This document shows positions 1 through 64,000 of a stretch of 64,000 bases of DNA, one piece after another. The stretch covers positions 1 to 64,000 of the forward strand of contig NZ_RCHI01000011.1 of assembly GCF_003664585.1 (NCBI RefSeq). The letters are read 5' to 3'. The first letter of the stretch is position 1. The number at the start of each line of letters is the position of its first letter. The position numbers and the translations under genes are program-made. The notes under the pieces were generated by a model, which saw nothing but the letters and a program-made list of their open reading frames with translations, searched no databases and had not been told where the DNA came from. This DNA is from Paenirhodobacter hankyongi (lineage in GTDB: Bacteria > Pseudomonadota > Alphaproteobacteria > Rhodobacterales > Rhodobacteraceae).

Positions 1-1
1 G

Positions 2-163
2 GTGGGCGATGTCGATTTCGCCTCGGCCTCGCAAGTCGCCGGCGCGATCACCCCGGTGCCGGGCGGCGTCGGGCCGATGACCATCGCCTGTCTGCTGGCG
101 AACACGCTCACTGCCTGCTGCCGCGCCAACGGATTGCCCGAGCCCGAGGGGCTCACGGCGTAA
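2..163 (+). CDS. folD: FolD C-terminus (partial): methylenetetrahydrofolate dehydrogenase/cyclohydrolase
   Basis: Only the last 53 codons are in the window. They carry the signature [20 protein letters not shown], which is the conserved C-terminal nucleotide-binding motif of FolD. FolD oxidises 5,10-methylene-THF to 10-formyl-THF in the cytoplasm. It sits 80 bp upstream of purU on the same strand, so the two probably work in sequence: formaldehyde captured on THF by the demethylation enzymes downstream is oxidised to 10-formyl-THF and then released as formate. The start lies outside the window. Confidence 0.93.
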
Positions 164-243
164 GACCCAAGACCATCACCCGCGCTTGGGAGAGCGCATC
201 CCGGCCCTGGCCGACCCAACACTCATACCGACGGGAGACCGAA

Positions 244-1128
244 ATGACCAAATACTGCCTGACCGTGGCCTGTCCCACGACGCGCGGCATCGTCGCCGCG
301 ATCGCGACCTATCTCGCCGAGAACGGCTGCAACATCACCGACAGCTCGCAGTTCGACGACACCCAGACCGGCAAGTTCTTCATGCGGGTGAGCTTCGTCT
401 CCGAAGCGGGGCTCGACCTCGCGGCGCTCGAGACGGGCTTCGGCCCGACCGCCAAGACCTTCGACATGGTGGCGAAATTCCATGACGAGGCGGAGAAGAT
501 GAAGGTCATCATCATGGTCTCGCGCTTCGGCCATTGCCTGAACGACCTGCTCTATCGCTGGCGCATCGGTGCGCTGCCGATCGACATCGTGGCGGTGATC
601 TCGAACCACATGGAGTACCAGAAGGTGGTGGTGAACCACGACATCCCCTTCCACTGCATCAAGGTGACGAAGGAGAACAAGGCTGCGGCCGAGGCCGAGC
701 AGATGCGCATCGTGCACGAGACCGGGGCCGAGCTGATCGTCCTGGCGCGCTACATGCAGATCCTGTCGGACCAGATGTGCAAGGAAATGTCGGGGCGGAT
801 CATCAACATCCACCACTCGTTCCTGCCGAGCTTCAAGGGCGCGAACCCCTACAAGCAGGCCTATGAGCGCGGCGTGAAGCTGATCGGCGCGACCTCGCAT
901 TACGTCACCGCCGACCTCGACGAGGGCCCGATCATCGAGCAGGACACGATCCGCGTGACCCATGCGCAATCGCCCGACGATTACGTCTCGCTCGGCCGCG
1001 ACGTCGAGAGCCAGGTGCTCGCCCGCGCGATCCACGCCCATATCCATCGCCGGGTGTTCATGAACGGCAACAAGACGGTGGTCTTCCCGGCAAGCCCCGG
1101 CTCCTACGCGTCCGAGCGCATGGGGTGA
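244..1128 (+). CDS. purU: Formyltetrahydrofolate deformylase
   Basis: Hydrolyses 10-formyl-THF to formate and THF. The 294-residue protein has an N-terminal ACT domain (about residues 1-80, starting TKYCLTVACPTTRGIVA) and a C-terminal formyltransferase fold with the conserved NIHHSFLPSFKGANPYKQAY block, whose second His is the family's catalytic residue, followed by GATSHYVTADLDEGPIIEQD. Length is normal for PurU. The ATG at 244 follows a GGGAGA ribosome-binding site. Standing between folD and the trimethylamine cluster, it most likely recycles THF during methylamine demethylation rather than serving purine synthesis; that role is inferred from context. Confidence 0.95.
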   Translation: MTKYCLTVACPTTRGIVAAIATYLAENGCNITDSSQFDDTQTGKFFMRVSFVSEAGLDLAALETGFGPTAKTFDMVAKFHDEAEKMKVIIMVSRFGHCLNDLLYRWRIGALPIDIVAVISNHMEYQKVVVNHDIPFHCIKVTKENKAAAEAEQMRIVHETGAELIVLARYMQILSDQMCKEMSGRIINIHHSFLPSFKGANPYKQAYERGVKLIGATSHYVTADLDEGPIIEQDTIRVTHAQSPDDYVSLGRDVESQVLARAIHAHIHRRVFMNGNKTVVFPASPGSYASERMG

Positions 1129-1458
1129 GCCGCGCTTGGGGCGCGCGTCCGGAGCGCAAGCGCAGGGCCGGGTGCTTTTGGCGCGTCCCCGAAGCGCCTG
1201 TCCCCCGGGCTTTCGCCTTGCCCGAAATACCTCGGGGGTGAATGGCCGTAGGCCAGAGGGGGCAGCGCCCCCTTTCTCCGGCCGGGGCAGGGGCGCTGCC
1301 CCCTTGCCCCCCGGGCGCTCTCGCCCGGGAATTTGACGCAATCGGATGTGGGGAAGAGGGCGCGATACCTGCGCGGCGCGTTTCGCGTCTGGATTTTCCT
1401 TGGGCAAAGCGGCTATTCTTTGGCCGTCCCGTGCGGGACTGCTCAAGGGAATTTGCAA
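1129..1458. other. Gene-free stretch with Rhodobacteraceae-type intergenic repeat and regulator leader
   Basis: No convincing gene lies between purU and the GntR regulator. Positions about 1203-1316 hold a GC-rich repeat: the block CTTGCCCGAAATACCTCGGGG followed by GGGGGCAGCGCCCCC and a second GGGGCGCTGCCCCC copy able to pair with it. The same words recur at 43080-43215. The element probably folds into a strong stem and could end purU transcription. The rest (about 1317-1458) is leader for the regulator; it holds a translatable in-frame extension back to a TTG at 1333, but that stretch is not GntR-like in sequence. Confidence 0.6.
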
Positions 1459-2184
1459 GTGCCGCCTTCTTCCGGACGTCTTCTTTCCGCGCCGCAAAGC
1501 GAGCCTGTCGTCGGCGCGACGGTGCAATATGTCATCGACACGCTGACGACGCGGATCGTTTCGGGAGAATACGGGGTCGATGAACGTCTGCCCTCCGAGC
1601 GCGCGCTGGCGCAGGATCTGGGGGTGGCGCGCAACACCGTGCGCGAGGCGCTCGATCAGCTCGAGGAACGCGGCATGATCCGGCGCCGGGCGGGGTCGGG
1701 GTCCTTCGTCACCTGGGACCCCTCGGGCACGCAGGCGGCCGTCTCGACCGTCGCGGCCGAGACCGGGCCGCTGCAATTGCAGGTCGTGCGCGGGATCTTC
1801 GAGCCCGAGATGGTGCGGCTCGCGATCATCAACATGCCGCCGCGCGCGATCGAGGCGCTTGGCGAGACGCTGTCGCAGATGGAGGCGGTGCAGGCCGATG
1901 CCGGCGCCTTCGTGCGGCTCGAGGAGGAATTCCACCGCCAGATCGCGGCGGGCACCGGCAACCCCCTGCTGATCGCCTGCTACAATCTGGTGATCGACGC
2001 GCGCCGGCAGAGCTTCCGCGGCGCGATGTATCGCCGGCACCTGACGCCCAATCGCATCGCCTCCTATCAGCGCGGCTACAATGCGCTCTTCAATGCCATC
2101 GCAGCGCGCGACATCGAGGCGGCGAGCGAATTCATGAAGCTCACGCTGATCGAGGATCAGAAGCTTCTGATGCAGGAAGACTGA
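1459..2184 (+). CDS. FadR-subfamily GntR transcriptional regulator
   Basis: DNA-binding repressor or activator of 241 residues. The winged helix-turn-helix occupies about residues 15-80 (LPSERALAQDLGVARNTVRE then LEERGMIRRRAGSGSFVT), followed by an FCD effector domain with the metal-site pattern around EEEFHRQIA. A GTG at 1459 was chosen because AAGGGA lies eight bases ahead; the frame is open back to a TTG at 1333 without a matching ribosome site. It sits between the one-carbon genes and the trimethylamine operon, and TGGTCC half-sites of the kind this family binds cluster in the promoter before tmm, so it is the obvious candidate regulator of methylamine use. The effector is unknown. Its 3' end overlaps the convergent gene by 44 bp. 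Confidence 0.88.
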   Translation: MPPSSGRLLSAPQSEPVVGATVQYVIDTLTTRIVSGEYGVDERLPSERALAQDLGVARNTVREALDQLEERGMIRRRAGSGSFVTWDPSGTQAAVSTVAAETGPLQLQVVRGIFEPEMVRLAIINMPPRAIEALGETLSQMEAVQADAGAFVRLEEEFHRQIAAGTGNPLLIACYNLVIDARRQSFRGAMYRRHLTPNRIASYQRGYNALFNAIAARDIEAASEFMKLTLIEDQKLLMQED

Positions 2185-3460
2185 TCTGGCGGCGCCGCGG
2201 CGCGGGGCGCAGGCGCTGGTGCCAGAGCTGGCCGAGCGCACCGAGGTGCTCGGTGAGGCGCGGCCCGTGTGCCTCGAGCCAGCCGAGCACCGAGCCGAAC
2301 TCGACGATCTTCGCGCGCCCGCCCTCGATCCGCACCACCGGCCAGTCGCCCACCAGCGCATTGTCGATGCCGAAGACCTCGGCCCCCCACCAGCGCGCCG
2401 GGCCGAAGGCGTGCGGCATGATCTGCGAGCGCTTCATCGCGGCCAGCACCGAGACCGGGTCGGTCGTTTCGGCGCTTTCGACGGCGGCGTGCCACAGATC
2501 GAGGATCGAGGCATATTCCCAGCTCACCGCCGACCAGCTGCCCGGAAAGCGCGCGCCATAGGCGGCGAAGAAGGCCTCGGGGCGGTGGAAGAAGAAGGCG
2601 GTGTCGGCCAGTGCCGGGTCGTCGAAATCGGGGAACTGGAAGGTGTAGCGCGCCATGAAGGCGGCCGAGGTGCGCGCGATCATCCGCGGATAGTCGTCGG
2701 CGGTGCAGGCGAGGATCTCGCCGGTGAAGCCCTGGGCGTGGGCCGCCTCGGTCAGGGCATGGATCATCGGCGGCGCCGATGAGCACCAGCACAGCACGTC
2801 GGGCTGTTCGGCCAGCATCGCGCGCACGATGCCTTCGGCGTCGGTCTCGGCGGGCGCATAGCGCAGCTCCTTCACCCGGGCGTGGCCCGCGGCCTCGAAG
2901 GCGGCGCGATAGACGGCGAGCGAGGGCAGGCCGAGGCTGTCGGTCTGGCTGCACAGGGCGACACGCCGCGCCGCGGGGCGGCTCTTCGCCAGCCACTCGA
3001 CCCCGGTCACGTTGAACAGCGGATGCACCTCGGCCGGCGCGATCAGATAGGGCGTGTCGGGCGAGAGGTCGGAGGGCAGCAGCGTCGCCACCAGCGCGCG
3101 GGTCTTCATCAGCCAGGGCAGGGCGGGGGCGAAGCTGTCGCCGCCAAGGGTCAGGATCAGCCGGCAGTCGAGCCGCTCGACAAGCTCATGGGCGGCGGCG
3201 CGGGTCGCCGCGGCGCCCGTCGCGCTGTCGCGTGCCACGATCTCGATCGGGTGGCGGCGCCCGCCCACCATCAGCCCGCCGCGCGCGTTCAGCCCCTCGG
3301 CCCAGAGCCGGCAGCCGTCGAGCCCCGGCCGGCCCCAGGATTCCTCGGGACCGGAGAGCGGCGTGAGGAAACCGATCCGCACCGGCGCGCGAGTCTTCAC
3401 GCCGAGTCGGGGCAGGGAACCAGTTACCAGAAGGCGCTGCGCGAGTGTCGGGCTGCTCAT
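2141..3460 (-). CDS. Branched-chain-amino-acid-type solute-binding protein without a signal peptide
   Basis: A 439-residue type I periplasmic-binding-protein fold of the LivJ/AmiC kind: VRIGFLTPLSGPEESWGRPG near the N-terminus, then the GLNARGG and RDSATGAAATRAAAHELV blocks typical of the family. Members normally bind small ligands for ABC transporters in the periplasm. Here the N-terminus (MSSPTLAQRLLVTGSLPRL) has no hydrophobic core, the longer reading frame upstream adds no plausible signal either, and no permease or ATPase genes are adjacent. The gene is divergent from tmm across a 172-bp promoter region. By analogy with AmiC, a cytosolic ligand sensor is possible; that is inference. The start at 3460 was picked because domain homology begins just after it. 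Confidence 0.8.
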   Translation of the reverse strand: MSSPTLAQRLLVTGSLPRLGVKTRAPVRIGFLTPLSGPEESWGRPGLDGCRLWAEGLNARGGLMVGGRRHPIEIVARDSATGAAATRAAAHELVERLDCRLILTLGGDSFAPALPWLMKTRALVATLLPSDLSPDTPYLIAPAEVHPLFNVTGVEWLAKSRPAARRVALCSQTDSLGLPSLAVYRAAFEAAGHARVKELRYAPAETDAEGIVRAMLAEQPDVLCWCSSAPPMIHALTEAAHAQGFTGEILACTADDYPRMIARTSAAFMARYTFQFPDFDDPALADTAFFFHRPEAFFAAYGARFPGSWSAVSWEYASILDLWHAAVESAETTDPVSVLAAMKRSQIMPHAFGPARWWGAEVFGIDNALVGDWPVVRIEGGRAKIVEFGSVLGWLEAHGPRLTEHLGALGQLWHQRLRPAPRRRQISLPASEASDPRSA

Positions 3461-3632
3461 AATTTGATCTATAGCCCTTTTTCGGCAGGCTGGAATGCCG
3501 AAAAATGCGGTGAAGCAATATTCCGCGCAGGAAAATTTGTTGACCCAAAAGATTTTGGTCCGCCTCATTGGTCCATGCCGAAGGAACCAGTTTTGAAATC
3601 TGGTCCATACCGGATCGAACAGGGAGACTACC
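3461..3632. promoter_or_regulatory. Divergent promoter region of tmm with repeated TGGTCC half-sites
   Basis: AT-richer than its surroundings. TTGGTCC occurs at 3555-3561 and 3568-3574, CTGGTCC at 3600-3606, and ACCAG at 3586-3590 forms an inverted pair with CTGGT at 3600-3604 (nine-base spacer). FadR-family operators are built from TGGTC-type half-sites, so these are candidate sites for the regulator encoded at 1459. A TTGACC at 3540-3545 could be a -35 element, but no good -10 follows at standard spacing. A second small dyad (ATTCCG words near 3490-3526) is weaker. Confidence 0.45.
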
Positions 3633-4976
3633 ATGACCAAACGCGTTGCCATCATCGGTGCCGGCCCCTCGGGTCTGGCCCAGCTCCGGGCCTTCCAGTC
3701 CGCCGCGCAGAAGGGGGCGGAGATCCCCGAGATCGTCTGCTTCGAGAAGCAGGAGACCTGGGGGGGCCTGTGGAACTACAGCTGGCGCACCGGCACCGAC
3801 AAGAACGGCGAGCCGATCCATGGCTCGATGTATCGCTATCTCTGGACCAACGGTCCGAAGGAGGGGCTCGAATTCGCCGACTATTCCTTCGAGGAACATT
3901 TCGGCAAGCAGATCGCCTCCTATCCGCCGCGCGCCGTGATGGTCGATTACATCGAGGGCCGGGTGAACAAGGCCGGCGTGCGCGGCTGGATCCGCTTCAA
4001 CTCGGTCGTGCGCTGGATCGAGTTCGACGAGGAGGCCGAGGACTTCACCGTCACCGTGCACGACATGGAACGCGACCACGTCTACAAGGAGCGCTTCGAC
4101 CACGTCATCGTCGCCTCGGGGCACTTCTCCTCGCCGAACGTGCCGGAATATCCGGGCTTCGACCAGTTCTACGGCCGCATCGTGCATGCCCATGACTTCC
4201 GCGACGCGCGCGAGTTCGAGGGCCAGGACGTGCTGATCGTCGGCTCCTCCTATTCGGCCGAGGACATCGGCTCGCAATGCTGGAAATACGGCGCGAAAAG
4301 CGTCACCTCCTGCTATCGCAGCGCGCCGATGGGCTTCAAATGGCCCGAGAACTGGGAAGAGAAGCAGGGCCTCGTCCGGGTCGAGGGCAAGACCGCCTAT
4401 TTCAAGGATGGCTCGTCGAAGCATATCGACTCGATCATCCTGTGCACCGGTTACAAGCACTACTTCCCGTTCCTGCCCGACAGCCTGCGGCTGAAGACGG
4501 CGAACCGGCTCGCGACCGCCGACCTCTACAAGGGCGTGGTCTATGTCCACAATCCGAAGATGTTCTACCTCGGCATGCAGGACCAGTGGTTCACCTTCAA
4601 CATGTTCGACGCCCAGGCCTGGTATGTGCGCGACATCATCCTGGGCCGGATCGCGGTGCCCACCGACAAACAGACGCTGATCGCCGACGTGGCCGAGCGC
4701 GAGGAACGCGAAGAGGCCTCGGACGACGTCAAATACGCGATCAAGTATCAGGGCGACTACGTCAAGGAACTGATCGCCGAGACGGATTATCCGTCCTTCG
4801 ACGTCGACGGCGCCTGCGAGGCCTTCTTCGAGTGGAAGCACCACAAGGCGGAAAACATCATGACCTTCCGCAACCACGCCTACAAGTCGGTCATCACCGG
4901 CACGATGGCGCCCACCCACCACACGCCGTGGAAGGATGCGCTCGACGACTCGATGGAAGCCTATCTCGCGAACTGA
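3633..4976 (+). CDS. tmm: Trimethylamine monooxygenase (flavin-containing)
   Basis: Oxidises trimethylamine to trimethylamine N-oxide with NADPH and O2. The 447-residue protein has the FAD motif [11 protein letters not shown] at about residue 7, the FMO signature [11 protein letters not shown] near residue 178, and a second dinucleotide motif [12 protein letters not shown] near residue 200. The overall sequence ([33 protein letters not shown]) is of the bacterial Tmm type rather than a Baeyer-Villiger enzyme. The ATG at 3633 follows AGGGAGA. It heads a run of seven same-strand genes for methylated-amine demethylation. Cytoplasmic. Confidence 0.94.
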
Positions 4977-5042
4977 GTTGTGTCCCCCTGGGCGGGGGGC
5001 CTCGGGCCTCCCGCCTTCTTTTCCTGACGACAAGGACAGACC

Positions 5043-7415
5043 ATGGTGCTTCTGCCCGCCGACACGCTCTTCCGCCCCGGTCCGCCCGCGCCGTCGCGCG
5101 CGCGCCGGCCGCTCGCCTATCGGACCGGCCCGGTCGAGGAGCGGCACGCCGTCCCCGGTCGCGGGGCGCTCGTGCTCGAGATCCGGGCGGGCGACCGGAT
5201 CGAGGTGACCAACGACGAGGGCGGGCAGCGCGCCGAGCTGCTGGCCGCGCACCCCGACGGGCGGGCCGACTGCGGCCTGCTGGGCTGGGCGGGCGATTGC
5301 GCGGCGGAGGGGCTGCGCGACCTGCTCGCCTCGGGCGAGCCTTCGCTTGCCCGGCTGCGCCGCGCGCTCGAGCGCCGGGGGATCGACCTGAGCGCGGCCC
5401 GCGCCATCGGGCTTTTCGGCGCCGGATCGCGGGCGGGCGAGGCCGTGGGCTTCACCGCACAGGGCGCGGGCGTCGCGATCATCGCCGCGCCGGGCCCGGT
5501 GATGGATTTCGAGCGCCAGGACACCGCGACGCCGCTGACGGTGAAGATCACCCGCGCGACGCCGCGCGCCGCGGGCCGCTTCGCGCTGCCCGATCCGCTG
5601 GCCGATCCGCTGCTTGATCTGCGGGTGAAATCGGCAACCGCCGAGGCCTATGTGGTGAAGGCGGGCGAGTTCATCCAGATCCTCGACGTCGACGGTCGCC
5701 AATGCACCGATTTCCAGTGCTTCGACGCCCGCAAGCTCGACCGCGGCATCATCAACCCGCTCGACGTCACCACCACCCGCACGCTGATGGGGCATGCCTA
5801 TCCGAACCCGGGGCTGCACGCGAAATACTATGATCAGGATTTCACCCCGCTGGTCGAGGTGATCCAGGACACCTGCGGCCGCCACGACGCCTTCGCCATG
5901 GCCTGTTCGTCGAAATATTACGACGACATCGGCTATCCGGGGCACGCGAACTGCTCGGACAACTTCAACACCGCGCTGGCCGCCCATGGCGTGCCCGCCC
6001 GCGCGGGCTGGATGGCGGCGAATTTCTTCTTCAACACCGGGATCGACGCGCATGGCGTGCTGGTCGCGGACGAACCCTGGTCGCGGCCCGGCGATTACGT
6101 GCTGATGCGCGCGCTGACCGATCTGGTCTGCGTCTCTTCGGCCTGCCCGGACGACACCTCCTCGGCCAATGGCTGGGATCTCACCGACATCCATGTGCGC
6201 AGCTATGGCGCGGGCGAGCGGTTCTCGCGCGCCTCGGCCTGGCGCGCCACCCCCGACGCGGAGCCGATCATGACGCGTGAAAGCGCCTTCCACGACAGTT
6301 TTGCCGCCCTGACCCGCGATTTCGTCGAATATCGCGGTTTCTGGCTGCCGAATTCCTTCCCGGAATGCGATCCGGTCGAAAGCTATTGGGCGGCGCGCGA
6401 GGGCGTGGTCGCGATGGACCTTTCGGCGCTGCGCAAGTTCGAGGTGACCGGCCCCGATGCCGAGGCGCTGATGAACTGGGTTCTGACGCGCGACGTGACG
6501 AAGCTGGGCCACGGTCAGGTCGTCTATTCGGCGATGTGCTATCCGCATGGCGGCATGATCGACGATGGCACGCTGTTCCGTCTGGGTGCGCAGAACTTCC
6601 GCTGGATCGGCGGCTCGGACGAGGGCGGGGTGTGGATGCGCGAGGAGGCGGCGCGGCTTGGCCTCAACGTGATGATCCGTGCCTCGACCGATCAGATGCA
6701 CAACCTTGCGGTGCAGGGGCCGCGCTCGCGCGAGCTGATGACGGAAATCATCTGGACCGCACCGCATCAGCCGGCGCTGGCCGATCTGGGCTGGTTCCGC
6801 TTCACCGTGGGCCGCATCGGCGGGGCCGAGGGGGTGCCGGTCGTCGTCTCGCGCACCGGCTACACGGGGGAACTGGGCTACGAGATCTTCTGCCATCCGA
6901 AGGACGGCAAGGCGGTCTTCGACGCGGTCTTCGGCGCGGGGGCCAAGTTCGGCATCAAGCCGATGGGGCTTGGCGGCCTTGACCTGTGCCGGATCGAGGC
7001 GGGGCTGGTCTTCGCGGGCTATGACTTTTCCGACCAGACCGACCCGTTCGAGGCCGGCATCGGTTTCACCGTGCCGCTGAAATCGAAAACCGCCGATTTC
7101 GTCGGGCGCGAGGCGCTCCTGCGCCGCAAGGAAACCCCCGCGCGCAAGTTCGTCGGCCTCGAGATCGAGGGCCAGGACCCGGTCTTTCACGGCGATTGCG
7201 TGCGGATCGGGCGGGCGCAGGTGGGCGAGGTCTGCTCGGCCATGCACAGCCCGCGCACCAACCAGTGGATCGCGCTCGCGCGCCTCGACGTCGCCCATGC
7301 CGAGCCCGGCACCGCGGTCGAGGTCGGCAAGCTCGATGGCCACCTGAAGCGGATCGCGGCGCGCGTCGCGCCCTTCCCGCATTACGACCCGAAAAAGGAA
7401 CGTCCGCGCTCGTGA
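5043..7415 (+). CDS. tdm: Trimethylamine N-oxide demethylase (aldolase)
   Basis: Converts TMAO to dimethylamine and formaldehyde. The 790-residue protein has the Tdm two-part architecture: an N-terminal half with a DUF1989 (urea-carboxylase-associated) domain, about residues 195-390, containing the cysteine-rich motifs DTCGRHDAF and SSACPDD thought to bind metal in this family, and a C-terminal GcvT-like tetrahydrofolate domain from about residue 420 (WAAREGVVAMDLSALRKFEV, RTGYTGELGYEI), which would capture the formaldehyde. Residues 1-190 resemble a weaker second domain of the same family. The gap to tmm is 66 bp and contains a GC-rich stem. The start at ATG 5043 follows AAGGA. Confidence 0.93.
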   Translation: MVLLPADTLFRPGPPAPSRARRPLAYRTGPVEERHAVPGRGALVLEIRAGDRIEVTNDEGGQRAELLAAHPDGRADCGLLGWAGDCAAEGLRDLLASGEPSLARLRRALERRGIDLSAARAIGLFGAGSRAGEAVGFTAQGAGVAIIAAPGPVMDFERQDTATPLTVKITRATPRAAGRFALPDPLADPLLDLRVKSATAEAYVVKAGEFIQILDVDGRQCTDFQCFDARKLDRGIINPLDVTTTRTLMGHAYPNPGLHAKYYDQDFTPLVEVIQDTCGRHDAFAMACSSKYYDDIGYPGHANCSDNFNTALAAHGVPARAGWMAANFFFNTGIDAHGVLVADEPWSRPGDYVLMRALTDLVCVSSACPDDTSSANGWDLTDIHVRSYGAGERFSRASAWRATPDAEPIMTRESAFHDSFAALTRDFVEYRGFWLPNSFPECDPVESYWAAREGVVAMDLSALRKFEVTGPDAEALMNWVLTRDVTKLGHGQVVYSAMCYPHGGMIDDGTLFRLGAQNFRWIGGSDEGGVWMREEAARLGLNVMIRASTDQMHNLAVQGPRSRELMTEIIWTAPHQPALADLGWFRFTVGRIGGAEGVPVVVSRTGYTGELGYEIFCHPKDGKAVFDAVFGAGAKFGIKPMGLGGLDLCRIEAGLVFAGYDFSDQTDPFEAGIGFTVPLKSKTADFVGREALLRRKETPARKFVGLEIEGQDPVFHGDCVRIGRAQVGEVCSAMHSPRTNQWIALARLDVAHAEPGTAVEVGKLDGHLKRIAARVAPFPHYDPKKERPRS

Positions 7416-7526
7416 GGGTGTGGCGGGCCGGGTGGGGAGACCCGGCCGAAGGCCCCGGGAAACCGGGTGGGGAGGCAAGAAAACGGGGCGGAAACAGCCC
7501 CCTTCCACTCAACAGGGAGTTTGGAC

Positions 7527-9335
7527 GTGGAACAGAACATGGCTTCCGCAGCGCCGATGGCGCGCGGACCGGAGGGAACACCCTCCGCGGGGACGCTCAA
7601 GCGTGCCCTTGACTGGAAAGGCGCCTTCTGGGTCGCGGCCGGTGTGCCGCCGCTCGTGCTCTTCTCGATCGGCGGCATCGCCGGCGTCGCGGGCAAGGCC
7701 GCCTTCGTCGTCTGGATGGTCTCGATGGTGATGGGCTTCCTGCAGAGCTTCACCTATGCCGAGATGGCCGGCATGTTCGGCAACAAGTCGGGCGGTGCCT
7801 CGGTCTATGGCGCGACCGCCTGGCTGCGCTATTCGAAACTGATCGCGCCCTTGTCGGTGTGGTGCAACTGGTTCGCCTGGTCGCCGGTGCTGTCGCTCGG
7901 TTGCGCGATCGCGGCGGGCTATATCCTGAACGCGCTCTTCCCGATCCCGCTCGCGGAAAGCCAGCCGGTGCTTGACTGGGTCGCGGCGCATCTGTCGCAA
8001 TACAGCGCCTCGACGCAGGCGGTCATCGACTACATCGCCGCCAACCCGGGCACCGCCCCCGAGGCCGCGATCCAGGCCGTGGCCTCGGCCGATGGCGTCG
8101 CCGCGCTGACGCCCGCCTTCCGCGTCTGGGAAGCCTTCGGCATTCCGGTTCCGGGCCTTGGCACGCTGCATTTCAACTCGACCTTCGTGATCGGCGTCGT
8201 GCTGATGCTGATGATCTTCGCGATCCAGCACCGCGGCATCGCCTCGACGGCGAAATCGCAAAAGATCATGGCGGTCGTCGTGCTGATCCCGCTGCTTCTG
8301 GCCGGGCTGATGCCGATCCTGACCGGTGCCATCGACTGGATGAACGTCACCTCGATCGTGCCGCCCTCGGCCGCCTATTCCGGCACCGATGGCAGCTGGT
8401 CGGTGGGCGGCTGGACGCTGATCCTCGGCGCGCTCTACATCGCGGCCTGGTCGACCTATGGTTTCGAGACCGCGGTCTGCTACACCGCCGAGTTCAAGAA
8501 CCCTCATCGCGACACCTTCCGGGCGATCTTCTTCTCGGGCCTCCTGTGTGTGGTGTTCTTCTTCATCATCCCCTTCGCCTTCCAGGGTGTGCTGGGGCAG
8601 GCGGGGATGCTGGCGCCGGGGATCGTCGACGGCACCGGCGTCGGCGAGGTGCTGGGCCAGATGGTGGGCGCGGGGCCGCTTGTCGCCCATCTCTTCGTGA
8701 TCCTGATGATCATGGCGCTCTTCCTGGCGATCATGACCGCCATGGCCGGGTCGTCGCGCACGCTCTATCAGGGCGCCCGTGACGGCTGGCTGCCGAAGTA
8801 CCTGACGCATGTGAACGATCATGGCGCGCCGACCGGGGCGATGTGGACCGACCTCGTCTTCAACATCTTCCTGCTCGCGCTCGCCTCGGATGCGACGGGC
8901 TACTTCTACGTGCTCGCGATCTCGAACGTCGGCTACATCATGTTCAACTTCCTGAACCTGAACGCCGGCTGGATCCACCGCATCGACAGCCCGCACCTGC
9001 CGCGTCCGTGGAAGGCGCCGACCATCCTGATCGGCTTCAACACGCTGCTCGCCTTCGTCAACGCGCTCTTCCTCGGCGCCGGCGCCAAGGTCTGGGGCTA
9101 TTCGAACGCGCTCTGGTCGGGCGTCATCTTCGCCGCGCTGATCCTGCCGGTGTTCTGGTTCCGCCATTATTACCAGGACAAGGGCCACTTCCCGCGCGAG
9201 GCGATGGAAGACCTCGGCCTCACCGATCACGGCGATCTCGGCCCGCGCAACGCCGGCTTCTGGCCCTATCTCGCGCTGATCGCGGGTGTGGCGGTGGTGC
9301 TCTGGGCGAACTGGTTCTTCCAGCTGCCGGCCTGA
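7527..9335 (+). CDS. APC-superfamily permease of the trimethylamine cluster
   Basis: Inner-membrane transporter of 602 residues with about twelve hydrophobic segments; the first begins near residue 35 (WVAAGVPPLVLFSIGGIAG). The text reads like amino-acid/polyamine/organocation permeases (YAEMAGMFGNKSGGASVYGA, MTAMAGSSRTLYQGARDGWL). A GTG at 7527 was chosen because AGGGAG lies seven bases before it; ATG 7539 has no such site. Set between tdm and dmmD, it is likely to import a methylated amine or TMAO, but the substrate cannot be read from the sequence. Many roseobacters instead use the TmoXWV ABC importer for TMAO. Confidence 0.85.
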   Translation: MEQNMASAAPMARGPEGTPSAGTLKRALDWKGAFWVAAGVPPLVLFSIGGIAGVAGKAAFVVWMVSMVMGFLQSFTYAEMAGMFGNKSGGASVYGATAWLRYSKLIAPLSVWCNWFAWSPVLSLGCAIAAGYILNALFPIPLAESQPVLDWVAAHLSQYSASTQAVIDYIAANPGTAPEAAIQAVASADGVAALTPAFRVWEAFGIPVPGLGTLHFNSTFVIGVVLMLMIFAIQHRGIASTAKSQKIMAVVVLIPLLLAGLMPILTGAIDWMNVTSIVPPSAAYSGTDGSWSVGGWTLILGALYIAAWSTYGFETAVCYTAEFKNPHRDTFRAIFFSGLLCVVFFFIIPFAFQGVLGQAGMLAPGIVDGTGVGEVLGQMVGAGPLVAHLFVILMIMALFLAIMTAMAGSSRTLYQGARDGWLPKYLTHVNDHGAPTGAMWTDLVFNIFLLALASDATGYFYVLAISNVGYIMFNFLNLNAGWIHRIDSPHLPRPWKAPTILIGFNTLLAFVNALFLGAGAKVWGYSNALWSGVIFAALILPVFWFRHYYQDKGHFPREAMEDLGLTDHGDLGPRNAGFWPYLALIAGVAVVLWANWFFQLPA

Positions 9336-9346
9336 GCCATGCACTT

Positions 9347-9371
9347 CCCCGCCGCGACGCTCGCGGCGGGG
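9347..9371 (+). other. Strong hairpin between the permease and dmmD
   Basis: CCCCGCCGCGA (9347-9357) and TCGCGGCGGGG (9361-9371) pair perfectly over eleven bases around a three-base loop. No T-run follows (CCCTTCAAC), so it is not a classical terminator. It may set relative transcript levels or protect the 3' end of a processed mRNA within the operon; both are inference. Confidence 0.6.
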
Positions 9372-9408
9372 CCCTTCAACGACTGACGAACCCCCAGGGA
9401 GACAGGGA

Positions 9409-10545
9409 ATGACCGCATCTTGGAGATTTTCGACGCTGGCCGACCGGCACCGCGCGCTGGGCTCGGCGCTGGAAGACTGGAGCGGCATGGGCACCGCCTG
9501 GTCCTATGACGGCGATCCGCTCGCCGAATACATGGCGATCCGGACGAAGGCCGGGCTGATGGATGTCTCGGGCCTGAAGAAGGTCCATATCACCGGGCCG
9601 GCGGCCTCCCACGTCATCGACCGCGCCACCACGCGCAACGTCGAGAAGCTGATGCCGGGCCGCGCCGTCTATGCCTGCATGCTCAACGACGCGGGCAAGT
9701 TCGTCGACGACTGCGTGATCTACCGCACCGCGCCGAACGCCTTCATGGTGGTGCATGGCTCGGGTCAGGGCTTCGAGCAGCTGACGATGGCCGCAACCGG
9801 CCGCGACGTCTCGATCCGCTTCGACGACAACCTGCATGACCTCTCGCTGCAAGGCCCGCTTGCCGTCGATTTCCTCGAGAAATACGTGCCGGGCATCCGC
9901 AGCCTGAATTACTTCAGCCACATGCCCACCTCGCTTTTCGGGGTGCCGGCGCTGATCGCGCGCACCGGCTACACCGGCGAGCGCGGCTATGAGCTGTTCG
10001 TGCGCGGCCAGGACGCGCCGATGATCTGGGACCGCATCCTCGAAGAGGGCGCGGCGATGGGGATCATCCCCTGCCGCTTCACCACGCTCGACCTGCTGCG
10101 CACGGAAAGCTATCTGCTCTTCTTCCCCTACGACAACTCGGAAATGTATCCGTTCGAGAACGAAGCCTGCGGCGACACGCTGTGGGAGCTGGGCCTCGAT
10201 TTCACCGTCTCGCCCGGCAAGACCGGCTTCCGCGGCGCCGAGGAGCATTACCGGCTCAAGGGCAAGGAGCGCTTCAAGATCTGGGGTCTCAAGCTCGAGG
10301 GCAAGGTGCCGCCCGAGAACGGCGCGCCGGTGCTGAAGGACGGGGTCAAGGTCGGCGTCGTGACCCAGGCGATGTATTCGCCGCTGAACGACTGGACCGT
10401 CGCCATCGCCCGCCTGCCGGTCGACTGCGCGGTCGAGGGCATGCCCCTCACCGTCGCCAGCACCGAGGCCGGCACGATCGGTGCTACCACCTCGCCGATG
10501 CCCTTCTTCGACATCGAGAAGAAGCGTCGCACCGCCAAGGGCTGA
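9409..10545 (+). CDS. dmmD: GcvT-family tetrahydrofolate-dependent protein of dimethylamine oxidation
   Basis: A 378-residue aminomethyltransferase-like protein with the GcvT fold from the N-terminus (YMAIRTKAGLMDVSGLKKV, ARTGYTGERGYELFVRG, GKTGFRGAEEHYRLKG). It lies directly before dmmABC in the order dmmDABC described for roseobacters. The expected role is to bind the formaldehyde released from dimethylamine onto THF, giving 5,10-methylene-THF for FolD. The ATG at 9409 follows a GGAGACAGGGA site. It resembles the C-terminal half of Tdm, suggesting that both demethylation steps use the same trapping scheme. Confidence 0.88.
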   Translation: MTASWRFSTLADRHRALGSALEDWSGMGTAWSYDGDPLAEYMAIRTKAGLMDVSGLKKVHITGPAASHVIDRATTRNVEKLMPGRAVYACMLNDAGKFVDDCVIYRTAPNAFMVVHGSGQGFEQLTMAATGRDVSIRFDDNLHDLSLQGPLAVDFLEKYVPGIRSLNYFSHMPTSLFGVPALIARTGYTGERGYELFVRGQDAPMIWDRILEEGAAMGIIPCRFTTLDLLRTESYLLFFPYDNSEMYPFENEACGDTLWELGLDFTVSPGKTGFRGAEEHYRLKGKERFKIWGLKLEGKVPPENGAPVLKDGVKVGVVTQAMYSPLNDWTVAIARLPVDCAVEGMPLTVASTEAGTIGATTSPMPFFDIEKKRRTAKG

Positions 10546-10604
10546 CGCGAAACGGGCAGGGGCGGCAGCAGACCGCCCCACCCAGACCCAACAGGAACCA
10601 TGCC

Positions 10605-11207
10605 ATGCCGCGCACCGAATTCTCCCCCTCGATCACCTCGCGTCCGGTCTATCCCGGGCTCACCCCGCAGGGCGCCACCCCGGCGATCATGCTCGCCGAA
10701 GGGCCGGGCGCCGAGGCGATCCTCGACCTCGCCGCGCTCGATGCCTCGGTGATGGATCTTGCGCATCTGATCTATATCCCCGCCGGCCATGACGCGGGGC
10801 CCCGCCTCGCCGCGCTTGGCGCGAAGATGTATCGCGAGGCGCCGAGCTATGCTTCCGCGCTCGAGCGCTATCGCAAGGCGCTTGCCGATGCCCGGATGGG
10901 CACGACGCTTTACCTCGCCGGCTCCGAGGGGATGATCGGTCAGGCCGTGGCCGAGGCGCTGGCCGCGGGCCTGCCGCCCGAGGCGATCCAGACCGAGCAT
11001 CGCGGCACGATCGCGCGCCGCATGCAATGCGTGCATTGCAAGGGCGTGACCGAGAATGTCACCACCGACCCCTTCGTGTGCAGCCATTGCGGCCTCACCC
11101 TTTTCGTGCGCGACCATTTCTCGCGCCGCCTCGGCGCCTTCCAGGGTGTCTGCGTCGATGCCGAGACCCCCGGCATCGTGCCCGCCGTGCAGGAGATCAA
11201 ACCATGA
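10605..11207 (+). CDS. dmmA: Dimethylamine monooxygenase subunit DmmA
   Basis: A 200-residue protein with a C-terminal zinc-ribbon-like motif: CVHCKGVTENVT then CSHCG, that is two CxxC pairs, followed by LFVRDHFSRRLGAFQGVC. The N-terminal two thirds carry no motif I recognise. Position in the dmmDABC order and the cysteine block identify it with the DmmA family, a small subunit of the haem- and flavin-dependent enzyme that oxidatively demethylates dimethylamine to methylamine. The start at 10605 gives MPRTEF; the neighbouring out-of-frame ATG at 10600 was rejected. Its stop overlaps the dmmB start (ATGA). Confidence 0.85.
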   Translation: MPRTEFSPSITSRPVYPGLTPQGATPAIMLAEGPGAEAILDLAALDASVMDLAHLIYIPAGHDAGPRLAALGAKMYREAPSYASALERYRKALADARMGTTLYLAGSEGMIGQAVAEALAAGLPPEAIQTEHRGTIARRMQCVHCKGVTENVTTDPFVCSHCGLTLFVRDHFSRRLGAFQGVCVDAETPGIVPAVQEIKP

Positions 11208-12151
11208 CCAGCCGCATGCTGCGCGTGAGCGCGATCGAGGCACTCTCGCCTCTCGTAAGTCGTTTCCGCTTCGAGGACCCCGAAGGGGCATTGCTGCCGC
11301 TCTTCTCCGGCGGGGCGCATGTGGTCGTCGAGATGCCCGACGCGGGCGTGCTGCGCCGCAACGCCTATTCGCTGATCTCCGATCCGATGGACGGTTCGGG
11401 CTATGAGATTGCCGTGCGGCGCGAGGACGGCGGCCGCGGCGGTTCGAAATTCCTGCACACGCAGGTAGCGGAGGGGGACCTCATGCGCATCTCCGCCCCG
11501 GTGAACCTCTTCTCGCTCGATCTGCGGGCGAAGAAACATGTGATGATCGCCGGCGGCATCGGCATCACGCCGTTTCTGGCACAGCTCAAGCAGCTCGCCC
11601 GGCTGCAGATGCCCTTCGAGCTGCACTATGCCGCGCGGAGCCGGGCCGAGGCCGCGGGGCTCGCGCTGCTGCCTGCCTCGCCGCAGGTGCATGTGCACAT
11701 CTCGGAGGAGGGCAACCGGATGGACCTGGGCGCCATTCTGGGCAGCCAGCCGCTTGGCACCCATGTCTATACCTGCGGCCCCGAGGGGCTGATCGAGGCG
11801 GTGGCCGAGACCGGCGCGCGGTTCGGCTGGCCGAGGACGGCGCTGCATTCCGAGGTCTTCATGGCGCCGCCGCCCGGCGCGCCCTTCGAGGTGACGCTGG
11901 CGACCTCGGGCAAGGTGGTCACCGTCGGGGCGCATCAGAGCCTGCTCGAGGCGCTCGAGGCGGCTCAGGTCGAGGTGCAGTGGATGTGCCGCGGCGGGGC
12001 CTGCGGGCGTTGCGAGACCGGGGTGAAATCCTGCCACGGCACGATCGAGCACCACGACCACTGGCTGAGCGATGACGAGCACGCGCGCCAGACGAAAATC
12101 ATGCCCTGCGTTTCGCGTTTCAAGGGCGAAACCCTCGTTCTCGACCTCTAG
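11204..12151 (+). CDS. dmmB: Dimethylamine monooxygenase reductase subunit (ferredoxin-NAD(P)H reductase type)
   Basis: Electron-transfer subunit of 315 residues, arranged like phthalate dioxygenase reductase/VanB: flavin-binding RRNAYSL near residue 50, nicotinamide-binding GGIGITPFLAQLKQL near 115 and CGPEGLI near 190, and a C-terminal plant-type [2Fe-2S] domain with CRGGACGRC and a fourth cysteine about 30 residues later (PCVSRF). It should pass electrons from NAD(P)H to the haem subunit DmmC. Translation is probably coupled to dmmA through the four-base overlap. Confidence 0.9.
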   Translation: MTSRMLRVSAIEALSPLVSRFRFEDPEGALLPLFSGGAHVVVEMPDAGVLRRNAYSLISDPMDGSGYEIAVRREDGGRGGSKFLHTQVAEGDLMRISAPVNLFSLDLRAKKHVMIAGGIGITPFLAQLKQLARLQMPFELHYAARSRAEAAGLALLPASPQVHVHISEEGNRMDLGAILGSQPLGTHVYTCGPEGLIEAVAETGARFGWPRTALHSEVFMAPPPGAPFEVTLATSGKVVTVGAHQSLLEALEAAQVEVQWMCRGGACGRCETGVKSCHGTIEHHDHWLSDDEHARQTKIMPCVSRFKGETLVLDL

Positions 12152-12160
12152 GAGGCACGG

Positions 12161-13201
12161 ATGACCATCCAGTTCCACGACGAAACCTTCCGCGACGACT
12201 ACACGTTCCACAACTCGCCCGAGGGGATCCGGCGCTTCCCGTTCCCCTTCGATGCGGACAGCTACATGTATTCGGTCAACCTTGAGCCGCACGCGGGCGG
12301 CAAGGCCGGATCGCCGTTTGAAAAGCGCTTCGACGTCGATGAGCATTACGTCGCCGAGATGCGCGACCGGGCGATCACGCTGACGGAAGACCCGCTGCGC
12401 TGCCAGTCGCTGCCGCATATGGAGCTTGCCGGCTGGGATTTCCTCGAACTGGTGATGGTCTCGAAATCCGAGGATTACCCCGAGCTTTTCACGCTCAACC
12501 GCGACGGCGACCGCTGGCACTGGATCAACCGCCCGCTCGGGATCGAGCAGCGCTTCACCTTCCTTGACGCCACCACGCTGCCTTGCGGGCCGATGGAATA
12601 CATCACCCGCCAGACCCAGGGCGACCACGCGCTCCTTGACCAGCGCGACGGCAACCTGTGGATGGATGCCGGCATGGTGACAAGCCAGGCCGACTGGTCG
12701 CTCGATTTCGACATCGGCATGAACTTCTTCGAGTGGCATGCGCCGGTGCCGAAGGCGCATGAGATGGGCGTGTTCCAGCGCGCGCTGAAGTTCCTTCTGA
12801 ACCTGCAGCAGGGCGCGCCGGTGCGGCGGCTGAACTGGACGATGACGGTCAATCCGCGCCTCGACACCAGCCCCGAGAACTACCACAAATGGGGCCCCGA
12901 GAAGCGCACCGTCGCGGCCGATAACGTCGGTGCGAAACAGTATCTGCGGGTCGAGCTGCAGACGCTCTGGCGGTTGCCGCGTTCGAACGCCATCGCCTTC
13001 CCGATCCGCTGCTATCTGTGCTCGCTCGAGGATATCGTGACGGTGCCGAAATGGGGCCGCCGGCTGCACCGGGTGCTGCGCGACCTGCCCAATGAGCTGG
13101 CCGAATACAAGGGCTTCGCGGTGAACCGGCCGACCATCGTCGACTATCTCGCGGCCTTCGACGACGGCGCGCCGACCTCGCCGGGCATCTTCCCCGACTG
13201 A
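12161..13201 (+). CDS. dmmC: Haem-dependent oxidative N-demethylase alpha-like subunit (DUF3445)
   Basis: A 346-residue protein of the DUF3445/HODM-alpha family, the PAS-fold haem subunit that carries out oxidative demethylation of dimethylamine. Recognisable blocks include FTFLDATTLPCGPMEYITRQ, SLDFDIGMNFFEWHAPV and LRVELQTLWRLPRSNAIAFP, the last typical of the C-terminal part of the family. It begins nine bases after dmmB with an AGGAGG ribosome site. It is the last gene of the cluster; a stem with a T-run follows. Confidence 0.88.
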   Translation: MTIQFHDETFRDDYTFHNSPEGIRRFPFPFDADSYMYSVNLEPHAGGKAGSPFEKRFDVDEHYVAEMRDRAITLTEDPLRCQSLPHMELAGWDFLELVMVSKSEDYPELFTLNRDGDRWHWINRPLGIEQRFTFLDATTLPCGPMEYITRQTQGDHALLDQRDGNLWMDAGMVTSQADWSLDFDIGMNFFEWHAPVPKAHEMGVFQRALKFLLNLQQGAPVRRLNWTMTVNPRLDTSPENYHKWGPEKRTVAADNVGAKQYLRVELQTLWRLPRSNAIAFPIRCYLCSLEDIVTVPKWGRRLHRVLRDLPNELAEYKGFAVNRPTIVDYLAAFDDGAPTSPGIFPD

Positions 13202-13202
13202 T

Positions 13203-13251
13203 CCGGGGCAGGGGCCCCGGCGGGGCCCCGCTGCCCGGCCGTGGAGTTTTT
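13203..13251 (+). terminator. Rho-independent terminator after dmmC
   Basis: A long GC-rich inverted repeat at 13203-13238 (CCGGGGCAGGGGCCCC pairing with GGGGCCCCGCTGCCCGG) is followed by TTTTT at 13247-13251. It closes the trimethylamine/dimethylamine operon. The run of T bases is eight bases from the stem, a little farther than ideal. Confidence 0.7.
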
Positions 13252-13279
13252 GCCACGCTCTTTCGCGGTTGCAGCAAGA

Positions 13280-13302
13280 ACTTTTCTGCGATGCGGAAAA
13301 GT
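13280..13302. promoter_or_regulatory. Dyad upstream of fabI
   Basis: ACTTTTC (13280-13286) and GAAAAGT (13296-13302) form a perfect seven-base inverted repeat with a nine-base spacer, about 60 bp before the fabI start. It looks like a repressor site, but no known consensus was matched. A TTGCAG just before it (13269-13274) could be a -35 element. Confidence 0.3.
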
Positions 13303-13362
13303 CCGGGCAGGGCGCGCGAAACCCTGCTAAGACTCGGGTGCACCTGAACTCATGGAGGCACC

Positions 13363-14127
13363 ATGTTCTCGCTGAAGGGACAGAAGATTCTCGTTGTCGG
13401 CATCGCCAACGACCATTCCATCGCCTATGGCTGCGCCCGCGCCTTCCGCGAACAGGGGGCGGATCTGGCCGTCACCTGGCTCAACGCCAAGGCCGAACCG
13501 CATGTCCGGCCGCTCGCCGAATCGCTCGGCGCCGAGATCATGATGCCGCTCGACGTCACCGTGCCGGGCGAGCTGGAAGCGGTCTACGAGGAAATCGGCA
13601 AACGCTGGGGCAAGGTCGACACGATCCTGCATTCGATCGCCTTCGCGCCGAAGGCCGACCTGCACGGCCGGGTCATCGACTGCTCCGCCGAGGGCTTCGG
13701 CAAGGCGATGGACGTCTCGGTCCATTCCTTCCTGCGGATGATCCGTCTGGCCGAACCGCTGATGCCCGAGGGCGGCACCTGCCTGTCGGTCTCGTTCTTC
13801 GGCTCGTCGCGCGTCGTGCAGCACTACAACATCATGGGCCCGGTGAAGGCCGCGCTCGAAAGCACGGTGCGCTATGCCGCGGCCGAGCTTGGCGAGAAGG
13901 GCATCCGCGTGCATGCGCTCTCGCCCGGACCGCTCGCCACCCGCGCCGCCTCGGGCATCGACCAGTTCGACAGCCTGCTGGCCGAGGCGACCGAGCGCGC
14001 GCCGACCCATGTGCTGACCACGATCGACGACGTCGGCGCGATGGCGGCCTTCCTGGCTGCGCCCGAGGCGAAGAACCTCACCGGCGGCGTGCACGACATC
14101 GACGGCGGCTATTCGATCACCGCCTGA
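13363..14127 (+). CDS. fabI: Enoyl-[acyl-carrier-protein] reductase (NADH)
   Basis: Reduces enoyl-ACP in fatty-acid elongation. This short-chain dehydrogenase of 254 residues has the FabI-type cofactor motif GIANDHSIAYG, the catalytic YxxxxxxK (YNIMGPVKAA), and the SPGPLATRAASGI substrate loop. The tyrosine that E. coli FabI has ten residues before the catalytic tyrosine is phenylalanine here (SVSFFGSSRVVQHYN). ATG 13363 follows GGAGG. Fatty-acid genes recur nearby (KAS III at 17057). Many Rhodobacteraceae have two FabI paralogues, so this may be one of a pair. Confidence 0.9.
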   Translation: MFSLKGQKILVVGIANDHSIAYGCARAFREQGADLAVTWLNAKAEPHVRPLAESLGAEIMMPLDVTVPGELEAVYEEIGKRWGKVDTILHSIAFAPKADLHGRVIDCSAEGFGKAMDVSVHSFLRMIRLAEPLMPEGGTCLSVSFFGSSRVVQHYNIMGPVKAALESTVRYAAAELGEKGIRVHALSPGPLATRAASGIDQFDSLLAEATERAPTHVLTTIDDVGAMAAFLAAPEAKNLTGGVHDIDGGYSITA

Positions 14128-14146
14128 GCGCACCGTCCGCGCCTTG

Positions 14147-14177
14147 ACCGGCATCGGGTTCGCCCGGTGCCGGTTTC
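14147..14177 (+). terminator. Terminator after fabI
   Basis: ACCGGCATCGGG (14147-14158) pairs with CCCGGTGCCGGT (14163-14174), one G:T pair, around a TTCG tetraloop, followed by TTT. A compact rho-independent terminator with a short T-run. Confidence 0.65.
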
Positions 14178-14209
14178 GTATTTCCGCCCCTCTCCCGGCG
14201 GTTGTCCCC

Positions 14210-14283
14210 AGATATCGTGTCGGCAGGGACAGTTATCCACGACAAATTGCTTTACAGGGGCCAGATCCCGCCGCACGATATCT
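14210..14283. promoter_or_regulatory. Long-range dyad and DnaA-box-like site before ybjN
   Basis: AGATATCGTG (14210-14219) and CACGATATCT (14274-14283) are exact reverse complements 54 bases apart. Between them lie TTATCCACG (14233-14241, one mismatch to the DnaA box) and TTTACAG. The spacing suits a DNA loop or two half-sites around a promoter rather than an RNA hairpin. Function unknown. Confidence 0.4.
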
Positions 14284-14379
14284 TGTAGGGGTCGTGCGCT
14301 GCCACGCCGATCCTTGTGGATGGATCGAATCCTAGGGAAACATCCCGGGATCTGCACGAAACGCGTGGGGGGTATGGGC

Positions 14380-14883
14380 ATGGCACTGATCGAGGACTAT
14401 CTCGGCGTCGAGGACATCCACCCGATCGACGTGGTGGAAACGCTGGCCGAGGCGCATGAATGGGATTTCGACCGCGTCGCCGATGACCAGATCGCGATGA
14501 TGGTCGAGGGGCAGTGGCGCAGCTATTCGCTCACCCTCGCCTGGTCGGCGCAGGACGAGGTGCTGCGGCTGCTGTGCACCTTCGAGATCGACCCGCCCGC
14601 GGCGCGCGAGGGCGCGCTTTACGATCTGCTCAACCGCATCAACGACCAGTGCTGGACCGGTGCCTTCACCTTCTGGCGCGAGCAGAAGCTGATGGTGTGG
14701 CGCTATGGCCTTGTGCTGTCGGGCGGCCAGATCGCGGGACCGGCGCAGATCGACCGGATGATCGGCGCCGCGGTCAGCGTCTCGGAACGCTTCTACCCGG
14801 CGATGCAGCTTGCCTGCTGGGGCGACGAAACCCCCGAAGCGGCGCTGAAGGTCGCCATTGCAGAGGCCTACGGCCGCGCCTAA
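14380..14883 (+). CDS. YbjN-domain protein
   Basis: A 167-residue cytoplasmic protein of the YbjN family, a type III secretion chaperone-like fold seen across proteobacteria; its biochemical role is not established. Characteristic text: DQIAMMVEGQWRSYSLTLAW, LLCTFEIDPP and a helical C-terminus. ATG 14380 was preferred over 14374 and GTG 14365 because the GGGGGG run (14367-14372) then sits seven bases ahead. It is followed closely by proC and csaA, a neighbourhood common in Rhodobacterales. Confidence 0.85.
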   Translation: MALIEDYLGVEDIHPIDVVETLAEAHEWDFDRVADDQIAMMVEGQWRSYSLTLAWSAQDEVLRLLCTFEIDPPAAREGALYDLLNRINDQCWTGAFTFWREQKLMVWRYGLVLSGGQIAGPAQIDRMIGAAVSVSERFYPAMQLACWGDETPEAALKVAIAEAYGRA

Positions 14884-14909
14884 GCTCTCCCCCGCAAAGG
14901 GGAAATGCG

Positions 14910-15722
14910 ATGGACTTTTCGACGATTGAGGCACGCGGTCTGGTTCTTCTGGGCTGTGGCAAGATGGGCTCGGCGCTGCTCGCCGGCTGGCTGCGCGGCG
15001 GGCTGAGCCCGAGCGCGGTGCATGTGATCGACCCGCACCCGTCCGACTGGCTGATGGGCACGGGCGTGGCGGTGAACGGGCCGCTGCCCGAGGCGCCGGC
15101 GGTGGTGCTGGTCGCGGTCAAGCCGCAGATGATGGGCGCGGCGCTGCCGCAGCTGACGGCGATGGGGGGCGGGCGCACGCTCTTCGTCTCGATCGCGGCG
15201 GGCACGACGATTGCCACCTTCGAAGGGGTTCTGGGCGCCGGCACCCGGCTTGTCCGCGCGATGCCGAACACGCCGGCCGCGATCGGCCGCGGCATCACCG
15301 CGATCGTCGGCAACACTCAGGCCACCGCCGCCGATCTCGACATGGCCGAGGGGCTGTTGTCGGCCGTCGGTCAGGTGGTGCGGCTCGATGCCGAAAGCCA
15401 GATCGACGCGGTGACGGCGGTGTCGGGCTCGGGCCCGGCCTATGTCTTCCACCTGATCGAGGCGCTCGCCGCCGCGGCCGAGGCCGAGGGGCTGTCGCCC
15501 GAGCTGTCGATGCGGCTCGCCAAGGCCACCGTCGGCGGCGCCGGCCAGCTGGCCGAGGATGCGGCCGAGGACCCCGCGCAGCTGCGCGTCAACGTGACCA
15601 GCCCGGGCGGCACCACCGCCGCCGCGCTTGCCGTGCTGATGGATGCCGAAACCGGCTTCCCGGCGCTTCTGAAACGTGCGGTCAAGGCCGCCGCCGACCG
15701 CGGACGGGAGCTTGGCAAGTGA
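14910..15722 (+). CDS. proC: Pyrroline-5-carboxylate reductase
   Basis: Last step of proline synthesis: reduces pyrroline-5-carboxylate with NAD(P)H. The 270-residue protein has the N-terminal dinucleotide motif LLGCGKMGSALLAGWL and the C-terminal family signature (VTAVSGSGPAYVFHLIEALA; LRVNVTSPGGTTAAAL). ATG 14910 follows AAAGGGGA at six bases. The stop overlaps the GTG start of csaA (GTGA), indicating translational coupling. Confidence 0.95.
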   Translation: MDFSTIEARGLVLLGCGKMGSALLAGWLRGGLSPSAVHVIDPHPSDWLMGTGVAVNGPLPEAPAVVLVAVKPQMMGAALPQLTAMGGGRTLFVSIAAGTTIATFEGVLGAGTRLVRAMPNTPAAIGRGITAIVGNTQATAADLDMAEGLLSAVGQVVRLDAESQIDAVTAVSGSGPAYVFHLIEALAAAAEAEGLSPELSMRLAKATVGGAGQLAEDAAEDPAQLRVNVTSPGGTTAAALAVLMDAETGFPALLKRAVKAAADRGRELGK

Positions 15723-16054
15723 CGATCAGTTTCGACGATTTCCTCAAGGTCGACATCCGTGTCGGCCGCATCACCGCCGCCGAGACCTTCCCGCAGGCGC
15801 GCAAGCCCGCCTACAAGCTGACCATCGACTTCGGTCCCGAGATCGGCACCAAGCGCTCCTCGGCGCAGATCACCAAGCATTACACGCCCGAGGAGCTGGT
15901 GGGCCGGCAGGTGATGGCGGTGGTGAACTTCCCGCCGCGCCAGATCGGCCCCTTCATGTCCGAGGTGCTGACGCTCGGCGTGCCCGACGAGAGCGGCGAG
16001 GTGGTGCTGATCGGTCCCGGTCAGGACGTGCCGATCGGCGGAAGGCTCTACTGA
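15719..16054 (+). CDS. csaA: CsaA-type tRNA-binding domain protein (putative export chaperone)
   Basis: A 111-residue OB-fold protein of the tRNA-binding domain class (FDDFLKVDIRVGRI at the start, VVNFPPRQIGPFMSEVLTLG in the middle), which in Bacillus CsaA acts as a dimeric secretion chaperone. The size, a stand-alone domain with no aminoacyl-tRNA synthetase attached, fits CsaA. GTG start at 15719 overlaps the proC stop; its own stop touches the next start (TGATG). Cytoplasmic. Confidence 0.9.
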   Translation: MTISFDDFLKVDIRVGRITAAETFPQARKPAYKLTIDFGPEIGTKRSSAQITKHYTPEELVGRQVMAVVNFPPRQIGPFMSEVLTLGVPDESGEVVLIGPGQDVPIGGRLY

Positions 16055-17001
16055 TGAAGCTGCTCGTCACCCGTGCCCTCACCCCGGCTGTCGAGGCGCG
16101 GGTGCGCGCGGAGTTTCCCGACGCGACCTTCCGCAACGGCGCCGCCCCGATGACCGAGGCCGAGGCGGCCGAGGCGCTGGCCACCCATGACGCGCTTCTG
16201 GTGACGCTGGGCGATCAGGTCCGCGGTGCGGCCTTCGCCGGGCCGCTGCGTGCGAAGATCGTGGCGAATTTCGGCGTGGGCTATAACCATATCGACGCGG
16301 TGGCGGCGAAGGCGCACGGGATCACCGTGACCAACACCCCGGGTGCAGTGACCGACGCCACCGCCGACATCGCGCTGACGCTGCTCCTGATGAGCGCGCG
16401 CCGCGCCGGGGCGGGGGAGCGCTTCGTGCGTTCGGGCGCCTGGACCGGCTGGACGCCCACCCAGTTCCTCGGTCATCACGTCACCGGCAAGCGCGTCGGC
16501 ATCGTCGGGCTTGGCCGGATCGGCAAAGCGATCGCGCGGCGCTGCCATTACGGCTTCGACATGGAGGTGGTGTTCCACAACCGCTCGACCGTGACCGAGC
16601 CGGGGCTGCCGGCGCGGCAGGTGCCGCTTCACGAGCTGCTGGCGATCTCCGATTTCGTGGTGATCGCGGTGCCCGCGACGCCGCAGACGCATCACCTGAT
16701 CGGGGCGGCGGAACTCGCGCGGATGCAGCCCCATGCGCATCTCGTCAACATCGCCCGCGGCGACATCGTCGACGAGGCAGCGCTAATCGCGGCGCTCGAG
16801 GGCGGGCAGATCGCCGGGGCGGGGCTCGATGTCTTCGAGCGCGAGCCCGTCGTGCCCGCGGCGCTGCGCGCGCTCGACTGCGTCACGCTGCTGCCGCATC
16901 TTGGCACCGCGGCGCTTGAGGTGCGCGATGCCATGGGCTTCATGGCGCTTGCCAATCTGACCGCCTTCCGTGACGGCAAGGTGCCGCCGAACGCGGTCTG
17001 A
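16054..17001 (+). CDS. D-2-hydroxyacid dehydrogenase (glyoxylate/glycerate dehydrogenase type)
   Basis: NAD(P)-dependent reductase of 2-keto acids, 315 residues. It has the Rossmann motif VGIVGLGRIGKAIARR (about residue 149), the catalytic arginine in VNIARGDIVDEAALIAAL, and a catalytic His in LLPHLGTAALEVRDAM. The catalytic domain starts VTRALTPAVEARVRAEFPDA. The substrate is likely glyoxylate or hydroxypyruvate, by resemblance to GyaR-type enzymes; exact specificity cannot be read. Start overlaps the csaA stop by one base, so proC-csaA-this gene form an operon. Confidence 0.88.
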   Translation: MKLLVTRALTPAVEARVRAEFPDATFRNGAAPMTEAEAAEALATHDALLVTLGDQVRGAAFAGPLRAKIVANFGVGYNHIDAVAAKAHGITVTNTPGAVTDATADIALTLLLMSARRAGAGERFVRSGAWTGWTPTQFLGHHVTGKRVGIVGLGRIGKAIARRCHYGFDMEVVFHNRSTVTEPGLPARQVPLHELLAISDFVVIAVPATPQTHHLIGAAELARMQPHAHLVNIARGDIVDEAALIAALEGGQIAGAGLDVFEREPVVPAALRALDCVTLLPHLGTAALEVRDAMGFMALANLTAFRDGKVPPNAV

Positions 17002-17056
17002 CCCTTGACCCCCGGCGCGGTTCGCAAGACTGTGCCGCGACTTTCGAGAGGACCAG

Positions 17057-18178
17057 ATGTTCACCCCTGCGATCACCGGAACCGGGGTCTTCACCCCGCC
17101 AGAGACCATCACCAACGACGAGCTGGTCGTCGCCTTCAACGCCTATGCCGACCGCTACAACGCCGAGCATGCGGCCGAGATCGCGGCGGGCACGCTGGCG
17201 GCCAAGGATCATTCCTCGTCCGAGTTCATCTTCAAGGCCTCGGGCATCGAGAGCCGCTATGTGATGGACAAGACGGGCGTTCTCGACCCCGCGCGGATGT
17301 ATCCGCAGCTGCGCCAGCGCAGCGACGACGAGCCCGGGATCATGGCCGAGATGGCGCTCGAGGCCTGCGCCAAGGCCCTTGCCGCCGCCGGACGCGAGGG
17401 CAGCGAGGTCGATCTGGTGATCTGCGCCGCCTCGAACATGGAACGCGCCTATCCCGCCATCGCGATCGAGATCCAGAAGCTTCTGGGCGCCTCGGGCTTT
17501 GCCTTCGACATGAACGTGGCCTGCTCCTCGGCGACCTTCGGCATCCAGGCCGCGGCCGACATGATCCGCACCGGCTCGGTGCGGCGCGCGCTGGTGGTGA
17601 ACCCCGAGATCACCTCGGGCCATCTCGAATGGCGCGACCGCGACTGCCATTTCATCTTCGGCGATGTCGCGACCGCGACGCTGATCGAGCGGCGCGACGA
17701 GGCGAAGGCCGGCGGCTTCGAGATCCGCTCGAGCCGCTGCGCCACCGAGTTCTCGAACAACATCCGCAACAACAACGGCTTTTTGCGCCGCACCCGGCCC
17801 GACGGGATGGCCGACCGGCGCGACATGCAGTTCATGCAGGAGGGCCGCAAGGTCTTCAAGGAAGTGCTGCCGATGGTCTGCGCCCATATCCTCGGCCATC
17901 TGGCCGAGGAAGGGCTCGAGCCCGCGGCGCTGCGCCGGCTCTGGCTGCATCAGGCGAACAAGACGATGAACGACTTCATCGGCCGCAAGGTGCTGGGCCG
18001 CGATCCGGCACCCGGCGAGCAGCCGAACATCTTGCAGGAATATGCCAACACCTCCTCGGCCGGCTCGATCATCGCCTTCGACCGCTTCTCGGGCGATTTC
18101 GCGCCGGGCGAGACCGGGCTGATCTGCTCCTTCGGGGCGGGGTATTCCGTCGGCTCGGTGATCGTCGAGAAGTTCTGA
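17057..18178 (+). CDS. Beta-ketoacyl-ACP synthase III (long form)
   Basis: Thiolase-fold condensing enzyme that starts fatty-acid synthesis from acyl-CoA and malonyl-ACP. The triad is visible: Cys in NVACSSATFG, His in LHQANKTMN and Asn in EYANTSSAGS. At 373 residues it is about 55 longer than E. coli FabH, the extra sequence lying mainly in an N-terminal insertion (ADRYNAEHAAEIAAGTLAAK). This longer class is common in Rhodobacterales. ATG 17057 follows GAGAGGA. A condensing step for an atypical starter unit is possible, so no symbol is assigned. Confidence 0.88.
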   Translation: MFTPAITGTGVFTPPETITNDELVVAFNAYADRYNAEHAAEIAAGTLAAKDHSSSEFIFKASGIESRYVMDKTGVLDPARMYPQLRQRSDDEPGIMAEMALEACAKALAAAGREGSEVDLVICAASNMERAYPAIAIEIQKLLGASGFAFDMNVACSSATFGIQAAADMIRTGSVRRALVVNPEITSGHLEWRDRDCHFIFGDVATATLIERRDEAKAGGFEIRSSRCATEFSNNIRNNNGFLRRTRPDGMADRRDMQFMQEGRKVFKEVLPMVCAHILGHLAEEGLEPAALRRLWLHQANKTMNDFIGRKVLGRDPAPGEQPNILQEYANTSSAGSIIAFDRFSGDFAPGETGLICSFGAGYSVGSVIVEKF

Positions 18179-18230
18179 GACCGCGCGCGGCCGGGGGCGA
18201 AGGATGCCTCCGGCGGGAGAATTTGCACAA

Positions 18231-18270
18231 GGAAAAGCCCGGGGCCTGAGAACCGTCCCCTGGCTTTTCC
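18231..18270. terminator. Bidirectional terminator between KAS III and tdk
   Basis: GGAAAAGCC (18231-18239) and GGCTTTTCC (18262-18270) are perfect inverted repeats with further GGG/CCC pairing inside. The A- and T-rich flanks let it work in both directions between the convergent genes. Confidence 0.7.
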
Positions 18271-18283
18271 CTGGCCTGAAGAC

Positions 18284-18883
18284 TCACTCTTCCGTGGGGC
18301 CGGGGGCTTCTTCCATCGCCTCGCGCCAATGGCGGCGGCACAGGCTGACATAGGTCTCGTTGCCGCCGATCTGCACCTGTGCGCCCTCGCGCAGCGCGCG
18401 CCCGTCGGGGCCCATGCGCACCACCATCGTCGCCTTCTTGCCGCAATGGCAGATCGTGCGCACCTCGCGCATCTCGTCGGCCAGCGCCAGCAGCGCCGCC
18501 GACCCCGGGAACAGCACGCCGCGGAAGTCGACGCGCAGCCCGTAGCACATCACCGGCACACCGAGATCGTCGACCACGCGGGCCAGCTGCCAGACCTGGG
18601 CGGGGGTCAGGAACTGTGCCTCGTCGACGAAGATGCAGGCGCAGGGGCCCTGTGCGAGCCGCGCCGCGATCAGCGCCGCCATGTCGGTCTCGGGAGTGAA
18701 GGTCGCGGCGCCGGCGTCGATGCCGATGCGGCTGGCGATCCGGCCCGCGCCCGCGCGCGCGTCGATCTGCGCGGTGACGAGGAAGGTCTGCATGCCGCGC
18801 TCGATGTAATTGTAGGACGCCTGCAGCAGGAGCGTGCTCTTGCCAGCATTCATCGTCGAGTAGTGGAAGTAGAGCTTGGCCAT
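18284..18883 (-). CDS. tdk: Thymidine kinase
   Basis: Salvages thymidine to dTMP with ATP. The 199-residue type II enzyme has the P-loop STMNAGKSTLLLQA, the catalytic-site motif IFVDEAQFLTPAQVWQL, the lasso-loop region with cysteine pair TICHCGKKATMVVR, and the C-terminal Zn ligands near YVSLCRRHW. ATG at 18883 is the only start that gives the usual MAKLYF beginning. Cytoplasmic; no operon partner on this strand. Confidence 0.95.
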   Translation of the reverse strand: MAKLYFHYSTMNAGKSTLLLQASYNYIERGMQTFLVTAQIDARAGAGRIASRIGIDAGAATFTPETDMAALIAARLAQGPCACIFVDEAQFLTPAQVWQLARVVDDLGVPVMCYGLRVDFRGVLFPGSAALLALADEMREVRTICHCGKKATMVVRMGPDGRALREGAQVQIGGNETYVSLCRRHWREAMEEAPGPTEE

Positions 18884-19141
18884 GCTGCCCCTTAGCGCGC
18901 CGGGCGGTTTCGGGCAAGCGGCGGGATGACCCTCGCGCGCGGGCCGGTCCGAGGATGTCGTCCGGTCCCGGCGCGGGGGCCCCACACTGTTCGACGTCGT
19001 GACGTCGGCACTCTTACGCCCGCCGTAGCGGGTGATTTCGGTGTGACAAATTTTCAGGCGGCAGATAAGGGGGAAAAGGTGTGCGGGGGTCCCGCAGACT
19101 GTTGATGTTGAGAGGGACGGGTGGTTTCAGGCCCGATTGCG

Positions 19142-19603
19142 ATGACCGAAAAGATTGAAAGCTATCTGAAAAAGCATACCGAGGCGCTGGTGAAGGACAT
19201 CGGCATCGAGGCGGCGGCCGGGGTTGCCGGCAAGTCGAAGGCGACACTGGGCCGGTATTATTCGGCCGATCCGGACCATGCTGACCGTTTCATGCCGATC
19301 GACGTCGTGGCGCGGATCGAGGCGGTGGCGGCCTTCCCGCATGTGACGCAGGCGCTGGCCGAGCTGGGCGGTCTCGAGCTGTCCTTCGACGAGCGGCGGC
19401 GCAACCGGCCTGTGGGCGGGGTGGGGGCGGATGTCGTGGTGCTGAGCCAGCGTTTCGCGATGCTGATGGCGGAATATCACGCCTCGATTCTCGACGGGAA
19501 GATCACCACGGCCGAGGCGCGCCGGTTGCTGGCCGAGACGCAGGCGTTGCAGAAGGTGCTGATCGAGATGAAGCTGCATCTCGAGGACGAGACCGTGCGC
19601 TGA
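19142..19603 (+). CDS. Predicted helix-turn-helix protein, function unknown
   Basis: A 153-residue protein I cannot assign to a studied family. Residues about 15-45 (DIGIEAAAGVAGKSKATLGR then YYSADPDHADRFMPIDV) read like a helix-turn-helix of phage-CII/copper-box style regulators, followed by amphipathic helices (ITTAEARRLLAETQALQKVL). It may bind DNA. ATG 19142 gives MTEKIES; an in-frame GTG at 19121 sits closer to an AGAGGGA ribosome site and would add seven residues. It stands alone, convergent with rhlE. Confidence 0.7.
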   Translation: MTEKIESYLKKHTEALVKDIGIEAAAGVAGKSKATLGRYYSADPDHADRFMPIDVVARIEAVAAFPHVTQALAELGGLELSFDERRRNRPVGGVGADVVVLSQRFAMLMAEYHASILDGKITTAEARRLLAETQALQKVLIEMKLHLEDETVR

Positions 19604-19638
19604 CACGGTCCCGCCGAGAGGTTCGCGGGCGGTGCGGC

Positions 19639-20961
19639 TCAGGCCGCGGCGCCGCCCTTGCTGCCCTGGGTGCGGCGACGCGGGCGGGCGGCACCGCCGG
19701 CCGAGGCCTTCGCGGGGTTCGCGCGGGCCGGGTTCGCCTTCGGCGCACCGCCCTGTGCGGGTTTCGGGCCGCGGCCGCGATGCGGCTTCTTGTTGCCACC
19801 CGGGCGCGTGGGCGTCGGTGCCGCCACCGCGATGTGGGGCTCGCCGCCGATCACCGGGATGCGTGCGCCCATGGCCTTTTCGATCGCGCGCAGCTCGTCC
19901 ATCTCCATCGGGCCGCAGAAGGCGACGGCGCGGCCGTTGCGGCCGGCGCGTGCGGTGCGGCCGATGCGGTGGACATAGTTCTCGGGCACGTTCGGCAGGT
20001 CGTAGTTGTAGACATGCGCGACCTCGGGGATGTCGAGCCCGCGGGCCGCGACATCGGTCGCGATCAGCAGCTTCACCTCGCCGGCGCGGAAGGCGCTCAG
20101 CGCCCGCTCGCGCGCGTTCTGCGACTTGTTGCCGTGGATCGCGGCGACCGAGAAGCCCCACTTGTCCATCAGCGTCGCCAGCTTGTCCGAGCCGTGCTTG
20201 GTGCGGTTGAACACCACCGCCAGCTCGCCCGGATGCTTGGCGACATATTCGGCCAGAAGCGCGGCCTTCTCGCCCTGGGTGGTGAAGTGCACGCCCTGCT
20301 CGATCTTTTCGGCGGCCTTGCCGGGGGGCGCGACCTCGACCCGCACCGGGTCCTGCAGATAGCTCTGCGCCAGCTCTTCCATCAGCTTCGGCATGGTGGC
20401 CGAGAACAGCATCGTCTGCCGGTCCTCGGGGATCAGCCGCGCGATCCGGCGCAGCGCGTGGATGAAGCCGATGTCGAGCATCTGGTCGGCCTCGTCGAGG
20501 ACGAGATATTTCGTCTCGGACAGCACCAGCGCGCGGCGCTCGAGCAGGTCGAGAAGGCGGCCGGGGGTAGCGATCAGCACGTCGGTGCCCTTCGCGAGCT
20601 TTTCCGACTGCACGTTGATCGAGGCGCCGCCGACGACGCGCTGGATGCGCACCGGCGCACCCGCGGCGAAGGCCGAGAGGTTGTCATGGATCTGCGTCGC
20701 CAGTTCGCGCGTCGGCGCCAGAACGAGGGCGCGCACGGTCTTCGGCGCCGGGCGCTTGCCGTAGGCGATGATGCGGGTCAGCATCGGCAGGCCGAAGGCC
20801 GCGGTCTTGCCGGTGCCGGTCTGGGCGATACCCAGCAGGTCACGGCCGCGCACGATGTGCGGAATGCCCTGTTCCTGGATCGGCGTCGGCTTCACCAGGC
20901 CGAGGCCGGCGAGGTTCTGCAGCAGGATCGGCGCGAGGCCGAGGTTTTCGAAGGTTTCCAA
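19639..20961 (-). CDS. rhlE: DEAD-box RNA helicase, RhlE type
   Basis: ATP-dependent RNA helicase of 440 residues. All core motifs are present: Q motif PTPIQEQGIP, Walker A AQTGTGKT, motif Ib/TPGR (IATPGRLLDLLE), DEAD in VLDEADQMLDIGF, SAT (FSATMP), and HRIGRTARAGRNGRAV. A basic Gly/Pro/Lys-rich tail follows (GGNKKPHRGRGPKPAQGG), which typically binds RNA. A TTG at 20961 is the likely start because AGGAAAG lies eight bases ahead and the protein then begins METFENLGL as RhlE does; the nearest upstream ATG would add about 58 unrelated residues. Probably assists ribosome assembly or RNA turnover, often cold-induced. Confidence 0.93.
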   Translation of the reverse strand: METFENLGLAPILLQNLAGLGLVKPTPIQEQGIPHIVRGRDLLGIAQTGTGKTAAFGLPMLTRIIAYGKRPAPKTVRALVLAPTRELATQIHDNLSAFAAGAPVRIQRVVGGASINVQSEKLAKGTDVLIATPGRLLDLLERRALVLSETKYLVLDEADQMLDIGFIHALRRIARLIPEDRQTMLFSATMPKLMEELAQSYLQDPVRVEVAPPGKAAEKIEQGVHFTTQGEKAALLAEYVAKHPGELAVVFNRTKHGSDKLATLMDKWGFSVAAIHGNKSQNARERALSAFRAGEVKLLIATDVAARGLDIPEVAHVYNYDLPNVPENYVHRIGRTARAGRNGRAVAFCGPMEMDELRAIEKAMGARIPVIGGEPHIAVAAPTPTRPGGNKKPHRGRGPKPAQGGAPKANPARANPAKASAGGAARPRRRTQGSKGGAAA

Positions 20962-21198
20962 AAGTCTGTCTTTCCTGGCACCAATGGGTGCGAAAAATCG
21001 GTCTGGCCGGACACGAGGTCCGGCAGGCGGGCGGGCGCGGACAGATCTGTCCGCTGGCCCCCCGCGTGATTGTGAGGCCGGGTGTCCGCCCTTGCGCCGG
21101 TCGGGCACAAGGCCCGGGGATGCGCGGCTGCTCACGCGGCAGCGGTTGCGGATAGAGCGCAGATGGGCGCTGCGGCGCGGAAAGTCAAGGAAAACCGC
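20962..21198 (-). promoter_or_regulatory. Structured leader of rhlE with two perfect hairpins
   Basis: On the rhlE side, GCGGACAGATCTGTCCGC (21037-21054) is an exact 18-base palindrome, and GCCGGAC/GTCCGGC (21006-21012 and 21018-21024) pair around a five-base loop. Both would fold in the 5' leader of the rhlE mRNA just before the ribosome site. Cold-shock helicase genes often carry such leaders. The palindrome could alternatively be a protein-binding site. Confidence 0.45.
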
Positions 21199-21648
21199 TC
21201 AGGCGCGGTCGGCGGTGTCCATCCAGATCGTCACCGGCCCGTCGTTGAGCAGGCTCACCGCCATGTCGGCGCCGAACTCGCCATTCCCGACCGGCAGGCC
21301 AAGACCGCGCAGCGCGGCGCTGAAATGCTCGTAAAGCCGGTTGCCGATCTCGGGCGGGGCGGCGGTGGAAAAGCCCGGGCGGTTGCCGCGCGAGGTGTCG
21401 GCGGCCAGCGTGAACTGGCTGACCACCAGACAGGCGCCGCCGATATCGGTGACCGAGCGGTTCATCTTGTCGGCCTCGTCGCGGAAGATCCGCAGCTTGG
21501 CGATGCGCGCGGCCAGTTTCTCGGCCTCGGCCTCGCCATCGCCCTGCATCGCGCAGACGAGGATCAGAAGCCCCGGTCCGATCTCGCCGGTGATCCGGCC
21601 CTCGACCTCGACCTTGGCGTGGCGCACACGCTGGATCAGTGCTCTCAT
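21199..21648 (-). CDS. dtd: D-aminoacyl-tRNA deacylase
   Basis: Removes D-amino acids (and glycine from tRNA-Ala) to protect translation. The 149-residue DTD1-type protein begins [20 protein letters not shown] and carries the two active-site motifs [18 protein letters not shown] and [13 protein letters not shown] (the latter the NxGP-like GP motif). Length matches the family. The ATG at 21648 overlaps the stop of the kinase gene (ATGA), so the two are co-translated. Confidence 0.95.
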
Positions 21649-22568
21649 TCCAGGTCCTCCTTCCACGGCGGGTTCGCCCCCGCGCGGGAGACGGTGATGG
21701 CGGCGGCGGCGCTGCCAAGGCGCAGACAGGCCTCGAGCACGGCGCCATCGGCCGCGGCGACCGCCTGTTTCGACACCAGCCCGGCGCGGTCAAGCGCGGC
21801 CAGGACACCGGCGTTGAAGGTGTCGCCGGCGCCGACCGTGTCGACGACCGCAACCTGTTGCGCCGGCACGAAGATCGTCTGGGTCGCGCTGAAGCCATGG
21901 GCGCCGCGCGCGCCCTCGGTGATGAAGACAAGCTTCGGCCCGCGGGCGAGGAGCGCGCGGGCGCGCGGCTCGATCGCGCCGGGGCCGGTGAGCCAGTCCA
22001 GATCCTCGTCCGAGAGCTTGACGATGTCTGCCGCGGCGATCATCCGGCCGATGCGGGCGCGATAGGCCTCCTCGTCGCGGATGAAGCCCGGGCGGATGTT
22101 CGGGTCGAGCATGGTCAGATGGCCGGGCGCCGCGCGGAGCATCAGCGCCTCATAGGCCGCGGCGCAGGGCTCGACGGCAAGCGAGATGCCGCCGAAGAAG
22201 AGCGCGCGCAGGTCGCAGGGCAGGGCGGGCAGGTCGGCGGGCGACAGCATCCGCCCCGCCGTGCCCTCGTCATAGAAGGCATAGCGCGCCTGACCGTCCA
22301 CCAGCGTCACGAACGCGAGTGTCGTGGGGCGATCCGAGCGCGCCGCAAGCGCCGCGTCGACGCCCGAGGCGGTCAGCGCGTCGCGCAGCATCTGCCCGAA
22401 GAGATCGGTCGAGAGCCCCGAGAAGAAGCCGGTCTTCACGCCCAGCCGGCCAAGCGCCAGCGCGGTGTTGAAGACCGCGCCGCCCGGATAGGGCGCAAAG
22501 GCCGGCTCGCCGCGCGTGCTTTCACGCGGCAACATGTCGATCAGCGCCTCGCCGCAACACAGGATCAT
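21645..22568 (-). CDS. PfkB-family sugar kinase (fructokinase-like)
   Basis: ATP-dependent carbohydrate kinase of 307 residues. Visible are the N-terminal substrate motif [16 protein letters not shown] and the C-terminal PfkB signature [15 protein letters not shown] with its catalytic Asp. The opening [13 protein letters not shown] is typical of fructokinases. The preferred sugar is not certain. The gene begins 15 bp after the zinc-ribbon gene of the TelA operon stops, so it may be read through from there; it overlaps dtd at its end. Confidence 0.88.
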
Positions 22569-22583
22569 CTTGCGCCTTCCCCG

Positions 22584-23708
22584 TCAGCCATTCTGCTTCT
22601 GATAGAGATAGGCCAGCCCCGCCGCGACGATCAGCCCGAAAACGACCGCAATCGCGATCTTCCACGGCGACCATGGCCGGTCGCCGCGCACCGCGCCGGT
22701 CTGGGCGTTGACGACGAAGCGGAACGACCGGCCTTGGAACTTGTAGGCCGCGGTCCAGACCGGCAGCAGGATGTGCTTGAAGGTCTCGGCCGAGAAGCTC
22801 GGGTCGAGGCTGGCGATGCGCTGTTCGTCGCCGCCGATGTCGCGGCGCACGTCGGACTGGATCACCCGCAGCATCTCGGCCTGGGCGAGGTGGTGGCCCT
22901 CGATCAGCTCGACGGTATAGCCCTCGGCCGACAGCCCGGCGAGGTAATCGGCGCTGTAGGGCACGAGGCCGGTCAGATCCCAGGGGCTGAGCCCGTCGAC
23001 ATGGCCCGCGGGCAGCGAGCGGGCGGCATAGATCAGCACATCGTCGAAATCGCGCGCGACCTGGCCCGCGACCGGGGTCCAGCGGATGTGGCGGATCTGC
23101 TCGGTCCGGGTCTCGGGGCGGCCGTCGACCATCACCGTGACCTGCCGCGTCTCGTACCAGGCATCGCCGCGCGCGCCGGTGTAGCGGGTGCGGGTGGCGG
23201 CGTCGAAGGTCCAGAACGGGGCATAGACGCCGGTCATCTTGCGTCCGCGCCGGGCGTATTGCGCCAGGCCCGAGGGCGCGAACCACAGGCTGCCCAGCCA
23301 GCGGCCAAGGGCGGCGCGCGCCTCTGCCTCGGTCAGCCGGAACGGGATCAGGCCTTGCGGCCGGATCAGCCGCTTGCTGCCGCTGTCGGTGACGACCGGG
23401 GTTGCGCAGAACGGGCATTGCGTGGCGTGTTCGGGCCCCGTCAGCTCGATCGAGGCGCCGCAGTTCGGGCAGGAAAGGGTGCGGTGCTCCTCGAGCTCCT
23501 CGACCGGCAGATCGGCGCGCAACCCGGCCTCGAGCGGCAGCTCGTGCAGCACCGAGGCACCGCGGCCGGTGGCGCGGGGGATGTCCTGGACATGGCCGCA
23601 ATGGTCGCACACCAGCCGCTCCTGCCCGGGGGCGAAGCGCAGGTCCGCGCCGCAGGCCTCGCAGGGGAAGTGCTGCTCGGCCTGCGCCTGCCGCAAGGGG
23701 GCGGTCAT
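22584..23708 (-). CDS. Membrane-anchored zinc-ribbon (TFIIB-like) protein
   Basis: A 374-residue protein with two zinc-ribbon modules at the N-terminus (CEACGADLRFAPGQERLVCD with HCGH, about residues 16-39, and CPNCGASIELTGPEHATQC with PFC, about 79-100), a central globular part, and one C-terminal transmembrane helix (WKIAIAVVFGLIVAAGLAYL). Such proteins are sometimes mislabelled as PriA-related. It is the last gene of the TelA/SPFH operon, eight bases after the SPFH gene, and probably acts at the cytoplasmic face of the membrane. Biochemical role unknown. Confidence 0.8.
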   Translation of the reverse strand: MTAPLRQAQAEQHFPCEACGADLRFAPGQERLVCDHCGHVQDIPRATGRGASVLHELPLEAGLRADLPVEELEEHRTLSCPNCGASIELTGPEHATQCPFCATPVVTDSGSKRLIRPQGLIPFRLTEAEARAALGRWLGSLWFAPSGLAQYARRGRKMTGVYAPFWTFDAATRTRYTGARGDAWYETRQVTVMVDGRPETRTEQIRHIRWTPVAGQVARDFDDVLIYAARSLPAGHVDGLSPWDLTGLVPYSADYLAGLSAEGYTVELIEGHHLAQAEMLRVIQSDVRRDIGGDEQRIASLDPSFSAETFKHILLPVWTAAYKFQGRSFRFVVNAQTGAVRGDRPWSPWKIAIAVVFGLIVAAGLAYLYQKQNG

Positions 23709-23715
23709 GCGCGCC

Positions 23716-24870
23716 TCACTGTGCCGGCGGCGGGGGCGGCGGCGGCGCGATGGTGAAGAGCTGGGCAAGCTCGGTGATCTCGCCCGCGGGCTTCCAGCCG
23801 TCCTGCCCCGGGGTCCAGACCAGCGTGTCACGGCTGAAGCTGCCCTCGCTCACCATCCGGCCCAGATGGCCGCGGCCGTAGGGGCCCTGGGTCTCGCCGT
23901 TCACCGCGAGGTGCCAGACCTTCTCGACCGGCGGCGGGGGCGGCGGCGCCATCGCGGCGGGCTGGGCCATCGGCTGCGCCGCGGGCGCCATGCCCCAGGG
24001 GCCCGCCATGGCCTGCCCGGCCATCGTCTGCCCCATCGCCATGCCCATGCCGGCGCCGAGACCCGCACCCATGGCAGCCCCCATGCCGGCCGCCGCACCC
24101 GAGCCCGGCTGTGCCATCGCCTCGGCCGCGTTGAACTGCATGTATTTGTTCAGATCGCCGACGATCCCCATCGAGGTGCGCTTGTCGAGCGCCGCCTCGA
24201 CCGCTTCGGGCAGCGAGATGTTCTCGATGTAGAATTCGGGCGTCGAGAGGCCGTAATTCGCCACCACCGGCTCGATCGCCTTCACCACCAGCTTGCCCAG
24301 ATCGGCGGTGTTCGCCGCCATGTCGAGCACCGGGATCGACGAGGCCGCCACCGCGCGCGAGAATTCCTGCACGATGACGTTGCGGATCTGGAACGAGATC
24401 TCGTCCGAGGTGAACTCGCCGTCCGTGCCGACGATCTCGGCCATGAATTTCGCCGGGTCGGTGACGCGCATCGAATAGGTGCCGAAGGCGCGCAGCCGCA
24501 CCGGGCCGAATTCCGGATCGCGGCAGATCACCGGGTTCTTCGTGCCCCATTTCAGGTCGTTGAACCGGGTGGTGTTGACGAAATAGATCTCGGACTTGAA
24601 CGGCGAGCTGAAGCCGTGGTCCCAGTGCTGCAGCGTGGTCAGCACCGGCATGTTGTTGGTCTCGAGCTGATAGAGCCCGGGGCCGAAGACATCGGCGATC
24701 TGGCCCTCGTGCACGAAAACCGCGGCCTGGCCCTCGCGCACGGTCAGCTTGGCGCCATACTTGATCGCGTGGTCATAGCGCTCGAACCGCCACACCATGG
24801 TGTCGCGGGTGTCGTCGGTCCAGGCGATGACGTCGATGAATTCGCCGGTGAGAAAGTCGAGAATGCCCAT
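23716..24870 (-). CDS. SPFH-domain protein with C-terminal GYF-like domain
   Basis: A 384-residue protein. Residues about 30-240 form an SPFH/band-7-type domain of the virion-core-protein/YdjI class (REGQAAVFVHEGQIADVFGP, GTYSMRVTDPAKF). A Met/Gly/Ala/Pro-rich linker follows (repeated MGAxMGxGLG text, about 265-325), then a GYF_2-type domain (WHLAVNGETQGPYGRGHLGR, TLVWTPGQDGWKPAGE) and a proline tail. There is no transmembrane helix, so it is likely a cytoplasmic scaffold assembling at the membrane. In the operon it lies between the lipoprotein and zinc-ribbon genes. Confidence 0.87.
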   Translation of the reverse strand: MGILDFLTGEFIDVIAWTDDTRDTMVWRFERYDHAIKYGAKLTVREGQAAVFVHEGQIADVFGPGLYQLETNNMPVLTTLQHWDHGFSSPFKSEIYFVNTTRFNDLKWGTKNPVICRDPEFGPVRLRAFGTYSMRVTDPAKFMAEIVGTDGEFTSDEISFQIRNVIVQEFSRAVAASSIPVLDMAANTADLGKLVVKAIEPVVANYGLSTPEFYIENISLPEAVEAALDKRTSMGIVGDLNKYMQFNAAEAMAQPGSGAAAGMGAAMGAGLGAGMGMAMGQTMAGQAMAGPWGMAPAAQPMAQPAAMAPPPPPPVEKVWHLAVNGETQGPYGRGHLGRMVSEGSFSRDTLVWTPGQDGWKPAGEITELAQLFTIAPPPPPPPAQ

Positions 24871-24884
24871 CTGGCCCTCCTTGG

Positions 24885-25880
24885 TCAGGCGTCCGGTCCC
24901 ATCAGCTCGGATGCGATGATTTCGACGATCGGCCGCGCCTCGGCCTCGGTCATGCCGGGGCGCAGGCGCGGGTCATAGAGGATCTGCAACAGCAGCTCGT
25001 CATGGCGGGTGAGCAGCGCGAATTCCTCGTCGTCGTTGAAGATCGAGGGGCGCGCGCGCGGATAGTCGTTGGCAAGGCCGAGGCCCTGCGACAGTTCCTC
25101 GTGGATGCACGAGAGCCGCAGGTCGCGCGGATGCTCGGCGCGGATCACCGCCACGGCGCGCGAATAGTTCGGCGCCGCCCCTTCCGAGAAGGCGAAGACC
25201 ACGCAGAAGGTCGAGGGCGAAAGGTCGGTGATCGCCGAGACCGAGGCCGCGTCGATGCCGGGCACCAGCTCGCGCAGCCGCGGCGCCAGGGCGCGGCGCT
25301 CGTCCTCGTTCACCACCAGCACCGAGAAGTTGCCGCCCGCGGGGACCATGCCGATCGGATGACGGCTCGCCCGCGCGAGCTGCCCGGCATAGGCCGAGAT
25401 CGAGGCGTCGTCGGTGGCGCGCTGCGCCAGCGGCACCGAGGCGCCGAATTCGACCGAGATCCGCACCGGCTCTTCCCAGCGGCGCAGGCGGCTGGCCGTC
25501 TGGCTGGCGATGAAGGCGCCGCCGCGCCGCGAGTATTCGTCGTAAAGCGCGATGTGGATGAAGTCGTCGACCAGCCGGCGCGTGCCGAAGGGGGCGTCGC
25601 GCGGCGCCACGTCCTGGCGCATCAGACCGCGGCCCTTCAGCGTCTTTTCGACCTGCCGGTAATAGGCCTGCATCGCCCGGCTTTCCTCCGAGCGCGGCGC
25701 GACCACCGTGCCCTCGCCCCAGCGGCCGGGGGCGGGCAGGGGCGCAGGGGTGACGTCGGGGGCAAGCACCGGCGGCAAGTCCGGCGGTGGCCGCACCGGG
25801 GCCTCGAAACAGCCCGCGAGCGCCGCACACAATGCCATCGCGCTGCCCGCGCGCAGAGTCCTCGCCTCCCGGTGCCGCAT
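24885..25880 (-). CDS. DUF2927 lipoprotein
   Basis: A 331-residue secreted protein with a lipobox (LCAALAGC, Cys24) and a proline-rich spacer (about residues 28-55), so it should be anchored by lipid on the periplasmic side. The body matches DUF2927, including the conserved block CIHEELSQGLGLANDYPRAR that resembles a metallopeptidase HExxxQ motif. Catalysis has not been shown for this family as far as I know. It is inside the TelA operon, the start at 25880 lying one base beyond the telA-like stop region. Confidence 0.83.
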   Translation of the reverse strand: MRHREARTLRAGSAMALCAALAGCFEAPVRPPPDLPPVLAPDVTPAPLPAPGRWGEGTVVAPRSEESRAMQAYYRQVEKTLKGRGLMRQDVAPRDAPFGTRRLVDDFIHIALYDEYSRRGGAFIASQTASRLRRWEEPVRISVEFGASVPLAQRATDDASISAYAGQLARASRHPIGMVPAGGNFSVLVVNEDERRALAPRLRELVPGIDAASVSAITDLSPSTFCVVFAFSEGAAPNYSRAVAVIRAEHPRDLRLSCIHEELSQGLGLANDYPRARPSIFNDDEEFALLTRHDELLLQILYDPRLRPGMTEAEARPIVEIIASELMGPDA

Positions 25881-25881
25881 C

Positions 25882-27048
25882 TCAGCCCTTGTCCGTCGCC
25901 TGCGTCGCTCGCGCCGAGGACAGCGTCTCGCGCAGCTGGGTTTCCATTTCCGCGAGATCCTTCTCCGCCGCGGCGCGCTTGCGCTTGCCCTCGTCGGCGA
26001 TGCGCAGGCTGTCCTCGATGGTGGCGATCAGCTCGCCATTCGCGGCCTTCACCGCCTCGATGTCGAAGATGCCGCGCTCCATCTCGGTGCGCACCGCGGC
26101 ATTCGCCTCGCGCAGGTTCTTCGCATTCGCGGTGAGCAGCTCGTTGGTCAGGTCGGAGGCCTGTCTGACCGCCCGTGCCGCCTCGGCCGAGCGCTGGATC
26201 GTCACCGCCTGCGCAAGCTGCGTCTCCCACAGCGGCACGGTGTTGACGAGGGTCGAGTTGATCTTCGTCACCAGGGACTTGTCGTTTTCCTGCACAAGCC
26301 GGATCGAGGGCAGGGACTGCATCGTCACCTGCCGCGTCAGCTTCAGGTCATGCACGCGCCGTTCCAGATCGTCGCGCGCGGCGCGCAGGTCGCGCAGCTC
26401 CTGCGCGCGCAGCACCTTCTGTTCCTCGGGCGCGGCCTCGACCTCGGCCGCCTTCGCCGGGATCACCGTCGCATCGACCTCGCGCAGCTTCTCCTCGCCC
26501 GCGGCGATGAAGAGCGCGAGCTCGTCATAGAAGCCGAGCGTCTTCGCATAGAGAAGGTCGAGCGCCTTCACGTCCTTGAGCAGCTTCGTCTCGTGGCCGA
26601 GCAGCTCGTCGGTGATCCGGTCGATCTGGGTCTGCACCGCCTCGTAGCGCGCCAGGAACTGCGCGAAGGGCGCGGCGCGGCCGGTCAGTCGTTCCCACCA
26701 GCTCTGCTTGCGCCGCACGTCGAGCTCGGAGACGGAAAAGCCGCGAAGGGTGGTGACGATCGCGCTCAGGCTGTCGCCCGCGGGGCCGACGTCCTTGTTC
26801 TTCACGTCGGCCAGCATCTCCTGGCTGACCGCCTGCAGGTCGTTTTGCGCACGGGCGCCGAAATACATGATCGAGCTGCTGTCGCCGAGATCGATCTCGG
26901 CCATGCGCGCGCGGATCTCCTCGGCCACCGGGGCCGGGGCCGCGCCGAGGGCCACCATCTCCTTGCCGGGGTCGGCAAGCACGGTCTGCGCCACGGTCTC
27001 GATCTCGGCCACGGCCTGGGCGGCCTTTTCACGCACGGTCTCGGTCAT
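25882..27048 (-). CDS. TelA-family protein (toxic anion resistance)
   Basis: A 388-residue, almost wholly helical cytoplasmic protein of the TelA/KlaA family, known from tellurite-resistance and stress operons. Typical passages: SSSIMYFGARAQNDLQAVSQ, HDLKLTRQVTMQSLPSIRLV and INSTLVNTVPLWETQLAQAV. The ATG at 27048 has GGGGG in front. The family commonly co-occurs with XpaC, as it does here. Its molecular function is unresolved; an envelope-stress role is the usual proposal. Confidence 0.9.
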   Translation of the reverse strand: MTETVREKAAQAVAEIETVAQTVLADPGKEMVALGAAPAPVAEEIRARMAEIDLGDSSSIMYFGARAQNDLQAVSQEMLADVKNKDVGPAGDSLSAIVTTLRGFSVSELDVRRKQSWWERLTGRAAPFAQFLARYEAVQTQIDRITDELLGHETKLLKDVKALDLLYAKTLGFYDELALFIAAGEEKLREVDATVIPAKAAEVEAAPEEQKVLRAQELRDLRAARDDLERRVHDLKLTRQVTMQSLPSIRLVQENDKSLVTKINSTLVNTVPLWETQLAQAVTIQRSAEAARAVRQASDLTNELLTANAKNLREANAAVRTEMERGIFDIEAVKAANGELIATIEDSLRIADEGKRKRAAAEKDLAEMETQLRETLSSARATQATDKG

Positions 27049-27075
27049 ACACACCCCCGGTTTGCGGGGGCGGGG

Positions 27076-27777
27076 TCAGCTGTGCCCCAACTCGCCCGCC
27101 AGTGACACCCCGGATTCGCCCGAACGCCAGGCCGTGCGAATCCCGTACACGCAAGCCAGCGCCTCGCCCGTCAGTCGTTCGAGCGTGTCGCAATAGCTGC
27201 CGAGCGCATATTCGTCCGGCGCGTCGGCAAGGACAACCGAAAGTTTCCCGGTGGCGGCTTCCAGCGTATCGAGACCGCGCGTCAGGTGCGGGCGGACCAG
27301 CGCATGGGCTTCGGGGCGCAGGGCGAGCTCACTTTGCAGCCGGTTCATTGCCGCCCCATATTCGGCGAAGGCCGGCAGCAGCTCGGGCGCGCGGTCACGC
27401 AGGAAGCGATGCAGCAGGTCGAGGCGATGTTTCGTCGCGCCAAGCAGCGCTGGCACGGGGTCGGTGGTTTCCTGCGGCATGGGGGGCTGCGGTGCGCGGC
27501 GGCGCGGCAGGCGCGCGCGCAGATAGCGCGCGAGGCGGTCGAATTCCTCGCCGGCGAGGGGGGCCAGGCGCACGATCGCGCGGCGGGTGGGCTGGTGCAG
27601 GGCGATGGCGATCAGCGCGGCGGGCAGGGCAACGAAGATCAGCCCGGTCTTCACGAAGGAACGCAGGGCCTCGAGAAAGGAGCCCTGCTTCTCGGCGGTG
27701 ATCACATGGGCCGACAGGAAGACGGCGCTCAGAAGCGCGGCTGTACGCAAGAGCATGAGGGGGCGGGAACTGCGCAT
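27076..27777 (-). CDS. Unassigned two-helix membrane protein of the TelA operon
   Basis: A 233-residue protein that I do not recognise. It has two hydrophobic segments (residues about 7-23, LMLLRTAALLSAVFLSA, and 44-63, VKTGLIFVALPAALIAIALH), followed by a basic patch (RLPRRRAPQPP) and a helical cytoplasmic domain (HRLDLLHRFLRDRAPELLPA). It lies between the xpaC-like and telA-like genes on the same strand, which suggests a membrane partner of those two. ATG 27777 was chosen because it puts the first helix near the N-terminus. Confidence 0.7.
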   Translation of the reverse strand: MRSSRPLMLLRTAALLSAVFLSAHVITAEKQGSFLEALRSFVKTGLIFVALPAALIAIALHQPTRRAIVRLAPLAGEEFDRLARYLRARLPRRRAPQPPMPQETTDPVPALLGATKHRLDLLHRFLRDRAPELLPAFAEYGAAMNRLQSELALRPEAHALVRPHLTRGLDTLEAATGKLSVVLADAPDEYALGSYCDTLERLTGEALACVYGIRTAWRSGESGVSLAGELGHS

Positions 27778-27901
27778 CGGGGGCCTCGGTCTTCGGGGTG
27801 GACCCAAAGTCGTGCCGAAGCGGGGCAGATTTGTGGCCCGCACGTGGCCCGGGGGCGAAATTCACCCCAGGGTTGCGAAACGCAGCGTTTCCGATTCCAG
27901 G

Positions 27902-28822
27902 TCAATCTCCGGTCGGGCCAGCCTCGCCGGCTGGTCGGGTCACGCCCTCGCGTGCAAGACGTTCACGCAGCACCTCGATCTCGATGTCGAGCCCCTCGCG
28001 CCCGCCGGCGATCAGGCTGCGGGTGCGGGCGGTGAAATTCGCCTCGAGATCGTCGAGCAGGGCCTCGTAATCGCGGCGTGCCTGCGCGTCGCGGGTGGCG
28101 GCCCAGAGATCGGCGAACTTGACCGTCGCGTCGCGCGCGCCCTCGAGGTAGACGCCCATGTAGCGGCGCGCGGCGCTCAGGTCGCCCGGGTCCTCCTCGA
28201 CGGCGCGGAAGAGTTCGCGCGCGGTGGCGGCGAAGCGCTCGACGCGGGCGCTCAGCAGTGCGTCCTGTGCCCGCACGATCGCCGCGCGCATCGCGGCAAG
28301 GTGCTTTTCGCCCTCGGCGACGACGCGGGCGACACGGTCCTGCTGGAACGGGTCGATGCCCTCCATGCCCTTGTCGCGCATCGGGTCGGGGCCGAAGGCC
28401 AGAAGCGCCAGCCCGGCGCCGATCACGCCGATCACCGCGGCGCCCGCGATCCCGGCAGCCGGGGCCGCGAGCGCGAGACCGATGCCGCCGACGACGGCGC
28501 CAAGCGCTTTGCGCGGCAGGGCCGGGCGGCGGGCGACGCGGCGCGCCTCCCAGGCGGCCTCGGCGCGCAGCCCCTCGCGGATCAGCCAGGCACCGCCCGC
28601 GATCAGTGCGAAGGCGCCAAGATTGCGGGCCAGCCCCTCGGGCCCGTCGCCGAAGGCGCGCGGCAGCAGCGGCGCCGCGGCCGCGATCAGCCAGGTCGGG
28701 CGGCGCAAGAGCGGATGGCGGGGTTCGGAGGGCGCCTGCGGCACGCGGTCGGGCGCGACGCCCGGATAGCCCTCGTCGGTCTTTGGCTGCGGGCTGTACT
28801 TGCCGCCGAAACGCTGGGCCAT
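27902..28822 (-). CDS. XpaC-like membrane protein
   Basis: A 306-residue protein of the XpaC family (5-bromo-4-chloroindolyl phosphate hydrolysis protein). The N-terminal third is hydrophobic with helices around residues 45-60, 66-82 and 107-142 (GIGLALAAPAAGIAGAAVIG), and the C-terminal part is a long helical domain (RRYMGVYLEGARDATVKFAD). XpaC genes are regularly linked to telA genes; both occur here in one operon. The name reflects an early phenotype, and no hydrolase motif is visible. ATG 28822 is one base after the stop of the 27-residue peptide gene. Confidence 0.83.
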   Translation of the reverse strand: MAQRFGGKYSPQPKTDEGYPGVAPDRVPQAPSEPRHPLLRRPTWLIAAAAPLLPRAFGDGPEGLARNLGAFALIAGGAWLIREGLRAEAAWEARRVARRPALPRKALGAVVGGIGLALAAPAAGIAGAAVIGVIGAGLALLAFGPDPMRDKGMEGIDPFQQDRVARVVAEGEKHLAAMRAAIVRAQDALLSARVERFAATARELFRAVEEDPGDLSAARRYMGVYLEGARDATVKFADLWAATRDAQARRDYEALLDDLEANFTARTRSLIAGGREGLDIEIEVLRERLAREGVTRPAGEAGPTGD

Positions 28823-28823
28823 C

Positions 28824-28907
28824 TCAGACCGTCCCTTTCAGCGCGACCGAGAGGGTCAGCGCGAAGAACAGCCAGAAGGCGATGGTTTGCACGGTCTTGC
28901 GCGACAT
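28824..28907 (-). CDS. 27-residue membrane peptide at the head of the TelA operon
   Basis: An 84-base reading frame (MSRKTVQTIAFWLFFALTLS then VALKGTV) with GGGGG four bases before its ATG at 28907. Its stop is immediately followed by the XpaC-like start. It has a positively charged start, one hydrophobic helix and a short hydrophilic end, the make-up of a small membrane protein. It is below usual annotation size limits. The tight spacing and good ribosome site argue for real translation; conservation would have to confirm this. Confidence 0.6.
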   Translation of the reverse strand: MSRKTVQTIAFWLFFALTLSVALKGTV

Positions 28908-29004
28908 GGAACCCCCGGGGTCTTGCCGGCGGGAACGGTCCCGCCCGGCCAGAGAGTAGGCATTCGCGCGCCTCGCTTCCAGTGCCAAGCGGCAGGGCGG
29001 GGGT

Positions 29005-29030
29005 GGGGAAAAGCCGGGCGGGCTTTCCCC
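29005..29030 (-). terminator. Terminator after rluB
   Basis: GGGGAAAAGCC (29005-29015) and GGCTTTCCCC (29021-29030) form a stem with one bulged base, positioned just past the rluB stop on the minus strand. Confidence 0.5.
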
Positions 29031-29056
29031 CTTTCGGTTTGCGGGGACGGCTGGGC

Positions 29057-30856
29057 TCAGCCGCGCTTCGGGCCGGGGCGGCCGAAGGGCTTGCCGCCGG
29101 GCTTGCCGGCACCGCCGTCGCGGTGGCTCTTGAAGCCCTCGGCGCGCGGCTTGCCCTTGCCGCCCTGGCTCTTGAAGCCATGCGACTTGAAGCCCGAGGA
29201 TTTGCCCTCGCCGCCCTCCGGGCGCTTGCCGTAGCCGGGCTTGTCGCCATAGGACCGCGGCTTGTCACCATAGGACGGCCGGTCGCCCGAGCGCGGCTTG
29301 TCGCCGAAGGACCGCGGCTTGTCGCCATAGGACGGACGATCGCCCGAGCGCGGCTTGTCGCCGTAGGACCGCGGCTTGTCACCGTAGGACGGACGGTCGT
29401 CCGAGCGGGGCTTGTCGCCGAAGGACCGCGGCTTGTCGCCATAGGACGGCCGGTCGCCCGAGCGGGGCTTGTCGCCGAAGGAGCGCGGCTTGTCGCCATA
29501 GGACGGCCGGTCATCCGAACGGGGCTTGTCGCCATAGGACCGCGGCTTGTCGCCATAGGACGGCCGGTCGCCCGAGCGGGACTTGTCGCCGAAGGACCGC
29601 GGCTTGTCGCCATAGGACGGACGGTCGCCCGAGCGGGCGGCATAGGGGCGCTTCTCGCCCTCGTCACGGGCCGGGCGCGGGCCGCGGCCGAATTTGCTCT
29701 CCTCGTCACGGTGCGAGCGGAAGCCCTCGCCGCGCGGCTTGAAGCCACGGCCTTCCTCGCCCGAACGCGGGCCGTAGGGGCGCTTGCCGCCCTCGGGGCG
29801 CGGGCCACGGTCGTCGCCGTCGCGGCGCGGACGGAAGCCTTCGCTGCGGTCCCCGTCGCGGGGACGGAACGGCTTGTCGCCCTCGGGGCGCGGGCCGCGC
29901 GGGGCACCGCCCTGGGCGAAGTCCCTCTGCTTGCCGAAGCCCTTCTTCTCGGCCCCGTCCTCGCGGCGCGCAGCGAACGGGCGGCGCTCGCCGCCTTCCC
30001 CCTCTTCACGGGCGCGGCGGGTGGCGCGGTGCTGGGCGCGCTCGATCAGCTCGGCGCGCGGCGGGCGGCCATCCTCGGCGCCCGAGAACAACCGGTCGCC
30101 AAGCTGGTCGCGCAGGGTCTTGCGCTTCACTTCGATCACCTCGCCGGGCTGCATCTCGTTCAGCCGGAACGGGCCATAGCTGACCCGGATCAGCCGGTTC
30201 ACCGTCAGCCCGATCTCGGTCATGGCGCGGCGGATCTCGCGGTTGCGGCCCTCGCGGATGCCCACGGTCAGCCAGGCGTTTGCCCCCTGCTGGCGATCGA
30301 GCGTGACCTCCATCGGCAGGAATTCCTCGCCCTCGATGGTGATGCCGCGGCGCAGCGGGTCGAAGGTGTCGTTCATCGGCCGGCCGTTGACGCGGACGCG
30401 ATATTTGCGCAGCCAGGCGGTCTCGGGCAGCTCGAGGCGGCGCTTCAGCCCGCCGTCATTGGTCAGCAGCAACAGCCCTTCCGAGTTGAGGTCGAGCCGG
30501 CCGATGTTGAGCACCCGCGGCATGCCCTCGGGCAGCTCGTCGAAGATCGTGCGCCGGCCCTGTTCGTCCTTCTCGGTGGTGACGAGGCCGAGCGGCTTGT
30601 AATAGAGCCACAGCCGGGTTTCCTGCGGCGCGTCGATCGGCTTGCCGTCGATCACCACCTTGTCGGTGGGGGCAACATCGAGCGCGGGCGAGGTGACGGG
30701 CTTGCCGTTCACCGTGACGCGGCCGGCGAGGATCATCTTCTCGGCATCACGGCGCGAGGCGACGCCGGAGCGGGCGATCACCTTGGCGATGCGTTCCGAG
30801 GGGGCGCGTTCGGCTTCGCCGCCGGGCGCGGCGGAATTTTCGGGGGTATCGGTCAT
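29057..30856 (-). CDS. rluB: RluB-type 23S rRNA pseudouridine synthase with long repetitive tail
   Basis: Isomerises a uridine in 23S rRNA helix 89. Residues about 20-70 form an S4 RNA-binding domain (RIAKVIARSGVASRRDAEKM), residues 80-245 the RsuA/RluB catalytic domain with the active-site Asp in GRLDLNSEGLLLLTNDG. From about residue 265 the protein is disordered, basic and Gly/Arg/Asp-rich, and includes seven tandem 19-residue units. Total 599 residues, roughly twice a minimal RluB (E. coli 291). Similar charged tails are common on alphaproteobacterial homologues, but this repeat is unusually regular. Start ATG 30856. Confidence 0.9.
   Translation of the reverse strand: MTDTPENSAAPGGEAERAPSERIAKVIARSGVASRRDAEKMILAGRVTVNGKPVTSPALDVAPTDKVVIDGKPIDAPQETRLWLYYKPLGLVTTEKDEQGRRTIFDELPEGMPRVLNIGRLDLNSEGLLLLTNDGGLKRRLELPETAWLRKYRVRVNGRPMNDTFDPLRRGITIEGEEFLPMEVTLDRQQGANAWLTVGIREGRNREIRRAMTEIGLTVNRLIRVSYGPFRLNEMQPGEVIEVKRKTLRDQLGDRLFSGAEDGRPPRAELIERAQHRATRRAREEGEGGERRPFAARREDGAEKKGFGKQRDFAQGGAPRGPRPEGDKPFRPRDGDRSEGFRPRRDGDDRGPRPEGGKRPYGPRSGEEGRGFKPRGEGFRSHRDEESKFGRGPRPARDEGEKRPYAARSGDRPSYGDKPRSFGDKSRSGDRPSYGDKPRSYGDKPRSDDRPSYGDKPRSFGDKPRSGDRPSYGDKPRSFGDKPRSDDRPSYGDKPRSYGDKPRSGDRPSYGDKPRSFGDKPRSGDRPSYGDKPRSYGDKPGYGKRPEGGEGKSSGFKSHGFKSQGGKGKPRAEGFKSHRDGGAGKPGGKPFGRPGPKRG
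29234..29632 (-). repeat. Seven tandem 57-bp units in the rluB tail
   Basis: Exactly 399 bp made of seven 57-bp units encoding S(G/D)DRPSYGDKPRS(F/Y)GDKPR. Within each unit a shorter word (PR-S-Y/F-GDK) is itself duplicated. Differences between units are mostly Gly/Asp and Phe/Tyr swaps, so copy number probably changes by slippage or unequal recombination while the frame is kept. Confidence 0.95.
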
Positions 30857-30976
30857 CGGAGCAGTCCTTCAACGGGAAACGGGGCGCGGAAGCCGCGGCC
30901 AAGGCGGCGCTCTACACCTTTCCGCGGCCCTTGCAAAGCATCTTGCGCGGGCCCGGTTTCACGGCGATGAAGGGGC

Positions 30977-31426
30977 ATGAGCTTCACCTCCTACATGGAC
31001 CTCGCGCTCGAGGAGGCGCGCGCCGCCGCCGCCCGCGGCGAGGTGCCGGTGGGCGCGGTGATCGTCGCCCCGGGCGGGCGCGTCGTCGCCCGCGCCGGCA
31101 ACCGCACCCGCGAACTCAGCGACCCGACCGCGCATGCCGAGATCCTCGCGTTGCGCATGGCCTGCGCCGCGGCGGGGTCCGAGCGGCTGCCGGGCCACGA
31201 CCTCTATGTCACGCTCGAACCTTGCCCGATGTGCGCCTCGGCGCTCGGCCAGGCGCGGATCGCGCGGATCTACTATGGCGCGGCCGACCCGAAATCGGGG
31301 GGCGTGGCGCAGGGGCCGCGGATCTTCGCGCATCCGCAAAGCCACCATGTCCCCGAGGTCTATGACGGCATCGGGGCGCGTGCGGCCGAGGCGCTGCTCA
31401 AGGCCTTCTTCGCCGAAAGGCGCTGA
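30977..31426 (+). CDS. tadA: tRNA(adenosine34) deaminase
   Basis: Converts A34 to inosine in tRNA-Arg(ACG). This 149-residue cytidine-deaminase-fold enzyme has the zinc/catalytic motifs HAEILALR (His, Glu) and PCPMCASALGQARI (two Cys). The start region (MDLALEEARAAAARGEVPVG) is typical of TadA. ATG 30977 follows AAGGGG and is divergent from rluB with 120 bp between. Essential in most bacteria. Cytoplasmic. Confidence 0.95.
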   Translation: MSFTSYMDLALEEARAAAARGEVPVGAVIVAPGGRVVARAGNRTRELSDPTAHAEILALRMACAAAGSERLPGHDLYVTLEPCPMCASALGQARIARIYYGAADPKSGGVAQGPRIFAHPQSHHVPEVYDGIGARAAEALLKAFFAERR

Positions 31427-31438
31427 CCGGAGGACGGA

Positions 31439-31807
31439 ATGAACGAAACTGTGCAGGTGGCGGTCCACCTCGACGAGGCCGACCCCGCGCGGATGCGGAT
31501 GGCGCTGAACAACATCGCCAATCTGCGCGCCCACTACACGCAGGCGGGGCAGGCGGTCGCGGTCGAGCTGGTGGCGAACGGTCCGGGGCTTGCGCTGCTG
31601 CGCGCCGACCTCTCGCCGCTGGCCGACCGGGTGGCCGAGCTTGCCGCCGGGGGCGTGCGCTTCTCGGCCTGCGCAAACACCCTGCGCGGGATCACCCGTG
31701 ACGAGGGAGCCGCCCCCACGCTTCTGCCCGCGGCACAGGTCGTGCCCTCGGGCGTGGTGCGTCTCATCGAGCTGCAACGCGCCGGCTGGGCCTATCTGCG
31801 GCCCTGA
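31439..31807 (+). CDS. DsrE/DsrF-like protein
   Basis: A 122-residue protein with the DsrE-like fold: VAVHLDEADPARMRMALNNI, then a sulfur-relay-like loop with a single cysteine in GVRFSACANTLRGI. Families of this kind bind or relay sulfur, though many genomic copies are uncharacterised. It starts 12 bases after tadA with a GGAGGA site, so it is probably co-transcribed. A role in tRNA thiolation is possible but not shown. Confidence 0.8.
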   Translation: MNETVQVAVHLDEADPARMRMALNNIANLRAHYTQAGQAVAVELVANGPGLALLRADLSPLADRVAELAAGGVRFSACANTLRGITRDEGAAPTLLPAAQVVPSGVVRLIELQRAGWAYLRP

Positions 31808-31837
31808 GCGCGCCCCCGCCGTCGCGGCAGCACGGCG

Positions 31838-31900
31838 CCCCTGATCTTCCAATTGCTTCAAATATCCCGGGGGGGCAGGGGGGCGGCGCCCCCCTTCCGT
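31838..31900. repeat. GC-rich intergenic stem between dsrE-like gene and purD
   Basis: GGGGGGC (31878-31884) and GCCCCCC (31888-31894) pair around a three-base loop, preceded by TTCAAATATCCCGGGGG. The wording is a diverged version of the repeats at 1203-1316 and 43080-43215. It lies between convergent genes and probably ends transcription from both sides. Confidence 0.5.
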
Positions 31901-31907
31901 CCTCTGC

Positions 31908-33170
31908 TCAGAGCGCCCGCCAGCCGATGTCGCGCCGACAGAAGCCCTCGGGCCAGTCGATCCGGTCGACCATCGCATAGGCGCGCTCCTGCGCCTCCTT
32001 CAGCGTCGCGCCGCGGGCGGTGACGTTCAGCACCCGCCCGCCGGTGGCCAGCACCTTGCCGTCCTTGAGCGCGGTGCCGGCATGGAAGACCATCCGCGCG
32101 CTGTCCTCGGGCAGATCGGCAAGGCCGCGGATCTCGCTGCCCTTCACATAAGGGCCCGGATAGCCCTTCGCCGCCATCACCACGGTCAGCGCGTGGTCGT
32201 CGGCCCATTGCGCCTTGACCTCGGCCAGCCGCCCCTCGGCGCAGGCAAGCAGCAGATCGAGCGCCTGCGCGCCAAGCCGCAGCATCAGCACCTGGCATTC
32301 CGGATCGCCGAAGCGGACGTTGTATTCCACAAGCCGCGCCCGGCCGTTCTCGATCATCAGCCCGGCGTAAAGCACGCCCTGGAACGGCGTGCCGCGCGCC
32401 GCCATCTCGGCGATCGTCGGGCGCACGATCTCGGACAGCACCTGCTCCTGGATCGCCGCGGTCAGCACCGGGGCCGGGGAATAGGCGCCCATGCCGCCGG
32501 TGTTCGGCCCGGTGTCGCCATCGCCCACGCGCTTGTGATCCTGCGCGGTGCCCACGGGCAGCACATCGGTGCCGTCCGACAGGATGAAGAAGCTTGCCTC
32601 TTCGCCCGCCATGAATTCCTCGATCACCACCTCGGCGCCGGCCGCACCGAAGGCGCCGCCGAAGATCTCGTCGATGCCGTCGAGCGCCTCATCGAGCGTC
32701 ATCGCCACGATCACGCCCTTGCCCGCGGCCAGACCGTCGGCCTTGACCACGATCGGCGCGCCCTGGGCGCGGACATAGTCCTTCGCCGCCGCCGCGTCCG
32801 AGAACCGCGCCCAGGCGGCGGTCGGCGCGCCGCAGGCGTCGCAGACTTCCTTGGTGAAGGCCTTCGAGGCCTCGAGCTTCGCCGCCTCGGCCGAGGGGCC
32901 GAAGGTCAGGATGCCCGCCGCGCGCAGCGCATCCGCCACACCGGCGGCCAGCGGCGCCTCGGGGCCGACGATGACGAAATCGATGGCGTTTTCCTCGACG
33001 CAGGCCAGCACCGCCGCCGCATCGGTCGGCTCGATCGCGGCCAGTTCGGCGATTGCACCGATGCCCGCATTGCCCGGAGCGACGATCAGCCGGTCGCATT
33101 TCGGGTTCTGCTTCACCGCCCAGGCAAGGGCATGTTCGCGGCCGCCGCCGCCCAGGATCAGAATGTTCAT
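31908..33170 (-). CDS. purD: Phosphoribosylamine-glycine ligase
   Basis: Second step of purine synthesis: joins glycine to phosphoribosylamine using ATP. The 420-residue ATP-grasp enzyme starts [19 protein letters not shown], has the ATP-grasp segment [16 protein letters not shown] and the GARS signature [14 protein letters not shown]. Length is normal. The start at 33170 is set by the family's usual N-terminus. It is divergent from xseA, sharing a 67-bp promoter region. Confidence 0.97.
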
Positions 33171-33237
33171 CGGCGCACCCCCTTGGCCTTCGCTTTCCGG
33201 CCTTCTAAGGTCAGACCCGACATCAGGCAAGGCGCAG

Positions 33238-34779
33238 ATGGACCTTCTCGACGACAGCCCGGGCAGCGGCAATGCCCATGAATACACGGTTTCCGAGATC
33301 TCGGGCGCGGTGAAGCGCGTGATCGAGGGCGAGTTCGGCCGCGTGCGCGTGCGCGGCGAGGTCGGCCGCGTCAGCCGCCCGTCCTCGGGCCACATGTATT
33401 TCGACCTCAAGGACGCCAGCGCGGTGATCGCCGCGGTCAGCTGGAAAGGGCAGGTCGCGCGGATGCAGATCCGCCCCGAAGAGGGGATGGAGGTCATCGC
33501 CACCGGCCGCATGACCACCTTCCCGGGCCAGTCGAAATATCAGCTCATCGTCGATGACGTCGAACCCGCCGGGGCGGGGGCGCTGATGGCGATGCTCGAG
33601 GCGCGGCGGCGCGCGCTTGCCGCCGAGGGCCTGTTTGATGAGCACCGCAAGAAGCCGCTCCCCTGGTTGCCGGGCGTGATCGGCGTCGTCACCTCGCCCT
33701 CGGGCGCGGTCATTCGCGACATCCTGCATCGGCTGCGCGACCGCTTTCCGCGCCGTGTGCTGATCTGGCCGGTGGCGGTGCAGGGCCAGGCCTGCGCGCC
33801 CGAGGTGGCAGCGGCGATCCGCGGCTTCAACGCCCTGCCCGAGGGCGGCGCGATCCCGCGCCCTGATCTCATCATCGTCGCCCGTGGCGGCGGCTCGCTC
33901 GAGGATCTGTGGGGCTTCAACGAAGAGGCGGTGGTGCGCGCCGCGGCAGCAAGCCGGATTCCGCTGATCTCGGCGGTGGGGCACGAGACCGACACCACGC
34001 TGATCGATTTTGCCGCCGACCGCCGCGCGCCGACGCCGACCGCGGCGGCCGAGATCGCGGTGCCGGTGCGCGCCGATCTTGCCACCTGGCTCGCCGAGAC
34101 CGAGGCGCGGATGGCGCGCGCGGCGCGCTCCCGCGTCGAGGGCCAGGGCCAGCGGCTGCGCGACCTGTCGCGCGCCTTGGGCCGGCCAGAGACGCTGATC
34201 GCCCCGGCGCGGCAGCGCTTCGACCTGATGTCCGACCGGCTCGCCCCGGCGCTGCGGATGGTGACGGTGCGCAAGCGCGCAGGCTTTGCGCCGCTCGAGG
34301 CGCGGATCGCGCCGGCGATCCTGCGCCGCTACCTCGCGCAGGAGGGGCGCCGGCTTGAAACCCTGGCGGCGCGTCTGGCCCCGGCGCTCGCCCGCACCCG
34401 GCTCGAGGCGGAGCGGGCGAACACCCGCAACCGCGCGACGCTCGAAGGGCTGACGGACCGGCTCGCGCGCGCCCCGCAGGCCCGGCTTGCGGCGCTCGCC
34501 GAGAGGCTCGACCGGCTCGACCGGATGCGCCAGACGCTCGGCTATCGCGAGACGCTGAAGCGCGGCTATGCGGTGGTGCGGGCGGGCGAGACGCTCGTCA
34601 CCCGCGCGGCCGAGGCCGCGGCGGCCGCCACGCTGGAGATCGAGTTCCACGACGGCCGCGTGCCGGCCCATCCGGGCGAGGGGCACGCCCCCGCGCCAGG
34701 CCCCGCCGCGCCCGCAGCCCCCACGCCCCGCCGCCGGTCGCGCAAGGACGAGCCGCCGGAGCAGGGGAGCCTGTTCTGA
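33238..34779 (+). CDS. xseA: Exodeoxyribonuclease VII large subunit
   Basis: Catalytic subunit of the single-strand exonuclease VII. The 513-residue protein has an N-terminal OB fold ([20 protein letters not shown]), the catalytic domain with [40 protein letters not shown] and [20 protein letters not shown], then a long coiled-coil and an acidic/proline tail ending EQGSLF. ATG 33238 begins [12 protein letters not shown]. The small subunit xseB is not in the window. Confidence 0.95.
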
Positions 34780-34938
34780 CCCCGCCGCGCCGGTGACGGC
34801 GGTCGGAGGAGTCTTCGGGCCAAGATGAAGCGCAACGGGCTGGTCTGAGGGCCGGGGGGATCGAGAGTGAACGCCCCTGGCTTTTTCCTGGCAAAAAACC
34901 TCACGCCGCCCGTGCCGCGGGGGACAGGGCCGGGCGCT

Positions 34939-35349
34939 TCAGACCCCCAGATCCGGCCCCGGGCAGTTCAGCGAGGTCGTGCTTTCCTTGAGCGAGATCA
35001 GCGGCTCGCCGTCGTCGCGCCCCTCGAACCGGGCGACAAGCCCCTCGGGGCTGTCGTGGAAGGTCCAGCACTGCAACGGCGTGTCGTCGTGATAGTCGAA
35101 GCAGATCTGGTCGCCCTGCTGGAACCAGTCGCCCTCGTGGCACTCGCCCTCGGCGAAGGCCCAGACGACCTTGTGGCCGGGGCGGTATTCCTCGATGCCA
35201 TAGACCTGCCCGCCGGCGGAATAGGTGATCGTCTTGCCCTGCGTCCGGGCGTCGAACTCCTCGGCGGTCATCGGCGGGCCGATCTCGGCCGCGGCAAGCG
35301 GCACCGCGGCGAGGGCGAGGAGAAGGGGCAGGATCAGGCGGGCGCGCAT
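34939..35349 (-). CDS. Small secreted protein, function unknown
   Basis: A 136-residue protein with a clear signal peptide (RLILPLLLALAAVPLAAA, cleavage near residue 21). The mature part contains the phrase TYSAGGQVYGIEEYRPGHKV and three cysteines (GECHEGDW, DQICFDYH, PLQCWTF), plus a fourth near the C-terminus (LNCPG), so two periplasmic disulfides are likely. It looks like a beta-rich domain with conserved Trp/Cys positions. Similar short proteins occur widely in Rhodobacterales without known function. No operon partner is evident; alkB-like is 75 bp upstream on the same strand. Confidence 0.75.
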   Translation of the reverse strand: MRARLILPLLLALAAVPLAAAEIGPPMTAEEFDARTQGKTITYSAGGQVYGIEEYRPGHKVVWAFAEGECHEGDWFQQGDQICFDYHDDTPLQCWTFHDSPEGLVARFEGRDDGEPLISLKESTTSLNCPGPDLGV

Positions 35350-35424
35350 CGCGGGGTCTCCGGTTCGGTCGCGCCAGCTTGCCCCGGATCGGCGCGCCGG
35401 AAAAGCCAAAGCGCCGTGAACGGG

Positions 35425-36567
35425 CTAAAGCCCGCGGGCGGGCTTGCGCAGGGCGCGGGCCCGGGGGTCCATCACCCGGTGCCACAGCGCCGGGATCAGC
35501 GCGAGCGTCGCCATCGCCGGCAGCGAGCGGGGCAGCATCGGCCGCCCCTCGGCCGCGGTCTCGCCAAGGCGCAACTCGGGGTAGGGCCGGGCCGGATGGG
35601 CGTGGTGGTCCGAATGGCGCGGCGCGTTCAGCATCCACAGTGACGAGACCGGATCGGGCGCGTCCCAGCTGTGGCGGGCGCTGACGGGCTCGTATTGCCC
35701 GGTCCCGGTCTGCGCGCGCTCGAGCCCGTAATGCTGCACGTAATCTGCGAGCAGGATCTGCATCTGCGCGTAAAGGCAGAGCGCGAGATAGGCGAGCACC
35801 CCGGCAAGGCCGAAGAGCAGCCCGACGAGGAGCACGCACCAGATCGCGCCGAGGACATAGCTGACATAGGGGTTCACCGCGGCAAGCCGGGCGCGCCAGT
35901 CCTCTGGCGCAAGGCGCTTGCGCCGCGCCTCTTCCATCTGCCATCCGGCAATGAAGGCGCCGGTCCAGGCCTGCGGCGCGAAGGCCCAGAAGCTTTCGCC
36001 CAGCACGGCGCTGTTCGGGTCGTCGCGGGTGGCGACGAAGCGATGATGCACCAGCCGGTGCGCCGAGGCGTGATGGCCGTAGAGCAGCGAGATATAGACC
36101 CATTTGCCCAGCACGAAGAGCCGCTTGTCGGCGCGGTGGATGAGCTCGTGCGCGTTCGAGTTCGACACCTGCCCGAAGAACAGACCGCAGGCGAAGAAGA
36201 GCGCGATGCGGGCCGGAAACGACAGCCCCGTCGCCCCGGACAGCGCCGCGACGCCCAGGAGCAGCAGTCCGAAATGCGCCACTGCCAGCGCCACCGAGAG
36301 CCGGTCGGCGGCGGGAAACTCGCAGCCCCCGGGGGCGTCGGGGGCGGCATGGGCGATCAGACGGTCAAGGGCATAGATCAGCCCGCCGATCCAGGCGACG
36401 GCGAGCCAGGGCCAGAGCCCGCCGAAGAACGCGCCAAGCACGATGAGCGGCACCGGCGCGAAGGTCACGGCGGCGAAGAGGTCGATCCCGGGCACGGCAT
36501 GCCCGATCGTGCGCAGCCCCTGCGCGAGTCCGGCAAGGCGGGCGGAAAGGTCGGGACGGTCTGACAT
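35425..36567 (-). CDS. alkB: AlkB-family membrane di-iron alkane monooxygenase
   Basis: Integral-membrane hydroxylase of 380 residues. The histidine clusters that bind the two irons are all present in AlkB spacing: HELIHR, GHHASAHRLVHH, DYVQHYGLER and RHSDHHAHP, with the ATRDDPNSAVLGESFWAF block between them. Four to six transmembrane helices precede and separate them. AlkB hydroxylates alkane ends using rubredoxin; no rubredoxin or rubredoxin reductase gene is adjacent. The physiological substrate is uncertain. ATG 36567 was chosen by AlkB-like length. Confidence 0.88.
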   Translation of the reverse strand: MSDRPDLSARLAGLAQGLRTIGHAVPGIDLFAAVTFAPVPLIVLGAFFGGLWPWLAVAWIGGLIYALDRLIAHAAPDAPGGCEFPAADRLSVALAVAHFGLLLLGVAALSGATGLSFPARIALFFACGLFFGQVSNSNAHELIHRADKRLFVLGKWVYISLLYGHHASAHRLVHHRFVATRDDPNSAVLGESFWAFAPQAWTGAFIAGWQMEEARRKRLAPEDWRARLAAVNPYVSYVLGAIWCVLLVGLLFGLAGVLAYLALCLYAQMQILLADYVQHYGLERAQTGTGQYEPVSARHSWDAPDPVSSLWMLNAPRHSDHHAHPARPYPELRLGETAAEGRPMLPRSLPAMATLALIPALWHRVMDPRARALRKPARGL

Positions 36568-36676
36568 GGCACTGCTCTCGGCGCGTCTTCTGGCGTTTCG
36601 GGGCAGTCTAGCGCAAAATCGGGCCAAGTCAGGGCGAAGGCTTGCCGCAGGGCGGATTTTCTGCACGACTGTGGAC

Positions 36677-37306
36677 ATGAGCCTATTGACCGATCCGCTT
36701 TTCCTGATCGCGGCCGCGCTGGCGGTGCTGTATCTGCTGCGCTTTGCCGCGGCCGCGGCAAGCTGGCCGAAGACCGCGGTGAAGACGCTGTCGGTGGCGC
36801 TGCTGGCCGCCATCGCACTGCGCGCGGGGGCGCCGCTGTCGCTCTCGCTTGGGCTGATGCTGGGGGCGCTTGGCGATTTCTGCCTGTCGCGGCCGGGGCG
36901 GGGGATGTTCCTTGCCGGTATGGCGGGGTTTGCGGCGGGGCATCTGGCCTATCTCGCGCTGTTCCTTGGGCTGGGCGCCGGGGCGCCGCCGTTGCTGCCG
37001 GCGCTGGCGCTGCTGCTTGTCGTCGGTGCCGCGGTGCTGTGGATCGCGCCGCGGGCCGAGGGGATGGTTGCGCCGGTGCGCGGCTATATCGTGGTGATTG
37101 CGGCGATGACGCTCGCGGCGCTCGGGCTTCCGGGCGCGCCGCGGCTCGTCTTCGGCGCGCTCGTCTTCGTCGCCTCGGACTTCGTTCTCGCGCTGCTGCT
37201 CTTCGTGCTGGCGCCCGGGCGCGGCGCGCGGGCGGCGGCCTTTCTCGTCTGGGCGCTCTACTGGCCGGCGCAGGCCTTGATCCTTGCGGGCGGGCTTCTG
37301 CCCTGA
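36677..37306 (+). CDS. YhhN-family membrane protein (lysoplasmalogenase-like)
   Basis: A 209-residue protein with about eight hydrophobic helices and the YhhN/TMEM86 fingerprint SLGLMLGALGDFCLSRPGRG and MFLAGMAGFAAGHLAYLALF. Animal TMEM86B hydrolyses lysoplasmalogen; bacterial members are only partly studied. The C-terminal half keeps the family's charged residue in FVASDFVLALLLF. Start ATG 36677; divergent from alkB with 109 bp between. Confidence 0.83.
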   Translation: MSLLTDPLFLIAAALAVLYLLRFAAAAASWPKTAVKTLSVALLAAIALRAGAPLSLSLGLMLGALGDFCLSRPGRGMFLAGMAGFAAGHLAYLALFLGLGAGAPPLLPALALLLVVGAAVLWIAPRAEGMVAPVRGYIVVIAAMTLAALGLPGAPRLVFGALVFVASDFVLALLLFVLAPGRGARAAAFLVWALYWPAQALILAGGLLP

Positions 37307-37360
37307 GCCCTTCCATCGCGCGCCCGCATCCAGTAGGTGAAAGGAAACGGAGGTCCCCCG

Positions 37361-38410
37361 ATGTCGTTCTTTTCCAAGCTCAAGTCGCGCCTGACCCGGT
37401 CCTCCTCGAGGCTTGAGGAGGGGCTCGAGGCGATCGTCGCCGAAAGCGCCGAGACCGAGGCGCCCGAAGCGGCGGCCCCCGAAGCGCCGGCGCCGGCGCC
37501 TTCCGCCCCGGCCGAAGAGGCGCGCAAGCCCGGTTTCCTCGGCCGGCTGCTGGGCCGCACGGGCGAGGAGGCGCCGCGCCGTGTTCTCGACGATGCGATG
37601 CTCGAAAGCCTCGAGGAGCTGCTGATCACCTCCGACATGGGGGTGGACACCGCGCTGCGGGTCACCGCGAACCTTGCCGAGGGCCGGATGGGGCGCAAGC
37701 TCTCGGTGCCCGAGATCAAGGCGCTTCTGGCCGCGGAAATCGCCCGGATCATGGAGCCTGTCGCCCGGCCGATGCCGCTTTACGCCAAGCGCCCGCAGGT
37801 GGTGCTGGTCGTCGGCGTGAACGGCTCGGGCAAGACCACGACGATCGGCAAGCTCGCCTCGCAGTTCCGCGCCGCGGGCAAGACGGTGGTGATCGCCGCG
37901 GGCGACACCTTCCGCGCGGCGGCCGTCGAACAGCTGAAGGTCTGGGGCGAGCGCGCCGGCGTGCCGGTGCTGACCGCGCCCGAGGGCTCGGACCCGGCCT
38001 CGCTTGCCTTCGACGCGATGACGAAGGCGCAGGAGGATGGGGCCGACCTTCTGATGATCGACACCGCCGGGCGGCTGCAGAACCGCGCCGACCTGATGGA
38101 GGAGCTGGCGAAGATCGTCCGGGTGATCCGCAAGAAGGACCCCGACGCGCCGCACAACACGCTTTTGGTGCTCGATGCCACCACCGGGCAGAACGCGCTG
38201 AGCCAGGTCGAGATCTTCTCGAAGATCGCCGATGTCTCGGGGCTGGTGATGACCAAGCTCGACGGCACGGCGAAGGGCGGTGTCCTGGTGGCGCTCGCCG
38301 ACAAGTTCGGCCTGCCGATCCATGCGATCGGGGTGGGCGAGCAGATCGACGACCTCGCCCCCTTCGACCCCGAGGAGTTCGCCCGCGCGCTGGTGGGGGT
38401 GGAGGACTGA
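37361..38410 (+). CDS. ftsY: Signal recognition particle receptor FtsY
   Basis: GTPase that docks SRP-bound ribosomes at the membrane. The 349-residue protein has a short acidic Ala/Glu/Pro-rich A domain (residues about 15-60), an N domain, and the G domain with P-loop VGVNGSGKTTTIGKLA, DTFRAAAVEQL, the DTAGR motif (LLMIDTAGRLQNRADL) and TKLDGTAKGG. ATG 37361 was chosen because GGAGG lies seven bases before it; the frame extends eight codons further up without a better site. Confidence 0.96.
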   Translation: MSFFSKLKSRLTRSSSRLEEGLEAIVAESAETEAPEAAAPEAPAPAPSAPAEEARKPGFLGRLLGRTGEEAPRRVLDDAMLESLEELLITSDMGVDTALRVTANLAEGRMGRKLSVPEIKALLAAEIARIMEPVARPMPLYAKRPQVVLVVGVNGSGKTTTIGKLASQFRAAGKTVVIAAGDTFRAAAVEQLKVWGERAGVPVLTAPEGSDPASLAFDAMTKAQEDGADLLMIDTAGRLQNRADLMEELAKIVRVIRKKDPDAPHNTLLVLDATTGQNALSQVEIFSKIADVSGLVMTKLDGTAKGGVLVALADKFGLPIHAIGVGEQIDDLAPFDPEEFARALVGVED

Positions 38411-38428
38411 AGCGGCGATGACCCGGGG

Positions 38429-39013
38429 TCAGGCCATCGGGTCGGTGGGCGTGTGCCGGTGCCGCGCCTCGTCGTCGGGCGTCATCGGCAGGTCGGCATC
38501 CTCGTTCATCGCCCGCGTTGCGGGGCTTTCAAGTCGTTCCTCGATCCGGCGGAACACCCACAGCACGGTGACGGTGATGCCGGTCGCAAGCGCACCAAGC
38601 CCGATCCGCCCGGTGCCGCAGGCAAGCCCCACCGCACCGGCAAGCCACATGCTGGCCCCGGTCGTCAGCCCGCGCACCCGCCCGCCCGAGGTGATGATCG
38701 TGCCGGCGGCCAGGAAGGCGACGCCCGAGGTGACGGCGCCGATCAGCCGCACGATGTCCGAGCGCGCGCCGCTTGCCGCCCCCTCGGTGCGCGAGATGTC
38801 GACGAGTTCGAGCGCAATCAGCGCGAAGAGCGAGGCGGCGACGGCGATCAGCATGTGGGTGCGCAGCCCGGCCGGCTTGTGGTGCCATTCCCGCTCGAAA
38901 CCGATCGTGCCGCCAAGGGCGAGCGCGGCCAGCATCCGCATCGTCGCCACCGAAGGTGGCGTGGCGGTGAAGGAGTCGGACAGGTCGGTCCAGAGCTGCG
39001 ACAGGATCTGCAT
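38429..39013 (-). CDS. MgtC/SapB-family membrane protein
   Basis: A 194-residue protein with the MgtC N-terminal membrane domain: LALGGTIGFEREWHHKPAGL, then RTHMLIAVAASLFALIALEL, and further helices around SGVAFLAAGTIITSGGRVRG and ASMWLAGAVGLACG. MgtC proteins act in Mg-limited growth and modulate F-ATP synthase in pathogens. The usual C-terminal ACT-like domain is missing, replaced by a short hydrophilic tail. The start at 39013 has GGAG seven bases ahead. Divergent from the permease gene with only 24 bp between. Confidence 0.88.
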   Translation of the reverse strand: MQILSQLWTDLSDSFTATPPSVATMRMLAALALGGTIGFEREWHHKPAGLRTHMLIAVAASLFALIALELVDISRTEGAASGARSDIVRLIGAVTSGVAFLAAGTIITSGGRVRGLTTGASMWLAGAVGLACGTGRIGLGALATGITVTVLWVFRRIEERLESPATRAMNEDADLPMTPDDEARHRHTPTDPMA

Positions 39014-39037
39014 CGGTGAACTCCGTGGAGGCAGTGC

Positions 39038-39943
39038 ATGAGTGACCTTATCGCCTCGCTCGAGGGCACGCCAGCGGGGCACCACGCGGCGCTCGCGCTC
39101 GCGCTGATGGCGGCCTTCCTGCATGCGCTCTTCGGGGCGCTGCAGAAGGGGCGGCACGATCCCTGGATCAGCCGCGCGGCGATCGACGCGAGCTATGGCC
39201 TGATTGCCGCGCCCTTCGCGCTGTTCGTCGTGCCCTGGCCCGAGCCGCACATGTGGCCGATCTTCGCCACGGTGGTGGTGATCCACATCGGCTACAAGTT
39301 CGCGCAGGCGATGACCTATGCCCGCGGCGCCTATACCGTGGTCTATCCGGTGGTGCGCGGCACCGCGCCGCTCTTTGCGGTGATCGGGGCCGGGCTGCTT
39401 TTCGGCGAGCATTTCACCCTGGGCCAATGGGCGGGGGTCGGGGTGCTGCTCGCGGGGATCTACGGGCTGGCGCTCTACAACCTGCGCCACGTCACGACGG
39501 GCCGCGAGACGATGGTGCCGGCGCTGGCGCTCGCGGTGCTGACCGGCGGATTCGTCGCGCTGTACACCACCTATGACGCCTATGGCATCCGCGCCACGGC
39601 CGATCCCTTCACCTTCCTTGCGTGGTTCTTCTTCCTCGACGGCTGGTTCATGCCGCTCGCCACCCTGCGGCGCTGGCGCCACGTTCCGGGCTCGGAACTG
39701 CTGCCCTTGCTGAAAAGGGGTGTGCTTGGCGCCTTTGTCGCCTATTTCTCCTTCGGTGCGATCATGCTCGCCACGCGGCTTGACCGGGTGGGCGAGGCCG
39801 CGGTGCTGCGCGAGACCTCGACGGTCTTCGCGGCGCTGATCGGCTGGCTCGTGCTGGGCGAGAAGGTCGGACCGCGGCGCACGGCGCTGATGGCGCTGAT
39901 CGCCGCCGGCGCGGTGATCGTGGAATTCGCGGGCAACCGCTGA
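39038..39943 (+). CDS. EamA/DMT-superfamily transporter
   Basis: A 301-residue inner-membrane protein with about ten helices in two EamA repeats (one begins near residue 18, the second near 160). Signature-like segments are YTVVYPVVRGTAPLFAVIGA and LRETSTVFAALIGWLVLGEK in matching positions of the two repeats. These transporters usually export metabolites, but the substrate is unknown. GGAGG precedes the start. The next gene follows after 14 bp, so the two may be co-transcribed. Confidence 0.87.
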   Translation: MSDLIASLEGTPAGHHAALALALMAAFLHALFGALQKGRHDPWISRAAIDASYGLIAAPFALFVVPWPEPHMWPIFATVVVIHIGYKFAQAMTYARGAYTVVYPVVRGTAPLFAVIGAGLLFGEHFTLGQWAGVGVLLAGIYGLALYNLRHVTTGRETMVPALALAVLTGGFVALYTTYDAYGIRATADPFTFLAWFFFLDGWFMPLATLRRWRHVPGSELLPLLKRGVLGAFVAYFSFGAIMLATRLDRVGEAAVLRETSTVFAALIGWLVLGEKVGPRRTALMALIAAGAVIVEFAGNR

Positions 39944-39957
39944 GAACGGATGACGAC

Positions 39958-40590
39958 ATGAGCGGCAAACGCAAGATCAATCCCTGGCTGAAGGCCGCAC
40001 TCGATTTCGGGCCGCTGCTGGTCTTCTTCATCGCCTTCAACCGGCTCAAGGACGCCCATGTCGCCTTTGGCGGGCAGAGCTATTCGGGCTTCGTGCTGGC
40101 CACGGCGATCTTCGTGCCGCTGCTCGTCGTCTCGACGCTGATCCTGTGGCGCCTCACCGGCCGGCTCTCGCCGATGCAGGTGGCGACGCTCGTTCTCGTC
40201 GTGGTCTTCGGCGGGCTCTCGGTGTGGTTCAACGACCCGCATTTCTTCAAGATGAAGCCGACGCTGATCTATCTGCTCTTCGCCGCGCTTCTGGGCTTCG
40301 GGCTGGCGCGCGGCAAGCCCTGGCTGCAGCTGGTGATGGAAGACGCGATCCCGATGCGGCACGAGGGCTGGATGATCCTGACGAAGCGGCTGGTGATCCT
40401 GTTCCTCGGCCTTGCCGTCGCGAACGAGGTGATCTGGCGCACCATGTCCGACGCCGCCTGGGTCAACTTCAAGACCTTCGGCCTGACGGTGCTGATGTTC
40501 GGCTTCTTCATGGGGCAGGGGAAGCTCTTCTCCCGCTACGCCGTTGAAAAGCCCGGCGAAGATGGCACCGAGGGCGGCGGAGAGGGTTGA
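39958..40590 (+). CDS. yciB: Septation protein A / inner-membrane protein YciB
   Basis: A 210-residue protein with five to six membrane helices. The YciB/IspZ signature is clear: LKAALDFGPLLVFFIAF at the N-terminus, KPTLIYLLFAALLGFGLARG, GWMILTKRLVILFLGLAVAN and NEVIWRTMSDAAWVNFK. YciB is involved in cell-envelope and septum integrity, interacting with elongation and division proteins in E. coli. The N-terminal half matches best; the C-terminal tail is acidic and Gly-rich. Likely co-transcribed with the EamA gene. Confidence 0.9.
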   Translation: MSGKRKINPWLKAALDFGPLLVFFIAFNRLKDAHVAFGGQSYSGFVLATAIFVPLLVVSTLILWRLTGRLSPMQVATLVLVVVFGGLSVWFNDPHFFKMKPTLIYLLFAALLGFGLARGKPWLQLVMEDAIPMRHEGWMILTKRLVILFLGLAVANEVIWRTMSDAAWVNFKTFGLTVLMFGFFMGQGKLFSRYAVEKPGEDGTEGGGEG

Positions 40591-40608
40591 TCTCGCCCGC
40601 GCCGCCCT

Positions 40609-40626
40609 TATTCAAACCCTTGAATA
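40609..40626. promoter_or_regulatory. Dyad TATTCAA-ACCC-TTGAATA upstream of metZ
   Basis: Perfect seven-base inverted repeat with a four-base spacer, 91 bp before the metZ start. The size fits an ArsR-type or similar dimeric regulator; alphaproteobacterial methionine genes are often under SahR/SamR or SAM-riboswitch control. No SAM-II riboswitch signature was found in the leader. Assignment is inference. Confidence 0.4.
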
Positions 40627-40716
40627 CAAGGCCGAATTGCAGGCCCGCGCGGCTGCGGCAGGTTGACGCGCCGGGCCCGCGGAGTTAGGCCGTGTCACCT
40701 TTTCAGGAGAGGGCCC

Positions 40717-41895
40717 ATGACGAAAGACTGGAACACCCGGACGAAACTCGTGCATGACGGCATCCGCCGCTCGCAATACGGCGAGATGGCCGAGGCGCTG
40801 TTCCTGACCCAGGGCTTCGTCTATCCCTCGGCCGAGGTCGCCGAGGCGCGCTTCATCTCCTCGGGCCCGGACGAGTTCATCTATGCCCGCTACGGCAACC
40901 CGACGACGCGGATGTTCGAGGACCGGATGGCGGCGATCGAGGGCACCGAAGACGGTTTCGCCTGTGCCTCGGGAATGGCCGCGATCAACGGCGCGCTGAT
41001 GGCGCTGGTGAAGCCGGGTGACCATGTCGTGGCGGCGCGGCAGATGTTCGGCTCGTGCCTGCATGTGCTCAAGGTGCTCGCGACCTTCGGTGTCGAGGTG
41101 ACGCTGATCGACGGCGCCGATCTGGCGAACTGGCGCGCGGCGGTGCGGCCCGAGACCAGGGTGTGCTTCTTCGAGAGCGTGTCGAACCCCGGGCTCGAGG
41201 TGATCGACATCAAGGGCGTGGCCGGGATCGCCCATGCTGTCGGCGCCGTGGTGGTGGTCGACAACGCCTTCGCCTCGCCGATCTTCTCGCGTGCGGTGGC
41301 GCTTGGTGCCGATGTCATCGTCTATTCCGCGACCAAGCATATCGACGGCGGCGGCCGGGTGCTGGGCGGCATCGTGCTTGGCACGCGCGACTTCATCCGC
41401 GGTCCGCTTGAAACCTATGTCAAGCACACCGGCGGCGCGATGAGCCCGTTCCACGCCTGGATCCTGCTCTCGGGCCTGCAGACGCTGGACCTGCGGGTGC
41501 GGGCGCAGGCGGCGAATGCGGTGGCGGTGGCCTCGGCGGTGGCGGGGCATGCAAAGCTTGCGCGCACCATCTATCCGGGGCTCGCCGACCATCCGCAGCA
41601 CGCCCTGGCGATGGAGCAGATGGGGGCGGGCGGCACGATGCTGTGCCTCGATCTGGCCGGCGGCAAGGCGGCGGCCTTCCGCTTCCTCGACGCGCTGCGG
41701 ATCGTCTCGATCTCGAACAACCTCGGCGATGCGAAGTCGATCGCGACCCATCCCGCGACCACGACGCACAAGAACCTGAGCGAGGAAGACCGCGCCACGA
41801 TCGGCATCACCGAGGGGCTGGTGCGGATCTCGATGGGGATCGAGGACACCACCGATCTGGTCGGGGACATCCGCGCGGCGCTGGACGCGGCCTGA
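40717..41895 (+). CDS. metZ: O-succinylhomoserine sulfhydrylase
   Basis: PLP enzyme of methionine synthesis, making homocysteine from O-succinylhomoserine and sulfide. The 392-residue protein belongs to the Cys/Met metabolism family: the PLP lysine is in VIYSATKHIDGGGRVLGG, phosphate-binding and substrate residues lie in YARYGNPTTRMFE and ACASGMAAINGALM, and THKNLSEEDRATIGITEGLV is typical near the C-terminus. MetZ-type wording distinguishes it from MetB/MetC, though specificity for succinyl or acetyl ester cannot be fixed by eye. ATG 40717 follows AGGAGAGGG. Confidence 0.9.
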   Translation: MTKDWNTRTKLVHDGIRRSQYGEMAEALFLTQGFVYPSAEVAEARFISSGPDEFIYARYGNPTTRMFEDRMAAIEGTEDGFACASGMAAINGALMALVKPGDHVVAARQMFGSCLHVLKVLATFGVEVTLIDGADLANWRAAVRPETRVCFFESVSNPGLEVIDIKGVAGIAHAVGAVVVVDNAFASPIFSRAVALGADVIVYSATKHIDGGGRVLGGIVLGTRDFIRGPLETYVKHTGGAMSPFHAWILLSGLQTLDLRVRAQAANAVAVASAVAGHAKLARTIYPGLADHPQHALAMEQMGAGGTMLCLDLAGGKAAAFRFLDALRIVSISNNLGDAKSIATHPATTTHKNLSEEDRATIGITEGLVRISMGIEDTTDLVGDIRAALDAA

Positions 41896-41910
41896 GTTTC
41901 CCTTGGACTT

Positions 41911-41945
41911 TCGCGGCCCCGGTCCCATATGGTCCGGGGCCGCGA
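41911..41945 (+). other. Perfect 12-bp hairpin between metZ and folE2
   Basis: TCGCGGCCCCGG (41911-41922) and CCGGGGCCGCGA (41934-41945) pair exactly around an eleven-base loop that itself holds the palindrome CCATATGG. It lies seven bases before the folE2 ribosome site and lacks a T-run. It could be an mRNA 3'/5' boundary, an attenuator or a protein site. Confidence 0.55.
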
Positions 41946-41961
41946 CCGACCGGAGGGACAG

Positions 41962-43071
<1,110 letters not shown>

Positions 43072-43079
43072 GACCGGGT

Positions 43080-43215
43080 CGGGGGGCGCTGCCCCCCGGC
43101 TTCGCCTCCCCCCGAGGTATTTTCCGCAAGATGAAAGCCGAGCGGGCGGTTTCATCTTGCCCGAAATACCTCGGGGGAGTCTCCGGCACGGAGACGGGGG
43201 CAGCGCCCCCTCCAC
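43080..43215. repeat. Large palindromic intergenic repeat (bidirectional terminator)
   Basis: Two nested inverted arms: GGGGGGCGCTGCCCCCC with CCCCCGAGGTATTTTCCGC and AAGATGAAA on the left; TTTCATCTTGC, CCGAAATACCTCGGGGG and GGGGGCAGCGCCCCC on the right, around a centre near 43143. It separates the convergent folE2 and RHH genes. Shared words with 1203-1316 mark it as a member of the repeat family scattered through Rhodobacteraceae genomes. Confidence 0.8.
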
Positions 43216-43219
43216 CAGT

Positions 43220-43594
43220 TCAATTCACGTGCAGCGCCTCCCGCTCCAGCCGCCGCGCCGCCTCGCGGGCGAGGATCTCGCGCGCGGGATGGGCGGCGAT
43301 CGGCACGGTGAGATCGGCCGAGATCTCGCCCGCCGCGATCAATGCGTGATAGCGCGCGCAGCAGACCCGGAGGAACGAGGTGAAATTGCCGAGGTCATGA
43401 TCGGCGTCCATCGCCTCGTGCCAGAGCCGGGTGATCAGCTGCGCCACACTCATCCCGTCGCGCGCGCCGATCTCCTCGAGCGTCGCCCAGAAGGCGTTCT
43501 CGATCCGGATCGAGGTGGCGACCCCGTCGATGCGCAGGCTGTGCGTGCGGCTTTGCCATTGGCCGGCATCGGCCTTGATGAAGAGTTCGCACAT
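43220..43594 (-). CDS. Ribbon-helix-helix domain protein
   Basis: A 124-residue predicted DNA-binding protein. The ribbon-helix-helix lies at about residues 20-65: strand TSIRIENAFW, helix ATLEEIGARDG, then MSVAQLITRLWHEAM. The rest is helical (NFTSFLRVCCARYHALIAAG) and ends in a basic segment. It belongs to the RHH_4-like alphaproteobacterial group whose members dimerise to contact DNA with the beta-strand. No antitoxin partner is adjacent, although such proteins can be antitoxin-like. The DJ-1/PfpI gene follows upstream by 24 bp in the same direction. Confidence 0.8.
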   Translation of the reverse strand: MCELFIKADAGQWQSRTHSLRIDGVATSIRIENAFWATLEEIGARDGMSVAQLITRLWHEAMDADHDLGNFTSFLRVCCARYHALIAAGEISADLTVPIAAHPAREILAREAARRLEREALHVN

Positions 43595-43618
43595 CGCGGG
43601 GCCTCCCTCCCGTTGATG

Positions 43619-44176
43619 TCAGAGCAGCGCCATGAACTGCCGCAGCCAGCTCGGATGTGCGGGCCAGGCGGGCGCGGTCACCAGCTTGCCATCGGTCACC
43701 GCCTCTGTCACCGCAATATCGGCATAGGTGCCGCCCGCCGCCGTCACCTCGTAGGAACAGGCGGGATAGGCCGAGCAGGTCCGCCCGGCAAGCACGCCCG
43801 CCGCGGCCAGCAGCTGCGCGCCGTGGCAGATCGCGGCGACGGGTTTGTCGGTCTCAAAAAAGTGCCGCACCATCGCGCGCACCTGCGGATCGAGGCGCAG
43901 ATATTCGGGCGCCCGGCCCCCCGGCACCACAAGCGCATCATAGCCTGCCGGATCGACCGCGGCGAAATCGGCATTGAGCGCGAAATTGTGGCCGGGCTTC
44001 TCGGAATAGGTCTGGTCGCCCTCGAAATCGTGGATCGCGGTCTTCACTGTCTCGCCCGCCGCCTTGCCCGGGCAGACCGCATCCACCGTGTGCCCGCAGG
44101 CCAGCAGGCACTGGAACGGCACCATCGTCTCGTAATCCTCGGTGAAATCGCCAGTGATCATCAGGATCTTTGCCAT
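43619..44176 (-). CDS. DJ-1/PfpI-family protein
   Basis: A 185-residue class I glutamine-amidotransferase-like protein. The nucleophile-elbow cysteine is in [17 protein letters not shown], the conserved acidic residue lies in [14 protein letters not shown], and [16 protein letters not shown] precedes the elbow. The PfpI group includes intracellular peptidases/chaperones and glyoxalase- or deglycase-like enzymes; the substrate is unresolved. ATG 44176 begins [11 protein letters not shown]. The RHH gene follows 24 bp downstream. Confidence 0.9.
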
Positions 44177-44254
44177 GTTTTCCTCCCTTGGCTCTCCTCC
44201 GTCCTCAGCCTAGGCGAAGCGGGCGCGCCGCGGGTGGTGCGGGCATACTACGGT

Positions 44255-44770
44255 TCAGGAGGCCGCCGCAGCGCGGCGGGCCTCCCACCGCCGGGCGAAA
44301 TCCTGCGCGGCCTGTGCGGTGGGGAAGGCGATGACGGGCACGATCACCACGGCGGGCGGCGCGTCGAGGAACAGGTGGCGGGCGGTGAGGCACACCTGCC
44401 GGATCGCTGCCGCGTCAATCTCCTGCGCGGGGGCGGAGCTGAGCTGCCAGAGGAGGGCGGGGCCCCGTTCGGCAAGCCGGGCCTCGATCGGCGCGGGAAC
44501 GCGCCGTCGGGCACGGCGGCGCGCGGCGAGGCTCATGGCGAGACTGGCAAGCGCGATCTGCACGGCCACCAGCAGCAGAAGCCGCAGCAGCCCGGCAAGC
44601 TGCCCGGTGATCCAGTACGCGGGCAGGAGCAGCAGCCAGCCGGCTCCGGCCGCGAGCCAGAGGTAATAGGCGAAAAGGCGGGTGCAGCGCAGTGCCTGCG
44701 GCTGCGCCTCCCAGGCCAGCGCATCGGCCGGGGTGAGGGCAAAGCTCAGGTCGGTTCCGGTGTCGGTCAT
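44255..44770 (-). CDS. YcxB-like membrane protein
   Basis: A 171-residue protein with two adjacent membrane helices (residues about 33-52, LFAYYLWLAAGAGWLLLLPA, and 57-78, GQLAGLLRLLLLVAVQIALA) followed by a YcxB-type C-terminal domain (QVCLTARHLFLDAPPAVVIV then PVIAFPTAQAAQDFARRW). The family's function is unknown. Two tandem ATGs lie at 44773 and 44770; the second has better spacing from GGAGG. It is transcribed away from the helicase gene. Confidence 0.75.
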   Translation of the reverse strand: MTDTGTDLSFALTPADALAWEAQPQALRCTRLFAYYLWLAAGAGWLLLLPAYWITGQLAGLLRLLLLVAVQIALASLAMSLAARRRARRRVPAPIEARLAERGPALLWQLSSAPAQEIDAAAIRQVCLTARHLFLDAPPAVVIVPVIAFPTAQAAQDFARRWEARRAAAAS

Positions 44771-44888
44771 CATGCGGCCTCCGCGATGCGCGAGGTTTGT
44801 CGGGTGCGGCATGGAAGTCCGGCGCGAAGATGTGAACGGATGCGGAACAACTCTTGGCCTCGCCGGCGCGGACGGCTAGATTGCCGCC

Positions 44889-47342
44889 ATGAGCAGTTAT
44901 GACGACGATGATCCGTTCGAGGGGGCGCTGAGTCTCACGCAGCGCGCCATGCAGGCGATGCAGGGCGGTCCCGCGCCCTATCTCGAGGGGCTGAACCCGG
45001 CGCAGCGTGCCGCGGTCGAGGCGCTCGACGGGCCGGTGCTGATGCTGGCGGGGGCGGGCACCGGCAAGACCAAGGCGCTGACCACGCGGATCGCGCATCT
45101 GATCCATTCGGGCCGCTGCCGCCCGAACGAGATCCTGGCCGTCACCTTCACCAACAAGGCCGCGCGCGAGATGAAGGAGCGCGTGGGCCGGCTGCTGGGC
45201 GGTGCGATCGAGGGGATGCCGTGGCTGGGCACCTTCCACTCGGTCTGCGTCAAGCTGTTGCGGCGGCATGCGGAACTCGTCGGGCTGAAGTCGAACTTCA
45301 CCATCCTCGACACCGACGACCAGATCCGGCTGCTGAAGCAGCTGATCCTGGCCGCGAACATGGACGAGAAGCGCTGGCCGGCGCGGCAGCTTGCGGGCAT
45401 CATCGACGGCTGGAAGAACCGCGCGCTGACGCCCGAGCGGGTGAAGGGCGCCGAGACCGCGGCCTTCAACAACCGCGGCTCCGAGCTCTATGCCGCCTAT
45501 CAGGACCGGCTGCGCGCGCTGAACGCCGTCGATTTCGGCGATCTGCTGCTCCATATGGTGACGATCTTCCAGACCCACGCGGATGTGCTGGCGCAGTATC
45601 AGCGCTGGTTCCGCTATATCCTCGTCGACGAATATCAGGACACCAACGTCGCGCAATATCTGTGGCTGCGGCTGCTGGCGCAGGGGCATCGCAACATCTG
45701 CTGCGTCGGCGATGACGACCAGTCGATCTATGGCTGGCGCGGCGCCGAGGTTGGCAACATCCTGCGCTTCGAGAAGGATTTCCCGGGTGCGGTGGTGATC
45801 CGGCTCGAACAGAATTACCGCTCGACCGAACATATCCTGGCCGCCGCCTCGCGGCTGATCGCGACGAACGAGGGGCGGCTTGGCAAGACGCTCTGGACCG
45901 AGGCGAAGGGCGGCGAGAAGGTGCGGCTGATCGGCCATTGGGATGGCGAGGAAGAGGCACGCTGGATCGGCGAGGAGATCGAGGCGATCGCTGCGGGGCG
46001 GCGCCCGGTCGGGGCGGTGCAGCTGTCCGATCAGGCGATCCTGGTGCGCGCCAGCCACCAGATGCGCGCCTTCGAGGACCGTTTCCTGACCATCGGTCTG
46101 CCCTATCGGGTGATCGGCGGGCCGCGGTTCTATGAACGGCTCGAGATCCGCGACGCGATGGCCTATTTCCGCCTGGCCGTCTCGCCCGAGGACGATCTTG
46201 CCTTCGAGCGCGTCATCAACACGCCGAAGCGCGGGCTGGGCGAGAAGGCGCAGGCGCGGATTCAGATGATGGCGCGCGAGGCGGGGCTGAGCCTGTTCGA
46301 TGCCGCGCGCCGGCTGGTCGCGGCGGGCGAGATCGGCGGCAAGGCGGGCGGGCAGCTGCGGCTTTTCGTCGAGAATGTCGCGCGCTGGAACGCAGAGATC
46401 CGCGCCGCCTCGCCGGCCACGGCGACGAGCCCGGCCGAGGATGACGATGCGTTGATCGAGCTCGACGAGGGCGCGGTGCCGCCGGCGAACGATCATTCGC
46501 ATATCCGGCTGGTCGAGCGCATTCTCGAGGAGTCGGGCTATGTCGAGATGTGGCAGAACGACAAGACCCCCGAGGCGCCCGGCCGGCTCGAGAACCTGAA
46601 GGAACTGGTCAAGGCGCTCGAGCAGTTCGAGAACCTGCAGGGCTTCCTCGAGCACGTCGCGCTGATCATGGACAATGACAGTGCCGAGGGCGAGGACAAG
46701 GTCTCGATCATGACCTTGCACGCGGCGAAGGGGCTGGAATTTCCGGTCGTCTTCCTGCCGGGCTGGGAGGACGGGCTGTTCCCGAGCCAGCGCGCGATGG
46801 ACGAGACCGGGCAGAAGGGGCTCGAGGAGGAGCGCCGGCTGGCCTATGTCGGCATCACCCGGGCCGAGGAGCTGTGCACGATCTCGTTTGCGGGCAACCG
46901 CCGGGTCTATGGCCAGTGGCAGTCGCAGCTGCCCTCGCGCTTCATCGACGAGCTGCCTGCCGCCCATGTCGAGGTGCTGACCCCGCCCGGGCTTTACGGT
47001 GGCGGGTTCGGGGCGGCCGGGGCCTTTGGCGGGGCGGGCAGCGGCTTTGGCGGCGGTTCGCGGATGGAGGAGCGGGCAAGCCGCGCCGATGTCTACAACT
47101 CGCCGGGCTGGAAGCGGCTGCAAAGCCATGGCGCCCCGCCGCCGCGCCCGACCACCGTCACCACCGTCGACCATGTCGCCTTCGGCATCGGCGACCGGGT
47201 CTTCCACAAGAAGTTCGGCTATGGCGAGGTGATGGAGATCGAGGGCGACACGCTGGTGATCGAGTTCGACAAGGCGGGGGCGAAGCACGTCAAGGCGGGC
47301 TTCGTGACCGCGGCCGATGCGGCGGGGGACGTGCCGTTCTGA
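44889..47342 (+). CDS. uvrD: UvrD/PcrA-type ATP-dependent DNA helicase
   Basis: Superfamily 1A 3'-5' helicase of 817 residues for repair and replication. Visible motifs: Q motif LNPAQRAAVEALDGPVLMLA, Walker A AGAGTGKTKALTTRI, Ia AVTFTNKAAREMKER, motif II (DEYQDTN), III (VGDDDQSIYGWRGAEV), IV (LEQNYRS), V/VI (TLHAAKGLEFPVVFLPGWED, LAYVGITRAEE). A Gly-rich linker (about residues 700-720) leads to the C-terminal Tudor-like domain FGIGDRVFHKKFGYGEVMEI seen in UvrD/PcrA. The gene could equally be named pcrA. Start ATG 44889. Confidence 0.95.
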   Translation: MSSYDDDDPFEGALSLTQRAMQAMQGGPAPYLEGLNPAQRAAVEALDGPVLMLAGAGTGKTKALTTRIAHLIHSGRCRPNEILAVTFTNKAAREMKERVGRLLGGAIEGMPWLGTFHSVCVKLLRRHAELVGLKSNFTILDTDDQIRLLKQLILAANMDEKRWPARQLAGIIDGWKNRALTPERVKGAETAAFNNRGSELYAAYQDRLRALNAVDFGDLLLHMVTIFQTHADVLAQYQRWFRYILVDEYQDTNVAQYLWLRLLAQGHRNICCVGDDDQSIYGWRGAEVGNILRFEKDFPGAVVIRLEQNYRSTEHILAAASRLIATNEGRLGKTLWTEAKGGEKVRLIGHWDGEEEARWIGEEIEAIAAGRRPVGAVQLSDQAILVRASHQMRAFEDRFLTIGLPYRVIGGPRFYERLEIRDAMAYFRLAVSPEDDLAFERVINTPKRGLGEKAQARIQMMAREAGLSLFDAARRLVAAGEIGGKAGGQLRLFVENVARWNAEIRAASPATATSPAEDDDALIELDEGAVPPANDHSHIRLVERILEESGYVEMWQNDKTPEAPGRLENLKELVKALEQFENLQGFLEHVALIMDNDSAEGEDKVSIMTLHAAKGLEFPVVFLPGWEDGLFPSQRAMDETGQKGLEEERRLAYVGITRAEELCTISFAGNRRVYGQWQSQLPSRFIDELPAAHVEVLTPPGLYGGGFGAAGAFGGAGSGFGGGSRMEERASRADVYNSPGWKRLQSHGAPPPRPTTVTTVDHVAFGIGDRVFHKKFGYGEVMEIEGDTLVIEFDKAGAKHVKAGFVTAADAAGDVPF

Positions 47343-47461
47343 GCCCTCCGCCGGGGGCTGCCGCCCCCTCGCCGGACGCTTTGCCCAAAAAATTGGCCGA
47401 GATCAAAGACAGACGCCCCGAAAAGTGGGATCATTAACCTTACAATGGGGGGAGGGCTGTC

Positions 47462-48916
47462 ATGCGTGTCATGCGTGTTTCGCCGTTGATCGCCACCGTG
47501 TCGGTTGCGGCAATTCTGGGAATTTCCGCTGTTCCTCAAGGGTTTGTGTTTGCACAGCAGACGGCGCCACCGGCGCCGGGACAGGCCGCGGCCGAGTCGC
47601 CGCAATCCTTGCGTGACCGCGGTCTTGCGCTGGTCTTCGGGCTTGATGGCATCGCGGCGGATGTGTCCGCGGGGGGCGAGCTGCTTGGCCAGGCGGCGGC
47701 GCAGGGCGATGTCCGGGCGCAGGCCGAGCTTGGCCGGATGCTGGTCGACGGCTATTACCTGAAGGCCGATCCCGCGCGCGGGCTGGCCCTGCTCGAGGCG
47801 GCGGCGACGGCGGGCGATGCGCGGGCGATGACCGCGCTTGGCGGCGCGCTCCTGTGGGGCAAGGCCGCGCCGGCCGATCCGGCACGCGCGAAGGCGCTGC
47901 TGGAAAAGGCCGCGGCTGCGGGCAATGCCGAGGCACGTGCCCTTCTGGGCGAGCAGCTGATCGGCGGCTGGATCCTGCCGCGTGACATTGCCGCCGGCAA
48001 GGCGTTGCTCGACGCGGGCGTGGCGGCCGGCGACGCCGCCGCACAGACGGCGCTGTCGGGGTTCTATCTCTACGGGATCGGGCTGCCGAAAGATGCCGCG
48101 AAGGCGCGCGATCTGGCCGAGGCCGCGGCGGCGCAGGGCAAGCCCCGGGCGCTGCGTCAGGTCGGCGAGATGGCGATGTGGGGCCAGCGCGACCCGGCGG
48201 GCGCCGAGGCACTGTTGCGGCGCGCGGGCGAGATGGGCGATGGCGAGGCCTGGGCGATCCTCGCCGAGGGGGCGATGTATGGCTACCTCGGCGGCGGTTC
48301 GGTCTCGCGCGCGAAATTCGCGGGCTTTGCCGAGCGGGCGCGGGCGGCGGGCAACGAGCGGATCGAGGTGCTGGATGCCACCCGGCAGATGTGGGGCATC
48401 TCGATGATCGCGAGCGGGCCGAAGACGATCGAGCGGTTGCAGGTGGCGGCGGATGCCGGCAATCGCACGGCGGCGCGCTTCCTCGTGGGGATCTTGCGTG
48501 ACGGCAACCGGATGAACCTGCATCGGCGGCTTGGTGATGCCGATGCGGCGCTGGCGAAATACGGCACGGTGATCGGGCCCGATGACAGCTGGCGGCTTGG
48601 CCAGACGATCGCGGCGGCGCGGGCGCGCAAGCCCGCGGCCTGGGAGGCGCTTGCCGGTGCGGTTGCGGCGCGGCCGGATCTGGTTTCCAAGGATTTCGGC
48701 CGGGACCTCTACAAGGCCAACCCCAACGCCACGATCTACCTGCTGCAGAAGAAGCTTGCGGGCGAGGGGCTCTATCGCGGCGCGCTGGACGGGATCGCCG
48801 GGCGGCAGACACTGCGCGGGCTCTATCAGGCCTGCAGCCGGTTGCCGGACGCGCCGCCCTGCAATGACAGTGTGATGCGCCCCGATGTGCTCGGGGCGAT
48901 TCTTGCAGCGCGGTGA
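47462..48916 (+). CDS. Secreted Sel1-repeat (TPR-like) protein of the polysaccharide locus
   Basis: A 484-residue protein with a signal peptide (about residues 1-31, ending GFVFAQ) and roughly five to seven Sel1-like helical repeats between residues 60 and 260 (ARGLALLEAAATAGDARAMT, ARAKALLEKAAAAGNAEARA and similar). The C-terminal 150 residues are helical with two cysteines near the end (ACSRLPDAPPC). Periplasmic TPR/Sel1 scaffolds (AlgK, PelB style) guide exported polysaccharides, and this gene heads such a locus. ATG 47462 follows GGGGGGAGGG. The in-frame ATG at 47471 is possible. Confidence 0.82.
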   Translation: MRVMRVSPLIATVSVAAILGISAVPQGFVFAQQTAPPAPGQAAAESPQSLRDRGLALVFGLDGIAADVSAGGELLGQAAAQGDVRAQAELGRMLVDGYYLKADPARGLALLEAAATAGDARAMTALGGALLWGKAAPADPARAKALLEKAAAAGNAEARALLGEQLIGGWILPRDIAAGKALLDAGVAAGDAAAQTALSGFYLYGIGLPKDAAKARDLAEAAAAQGKPRALRQVGEMAMWGQRDPAGAEALLRRAGEMGDGEAWAILAEGAMYGYLGGGSVSRAKFAGFAERARAAGNERIEVLDATRQMWGISMIASGPKTIERLQVAADAGNRTAARFLVGILRDGNRMNLHRRLGDADAALAKYGTVIGPDDSWRLGQTIAAARARKPAAWEALAGAVAARPDLVSKDFGRDLYKANPNATIYLLQKKLAGEGLYRGALDGIAGRQTLRGLYQACSRLPDAPPCNDSVMRPDVLGAILAAR

Positions 48917-48934
48917 TGGAACCGGGGGGCGATC

Positions 48935-51292
48935 TTGCGTGAACGTCAGGGGGAGGCGCGCGGTCTGAACGAGATCCGTTCGGCGCGCGTGATGTGGGCG
49001 GGGGCGCTGCTGGGGCTGGTGCTTCTCGGGGTGCGGATCGTGGCCCTGCGCGGCGATCTGGCGGGACTGTCCCCGGGTGACGGGGCCGAACTCGTGCTGC
49101 GCGGCATGTGGCAGGACTGGCTCATCCTGCTGGCGCTGACCTATGCCACGATCACCGTGCTGCGCGGCGAGGGGCCGCGGGCGGGGCGGGTCGCGGCGGC
49201 GCTCTATGGCGTGCTCGCGAGCCTTCTGATGCTGTGGGGGATCGGCAATCTCGTTGCCCTCGACATGCTGGGGGCGCCGGTGACGATGGACTGGGTCGCC
49301 TATTCCGACATCGCCCATACCGACGTGATCCTCGACAGCATCTGGCACCTCGTCTCGCCGCTCGCCTTCTTCGGCGTGGCCGCTCTGGTCGCGGCGCTGG
49401 TGCTGGGCGCGCGCGGGCTCGCCGGCTGGCGCGCGCCGGGGGCGGCGCTGTTGCTCGGCCTCTTCGGGCTGGGCATCGTCTCGGGCGCCGCGCTCGATAC
49501 TGCGCCCACCGGTGTCGCGCGGGCGCGTCTGGTGAACCCGGTCTGGGCCTTCCTGCGCTCGATCGGCCGCGCCGATGGCGATGCCGCGGTTGCCGCGCTG
49601 GAGCGGGGCAATGCGCAAAGCGCCTTTGCCACCGTGCCCGGGCTGCCGCGGCCGGCCGATCCGCCGAAGAAGATCCGCAACGTGCTGCTCTATGCCTATG
49701 AATCGACGCCCGCGCGCCGGGCCGAGGGCTGGGAGGGCACCGTGCCCGTCACCCCGCACCTGAAGGCCGAGCTTGCCCATGCGCTCGCCTTCGATCGCGC
49801 CTACGCGCATGTGCCGGCCTCGAACTATTTCCTCGTCTCGGCACTCGCCGGGCTGGTCCCCGAGCTTTCGACCACCTCGATGACCGAGACCGGGGTTCTG
49901 GCGGGCTTCCCGAGCCTCGCGCGCGAGATGCAGAAGGCGGGCGCGCGCACCGCTTTCTTCAACTCCTCGGACAACCGGTTCCAGAACACCGGCGGTTTCG
50001 TCACCGAGATGGGCTTCGAGCATGTCGTCGATTATCGCGACTGGACCTGCGATCAGGGCGTGTTCGAGGTGCAAAGCGTCACCGACCGCTTCCTGAACAC
50101 CTCGTCCGACCTGTGCACCGCCGACCGCATCGCCGAGTGGATCGACGCGGCGCCGAAGCAGCCCTTCTTCGTCACCTTCCGCACGGGGATGACGCATCAC
50201 CCCTATTTCCCGGGGCCGGATCTGCAGCCCTATTCCGACGATCCGGACCTGAACCGCTATCTGAACGCGCTGCGGGTGGGCGACAGCGCCTTCGGGCGGC
50301 TGATGGACCACCTGCGCGAGACAGGGCTTGCCGACGAGACGCTGGTCGTCGTGCTCGGCGATCATGGCGAGGCCTTCGGCGAGCATGGCACCTATGTGCA
50401 CGCCTCGGGGCTGTTCGAGGAGAACGTCCACATCCCCTTCGCCTTCATCAACCCGCAGCTTTTCTCCGGCAGCCGCAGCGACCTGATCGTCGGCATCACC
50501 GATGTCGCGCCGACGGTGGCGGACCTGCTCGGCCTGCCGCGCCCCTGGCAGTGGGAGGGGCATTCGGTCTTTGCGCCCGAGCGCCCCGACGGGGTGATGT
50601 TCTTCGCGCCCTGGAACGGGTTCCAGCTCGGTTTCCGCGAGGGCGCGCGCAAGTACATCTACAACGCCAGCACCGGCGAGAAGCGGCTGTTCGATCTGTC
50701 CGCCGATCCGCTCGAGATGGCGGACCGGGCGGGCGACGTCGCGGCGGCAGAGGCCGCTCAGGCGACGCTGGCCGCGGCTGTTGCGGGCCATGACGTGCAT
50801 CTGGCGGCGGTGCTGTCGGGCAAGAAGCCCGCCGCCCCGGCCGCGACGCCGACCGAGGTGGTGCTGACCGTTTCGGGCACGCGTTTCGATGCCCCGCCGA
50901 AGGGCTGGGTGATGCTCGACGGCACGGATGTCGGCGGTTTCGAGGTGCCGGGTGCGGCCGATACCACCCATGCCGCGGCCAGTGCCGCGGCGATCTCGGC
51001 GGCGATGACCGAGGTGCGGCTGCCGCTGGCTGCCGGCGCCTGCGCGCGTCGTCTGGATGTCTGGTTCCTGAACGACGACTGGGCGGGGGCGGGCAAGACC
51101 GGCGACACCGATCTGGTGATCCGCAAGGTGACGGTCGGCCCGACCACCTATTTCGCCAACCGTTTCCGTCTGCTGACCGCGAATGCGGGCAAGATGGATG
51201 GCGAGGATTTCCGGCTCTGGCGCAAGGGCGGCGTGGCCATCGACCTGGATCTGCCGGCAGATTGCGTAAATGCGGCTTTGGCTGGAAATTAG
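48935..51292 (+). CDS. Membrane sulfatase-fold enzyme with C-terminal carbohydrate-binding-like domain
   Basis: A 785-residue protein. Five hydrophobic segments fill residues 15-190; then an alkaline-phosphatase-superfamily domain starts at about 245 (VLLYAYESTPARR). Metal-site motifs include VVLGDHGEAFGEHG near residue 475 and FRTGMTHHPYFPGPD. The overall plan resembles LtaS/OpgB/EptA phosphotransferases as well as sulfatases. A Ser in HVPASNYFL sits where LtaS has its Thr nucleophile. The last 170 residues contain LDVWFLNDDWAGAGKTGDTD then LVIRKVTVG, which looks like a CBM60/35-type carbohydrate-binding fold. The TTG start at 48935 follows GGGGGG. It probably decorates or anchors a surface polysaccharide. 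Confidence 0.78.
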   Translation: MRERQGEARGLNEIRSARVMWAGALLGLVLLGVRIVALRGDLAGLSPGDGAELVLRGMWQDWLILLALTYATITVLRGEGPRAGRVAAALYGVLASLLMLWGIGNLVALDMLGAPVTMDWVAYSDIAHTDVILDSIWHLVSPLAFFGVAALVAALVLGARGLAGWRAPGAALLLGLFGLGIVSGAALDTAPTGVARARLVNPVWAFLRSIGRADGDAAVAALERGNAQSAFATVPGLPRPADPPKKIRNVLLYAYESTPARRAEGWEGTVPVTPHLKAELAHALAFDRAYAHVPASNYFLVSALAGLVPELSTTSMTETGVLAGFPSLAREMQKAGARTAFFNSSDNRFQNTGGFVTEMGFEHVVDYRDWTCDQGVFEVQSVTDRFLNTSSDLCTADRIAEWIDAAPKQPFFVTFRTGMTHHPYFPGPDLQPYSDDPDLNRYLNALRVGDSAFGRLMDHLRETGLADETLVVVLGDHGEAFGEHGTYVHASGLFEENVHIPFAFINPQLFSGSRSDLIVGITDVAPTVADLLGLPRPWQWEGHSVFAPERPDGVMFFAPWNGFQLGFREGARKYIYNASTGEKRLFDLSADPLEMADRAGDVAAAEAAQATLAAAVAGHDVHLAAVLSGKKPAAPAATPTEVVLTVSGTRFDAPPKGWVMLDGTDVGGFEVPGAADTTHAAASAAAISAAMTEVRLPLAAGACARRLDVWFLNDDWAGAGKTGDTDLVIRKVTVGPTTYFANRFRLLTANAGKMDGEDFRLWRKGGVAIDLDLPADCVNAALAGN

Positions 51293-51506
51293 GCGGGCAC
51301 TCGCGCAAGGCGATATCCGGACATTAAGAATACAACCTAGAGTATTGCTGGTGCATAGTATTTAAACATCATGAACTTGATATGACTCAACAATAACAAG
51401 ATTAAAAAGTATATAATAATTCCCGACTCCGGTAACCACTCGGTCCCGGAGCTCCCCAAGGCGCAAGGAGGAAATGCGTTTCGGGGTGGAAAGGGGGGAT
51501 ATCATT
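51293..51506 (+). promoter_or_regulatory. AT-rich promoter island with FNR-type box before the UDP-xylose synthase gene
   Basis: About 120 bases here (51325-51420) are strikingly AT-rich inside a GC-rich genome. TTGATATGACTCAA (51377-51390) matches nine of ten positions of the FNR box TTGAT-N4-ATCAA. A perfect -10 TATAAT stands at 51412-51417 with no good -35. If transcription starts near 51424, the box centre is at about -40.5, the class II activator position. A second ribosome-like AAGGAGG lies at 51465. Nearby ATTTAAA/ATTAAAA tracts may also attract nucleoid proteins. Confidence 0.6.
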
Positions 51507-52556
51507 ATGACGAAGCGTAAGACGTTTTCGATCCGCTTCGACCCTCAGGGCGAACAGCCCTCCGGGCGCAGCGGCAGGACGGTTCTGGTGGCGGGAGGCG
51601 CCGGGTTCATCGGCTCCAACCTGATCCGACGATTGCTTGACCATGGCGACAGGGTGATTTGCGTCGACAATCTCTCGACCGGGCGGTTCGAGAATATCGG
51701 CACCCTGGTCACCCATCCGCGGTTCGGCTGGATCCAGCATGACGTGATCGAGCCGTTCACCGTCGCCGGGCCGATCGACCGGATCTATAACCTTGCCTGC
51801 CCGGCCTCGCCGCCGAAATACCAGGCCGATCCGGTGCATACCTTCAAGACCTCGGTGCTAGGGGCGATGAACCTGCTCGAGCTCGCCGAGGCGAAGCGGG
51901 CGCGCATCCTGCAAAGCTCGACCTCCGAGGTCTATGGCGATCCCGACTGCAGCCCGCAGCCGGAAAGCTATCGCGGCAACGTCAACACCGTCGGCCCGCG
52001 CTCCTGCTACGACGAGGGCAAGCGTGCTGCCGAAACGCTGTTCTACGAAAGCCACCGCACCAGGCGGGTCGATATCCGCATCGCCCGGATCTTCAACACC
52101 TACGGGCCGCGGATGGACCCCGAGGACGGGCGCGTGGTGTCGAACTTCATCGTCCAGGCGATCAGCGGCGCGCCGCTGACGGTCTATGGCGATGGCACCC
52201 AGACCCGTTCCTTCTGCTATGTCTCGGACATGGTCGACGCGCTTCAGATGCTGATGGAGGCTCCCGAGGCCACCCAGGCGATCTATGCGCCGGTGAACCT
52301 CGGCAATCCGGGCGAGTTCACCATGCTCGAGCTGGCGCAGATGGTGCTCGAACTGACCGGCGCGCGCGGCCCGCTCGTGCATCTGCCGCTGCCGAAGGAC
52401 GACCCGCTGCAACGCCGTCCCGACATCACCCGGGCGCATAACCTGCTTGGCTGGGCGCCGAAGGTGGCGCTGCGCGAAGGCCTGCTGCCGACGATCGCCT
52501 ATTTCCGTCAGGAACTTCTGGCGCAGCAGCGGATCAGTGCGGGTGGCGTGGCATGA
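51507..52556 (+). CDS. UDP-glucuronate decarboxylase (UDP-xylose synthase)
   Basis: Extended short-chain dehydrogenase, 349 residues, converting UDP-glucuronate to UDP-xylose. It has the NAD motif [17 protein letters not shown], the catalytic YDEGK ([19 protein letters not shown]), and UXS-specific phrases: [40 protein letters not shown], and [23 protein letters not shown] 51507 is preferred because AAGGGGGG lies eight bases ahead; the ATG at 51474 is only two bases from its AAGGAGG. It opens a four-gene run joined by ATGA overlaps and would feed xylose, or a derived sugar, to the synthase. Confidence 0.9.
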
Positions 52557-53548
52557 CCCTGCCGAAGACAGTGCTGGTGACCGGCGGTGCGGGCTATATC
52601 GGCTCGCATTGCTGCAAGGCGCTGGCCGAGGCGGGGTGCATCCCGGTCACCTTCGACAACCTCTCGCGCGGCCATGCCGATGCAGTGAAATGGGGGCCGC
52701 TGGTGCGCGGCGACCTGCGTGACAGGGCGGCGGTTCTTGCCGCCCTGCGCGCGCACCGGGCCGAGGCGGTGATCCATTTCGCCGCGCTCGCCTATGTCGG
52801 CGAAAGCGTGGCCGAGCCGCAGGCCTATTACGACAACAACCTCGGCGGCATGATCGGCCTTCTCGGCGCGATGCAGGCGGCGGGGCTGACGCAGATCGTG
52901 TTCTCCTCGAGCTGCGCGACCTATGGCACGCCCGACCGGCTGCCGATCTCGGAAGACATGCCGCAGGCGCCGATCAACCCCTATGGCCGCACCAAGCTCG
53001 TCTGCGAATGGATGCTGCGCGACGCGGGCGTGGCCTGGGGGCTGCGCCATGTCGCGCTGCGCTACTTCAACGCGGCGGGGGCGGATCCCGCAGGCGAGGC
53101 GGGCGAGCGACACGACCCCGAGACGCATGTGTTGCCGCTCGCGCTGCTTGCCGCCTCGGGCAAGGGCGGGCCGTTGCGGATCTTCGGCACCGACTACCCG
53201 ACGCCCGACGGCACCTGCATCCGCGACTACATCCATGTCACCGACCTGGCGCGCGCGCATGTGCGGGCGCTGGACTATCTGGCCGGGGCGGGCGAGAGTG
53301 TGGCCCTGAACCTCGGAACAGGGCAGGGGGCTTCGGTGCGCGAGGTCGTGTCGATGATCGAGAGGGTGACCGGGCGCGCTGTCCCGGTCCTCGAGGAGCC
53401 GCGCCGTCCGGGCGATCCGGCGGCGCTTTACGCCGATATCGCGCGCGCCGGCGCCGTTCTGGACTTCCGGCCCGAGTTCGGGCTCGAGCGGATCGTCGCC
53501 GACGCCGCGCCCTGGTTCGGCCATGGGGATATCAAGGCCGGGCCATGA
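52553..53548 (+). CDS. galE: UDP-glucose 4-epimerase
   Basis: Interconverts UDP-glucose and UDP-galactose. The 331-residue protein has [20 protein letters not shown], the catalytic triad elements [16 protein letters not shown] and [12 protein letters not shown] (YxxxK), and the GalE block [20 protein letters not shown]. It also fits enzymes acting on UDP-xylose/arabinose or GlcNAc/GalNAc, which cannot be told apart by eye; next to a UDP-xylose synthase, a UDP-arabinose epimerase role is worth noting. Start and stop overlap its neighbours by four bases. Confidence 0.85.
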
Positions 53549-55392
53549 GCCGTCATCCTGCCCTGGAGCCGCGTCCGATGCTTGCACCGGTGGTGACGGG
53601 CCTCCGGGCCCTGCGCTATCGGCTGGTGATCGCGCTGTGGCTTCTGGCGGCGGGGTGGTTCTGGGCCTGGTGGCTGCAGCCCGCCCATCTCATCGGCCCG
53701 GCGCGCTACTGGCTTGTCACCGCGGCGATGGCCTGGATCTGGGGGATGCAGCTCTATTTCGTGCTGGTCTTCCTCTTCGCCCGCCGCTCGGCCGCGCCCG
53801 ATCCCGAGGTGGGGCGCTGGCACGTCGCGATGGTGACCACCAAGACCCCCTCCGAGCCCTTCGCCGTGGTGCGCAAGACGCTCGAGGCGATGCTGGCGCA
53901 GGACTATCCGCACGACACCTGGCTTGCCGACGAGGACCCGTCCGAGGAGACCCGCGCCTGGTGTGCCGCGCATCGGGTGATGATCTCGACCCGCAAGGGG
54001 CTCGCGGAGTATCACCGTGCCGAATGGCCGCGCCGGACCCGCTGCAAGGAAGGCAACCTCGCCTATTTCTACGACACCTGGGGCTATCGCGATTACGACA
54101 TCGTCAGCCAGCTTGATGCCGATCACGTGCCGCAGCCGGGCTATCTGCGCGAGATGCTGCGCCCCTTCGCCGATCCGGAGGTGGGCTATGTCAGCGCGCC
54201 CTCGATCTGCGCCGCGAATGCCGCGGAAAGCTGGGCGGCGCGGACCCGGCTTTACGCCGAGGCGGCGTTTCATGGCGTGTTCCAGGCGGGCTATACCGGG
54301 GTGCTGACGCCGATGTGCATCGGCTCGCATTACGCGGTGCGCACCGTGGCGCTGCAACAGGCGGGCGGGCTCGGGCCCGAGCTGGCCGAGGACCATTCCA
54401 CCACCATGCTGATCGCTTCGGCCGGCTGGCGGGGCGTGCATGCGATCGACGCGATCGCGGTCGGCGACGGGCCGGCGACGCTGCCCGATCTGGTGACGCA
54501 GGAATTCCAGTGGTCGCGCTCGCTGATGAGCCTGTTGCTGCGCTATACGCCGGGCTATCTCGGCCGGCTGCCGCTGCGGCTCAAGCTGCTCTTCCTGCTG
54601 TGCCAGAGCTGGTATGCATTCTTCGCGATCACCATGGCGATGATGTATGTGCTGCCGATCCTGGCGGTGTGCTTCGACATCCGCTTTGCCGACGTCACCT
54701 ATCCCGCCTTCCTCGGGCATTCGCTGCCCTCGGTCGTGGTGATGATCGCCTTTGCCTACATGATGCGCCACGACGGGCTGTTCCGGCCGCGCGATGCCAA
54801 GGTGATCGCCTGGGAGAAGGCGCTGTTCGTCATCCTGCAATGGCCCTGGGTGCTCTGGGGCTGCCTGATGGCGGTGTGGGACCGGGTGACCGGGCGCTTC
54901 GTGGATTTCCGCATCACGCCCAAGGGCGAGGCCGCCGCCGCGGTGCTGCCGCCGCGGATCTTCTGGCTCTACCTCGCTCTGGCGGCGGGCGCGATCGTGC
55001 CAGTGCTCATGGTCTCGAACGTGGTCGAGGCGCGGGGCTTCTACCTGCTCTCGATCATCAACGCGCTGCTCTATGTGACCTTGCTGGTGGTCATCCTGTG
55101 GCACCACCGCCGCGCCGCGCGGGCAAAGGGGCAGGCGCCGCGCGACGGCGCAGAATTCGCAAGATATGTCGCCGGTTTGACCCTTGTCATGGTGCTCTGT
55201 GCCGGGGGGATTACACTGCGAGGCGATGCGAGTCTTCGCGCACTCGCCGTCGGCCTTGCGCCGCTGAAACTGACCCGGGTCGAATATCTCGTCTCGGGGG
55301 CAGGCATGGGGCAGAACGGGGAAGTGCGGATCTTCTTCGCACCCGATCTGTCCGGCTGGTTCTCGAAGGAGAATGGGGAGGGGGAAAAATGA
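53545..55392 (+). CDS. Membrane glycosyltransferase family 2 (cellulose-synthase-like)
   Basis: A processive-type GT2 of 615 residues. Two helices open the protein (residues about 27-85), the cytoplasmic catalytic domain follows (DYDIVSQLDADHVPQPGYLR with the DxD motif; LAEDHSTTMLIASAGW with the catalytic ED; EFQWSRSLMSL in place of QxxRW), and six or so helices form the export channel (about 345-590). No PilZ domain was seen, so direct c-di-GMP control is unlikely. The C-terminal 50 residues are extracytoplasmic. It should polymerise and export the locus's polysaccharide across the inner membrane. Confidence 0.88.
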   Translation: MSRHPALEPRPMLAPVVTGLRALRYRLVIALWLLAAGWFWAWWLQPAHLIGPARYWLVTAAMAWIWGMQLYFVLVFLFARRSAAPDPEVGRWHVAMVTTKTPSEPFAVVRKTLEAMLAQDYPHDTWLADEDPSEETRAWCAAHRVMISTRKGLAEYHRAEWPRRTRCKEGNLAYFYDTWGYRDYDIVSQLDADHVPQPGYLREMLRPFADPEVGYVSAPSICAANAAESWAARTRLYAEAAFHGVFQAGYTGVLTPMCIGSHYAVRTVALQQAGGLGPELAEDHSTTMLIASAGWRGVHAIDAIAVGDGPATLPDLVTQEFQWSRSLMSLLLRYTPGYLGRLPLRLKLLFLLCQSWYAFFAITMAMMYVLPILAVCFDIRFADVTYPAFLGHSLPSVVVMIAFAYMMRHDGLFRPRDAKVIAWEKALFVILQWPWVLWGCLMAVWDRVTGRFVDFRITPKGEAAAAVLPPRIFWLYLALAAGAIVPVLMVSNVVEARGFYLLSIINALLYVTLLVVILWHHRRAARAKGQAPRDGAEFARYVAGLTLVMVLCAGGITLRGDASLRALAVGLAPLKLTRVEYLVSGAGMGQNGEVRIFFAPDLSGWFSKENGEGEK

Positions 55393-56285
55393 AGCATTCT
55401 TTCTGGACGGGCATTGCCGCATGTGCCGCGGCGCTTTGCCTCGCGGGGCCGGTTCTGGCCGCCCCCGTCGAGGTGCCACCGGGAGACATCCCGTTCGGTG
55501 TCTATGACCCGGACGGCGATTTCACCGACAAGACCCCGGTGGTGATCGAGCATCTGTTCCTGCCGTGGGAGGACGTCTACCTGCCGTCGCTGAACGATGC
55601 CGATCAATATGCGCTGGAACGGCACCGGGCACTTCTGGTCACGGTCGAGCCCTGGACCTGGTCGCGCAGCGAGCGCAACACCGCGCAATATCTGCGCCGG
55701 GGCATCGCGCGCGGGGAATATGACCCGAACATGATCGCGATCTGCGACGTGCTCGCCACGCTGAAGAGCCCGGTGACCCTGCGTTTCGCCCACGAGATGG
55801 ACGACACCTCGGGGCAGTTCATCTGGGCGGGCTGGAATCCCAAGGATTACATCTCGGCCTATCGTCACATGATCGACCTGTGCCGTGCCCGTGCGCCCAA
55901 CATCACCGTGATGTGGTCGCCGCTCGGCGAGAAGAACATGGCCGAGTACTACCCGGGCGACGACTATGCCGATCTGATCGGGCTCTCGGTCTTCGGGCTG
56001 CAGGCCTGGGACCAGGCGAAATACGGCCATGACCGCACCTTCGACGAGATCTTCGCGCCGCGCTACGAGCGGGCCGCGCAGTTCGGCAAGCCGGTCGTCG
56101 TCGCCGAGCTCGGCTATGTCGGCAAGGCCGATTATGTCCAGATGTGGAAGGACAGCGTGCGCGTCGAGAAGAAGGAATACCCAAGTCTCGTCGGCGTGGT
56201 CTATTTCAACCAGCACGAGGTCTATCCCTGGCCGGAGAACTTCGGTGCGCCCGACTGGCGCATGAAGAACCAGATCCTGCAATAG
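55389..56285 (+). CDS. Secreted GH26-like glycoside hydrolase
   Basis: A 298-residue periplasmic or secreted enzyme with a signal peptide (about residues 1-24, ending AGPVLAA). The (beta/alpha)8-type fold of GH26 is suggested by the acid/base motif VTLRFAHEMDDTSGQFIWAG, the phrase VMWSPLGEKNMAEYYPGDDY with ADLIGLSVFGL, and the nucleophile strand VVVAELGY. GH26 enzymes cleave beta-mannan or related beta-linked chains. It is the last gene of the synthase operon (ATGA overlap), so it probably trims or releases the polymer, as BcsZ or PslG do in their own systems. Confidence 0.85.
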   Translation: MKHSFWTGIAACAAALCLAGPVLAAPVEVPPGDIPFGVYDPDGDFTDKTPVVIEHLFLPWEDVYLPSLNDADQYALERHRALLVTVEPWTWSRSERNTAQYLRRGIARGEYDPNMIAICDVLATLKSPVTLRFAHEMDDTSGQFIWAGWNPKDYISAYRHMIDLCRARAPNITVMWSPLGEKNMAEYYPGDDYADLIGLSVFGLQAWDQAKYGHDRTFDEIFAPRYERAAQFGKPVVVAELGYVGKADYVQMWKDSVRVEKKEYPSLVGVVYFNQHEVYPWPENFGAPDWRMKNQILQ

Positions 56286-56338
56286 GGGTCCGGGACGGCA
56301 GAATTTCGCCGATCTTCTGCCCAAAGGGCAATGACATG

Positions 56339-56371
56339 AAAACGCGGGGGAAATCACTTCCCCCGCGTTTT
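56339..56371. terminator. Perfect bidirectional terminator ending the polysaccharide operon
   Basis: AAAACGCGGGGGAA (56339-56352) and TTCCCCCGCGTTTT (56358-56371) are exact inverted repeats of fourteen bases around a five-base loop, with A- and T-tracts on the outside, so it can stop transcription both ways. Confidence 0.92.
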
Positions 56372-56442
56372 CGTTGCCACTGCCGCATCGGCGCCACAGT
56401 TTTGCCCCGCTCGCGCTTGGCTTGACGCGCAGGAACTTTTGT

Positions 56443-56485
56443 TGTGATCGATGGGAACCGAGAACGCGGGTCCCTATCGATCACA
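56443..56485. promoter_or_regulatory. Ten-base inverted repeat before a small secreted protein gene
   Basis: TGTGATCGAT (56443-56452) and ATCGATCACA (56476-56485) are exact inverted repeats 23 bases apart; inner GGG/CCC words extend the pairing. TGTGA/TCACA are the half-sites of CRP-type regulators but the spacing is too large for one. A TTGACG (56422-56427) could be the -35 of the same promoter, which would put the repeat in the 5' leader RNA as a stem. Confidence 0.45.
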
Positions 56486-56516
56486 GGGGTTCAACGCGTC
56501 ACAGCACGAGGCAGGT

Positions 56517-56798
56517 ATGACCATCTTCGACTTGATTTCCCGCACGGCTGCGGCCGCGACCGTCACCTTGATCGCGATCGCGCCCGTCCATGCCGAAACC
56601 GCAACCATCGACATCCTCCCCGCCCACAGTGTGGTGGTGAAGACCGCGGCCGGCCACGGCTCCGCCCGGTTCGACTGGATGCGCCCGACCACACCGGTCG
56701 TCGCCGAACGCGTGGCCTATGTCACGCCGCCCGGCAACGGCAGCTGGATCTGCTCGCCCTCGGGCTTCGGCTCGAAGTCGAAGTGCTATCGCCGCTGA
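56517..56798 (+). CDS. Small secreted cysteine-containing protein
   Basis: A 93-residue protein with a signal peptide (residues about 1-26, LIAIAPVHA). The mature part of about 67 residues is beta-like (TIDILPAHSVVVKTAAGHGS) and ends WICSPSGFGSKSKCYRR, two cysteines that could form a disulfide, with a basic tail. I do not recognise the family. It has its own structured leader and stands between two transcription stop regions, so it is likely an independent unit. ATG 56517 follows GAGGCAGG. Confidence 0.72.
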   Translation: MTIFDLISRTAAAATVTLIAIAPVHAETATIDILPAHSVVVKTAAGHGSARFDWMRPTTPVVAERVAYVTPPGNGSWICSPSGFGSKSKCYRR

Positions 56799-56873
56799 GC
56801 GGCCGGCACCGGGCCATCCGCACCAGTTCTTTGATGCCTCCGGTGTGACGGCCGATCCGTCGCGACCGGGGCC

Positions 56874-57671
56874 TCAGAGGCTGCGGAACAGCTTCGCCAG
56901 ACGATTGGCCTCGTCACCGAGGCCCCAGGGCGGGTTCAGCACGACCATGCCCGATCCGATCATCCCGTGCCCCTCGCGCGCGGGCGGGAAGCGCACTTCG
57001 CTCAGCAGGGCATCGGGATGCGCGGCCATCAGGGCGCGCACCATCGCGGCCTGCGCCGGCGCCACCGCGACCGTGGGCGCAAGCACCGGATACCAAAGGG
57101 CAATCACGCCCACGTTCCACTTGCGCGCCACCTGGCCCATCAGCCGCGGGATGGTGTCGTATTCGCTTTTCACCTCCCAGCTCGGGTCGATCAGCATCAG
57201 CCCGCGGCGCGGCGTCGGCGGTGCCATCGCGAGCGCCATCGCCAGCCCGTCCTTGTGGTGCAGCACGCCACCGAAGGGCGCCATCGCGGCGCGCAGCGCC
57301 TCGAATTCGCGCGGGTGCAGCTCGCACAGCTGGAGCGAGTCGATCGGCCGCAGCAGGTTCGCCGCGACGAGCGGCGAGCCCGGATAGGCGCGCGCGCCAT
57401 GCGCGGCCCGCACCGCGGCAAGGGCCCTGGCATAGGGATGGGCCGGCGGGAACCAGCCCAGCTTCTCCACCCGCTCGATCCCGGCTGCCGCCTCGCCGGT
57501 CTTCACCGCCTCGGCCGCATCGAGCGCATAGAGCCCGCGGCCCGAATGGGTCTCGAGATAGCTCAGCGGTTTTTCCTTGCGGGTCATGTAGTCGAGCATC
57601 ACCGCAAGCAGGGCGTGCTTGTGCACGTCGGCCAAGTTTCCGGCGTGGTAGATGTGTTGATAGGACAGCAT
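56874..57671 (-). CDS. rlmJ: 23S rRNA (adenine2030-N6)-methyltransferase
   Basis: SAM-dependent methyltransferase of 265 residues (formerly YhiR/ComJ). It has the family N-terminus MLSYQHIYHAGNLADVHKH, the SAM site around LETHSGRGLYAL, and the catalytic DPSWE motif (LMLIDPSWEVKSEYDTIPRL) of N6-adenine methyltransferases. GGAGG precedes the ATG at 57671. It lies directly downstream of the hairpin-RNA array on the same strand, so some readthrough from the DUF1127 promoter is possible. Confidence 0.95.
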   Translation of the reverse strand: MLSYQHIYHAGNLADVHKHALLAVMLDYMTRKEKPLSYLETHSGRGLYALDAAEAVKTGEAAAGIERVEKLGWFPPAHPYARALAAVRAAHGARAYPGSPLVAANLLRPIDSLQLCELHPREFEALRAAMAPFGGVLHHKDGLAMALAMAPPTPRRGLMLIDPSWEVKSEYDTIPRLMGQVARKWNVGVIALWYPVLAPTVAVAPAQAAMVRALMAAHPDALLSEVRFPPAREGHGMIGSGMVVLNPPWGLGDEANRLAKLFRSL

Positions 57672-57762
57672 GGCTTCCTCCGTTCACCCCTCAATGCCGT
57701 TGCCCGGTGCGCTCCGCAAGGGCAGGCATGCAGGTTTGCGAAGATGGGTGCGGAAATGGAAA

Positions 57763-58195
57763 CGGCGGCCCCAGGGAGGAGGAGGGGGCCGCCGTCCGAA
57801 CCTCGGCCCCAGGGAGGAGGAGGGGGCCTTGGTATGGGTGGCACCGCTCGGGAGGAGGAGTGAGCGGCACCGGAGCCGTCGGCCCAGGGAGGAGGAGGGG
57901 CCTTCGGTATATCGAACGGCGACCCCAGGGAGGAGGAGGGGGTCGCCGCCTGTCACGACGGGCCGGGAGGAGGATGGCCCTTCGCAAGTCTCGCGCCGAG
58001 AAGAAAGCGCGGTGCCCTCAGGGAGGAGGAGGAGGGCACCGCCTTCTTTACGAGACCCCAGGGAGGAGGAGGGGGTCATCGCATCGGCTTTCCGGCAGTG
58101 CCTTGCGGCTGGGGCCGGTATAGGGTGGCGGTGCCCTCAGGGAGGAGGAGGAGAGCACCGCCGATTTCCGAGGCCCAGGGAGGAGGAGGGGCCTC
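57763..58195 (-). ncRNA. Array of ten CCUCCUCCC-loop hairpin RNAs (Ccs/cuckoo type)
   Basis: On the minus strand ten stem-loops expose CUCCUCCUCCCU or a one-base variant: 57763-57794, 57805-57828, 57844-57867, 57881-57902, 57917-57948, 57960-57980, 58009-58042, 58054-58077, 58127-58162 and 58170-58195. Loops are nearly identical (11-12 bases) while stems differ in sequence but stay paired, showing that the RNA fold is what is kept. In Rhodobacter sphaeroides four related RNAs (CcsR1-4) follow a DUF1127 gene and are processed from its transcript; the same layout is seen here. CCUCC in the loop imitates the anti-Shine-Dalgarno sequence of 16S rRNA. The 536-bp gap between rlmJ and the DUF1127 gene (57672-58207) holds nothing else. 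Confidence 0.88.
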
Positions 58196-58207
58196 AGGAA
58201 GGGAAAC

Positions 58208-58411
58208 TTATTTGCCGTAGGCGGCCTCAAGGGCCACGCGGGTGATCATCGATCGATGGATCCCCAGATCTTCGAGCTCGGCGCGCGACAGCGACTTGAG
58301 CTCGCGCATCGTCTGGCGGAACACCTTGCGGCGGGCGATCCCGTCGCGGATGCTGGCAACCAGGGTCGCCAGGCCGAAGTCGGCGGTGCGGATGTCGGTA
58401 ACCAGAGCCAT
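58208..58411 (-). CDS. DUF1127 small protein (CcaF1-like RNA-binding protein)
   Basis: A 67-residue basic protein. The C-terminal YjiS/DUF1127 motif is clear: RKVFRQTMRELKSLSRAELE followed by DLGIHRSMI. In R. sphaeroides the DUF1127 protein encoded upstream of the CcsR RNAs (CcaF1) binds RNA and aids sRNA maturation; size, order and neighbouring array match. AAGG lies eight to ten bases before the ATG at 58411. A frame extends upstream but lacks homology. Confidence 0.9.
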   Translation of the reverse strand: MALVTDIRTADFGLATLVASIRDGIARRKVFRQTMRELKSLSRAELEDLGIHRSMITRVALEAAYGK

Positions 58412-58719
58412 CGTCTCAACCTTTGGTCTTCGTCGTCTTGCCGTCTTGCGGTGGCAACGTCGCCACTGCTGTTGACGCAAACATGGCCCCAATGCTGCAG
58501 CTGCACAATGGCCATGAGGTGCAATGCTGCCATGCAGAAAATGCATAATAGGTGCTGACCTAATATTTGGTCATTTCACCCAACGTCACACGACATTTTA
58601 TGTTCTGAAGATGCGTGTTTCGGCCAAATTTCGACGCTACTCCAGTTTGCGGCGATTTTGCGCCCTTGAACTCCGCGGCCAAAACGCCACAGTTCCGGCA
58701 AAAATCGGCGGAGAAGATC
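58412..58719. promoter_or_regulatory. Divergent regulatory region between the DUF1127 gene and mrp
   Basis: 308 bp without a gene and richer in A+T than the surroundings. It must hold the promoter of the DUF1127-hairpin RNA transcript on one side and of mrp on the other. In R. sphaeroides the equivalent sRNA promoter is heat-shock sigma factor (RpoHI/HII) dependent; I could not pick out one convincing -35/-10 pair here. ATGCAGAAAATGCAT (58531-58545) is a small dyad near the middle (ATGCA...TGCAT). Confidence 0.4.
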
Positions 58720-59784
58720 ATGGCTCTGAGCAAGGAAACGGTGCTTGAGGCGCTGAAGCGAGTCGCGCTTCCGGGGGGCGGCGACCCGGTCACGCAGGGA
58801 TTCGTGCATGCGCTGGCGGTCGAGTCGGGCGTTGTGCGCTTCGTTCTCGAGGGGGCGCCGGGCCCCGCGCTCGAGGCGCTGCGGCCGGCGCTCGAGGCGG
58901 CGGTGAGGGCGCTTCCCGGGGTGGAGAGTGTCACCGTGGTGGTGCCCGCGGGGCCGCCGCGCGGGCTTGGGGGCGGGCCGAAGATCGGTGGTCATCCGAC
59001 GCCGCAGGCGGGCAAGCTGCCGGTTGCCGGCGTGCGCCACGTGATCGCGGTGGGCTCCGGCAAGGGCGGCGTCGGCAAGTCGACGGTCTCGGCCAATCTT
59101 GCGGTGGCGCTCGCGCGGGCCGGCAAGCGGGTCGGCCTGCTCGATGCCGACATCTACGGGCCGAGCCAGCCGCGGATGATGGGCGTGACCAAGCGCCCCT
59201 CGTCGCCCGACGGCAAGACCATCGTGCCGTTGCAGGCGCATGGCGTCACCCTGATGTCGATCGGGCTGATGCTGAAGGAGGACGAGGCGGTGATCTGGCG
59301 CGGCCCGATGCTGATGGGCGCGCTGCAGCAGATGCTGGGCCAGGTGCAATGGGATGCCTATGGTCCGCTTGACGTGCTGATCATCGACCTGCCGCCCGGC
59401 ACCGGCGACATCCAGCTGACGCTGTGCCAGAAGACCGAGCTTGACGGTGCGATCATCGTCTCGACGCCGCAGGACATCGCCATGCTTGACGCGAAGAAGG
59501 CGATCGACATGTTCCGCCGGCTGAACACCCCGGTGTTCGGCCTGATCGAGAACATGTCGACCTATGTCTGCCCGAACTGCGGCCACGAGGCGCATCTGTT
59601 CGGTCATGGCGGGGTCGAGACCGAGGCGGCGCGGCTTGGGCTGCCGTTCCTCGGTGCGCTGCCGCTCGACCTCGAGGTGCGGCTCGCGGGCGATTCGGGC
59701 ACGCCCGCCGCGGCGGGGGAGGGGGCGCCGGCGCGCGCCTATGCGGCGATCGCGCAGGCGCTGATCGCCTCGGGCGCGGTCTGA
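58720..59784 (+). CDS. apbC: Mrp/ApbC-type iron-sulfur cluster carrier ATPase
   Basis: Cytosolic Fe-S cluster carrier of 354 residues. Residues 1-85 form a MIP18/DUF59-like domain, then a P-loop domain with the deviant Walker A SGKGGVGKSTVSANLAVALA, the DADIYGPSQPRMMG motif, IDLPPGTGDIQL, and the metal-binding CPNCG near residue 285. This is the Mrp/Nbp35 family arrangement. ATG 58720 follows GGAGA. A stem (59811-59840) follows the stop. Also called mrp. Confidence 0.93.
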   Translation: MALSKETVLEALKRVALPGGGDPVTQGFVHALAVESGVVRFVLEGAPGPALEALRPALEAAVRALPGVESVTVVVPAGPPRGLGGGPKIGGHPTPQAGKLPVAGVRHVIAVGSGKGGVGKSTVSANLAVALARAGKRVGLLDADIYGPSQPRMMGVTKRPSSPDGKTIVPLQAHGVTLMSIGLMLKEDEAVIWRGPMLMGALQQMLGQVQWDAYGPLDVLIIDLPPGTGDIQLTLCQKTELDGAIIVSTPQDIAMLDAKKAIDMFRRLNTPVFGLIENMSTYVCPNCGHEAHLFGHGGVETEAARLGLPFLGALPLDLEVRLAGDSGTPAAAGEGAPARAYAAIAQALIASGAV

Positions 59785-59810
59785 ACCGGCGCCGATCCGG
59801 GAAATCACGG

Positions 59811-59840
59811 GAAAGGGGCGTCCTGCGGGGCGCCCCTTTC
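59811..59840 (+). terminator. Terminator after mrp
   Basis: GAAAGGGGCG (59811-59820) and CGCCCCTTTC (59831-59840) form a perfect ten-base stem around a ten-base loop. A short T-containing stretch follows. Confidence 0.7.
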
Positions 59841-60128
59841 GCTTGGTGTGGCCGGCGTGCCCCCCGCGGTCCGGCGCGGGATTTCATGGCACTTGCCGCG
59901 CGAAAGCGCCGATTCACGCCGAATCACCGCCGCGTGAACCGCCGTGATCGGCCGAGAATCAGTCCTTGCCTGTGGGATATTCGCCACGCCCATTCTGGCC
60001 GGCGGGAATTTGTGGGATTTGTCCGGGAAAAGATGGCCCCACTAGATCTGGTGTTTCATGCGGTAATTGAAACGATTTGTGCCGTAATTTGTCATGAACT
60101 TGCCACAATCCCTTGAGTCTCGAATGGG

Positions 60129-60148
60129 TTATCCACAACATATCCACA
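60129..60148. promoter_or_regulatory. Pair of DnaA-box-like sites upstream of the mraZ leader
   Basis: TTATCCACA (60129-60137) is a perfect DnaA box; ATATCCACA (60140-60148) is one mismatch from it, in the same orientation eleven bases on. They lie about 30-50 bases ahead of the likely promoter of the leader RNA and dcw genes. Confidence 0.6.
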
Positions 60149-60194
60149 GCTAGTTTGCGGCTGGTCCCGTCTTTTCCCTTGCTATCCCACCCCC

Positions 60195-60412
60195 GCCCGT
60201 GGCATCCCTTGCTCATCGAGAAGACGGGAACGAGGCAACAAGACCTCACGGCGAAAAGAGCAGATTTCATACAGGCACCCGCTTCACGAAACGAAGAGAT
60301 CCGGCGCGCGAGCGAGCAGCATCCCCCAGGTGGCGCGCGCAGTCGGACAGCCCAGCGATGGGAACGAGGGCGGCGGATCGGACAGTGGCAGCAGTCCGAT
60401 CCGCCGTTTTCA
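60195..60412 (+). ncRNA. UpsM-like leader-derived sRNA upstream of mraZ
   Basis: A rho-independent terminator stands inside the mraZ leader: CGGCGGATCGGAC (60371-60383) pairs without mismatch with GTCCGATCCGCCG (60394-60406) around a ten-base loop, then TTTT. A transcript starting just after the TGCTATCC at 60179-60186 would be about 215 bases long. In Rhodobacter sphaeroides the abundant sRNA UpsM arises exactly so, by early termination in the 5' leader of the dcw transcript, and is about 200 bases long. The 5' end given is an estimate; only the terminator is read directly. Confidence 0.65.
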
Positions 60413-60468
60413 TTACCGGGACCCCGGTTCCGGAAGCCACCAGAGGGGAAGGGGACAGGAGACAGGCC

Positions 60469-60966
60469 TTGGCGGGCATGTTCATCGGCGAATACACCTT
60501 CAAGGTGGACAGCAAGGGTCGCGTGTCGATCCCCGCGCTGTTTCGTCGTGAGCTCGAGGAGGGCGACCCCGAGGCCAAGGCCACCGGCCGCCCCCGCATG
60601 GTCATCGTCTACGGTGCCGACACCCAGAAGATGCTGCAGGTCTATTCCTACGAGGGCTTCCAGAAGCTCGCGGCAGAGATCAACGCCCGTCCCTACACCG
60701 ACCCGCGCCGCGCGATCCTGCAGCGCCTCGTGCTGAACAAGGCTCACCCGACCGAGATCGATCCGGACGGCCGCCTTGTTCTGCCCGCGACGCTGCGCGG
60801 GCGGCTCACGCTCGAGGGCGAGGCCTATTTCGCCGGCATGGGCGAGACCTTCGAGATCTGGAAACCCGAGACCTTCGCCGTGGTCGATGCCGCGCGGATG
60901 GAAAAGCTGCTGGCCGAGATGGGCGAGGACTTCGACCCGCTCAGCCTGCTCGGCGGGGAGGGCTGA
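60469..60966 (+). CDS. mraZ: MraZ, transcriptional regulator of the division/cell-wall cluster
   Basis: A 165-residue AbrB-like DNA-binding protein with two MraZ domains: FKVDSKGRVSIPALFRRELE near the N-terminus and EIDPDGRLVLPATLRGRLTL in the middle, each with the DxxGR signature. It usually represses its own dcw operon. The TTG at 60469 is chosen because AGGAG lies seven bases before it; the result (MAGMFIGEYTFKVDSKG) also aligns with relatives that begin Met-Ala. ATG 60478 is the alternative. It follows the leader terminator by about 60 bases. Confidence 0.92.
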   Translation: MAGMFIGEYTFKVDSKGRVSIPALFRRELEEGDPEAKATGRPRMVIVYGADTQKMLQVYSYEGFQKLAAEINARPYTDPRRAILQRLVLNKAHPTEIDPDGRLVLPATLRGRLTLEGEAYFAGMGETFEIWKPETFAVVDAARMEKLLAEMGEDFDPLSLLGGEG

Positions 60967-60969
60967 GGG

Positions 60970-61986
60970 ATGAGCGGACCCGAGACCCAAGACGACGCCC
61001 CGCATGTTCCCGTCCTGCTGCGACCGCTCCTGAAGGCGGTCGCGCCTGTTTCGGGCGTCTGGCTCGACGGCACCTTCGGCGCGGGCGGCTATAGCCGCGG
61101 GCTGCTGGCGGCGGGCGCCGAGCGGGTGATCGGCGTCGATCGCGACCCGGCGGTGTTCGAGATGGCCAAGGCCTGGCGCGGCCCCTATGGCGACCGGCTG
61201 GTTCTGGTCGAGGGCACCTTCTCGGAGCTCGACAGCTATGCCGCCGAGATCGCGCCCGAGGGGCTTGACGGCGTGGTGCTCGATCTCGGCGTGTCCTCGA
61301 TGCAGCTCGATCAGGCCGAGCGCGGCTTTTCCTTCATGAAGGACGGCCCGCTCGACATGCGCATGTCGCAGTCCGGCCCCTCGGCCGCCGACATCGTCAA
61401 CGAGGCCGACGAGGGCGTGCTGGCCGATATCCTGTACCATTACGGCGAGGAACGCGCTTCGCGCCGCATCGCCCGCGCGATCGTCGAGGCCCGCGCCACC
61501 GCACCCTTTGCCACGACGCGCCAGCTTGTCGCGGTGATCGAGCGCTGCCTGCCGCGGCCGAAGCCCGGGCAGAGCCATCCGGCCACGCGCTCGTTCCAGG
61601 CGCTGCGCATTGCGGTGAACGACGAATTCGGGCAACTTGCAGCAGGCCTCGAATCCGCGGAGCGCGCATTGAAACCCGGTGGCAAGCTCGCCGTCGTCAC
61701 TTTCCATTCCCTCGAAGACCGGGTGGTCAAGCGCTTCTTCCAGGCGCGCTCCGGTCGCACGCCCGCCGGCTCGCGCTATGCCCCCGTGCAGGCGGTCGAG
61801 ATTGCGGCCTTCACCCCGGTGACGAAGAAGCCCGTCGGCCCCGACGAGCAGGAGCTTGCAGAGAACCCGCGCGCGCGCTCGGCGCTTCTGCGCGTCGCGA
61901 TCCGCACCGAGGCGCCGGCCGGCCGCGCCGACCGCGCTGCGCTCGGCCTTCCCGCCCTTCCCGCCGCGACAGGACGCCACAGATGA
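60970..61986 (+). CDS. rsmH: 16S rRNA (cytosine1402-N4)-methyltransferase
   Basis: SAM-dependent methyltransferase (MraW) of 338 residues. [15 protein letters not shown] opens the fold, [20 protein letters not shown] binds [22 protein letters not shown] is the catalytic-site block, and [11 protein letters not shown] with [13 protein letters not shown] are the C-terminal signatures. It methylates C1402 in the ribosomal P site. It starts three bases after mraZ and overlaps ftsL by four. Confidence 0.96.
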
Positions 61987-62366
61987 GGACGCTGCTCTAT
62001 CTCGCCACCGCGCTTTGCGTCATGGGGCTCGCCTTCTGGGCCTATCACGTGAACTATGCCACGCAGGACCGGCAGGGTGAGCTGCGTGCGCTGAAGAACG
62101 AGATCGCCTCGCTGCAGGAGGGGCTGAGCGTGCTGCGCGCCGAATGGGCCTATCAGAACCGTCCCGACCGGCTGCGCGAACTCGTCAACATGAACTTCAC
62201 CGAGCTGCAGCTGCTGCCGCTCGCGCCCGAGCAGTTCGGCGCAGTGGGGCAGGTCGCCTATCCGAGCCCGGATGCGCCCGCCGCCGAGACCGCCGCGCCG
62301 CTTGCCGGGATGAAACCGATCGATGTCGTCAACGCGCCCGACGCGCTGCTGGAGGAAGGTCAATGA
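61983..62366 (+). CDS. ftsL: Cell division protein FtsL
   Basis: A 127-residue bitopic membrane protein: short cytoplasmic start, one transmembrane helix (residues about 3-21, [17 protein letters not shown]), and a periplasmic coiled coil ([20 protein letters not shown] then VLRAEWAY). [20 protein letters not shown] is the conserved FtsL end. It bridges FtsB/FtsQ and FtsWI in the divisome. Identification rests on position between rsmH and ftsI, size and topology. Four-base overlaps at both ends. Confidence 0.92.
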
Positions 62367-64000
62367 TCCGCACGCCGCTTCGCCCGCTGGCCCGCATCCT
62401 TGACGCCCGCGCCCGCGGCGAGAATCCCGACGCGATCGAGCGCGAGAACATCCGCCTGCGCGGCGAGGCGCTGCGCGAGCGCGCCCGCACCACCGCCGAG
62501 GGCCGGCTCCTGATGATGGGCGTGCTGTTCCTTGCGGCCTTCGTCACCGTCGGGCTGCGGATGGGGACGCTTGCCGCCTCGACCCCCGAGGAGCCGCAGC
62601 TGGGCGATTCCGCCCCCGCGATCCTCGCGCAGCGCGCCGACATCACCGACCGCGAGGGGCGGGTGCTGGCGACGAACCTCGTCACCCACGCGCTTTACGC
62701 GCAGCCGCCGATGCTGGTCGATCCGGTCGGCACCGCCGACAAGCTGGTCAAGATCTTCCCCGACCTGAACCACGACCGCCTGGTCAAGGACTTCACCGGC
62801 GCGCGCAAGTTCGTCTGGATCAAGAAGAAGATCTCGCCCGAGCAGCTGCAGGCGGTGCATGACATCGGCGATCCCGGGCTGCTGTTCGGCCCGCGCGAGA
62901 TGCGGCTTTATCCGAATGGCTCGGTCGCGGCGCATGTCCTGGGGGGCGCGCGCTTCGGCGCCGAGGGCGTGAACTCGGCCGAGGTCGTCGGTGTCGCTGG
63001 CGTCGAGAAGGCCTTTGACGGCTGGCTGCGCGATCCGGCGAACAAGGGCGCGCCGCTACAGCTCTCGATCGATCTGACGGTGCAGGCGGCGCTCGAGGAA
63101 GTGCTCGACGGCGGCATGAAGCTGATGGATGCCAAGGGCGCCTCGGCGGTGGTGATGGATGTGCATACCGGCGAGATCGTTGCGATGGCCTCGCTGCCCG
63201 ATTTCGACCCGAACGACCGGCCGGCGCCGCTGACCAAGGGCGATGCCTCGGACAGCCCGCTGTTCAACCGCGCGGTGCAGGGCGTCTACGAACTCGGCTC
63301 GACCTTCAAGATCTTCGCGGTGGCACAGGCGCTGGAGCTTGGCCTCGTCAACCCCACGACGATGGTGCAGACGCAGTCGCCGATGGTCTTCGGTCGCTTC
63401 CGCATCCACGATTTCCACAATTACGGCCCGCAGCTGTCGGTCACCGACGTGATCGTCGAATCCTCGAACGTCGGCACCGCGCGCATCGTGCAGATGATCG
63501 GGCCCGACCGGCAGAAGGCCTTCCTCGAGAAGATGGGCTTCCTGGCCCCGACCCCGGTCGAGCTGAGCGAAGCGCCCACGGGCCGGCCGATCCTGCCGGC
63601 GAAATGGTCCGAGATCTCGGCGATGACGATCGGCTATGGCCATGGCCTCTCGGCCTCGCCGCTGCATCTGGCCGCCGCCTATTCGACGATCGCGAACGGC
63701 GGCCGCCGGGTCGAGCCGACGCTGGTGCACGACCCGCGCCATCAGGAAGGCGACCGGGTGCTGAGCGAGGAGACGGCCAAGCGTGCCCTCGCCATGATGC
63801 GCGCCGTGGTGACGCGCGGCACCGCCTCGTTCGGCGACGTGCGCGGCTATCAGGTCGCGGGCAAGACCGGCACCGCCGACAAGGTCAGCCCGACCGGCGG
63901 CTATTACAAGGACAAGGTGATGGCGACCTTCGCCGGCACCTTCCCGGTGACCGACCCCAAGTATGTGCTGGTCCTCAGCCTCGACGAGCCCTCGACCTTC
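62363..64000 (+). CDS. ftsI: FtsI / penicillin-binding protein 3 (truncated by window end)
   Basis: Septal peptidoglycan transpeptidase. 546 codons are present and the frame is still open at the window end. A cytoplasmic start leads to one membrane helix (residues about 50-66), the PBP dimerisation domain (DITDREGRVLATNL), and the transpeptidase domain with all three active-site motifs: STFK (YELGSTFKIFAVAQAL), SSN (IVESSNVGTARIVQM) and KTG (QVAGKTGTADKVSPTGG). ATG 62363 overlaps the ftsL stop. The pattern mraZ-rsmH-ftsL-ftsI is the classic beginning of the dcw cluster. Confidence 0.96.
   Translation, partial: MIRTPLRPLARILDARARGENPDAIERENIRLRGEALRERARTTAEGRLLMMGVLFLAAFVTVGLRMGTLAASTPEEPQLGDSAPAILAQRADITDREGRVLATNLVTHALYAQPPMLVDPVGTADKLVKIFPDLNHDRLVKDFTGARKFVWIKKKISPEQLQAVHDIGDPGLLFGPREMRLYPNGSVAAHVLGGARFGAEGVNSAEVVGVAGVEKAFDGWLRDPANKGAPLQLSIDLTVQAALEEVLDGGMKLMDAKGASAVVMDVHTGEIVAMASLPDFDPNDRPAPLTKGDASDSPLFNRAVQGVYELGSTFKIFAVAQALELGLVNPTTMVQTQSPMVFGRFRIHDFHNYGPQLSVTDVIVESSNVGTARIVQMIGPDRQKAFLEKMGFLAPTPVELSEAPTGRPILPAKWSEISAMTIGYGHGLSASPLHLAAAYSTIANGGRRVEPTLVHDPRHQEGDRVLSEETAKRALAMMRAVVTRGTASFGDVRGYQVAGKTGTADKVSPTGGYYKDKVMATFAGTFPVTDPKYVLVLSLDEPSTF

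Follow-up and report, generated by a model that had tools for sequence, protein, structure and literature searches.

The window analysed here, a stretch of DNA of 64,000 nucleotides, carries on its minus strand, behind a short DUF1127 gene, an array of ten hairpins whose unit is a two-hairpin module resembling the CcsR RNAs of R. sphaeroides. This is very probably CIN1/CcsR in a bacterium of the Rhodobacter group near Sinirhodobacter (Paenirhodobacter) ferrireducens, giving rise to a stress-induced CcsR precursor that would be cut into sRNAs with loops pairing to G-rich ribosome-binding sites; the anatomy of this locus is observed, and its processing is predicted by homology with R. sphaeroides. 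In itself it is a textbook CcsR cluster with the usual DUF1127 gene, of a kind found across the Rhodobacteraceae. Its contribution lies in correcting the unit to two hairpins, in showing how variable module number is in the family, and in revealing a discrepancy in the count for R. sphaeroides 2.4.1.

The hairpins and their two-hairpin unit

Ten hairpins lie between positions 58200 and 57760 of the minus strand, and every one of them has the motif CTCCTCCC in its loop. The motif occurs exactly ten times in the 64 kb window, always on the minus strand and between 58185 and 57774, and a search of the whole window found no further copy outside the array. The perfect stems of hairpins 1 to 10 contain 9, 12, 6, 11, 5, 12, 5, 10, 6 and 13 pairs, a summed length of 89 pairs, compared with 36.1 +/- 4.6 (maximum 53) in 5,000 shuffles that left the loops intact and permuted only the remaining bases. 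The ten minus-strand stem-loops with a common loop that an earlier note on this DNA had described are thereby confirmed as real. The neighbour of the array on its 3' side is an RlmJ-type methyltransferase gene (57671-56874).

The hairpins are also under selection. In 16 sequences from the genus, 99.4% of the cells in the stems of module 1 (the first two hairpins) pair, and 7 of its 23 pairs have undergone two-sided changes; when the partners are slid against each other as a control, only 35-51% of the cells pair and 0-2 pairs show such changes. The loop motif is invariant among the relatives in the genus, while the stems have diverged. The earlier note had claimed compensating changes in the stems, which these counts bear out, and had named a loss of pairing in close relatives as evidence that would speak against it; the stems of module 1 stay paired in these sequences of the genus. 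Compared with the sister species (genome G041; its aligned sequence matches that of the named Sinirhodobacter ferrireducens, L071, exactly), 8 of 440 positions are changed in the array and 19 of 204 in the DUF1127 gene. Four of the eight array changes fall in inner helices (two in hairpin 2, one in hairpin 3 and one in hairpin 9), and each of these preserves a standard pair, if G-U is counted as such; the remaining changes are located in the internal loop below hairpin 9 (two) and in spacers (two).

Folding reveals that the hairpins alternate between two types. Hairpins 1, 3, 5, 7 and 9 have an interrupted stem, in which a bulge, a mismatch or a 2x2 internal loop lies beneath 5-7 pairs and is followed by a few further pairs, whereas hairpins 2, 4, 6, 8 and 10 have a continuous stem of 10-13 pairs. 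The distance from loop to loop is 37-40 nt within a pair of hairpins and 38-79 nt between pairs, and the same contrast is found in Rhodobacteraceae arrays, with a median of 39 nt from a weak to a strong stem and 56 nt from a strong to a weak one. Since the alternation of stem types goes together with the difference in spacing within and between pairs, the unit of the array is a module of two hairpins, an interrupted stem followed by a continuous one, and there are five such modules. This agrees with RS0680a, the first CcsR RNA, which has two stem-loops with the motif in each (PMC3927594).

The same unit is recovered by homology. The Rfam family RF02791 (CcsR1) is an 83-nt covariance model that spans two hairpins, and in the whole genome it matches exactly five times, always at full length (1-83) and always in the array, which the matches tile (E 9e-11 to 2e-5; 30.8-48.8 bits); the array therefore consists of five CcsR-like modules. 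Module 1 (58123-58207, 44.5 bits, with the covariation in the genus described above) comprises hairpins 1 (58200-58166) and 2 (58162-58127), and module 2 (58004-58085, 46.7 bits) comprises hairpins 3 (58083-58049) and 4 (58042-58009). Module 3 (57911-57992, 48.8 bits) is formed by hairpins 5 (57987-57953) and 6 (57950-57915), module 4 (57833-57912, 30.8 bits, E 2e-5) by hairpins 7 (57907-57876) and 8 (57871-57840), and module 5 (57757-57835, 41.5 bits) by hairpins 9 (57833-57800) and 10 (57797-57760), all on the minus strand. The earlier note had placed a CcsR/cuckoo array behind a DUF1127 gene and had suggested a search with a Ccs/cuckoo covariance model; the adjoining PF06568 gene and the five RF02791 matches show this to be right, although all five scores are below the Rfam gathering score of 65.3 bits. 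At the gathering threshold Rfam matches neither the 64 kb window nor any of five related loci, and relaxed thresholds were required to recover the matches. In genome G046, which we take to be that of R. sphaeroides 2.4.1 and which holds the best RF02791 score, only one of seven modules passes the cut-off. The cut-off reflects a narrow model, and because the scores in the window lie below it, “CcsR-like” is the careful name for the modules.

The DUF1127 gene, its promoter and the terminal hairpin

The gene upstream of the array (58208-58411, minus strand) encodes a CcaF1-like DUF1127 protein of 67 amino acids (PF06568, E 2.2e-9) that is 91% identical to that of Sinirhodobacter ferrireducens, and the first loop motif follows 22 nt after its stop codon. 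A predicted RpoH-type promoter lies at 58481-58508 on the same strand, where TTG (58508-58506), 19 nt and CCATGT (58486-58481) would form the promoter elements, as judged from the consensus. The sequence CATTGTGCAGnTGCAGCAnnnGGCCCATGTTTGC upstream of the DUF1127 gene is common to the genome matching R. sphaeroides 2.4.1 and most relatives in the genus, and the promoter region as a whole aligns closely with the homologous region of the former. RpoHI/RpoHII act on the promoter of the R. sphaeroides operon (PMC10253847, PMC3320616), and the conserved sequence suggests that the promoter of the present array is of a similar type. Upstream of the promoter there is a palindrome, ATGCA-TTTTC-TGCAT (58546-58532), followed by GGCAGCATTGC; both are kept in most of the genus and partly in the genome matching R. 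sphaeroides 2.4.1, and the palindrome is possibly the site of a regulator.

At the other end of the array, hairpin 10 with its tail GCCGTTTCCATTTCC resembles the terminator-like hairpin GCCGTTTTCATTTCC of the genome matching R. sphaeroides 2.4.1 and occupies the same position. Across 95 arrays, the stems of terminal hairpins average 12.8 pairs compared with 8.5 for internal ones, and at least five T are present in the next ten bases of 52% of terminal hairpins compared with 3% of internal hairpins. The terminal tail in the window (GTTTCCATTTCC) is poorer than the T-rich tails of other arrays, and a consensus terminator scan of the window found no terminator. Hairpin 10 probably doubles as a terminator.

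Module number across the Rhodobacteraceae

The earlier note had called the array greatly expanded with respect to the four CcsR RNAs named in R. sphaeroides, CcsR1-4 (PMC5036791), but a comparison of ten with four is misleading, because it sets hairpins against RNAs, and RF02791 spans two hairpins. Seven modules (14 hairpins) follow the DUF1127 gene of the genome matching R. sphaeroides 2.4.1, compared with the five modules of the window, and sampled relatives have 3-26 hairpins, so the claim does not hold. The array of that genome was seen in loci L173 and L185 (G046:C4:691400-693200). The finding of seven modules where four are named, a difference that may stem from an earlier assembly or from the way names were chosen, bears on the deletion and expression studies of CcsR1-4.

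Counting the units in related genomes, which the earlier note had also suggested, shows the module number to be highly variable. Arrays in the same genus have mostly 8 or 10 hairpins, when motifs with stems are counted (L045 and L046 give 11 because an outlying motif is counted with the rest), and DUF1127 relatives fetched from named genomes are directly followed by 3-16 motifs in 35 of 35 cases. In 95 distinct family arrays, a sample that favours array-bearing genomes, there are from 3 to 26 hairpins with a median of 8, and 26 of the arrays have ten or more. These counts were made with a strict motif; a looser hairpin counter was rejected, having miscounted the array of the window as nine. 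Among 297 family genomes, RF02791 matches occur in 249 (E <= 0.001), the gathering score of 65.3 bits is exceeded in only 10, and the strict three-motif pattern is found in 116; outside the Rhodobacteraceae this pattern appeared in only three genomes of the class sample, two of which resemble simple repeats.

The presence of near-identical tandem modules in several family genomes points to tandem duplication as the route by which module number changes. The largest array seen (L012; G146:C1, about 334949-336100) has 26 motifs in near-identical three-hairpin repeats of ~140 bp each. Phage records contained no match to module 1. It is conceivable, though rather doubtful, that module number is an evolvable dosage setting, in which the tandem gain and loss of modules behind one promoter would tune how strong the sRNA response to stress is, or how large a capacity a multivalent loop RNA has, over a range of 3 to at least 26 hairpins.

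Proposed function, alternatives and related systems

In R. sphaeroides the locus is co-transcribed and the RNAs are matured by RNase E and CcaF1 (PMC10253847, PMC7866481), turned over by PNPase (PMC7866481) and bound by Hfq, with flhR as a target (PMC8307010). By homology, an RpoHI/RpoHII-like promoter would produce a single transcript carrying the message for the CcaF1-like DUF1127 protein and the five two-hairpin CcsR modules, with the last hairpin probably ending transcription. Under stress, RNase E, aided by the DUF1127 protein, would cut this precursor into about five Hfq-bound sRNAs of ~80 nt, whose CCUCCUCCC loops may pair with G-rich ribosome-binding sites and may make metabolic and transport mRNAs less stable or less well translated. 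With several modules, each transcript would carry more loops and yield a higher dose of sRNA, and tandem duplication would change the number of modules.

The earlier note had regarded the loops as imitating the anti-Shine-Dalgarno sequence, and the genome is consistent with this: the loop complement GGGAGGAG is enriched 3-10 nt before ATG, with 37 occurrences, whereas the loop sequence itself has 9 there and the reversed pattern 4, and many of the frames behind these sites are catabolic or transport genes. Such a match is not specific, however, and names no targets, because strong GGGAGGAG sites are about as frequent where no CcsR match was detected as where one was (by hand tally, pattern and control counts of 388:75 in 20 listed family genomes without a match and 495:89 in 20 with one). 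One such ribosome-binding site precedes a 31-amino-acid frame (L125:923-1015, minus strand) that resembles PqqA and for which NCBIfam gave no match.

The spacers were also analyzed for AU-richness as an RNase E signal. Inter-module spacers are no richer in AU than intra-module ones (0.42 compared with 0.47), so that base composition gives no sign of an AU-rich RNase E site. ATACC turns up between modules in 35 of 148 cases, compared with 1 of 183 within modules, a difference inflated by longer spacers and related genomes.

Loops of this kind, repeated identically ten times on one transcript, complementary to G-rich ribosome-binding sites and present in hairpin numbers that range from 3 to 26, might instead act together as the multivalent sponge envisaged in the earlier note, in which the unprocessed ten-hairpin RNA, or its loops as a pool, would sequester G-rich leaders of mRNAs or else an RNA-binding protein, with a capacity set by copy number. 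This idea is unsupported and improbable: in R. sphaeroides RNase E cuts the co-transcript into individual sRNAs (PMC10253847, PMC7866481, PMC8625941), the two-hairpin register (37-40 nt within, 38-79 nt between) is kept in a way that a simple sponge would not need, and an 8-nt motif rich in G is a frequent feature of ribosome-binding sites.

Somewhat less probable still is a role confined mainly to the 3' end of the DUF1127 mRNA, which the hairpins would protect, destabilize or terminate, with the sequence of the loops being incidental. The position of the array immediately downstream of the DUF1127 stop codon and the terminator-like last hairpin would suit such a role, but a single hairpin would be enough for it, the loop motif is invariant despite the divergence of the stems, and conservation is higher in the array than in the gene. 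The expansion at this site of a selfish or REP-like palindromic repeat, which near-identical tandem modules in some family arrays might suggest, is very improbable given that every RF02791 match of the genome lies in one array, that the array stands behind DUF1127 in relatives too, and that compensatory changes and low divergence show selection, and a coding repeat is excluded because the loop spacings of 38, 79, 40, 56, 37, 41, 37, 38 and 38 nt are not multiples of three.

The processed CcsR precursor remains the preferred reading, and it can be compared with several known systems. The 6C RNAs (RF01066), which also have two hairpins with C-rich loops and whose model matches weakly, at no more than 29.4 bits (cut-off 47), are a separate family and provide only an analogy. 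The alpha-r14 sRNAs (NfeR1 of Sinorhizobium meliloti; RF02344) likewise display anti-Shine-Dalgarno loops on hypervariable stems, and the RF02344 model reaches a best score of 57.3 bits, below its cut-off of 58.8, on hairpins 5-7 (module 3 and hairpin 7) of the DUF1127-linked array; they differ in being three-hairpin RNAs with their own sigma70-dependent promoter and six locus copies (PMC7143759), and they do not come from a DUF1127 3' region. With the Cuckoo RNA/CIN1 family the array shares consecutive hairpins, identical CCUCCUCCC loops, variable stems that stay paired without conservation of sequence, and a location directly downstream of a short DUF1127 gene (PF06568), whereas the motif described by Reinkensmeier and Giegerich (2015), as given in PMC4504443 and PMC10253847, has 2-4 hairpins per RNA, compared with five two-hairpin modules in one array here. 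The closest likeness is to CcsR1-4/ccaF1 of R. sphaeroides, which has the same locus order, promoter region, two-hairpin module and CCUCCUCCC loops, with the DUF1127 gene ~20 nt upstream. The five modules of the window are diverged, however, while modules 3-7 of the seven in the genome matching 2.4.1 are 89-99% alike, and in that genome the terminator-like hairpin is separate and does not carry the CTCCTCCC motif.
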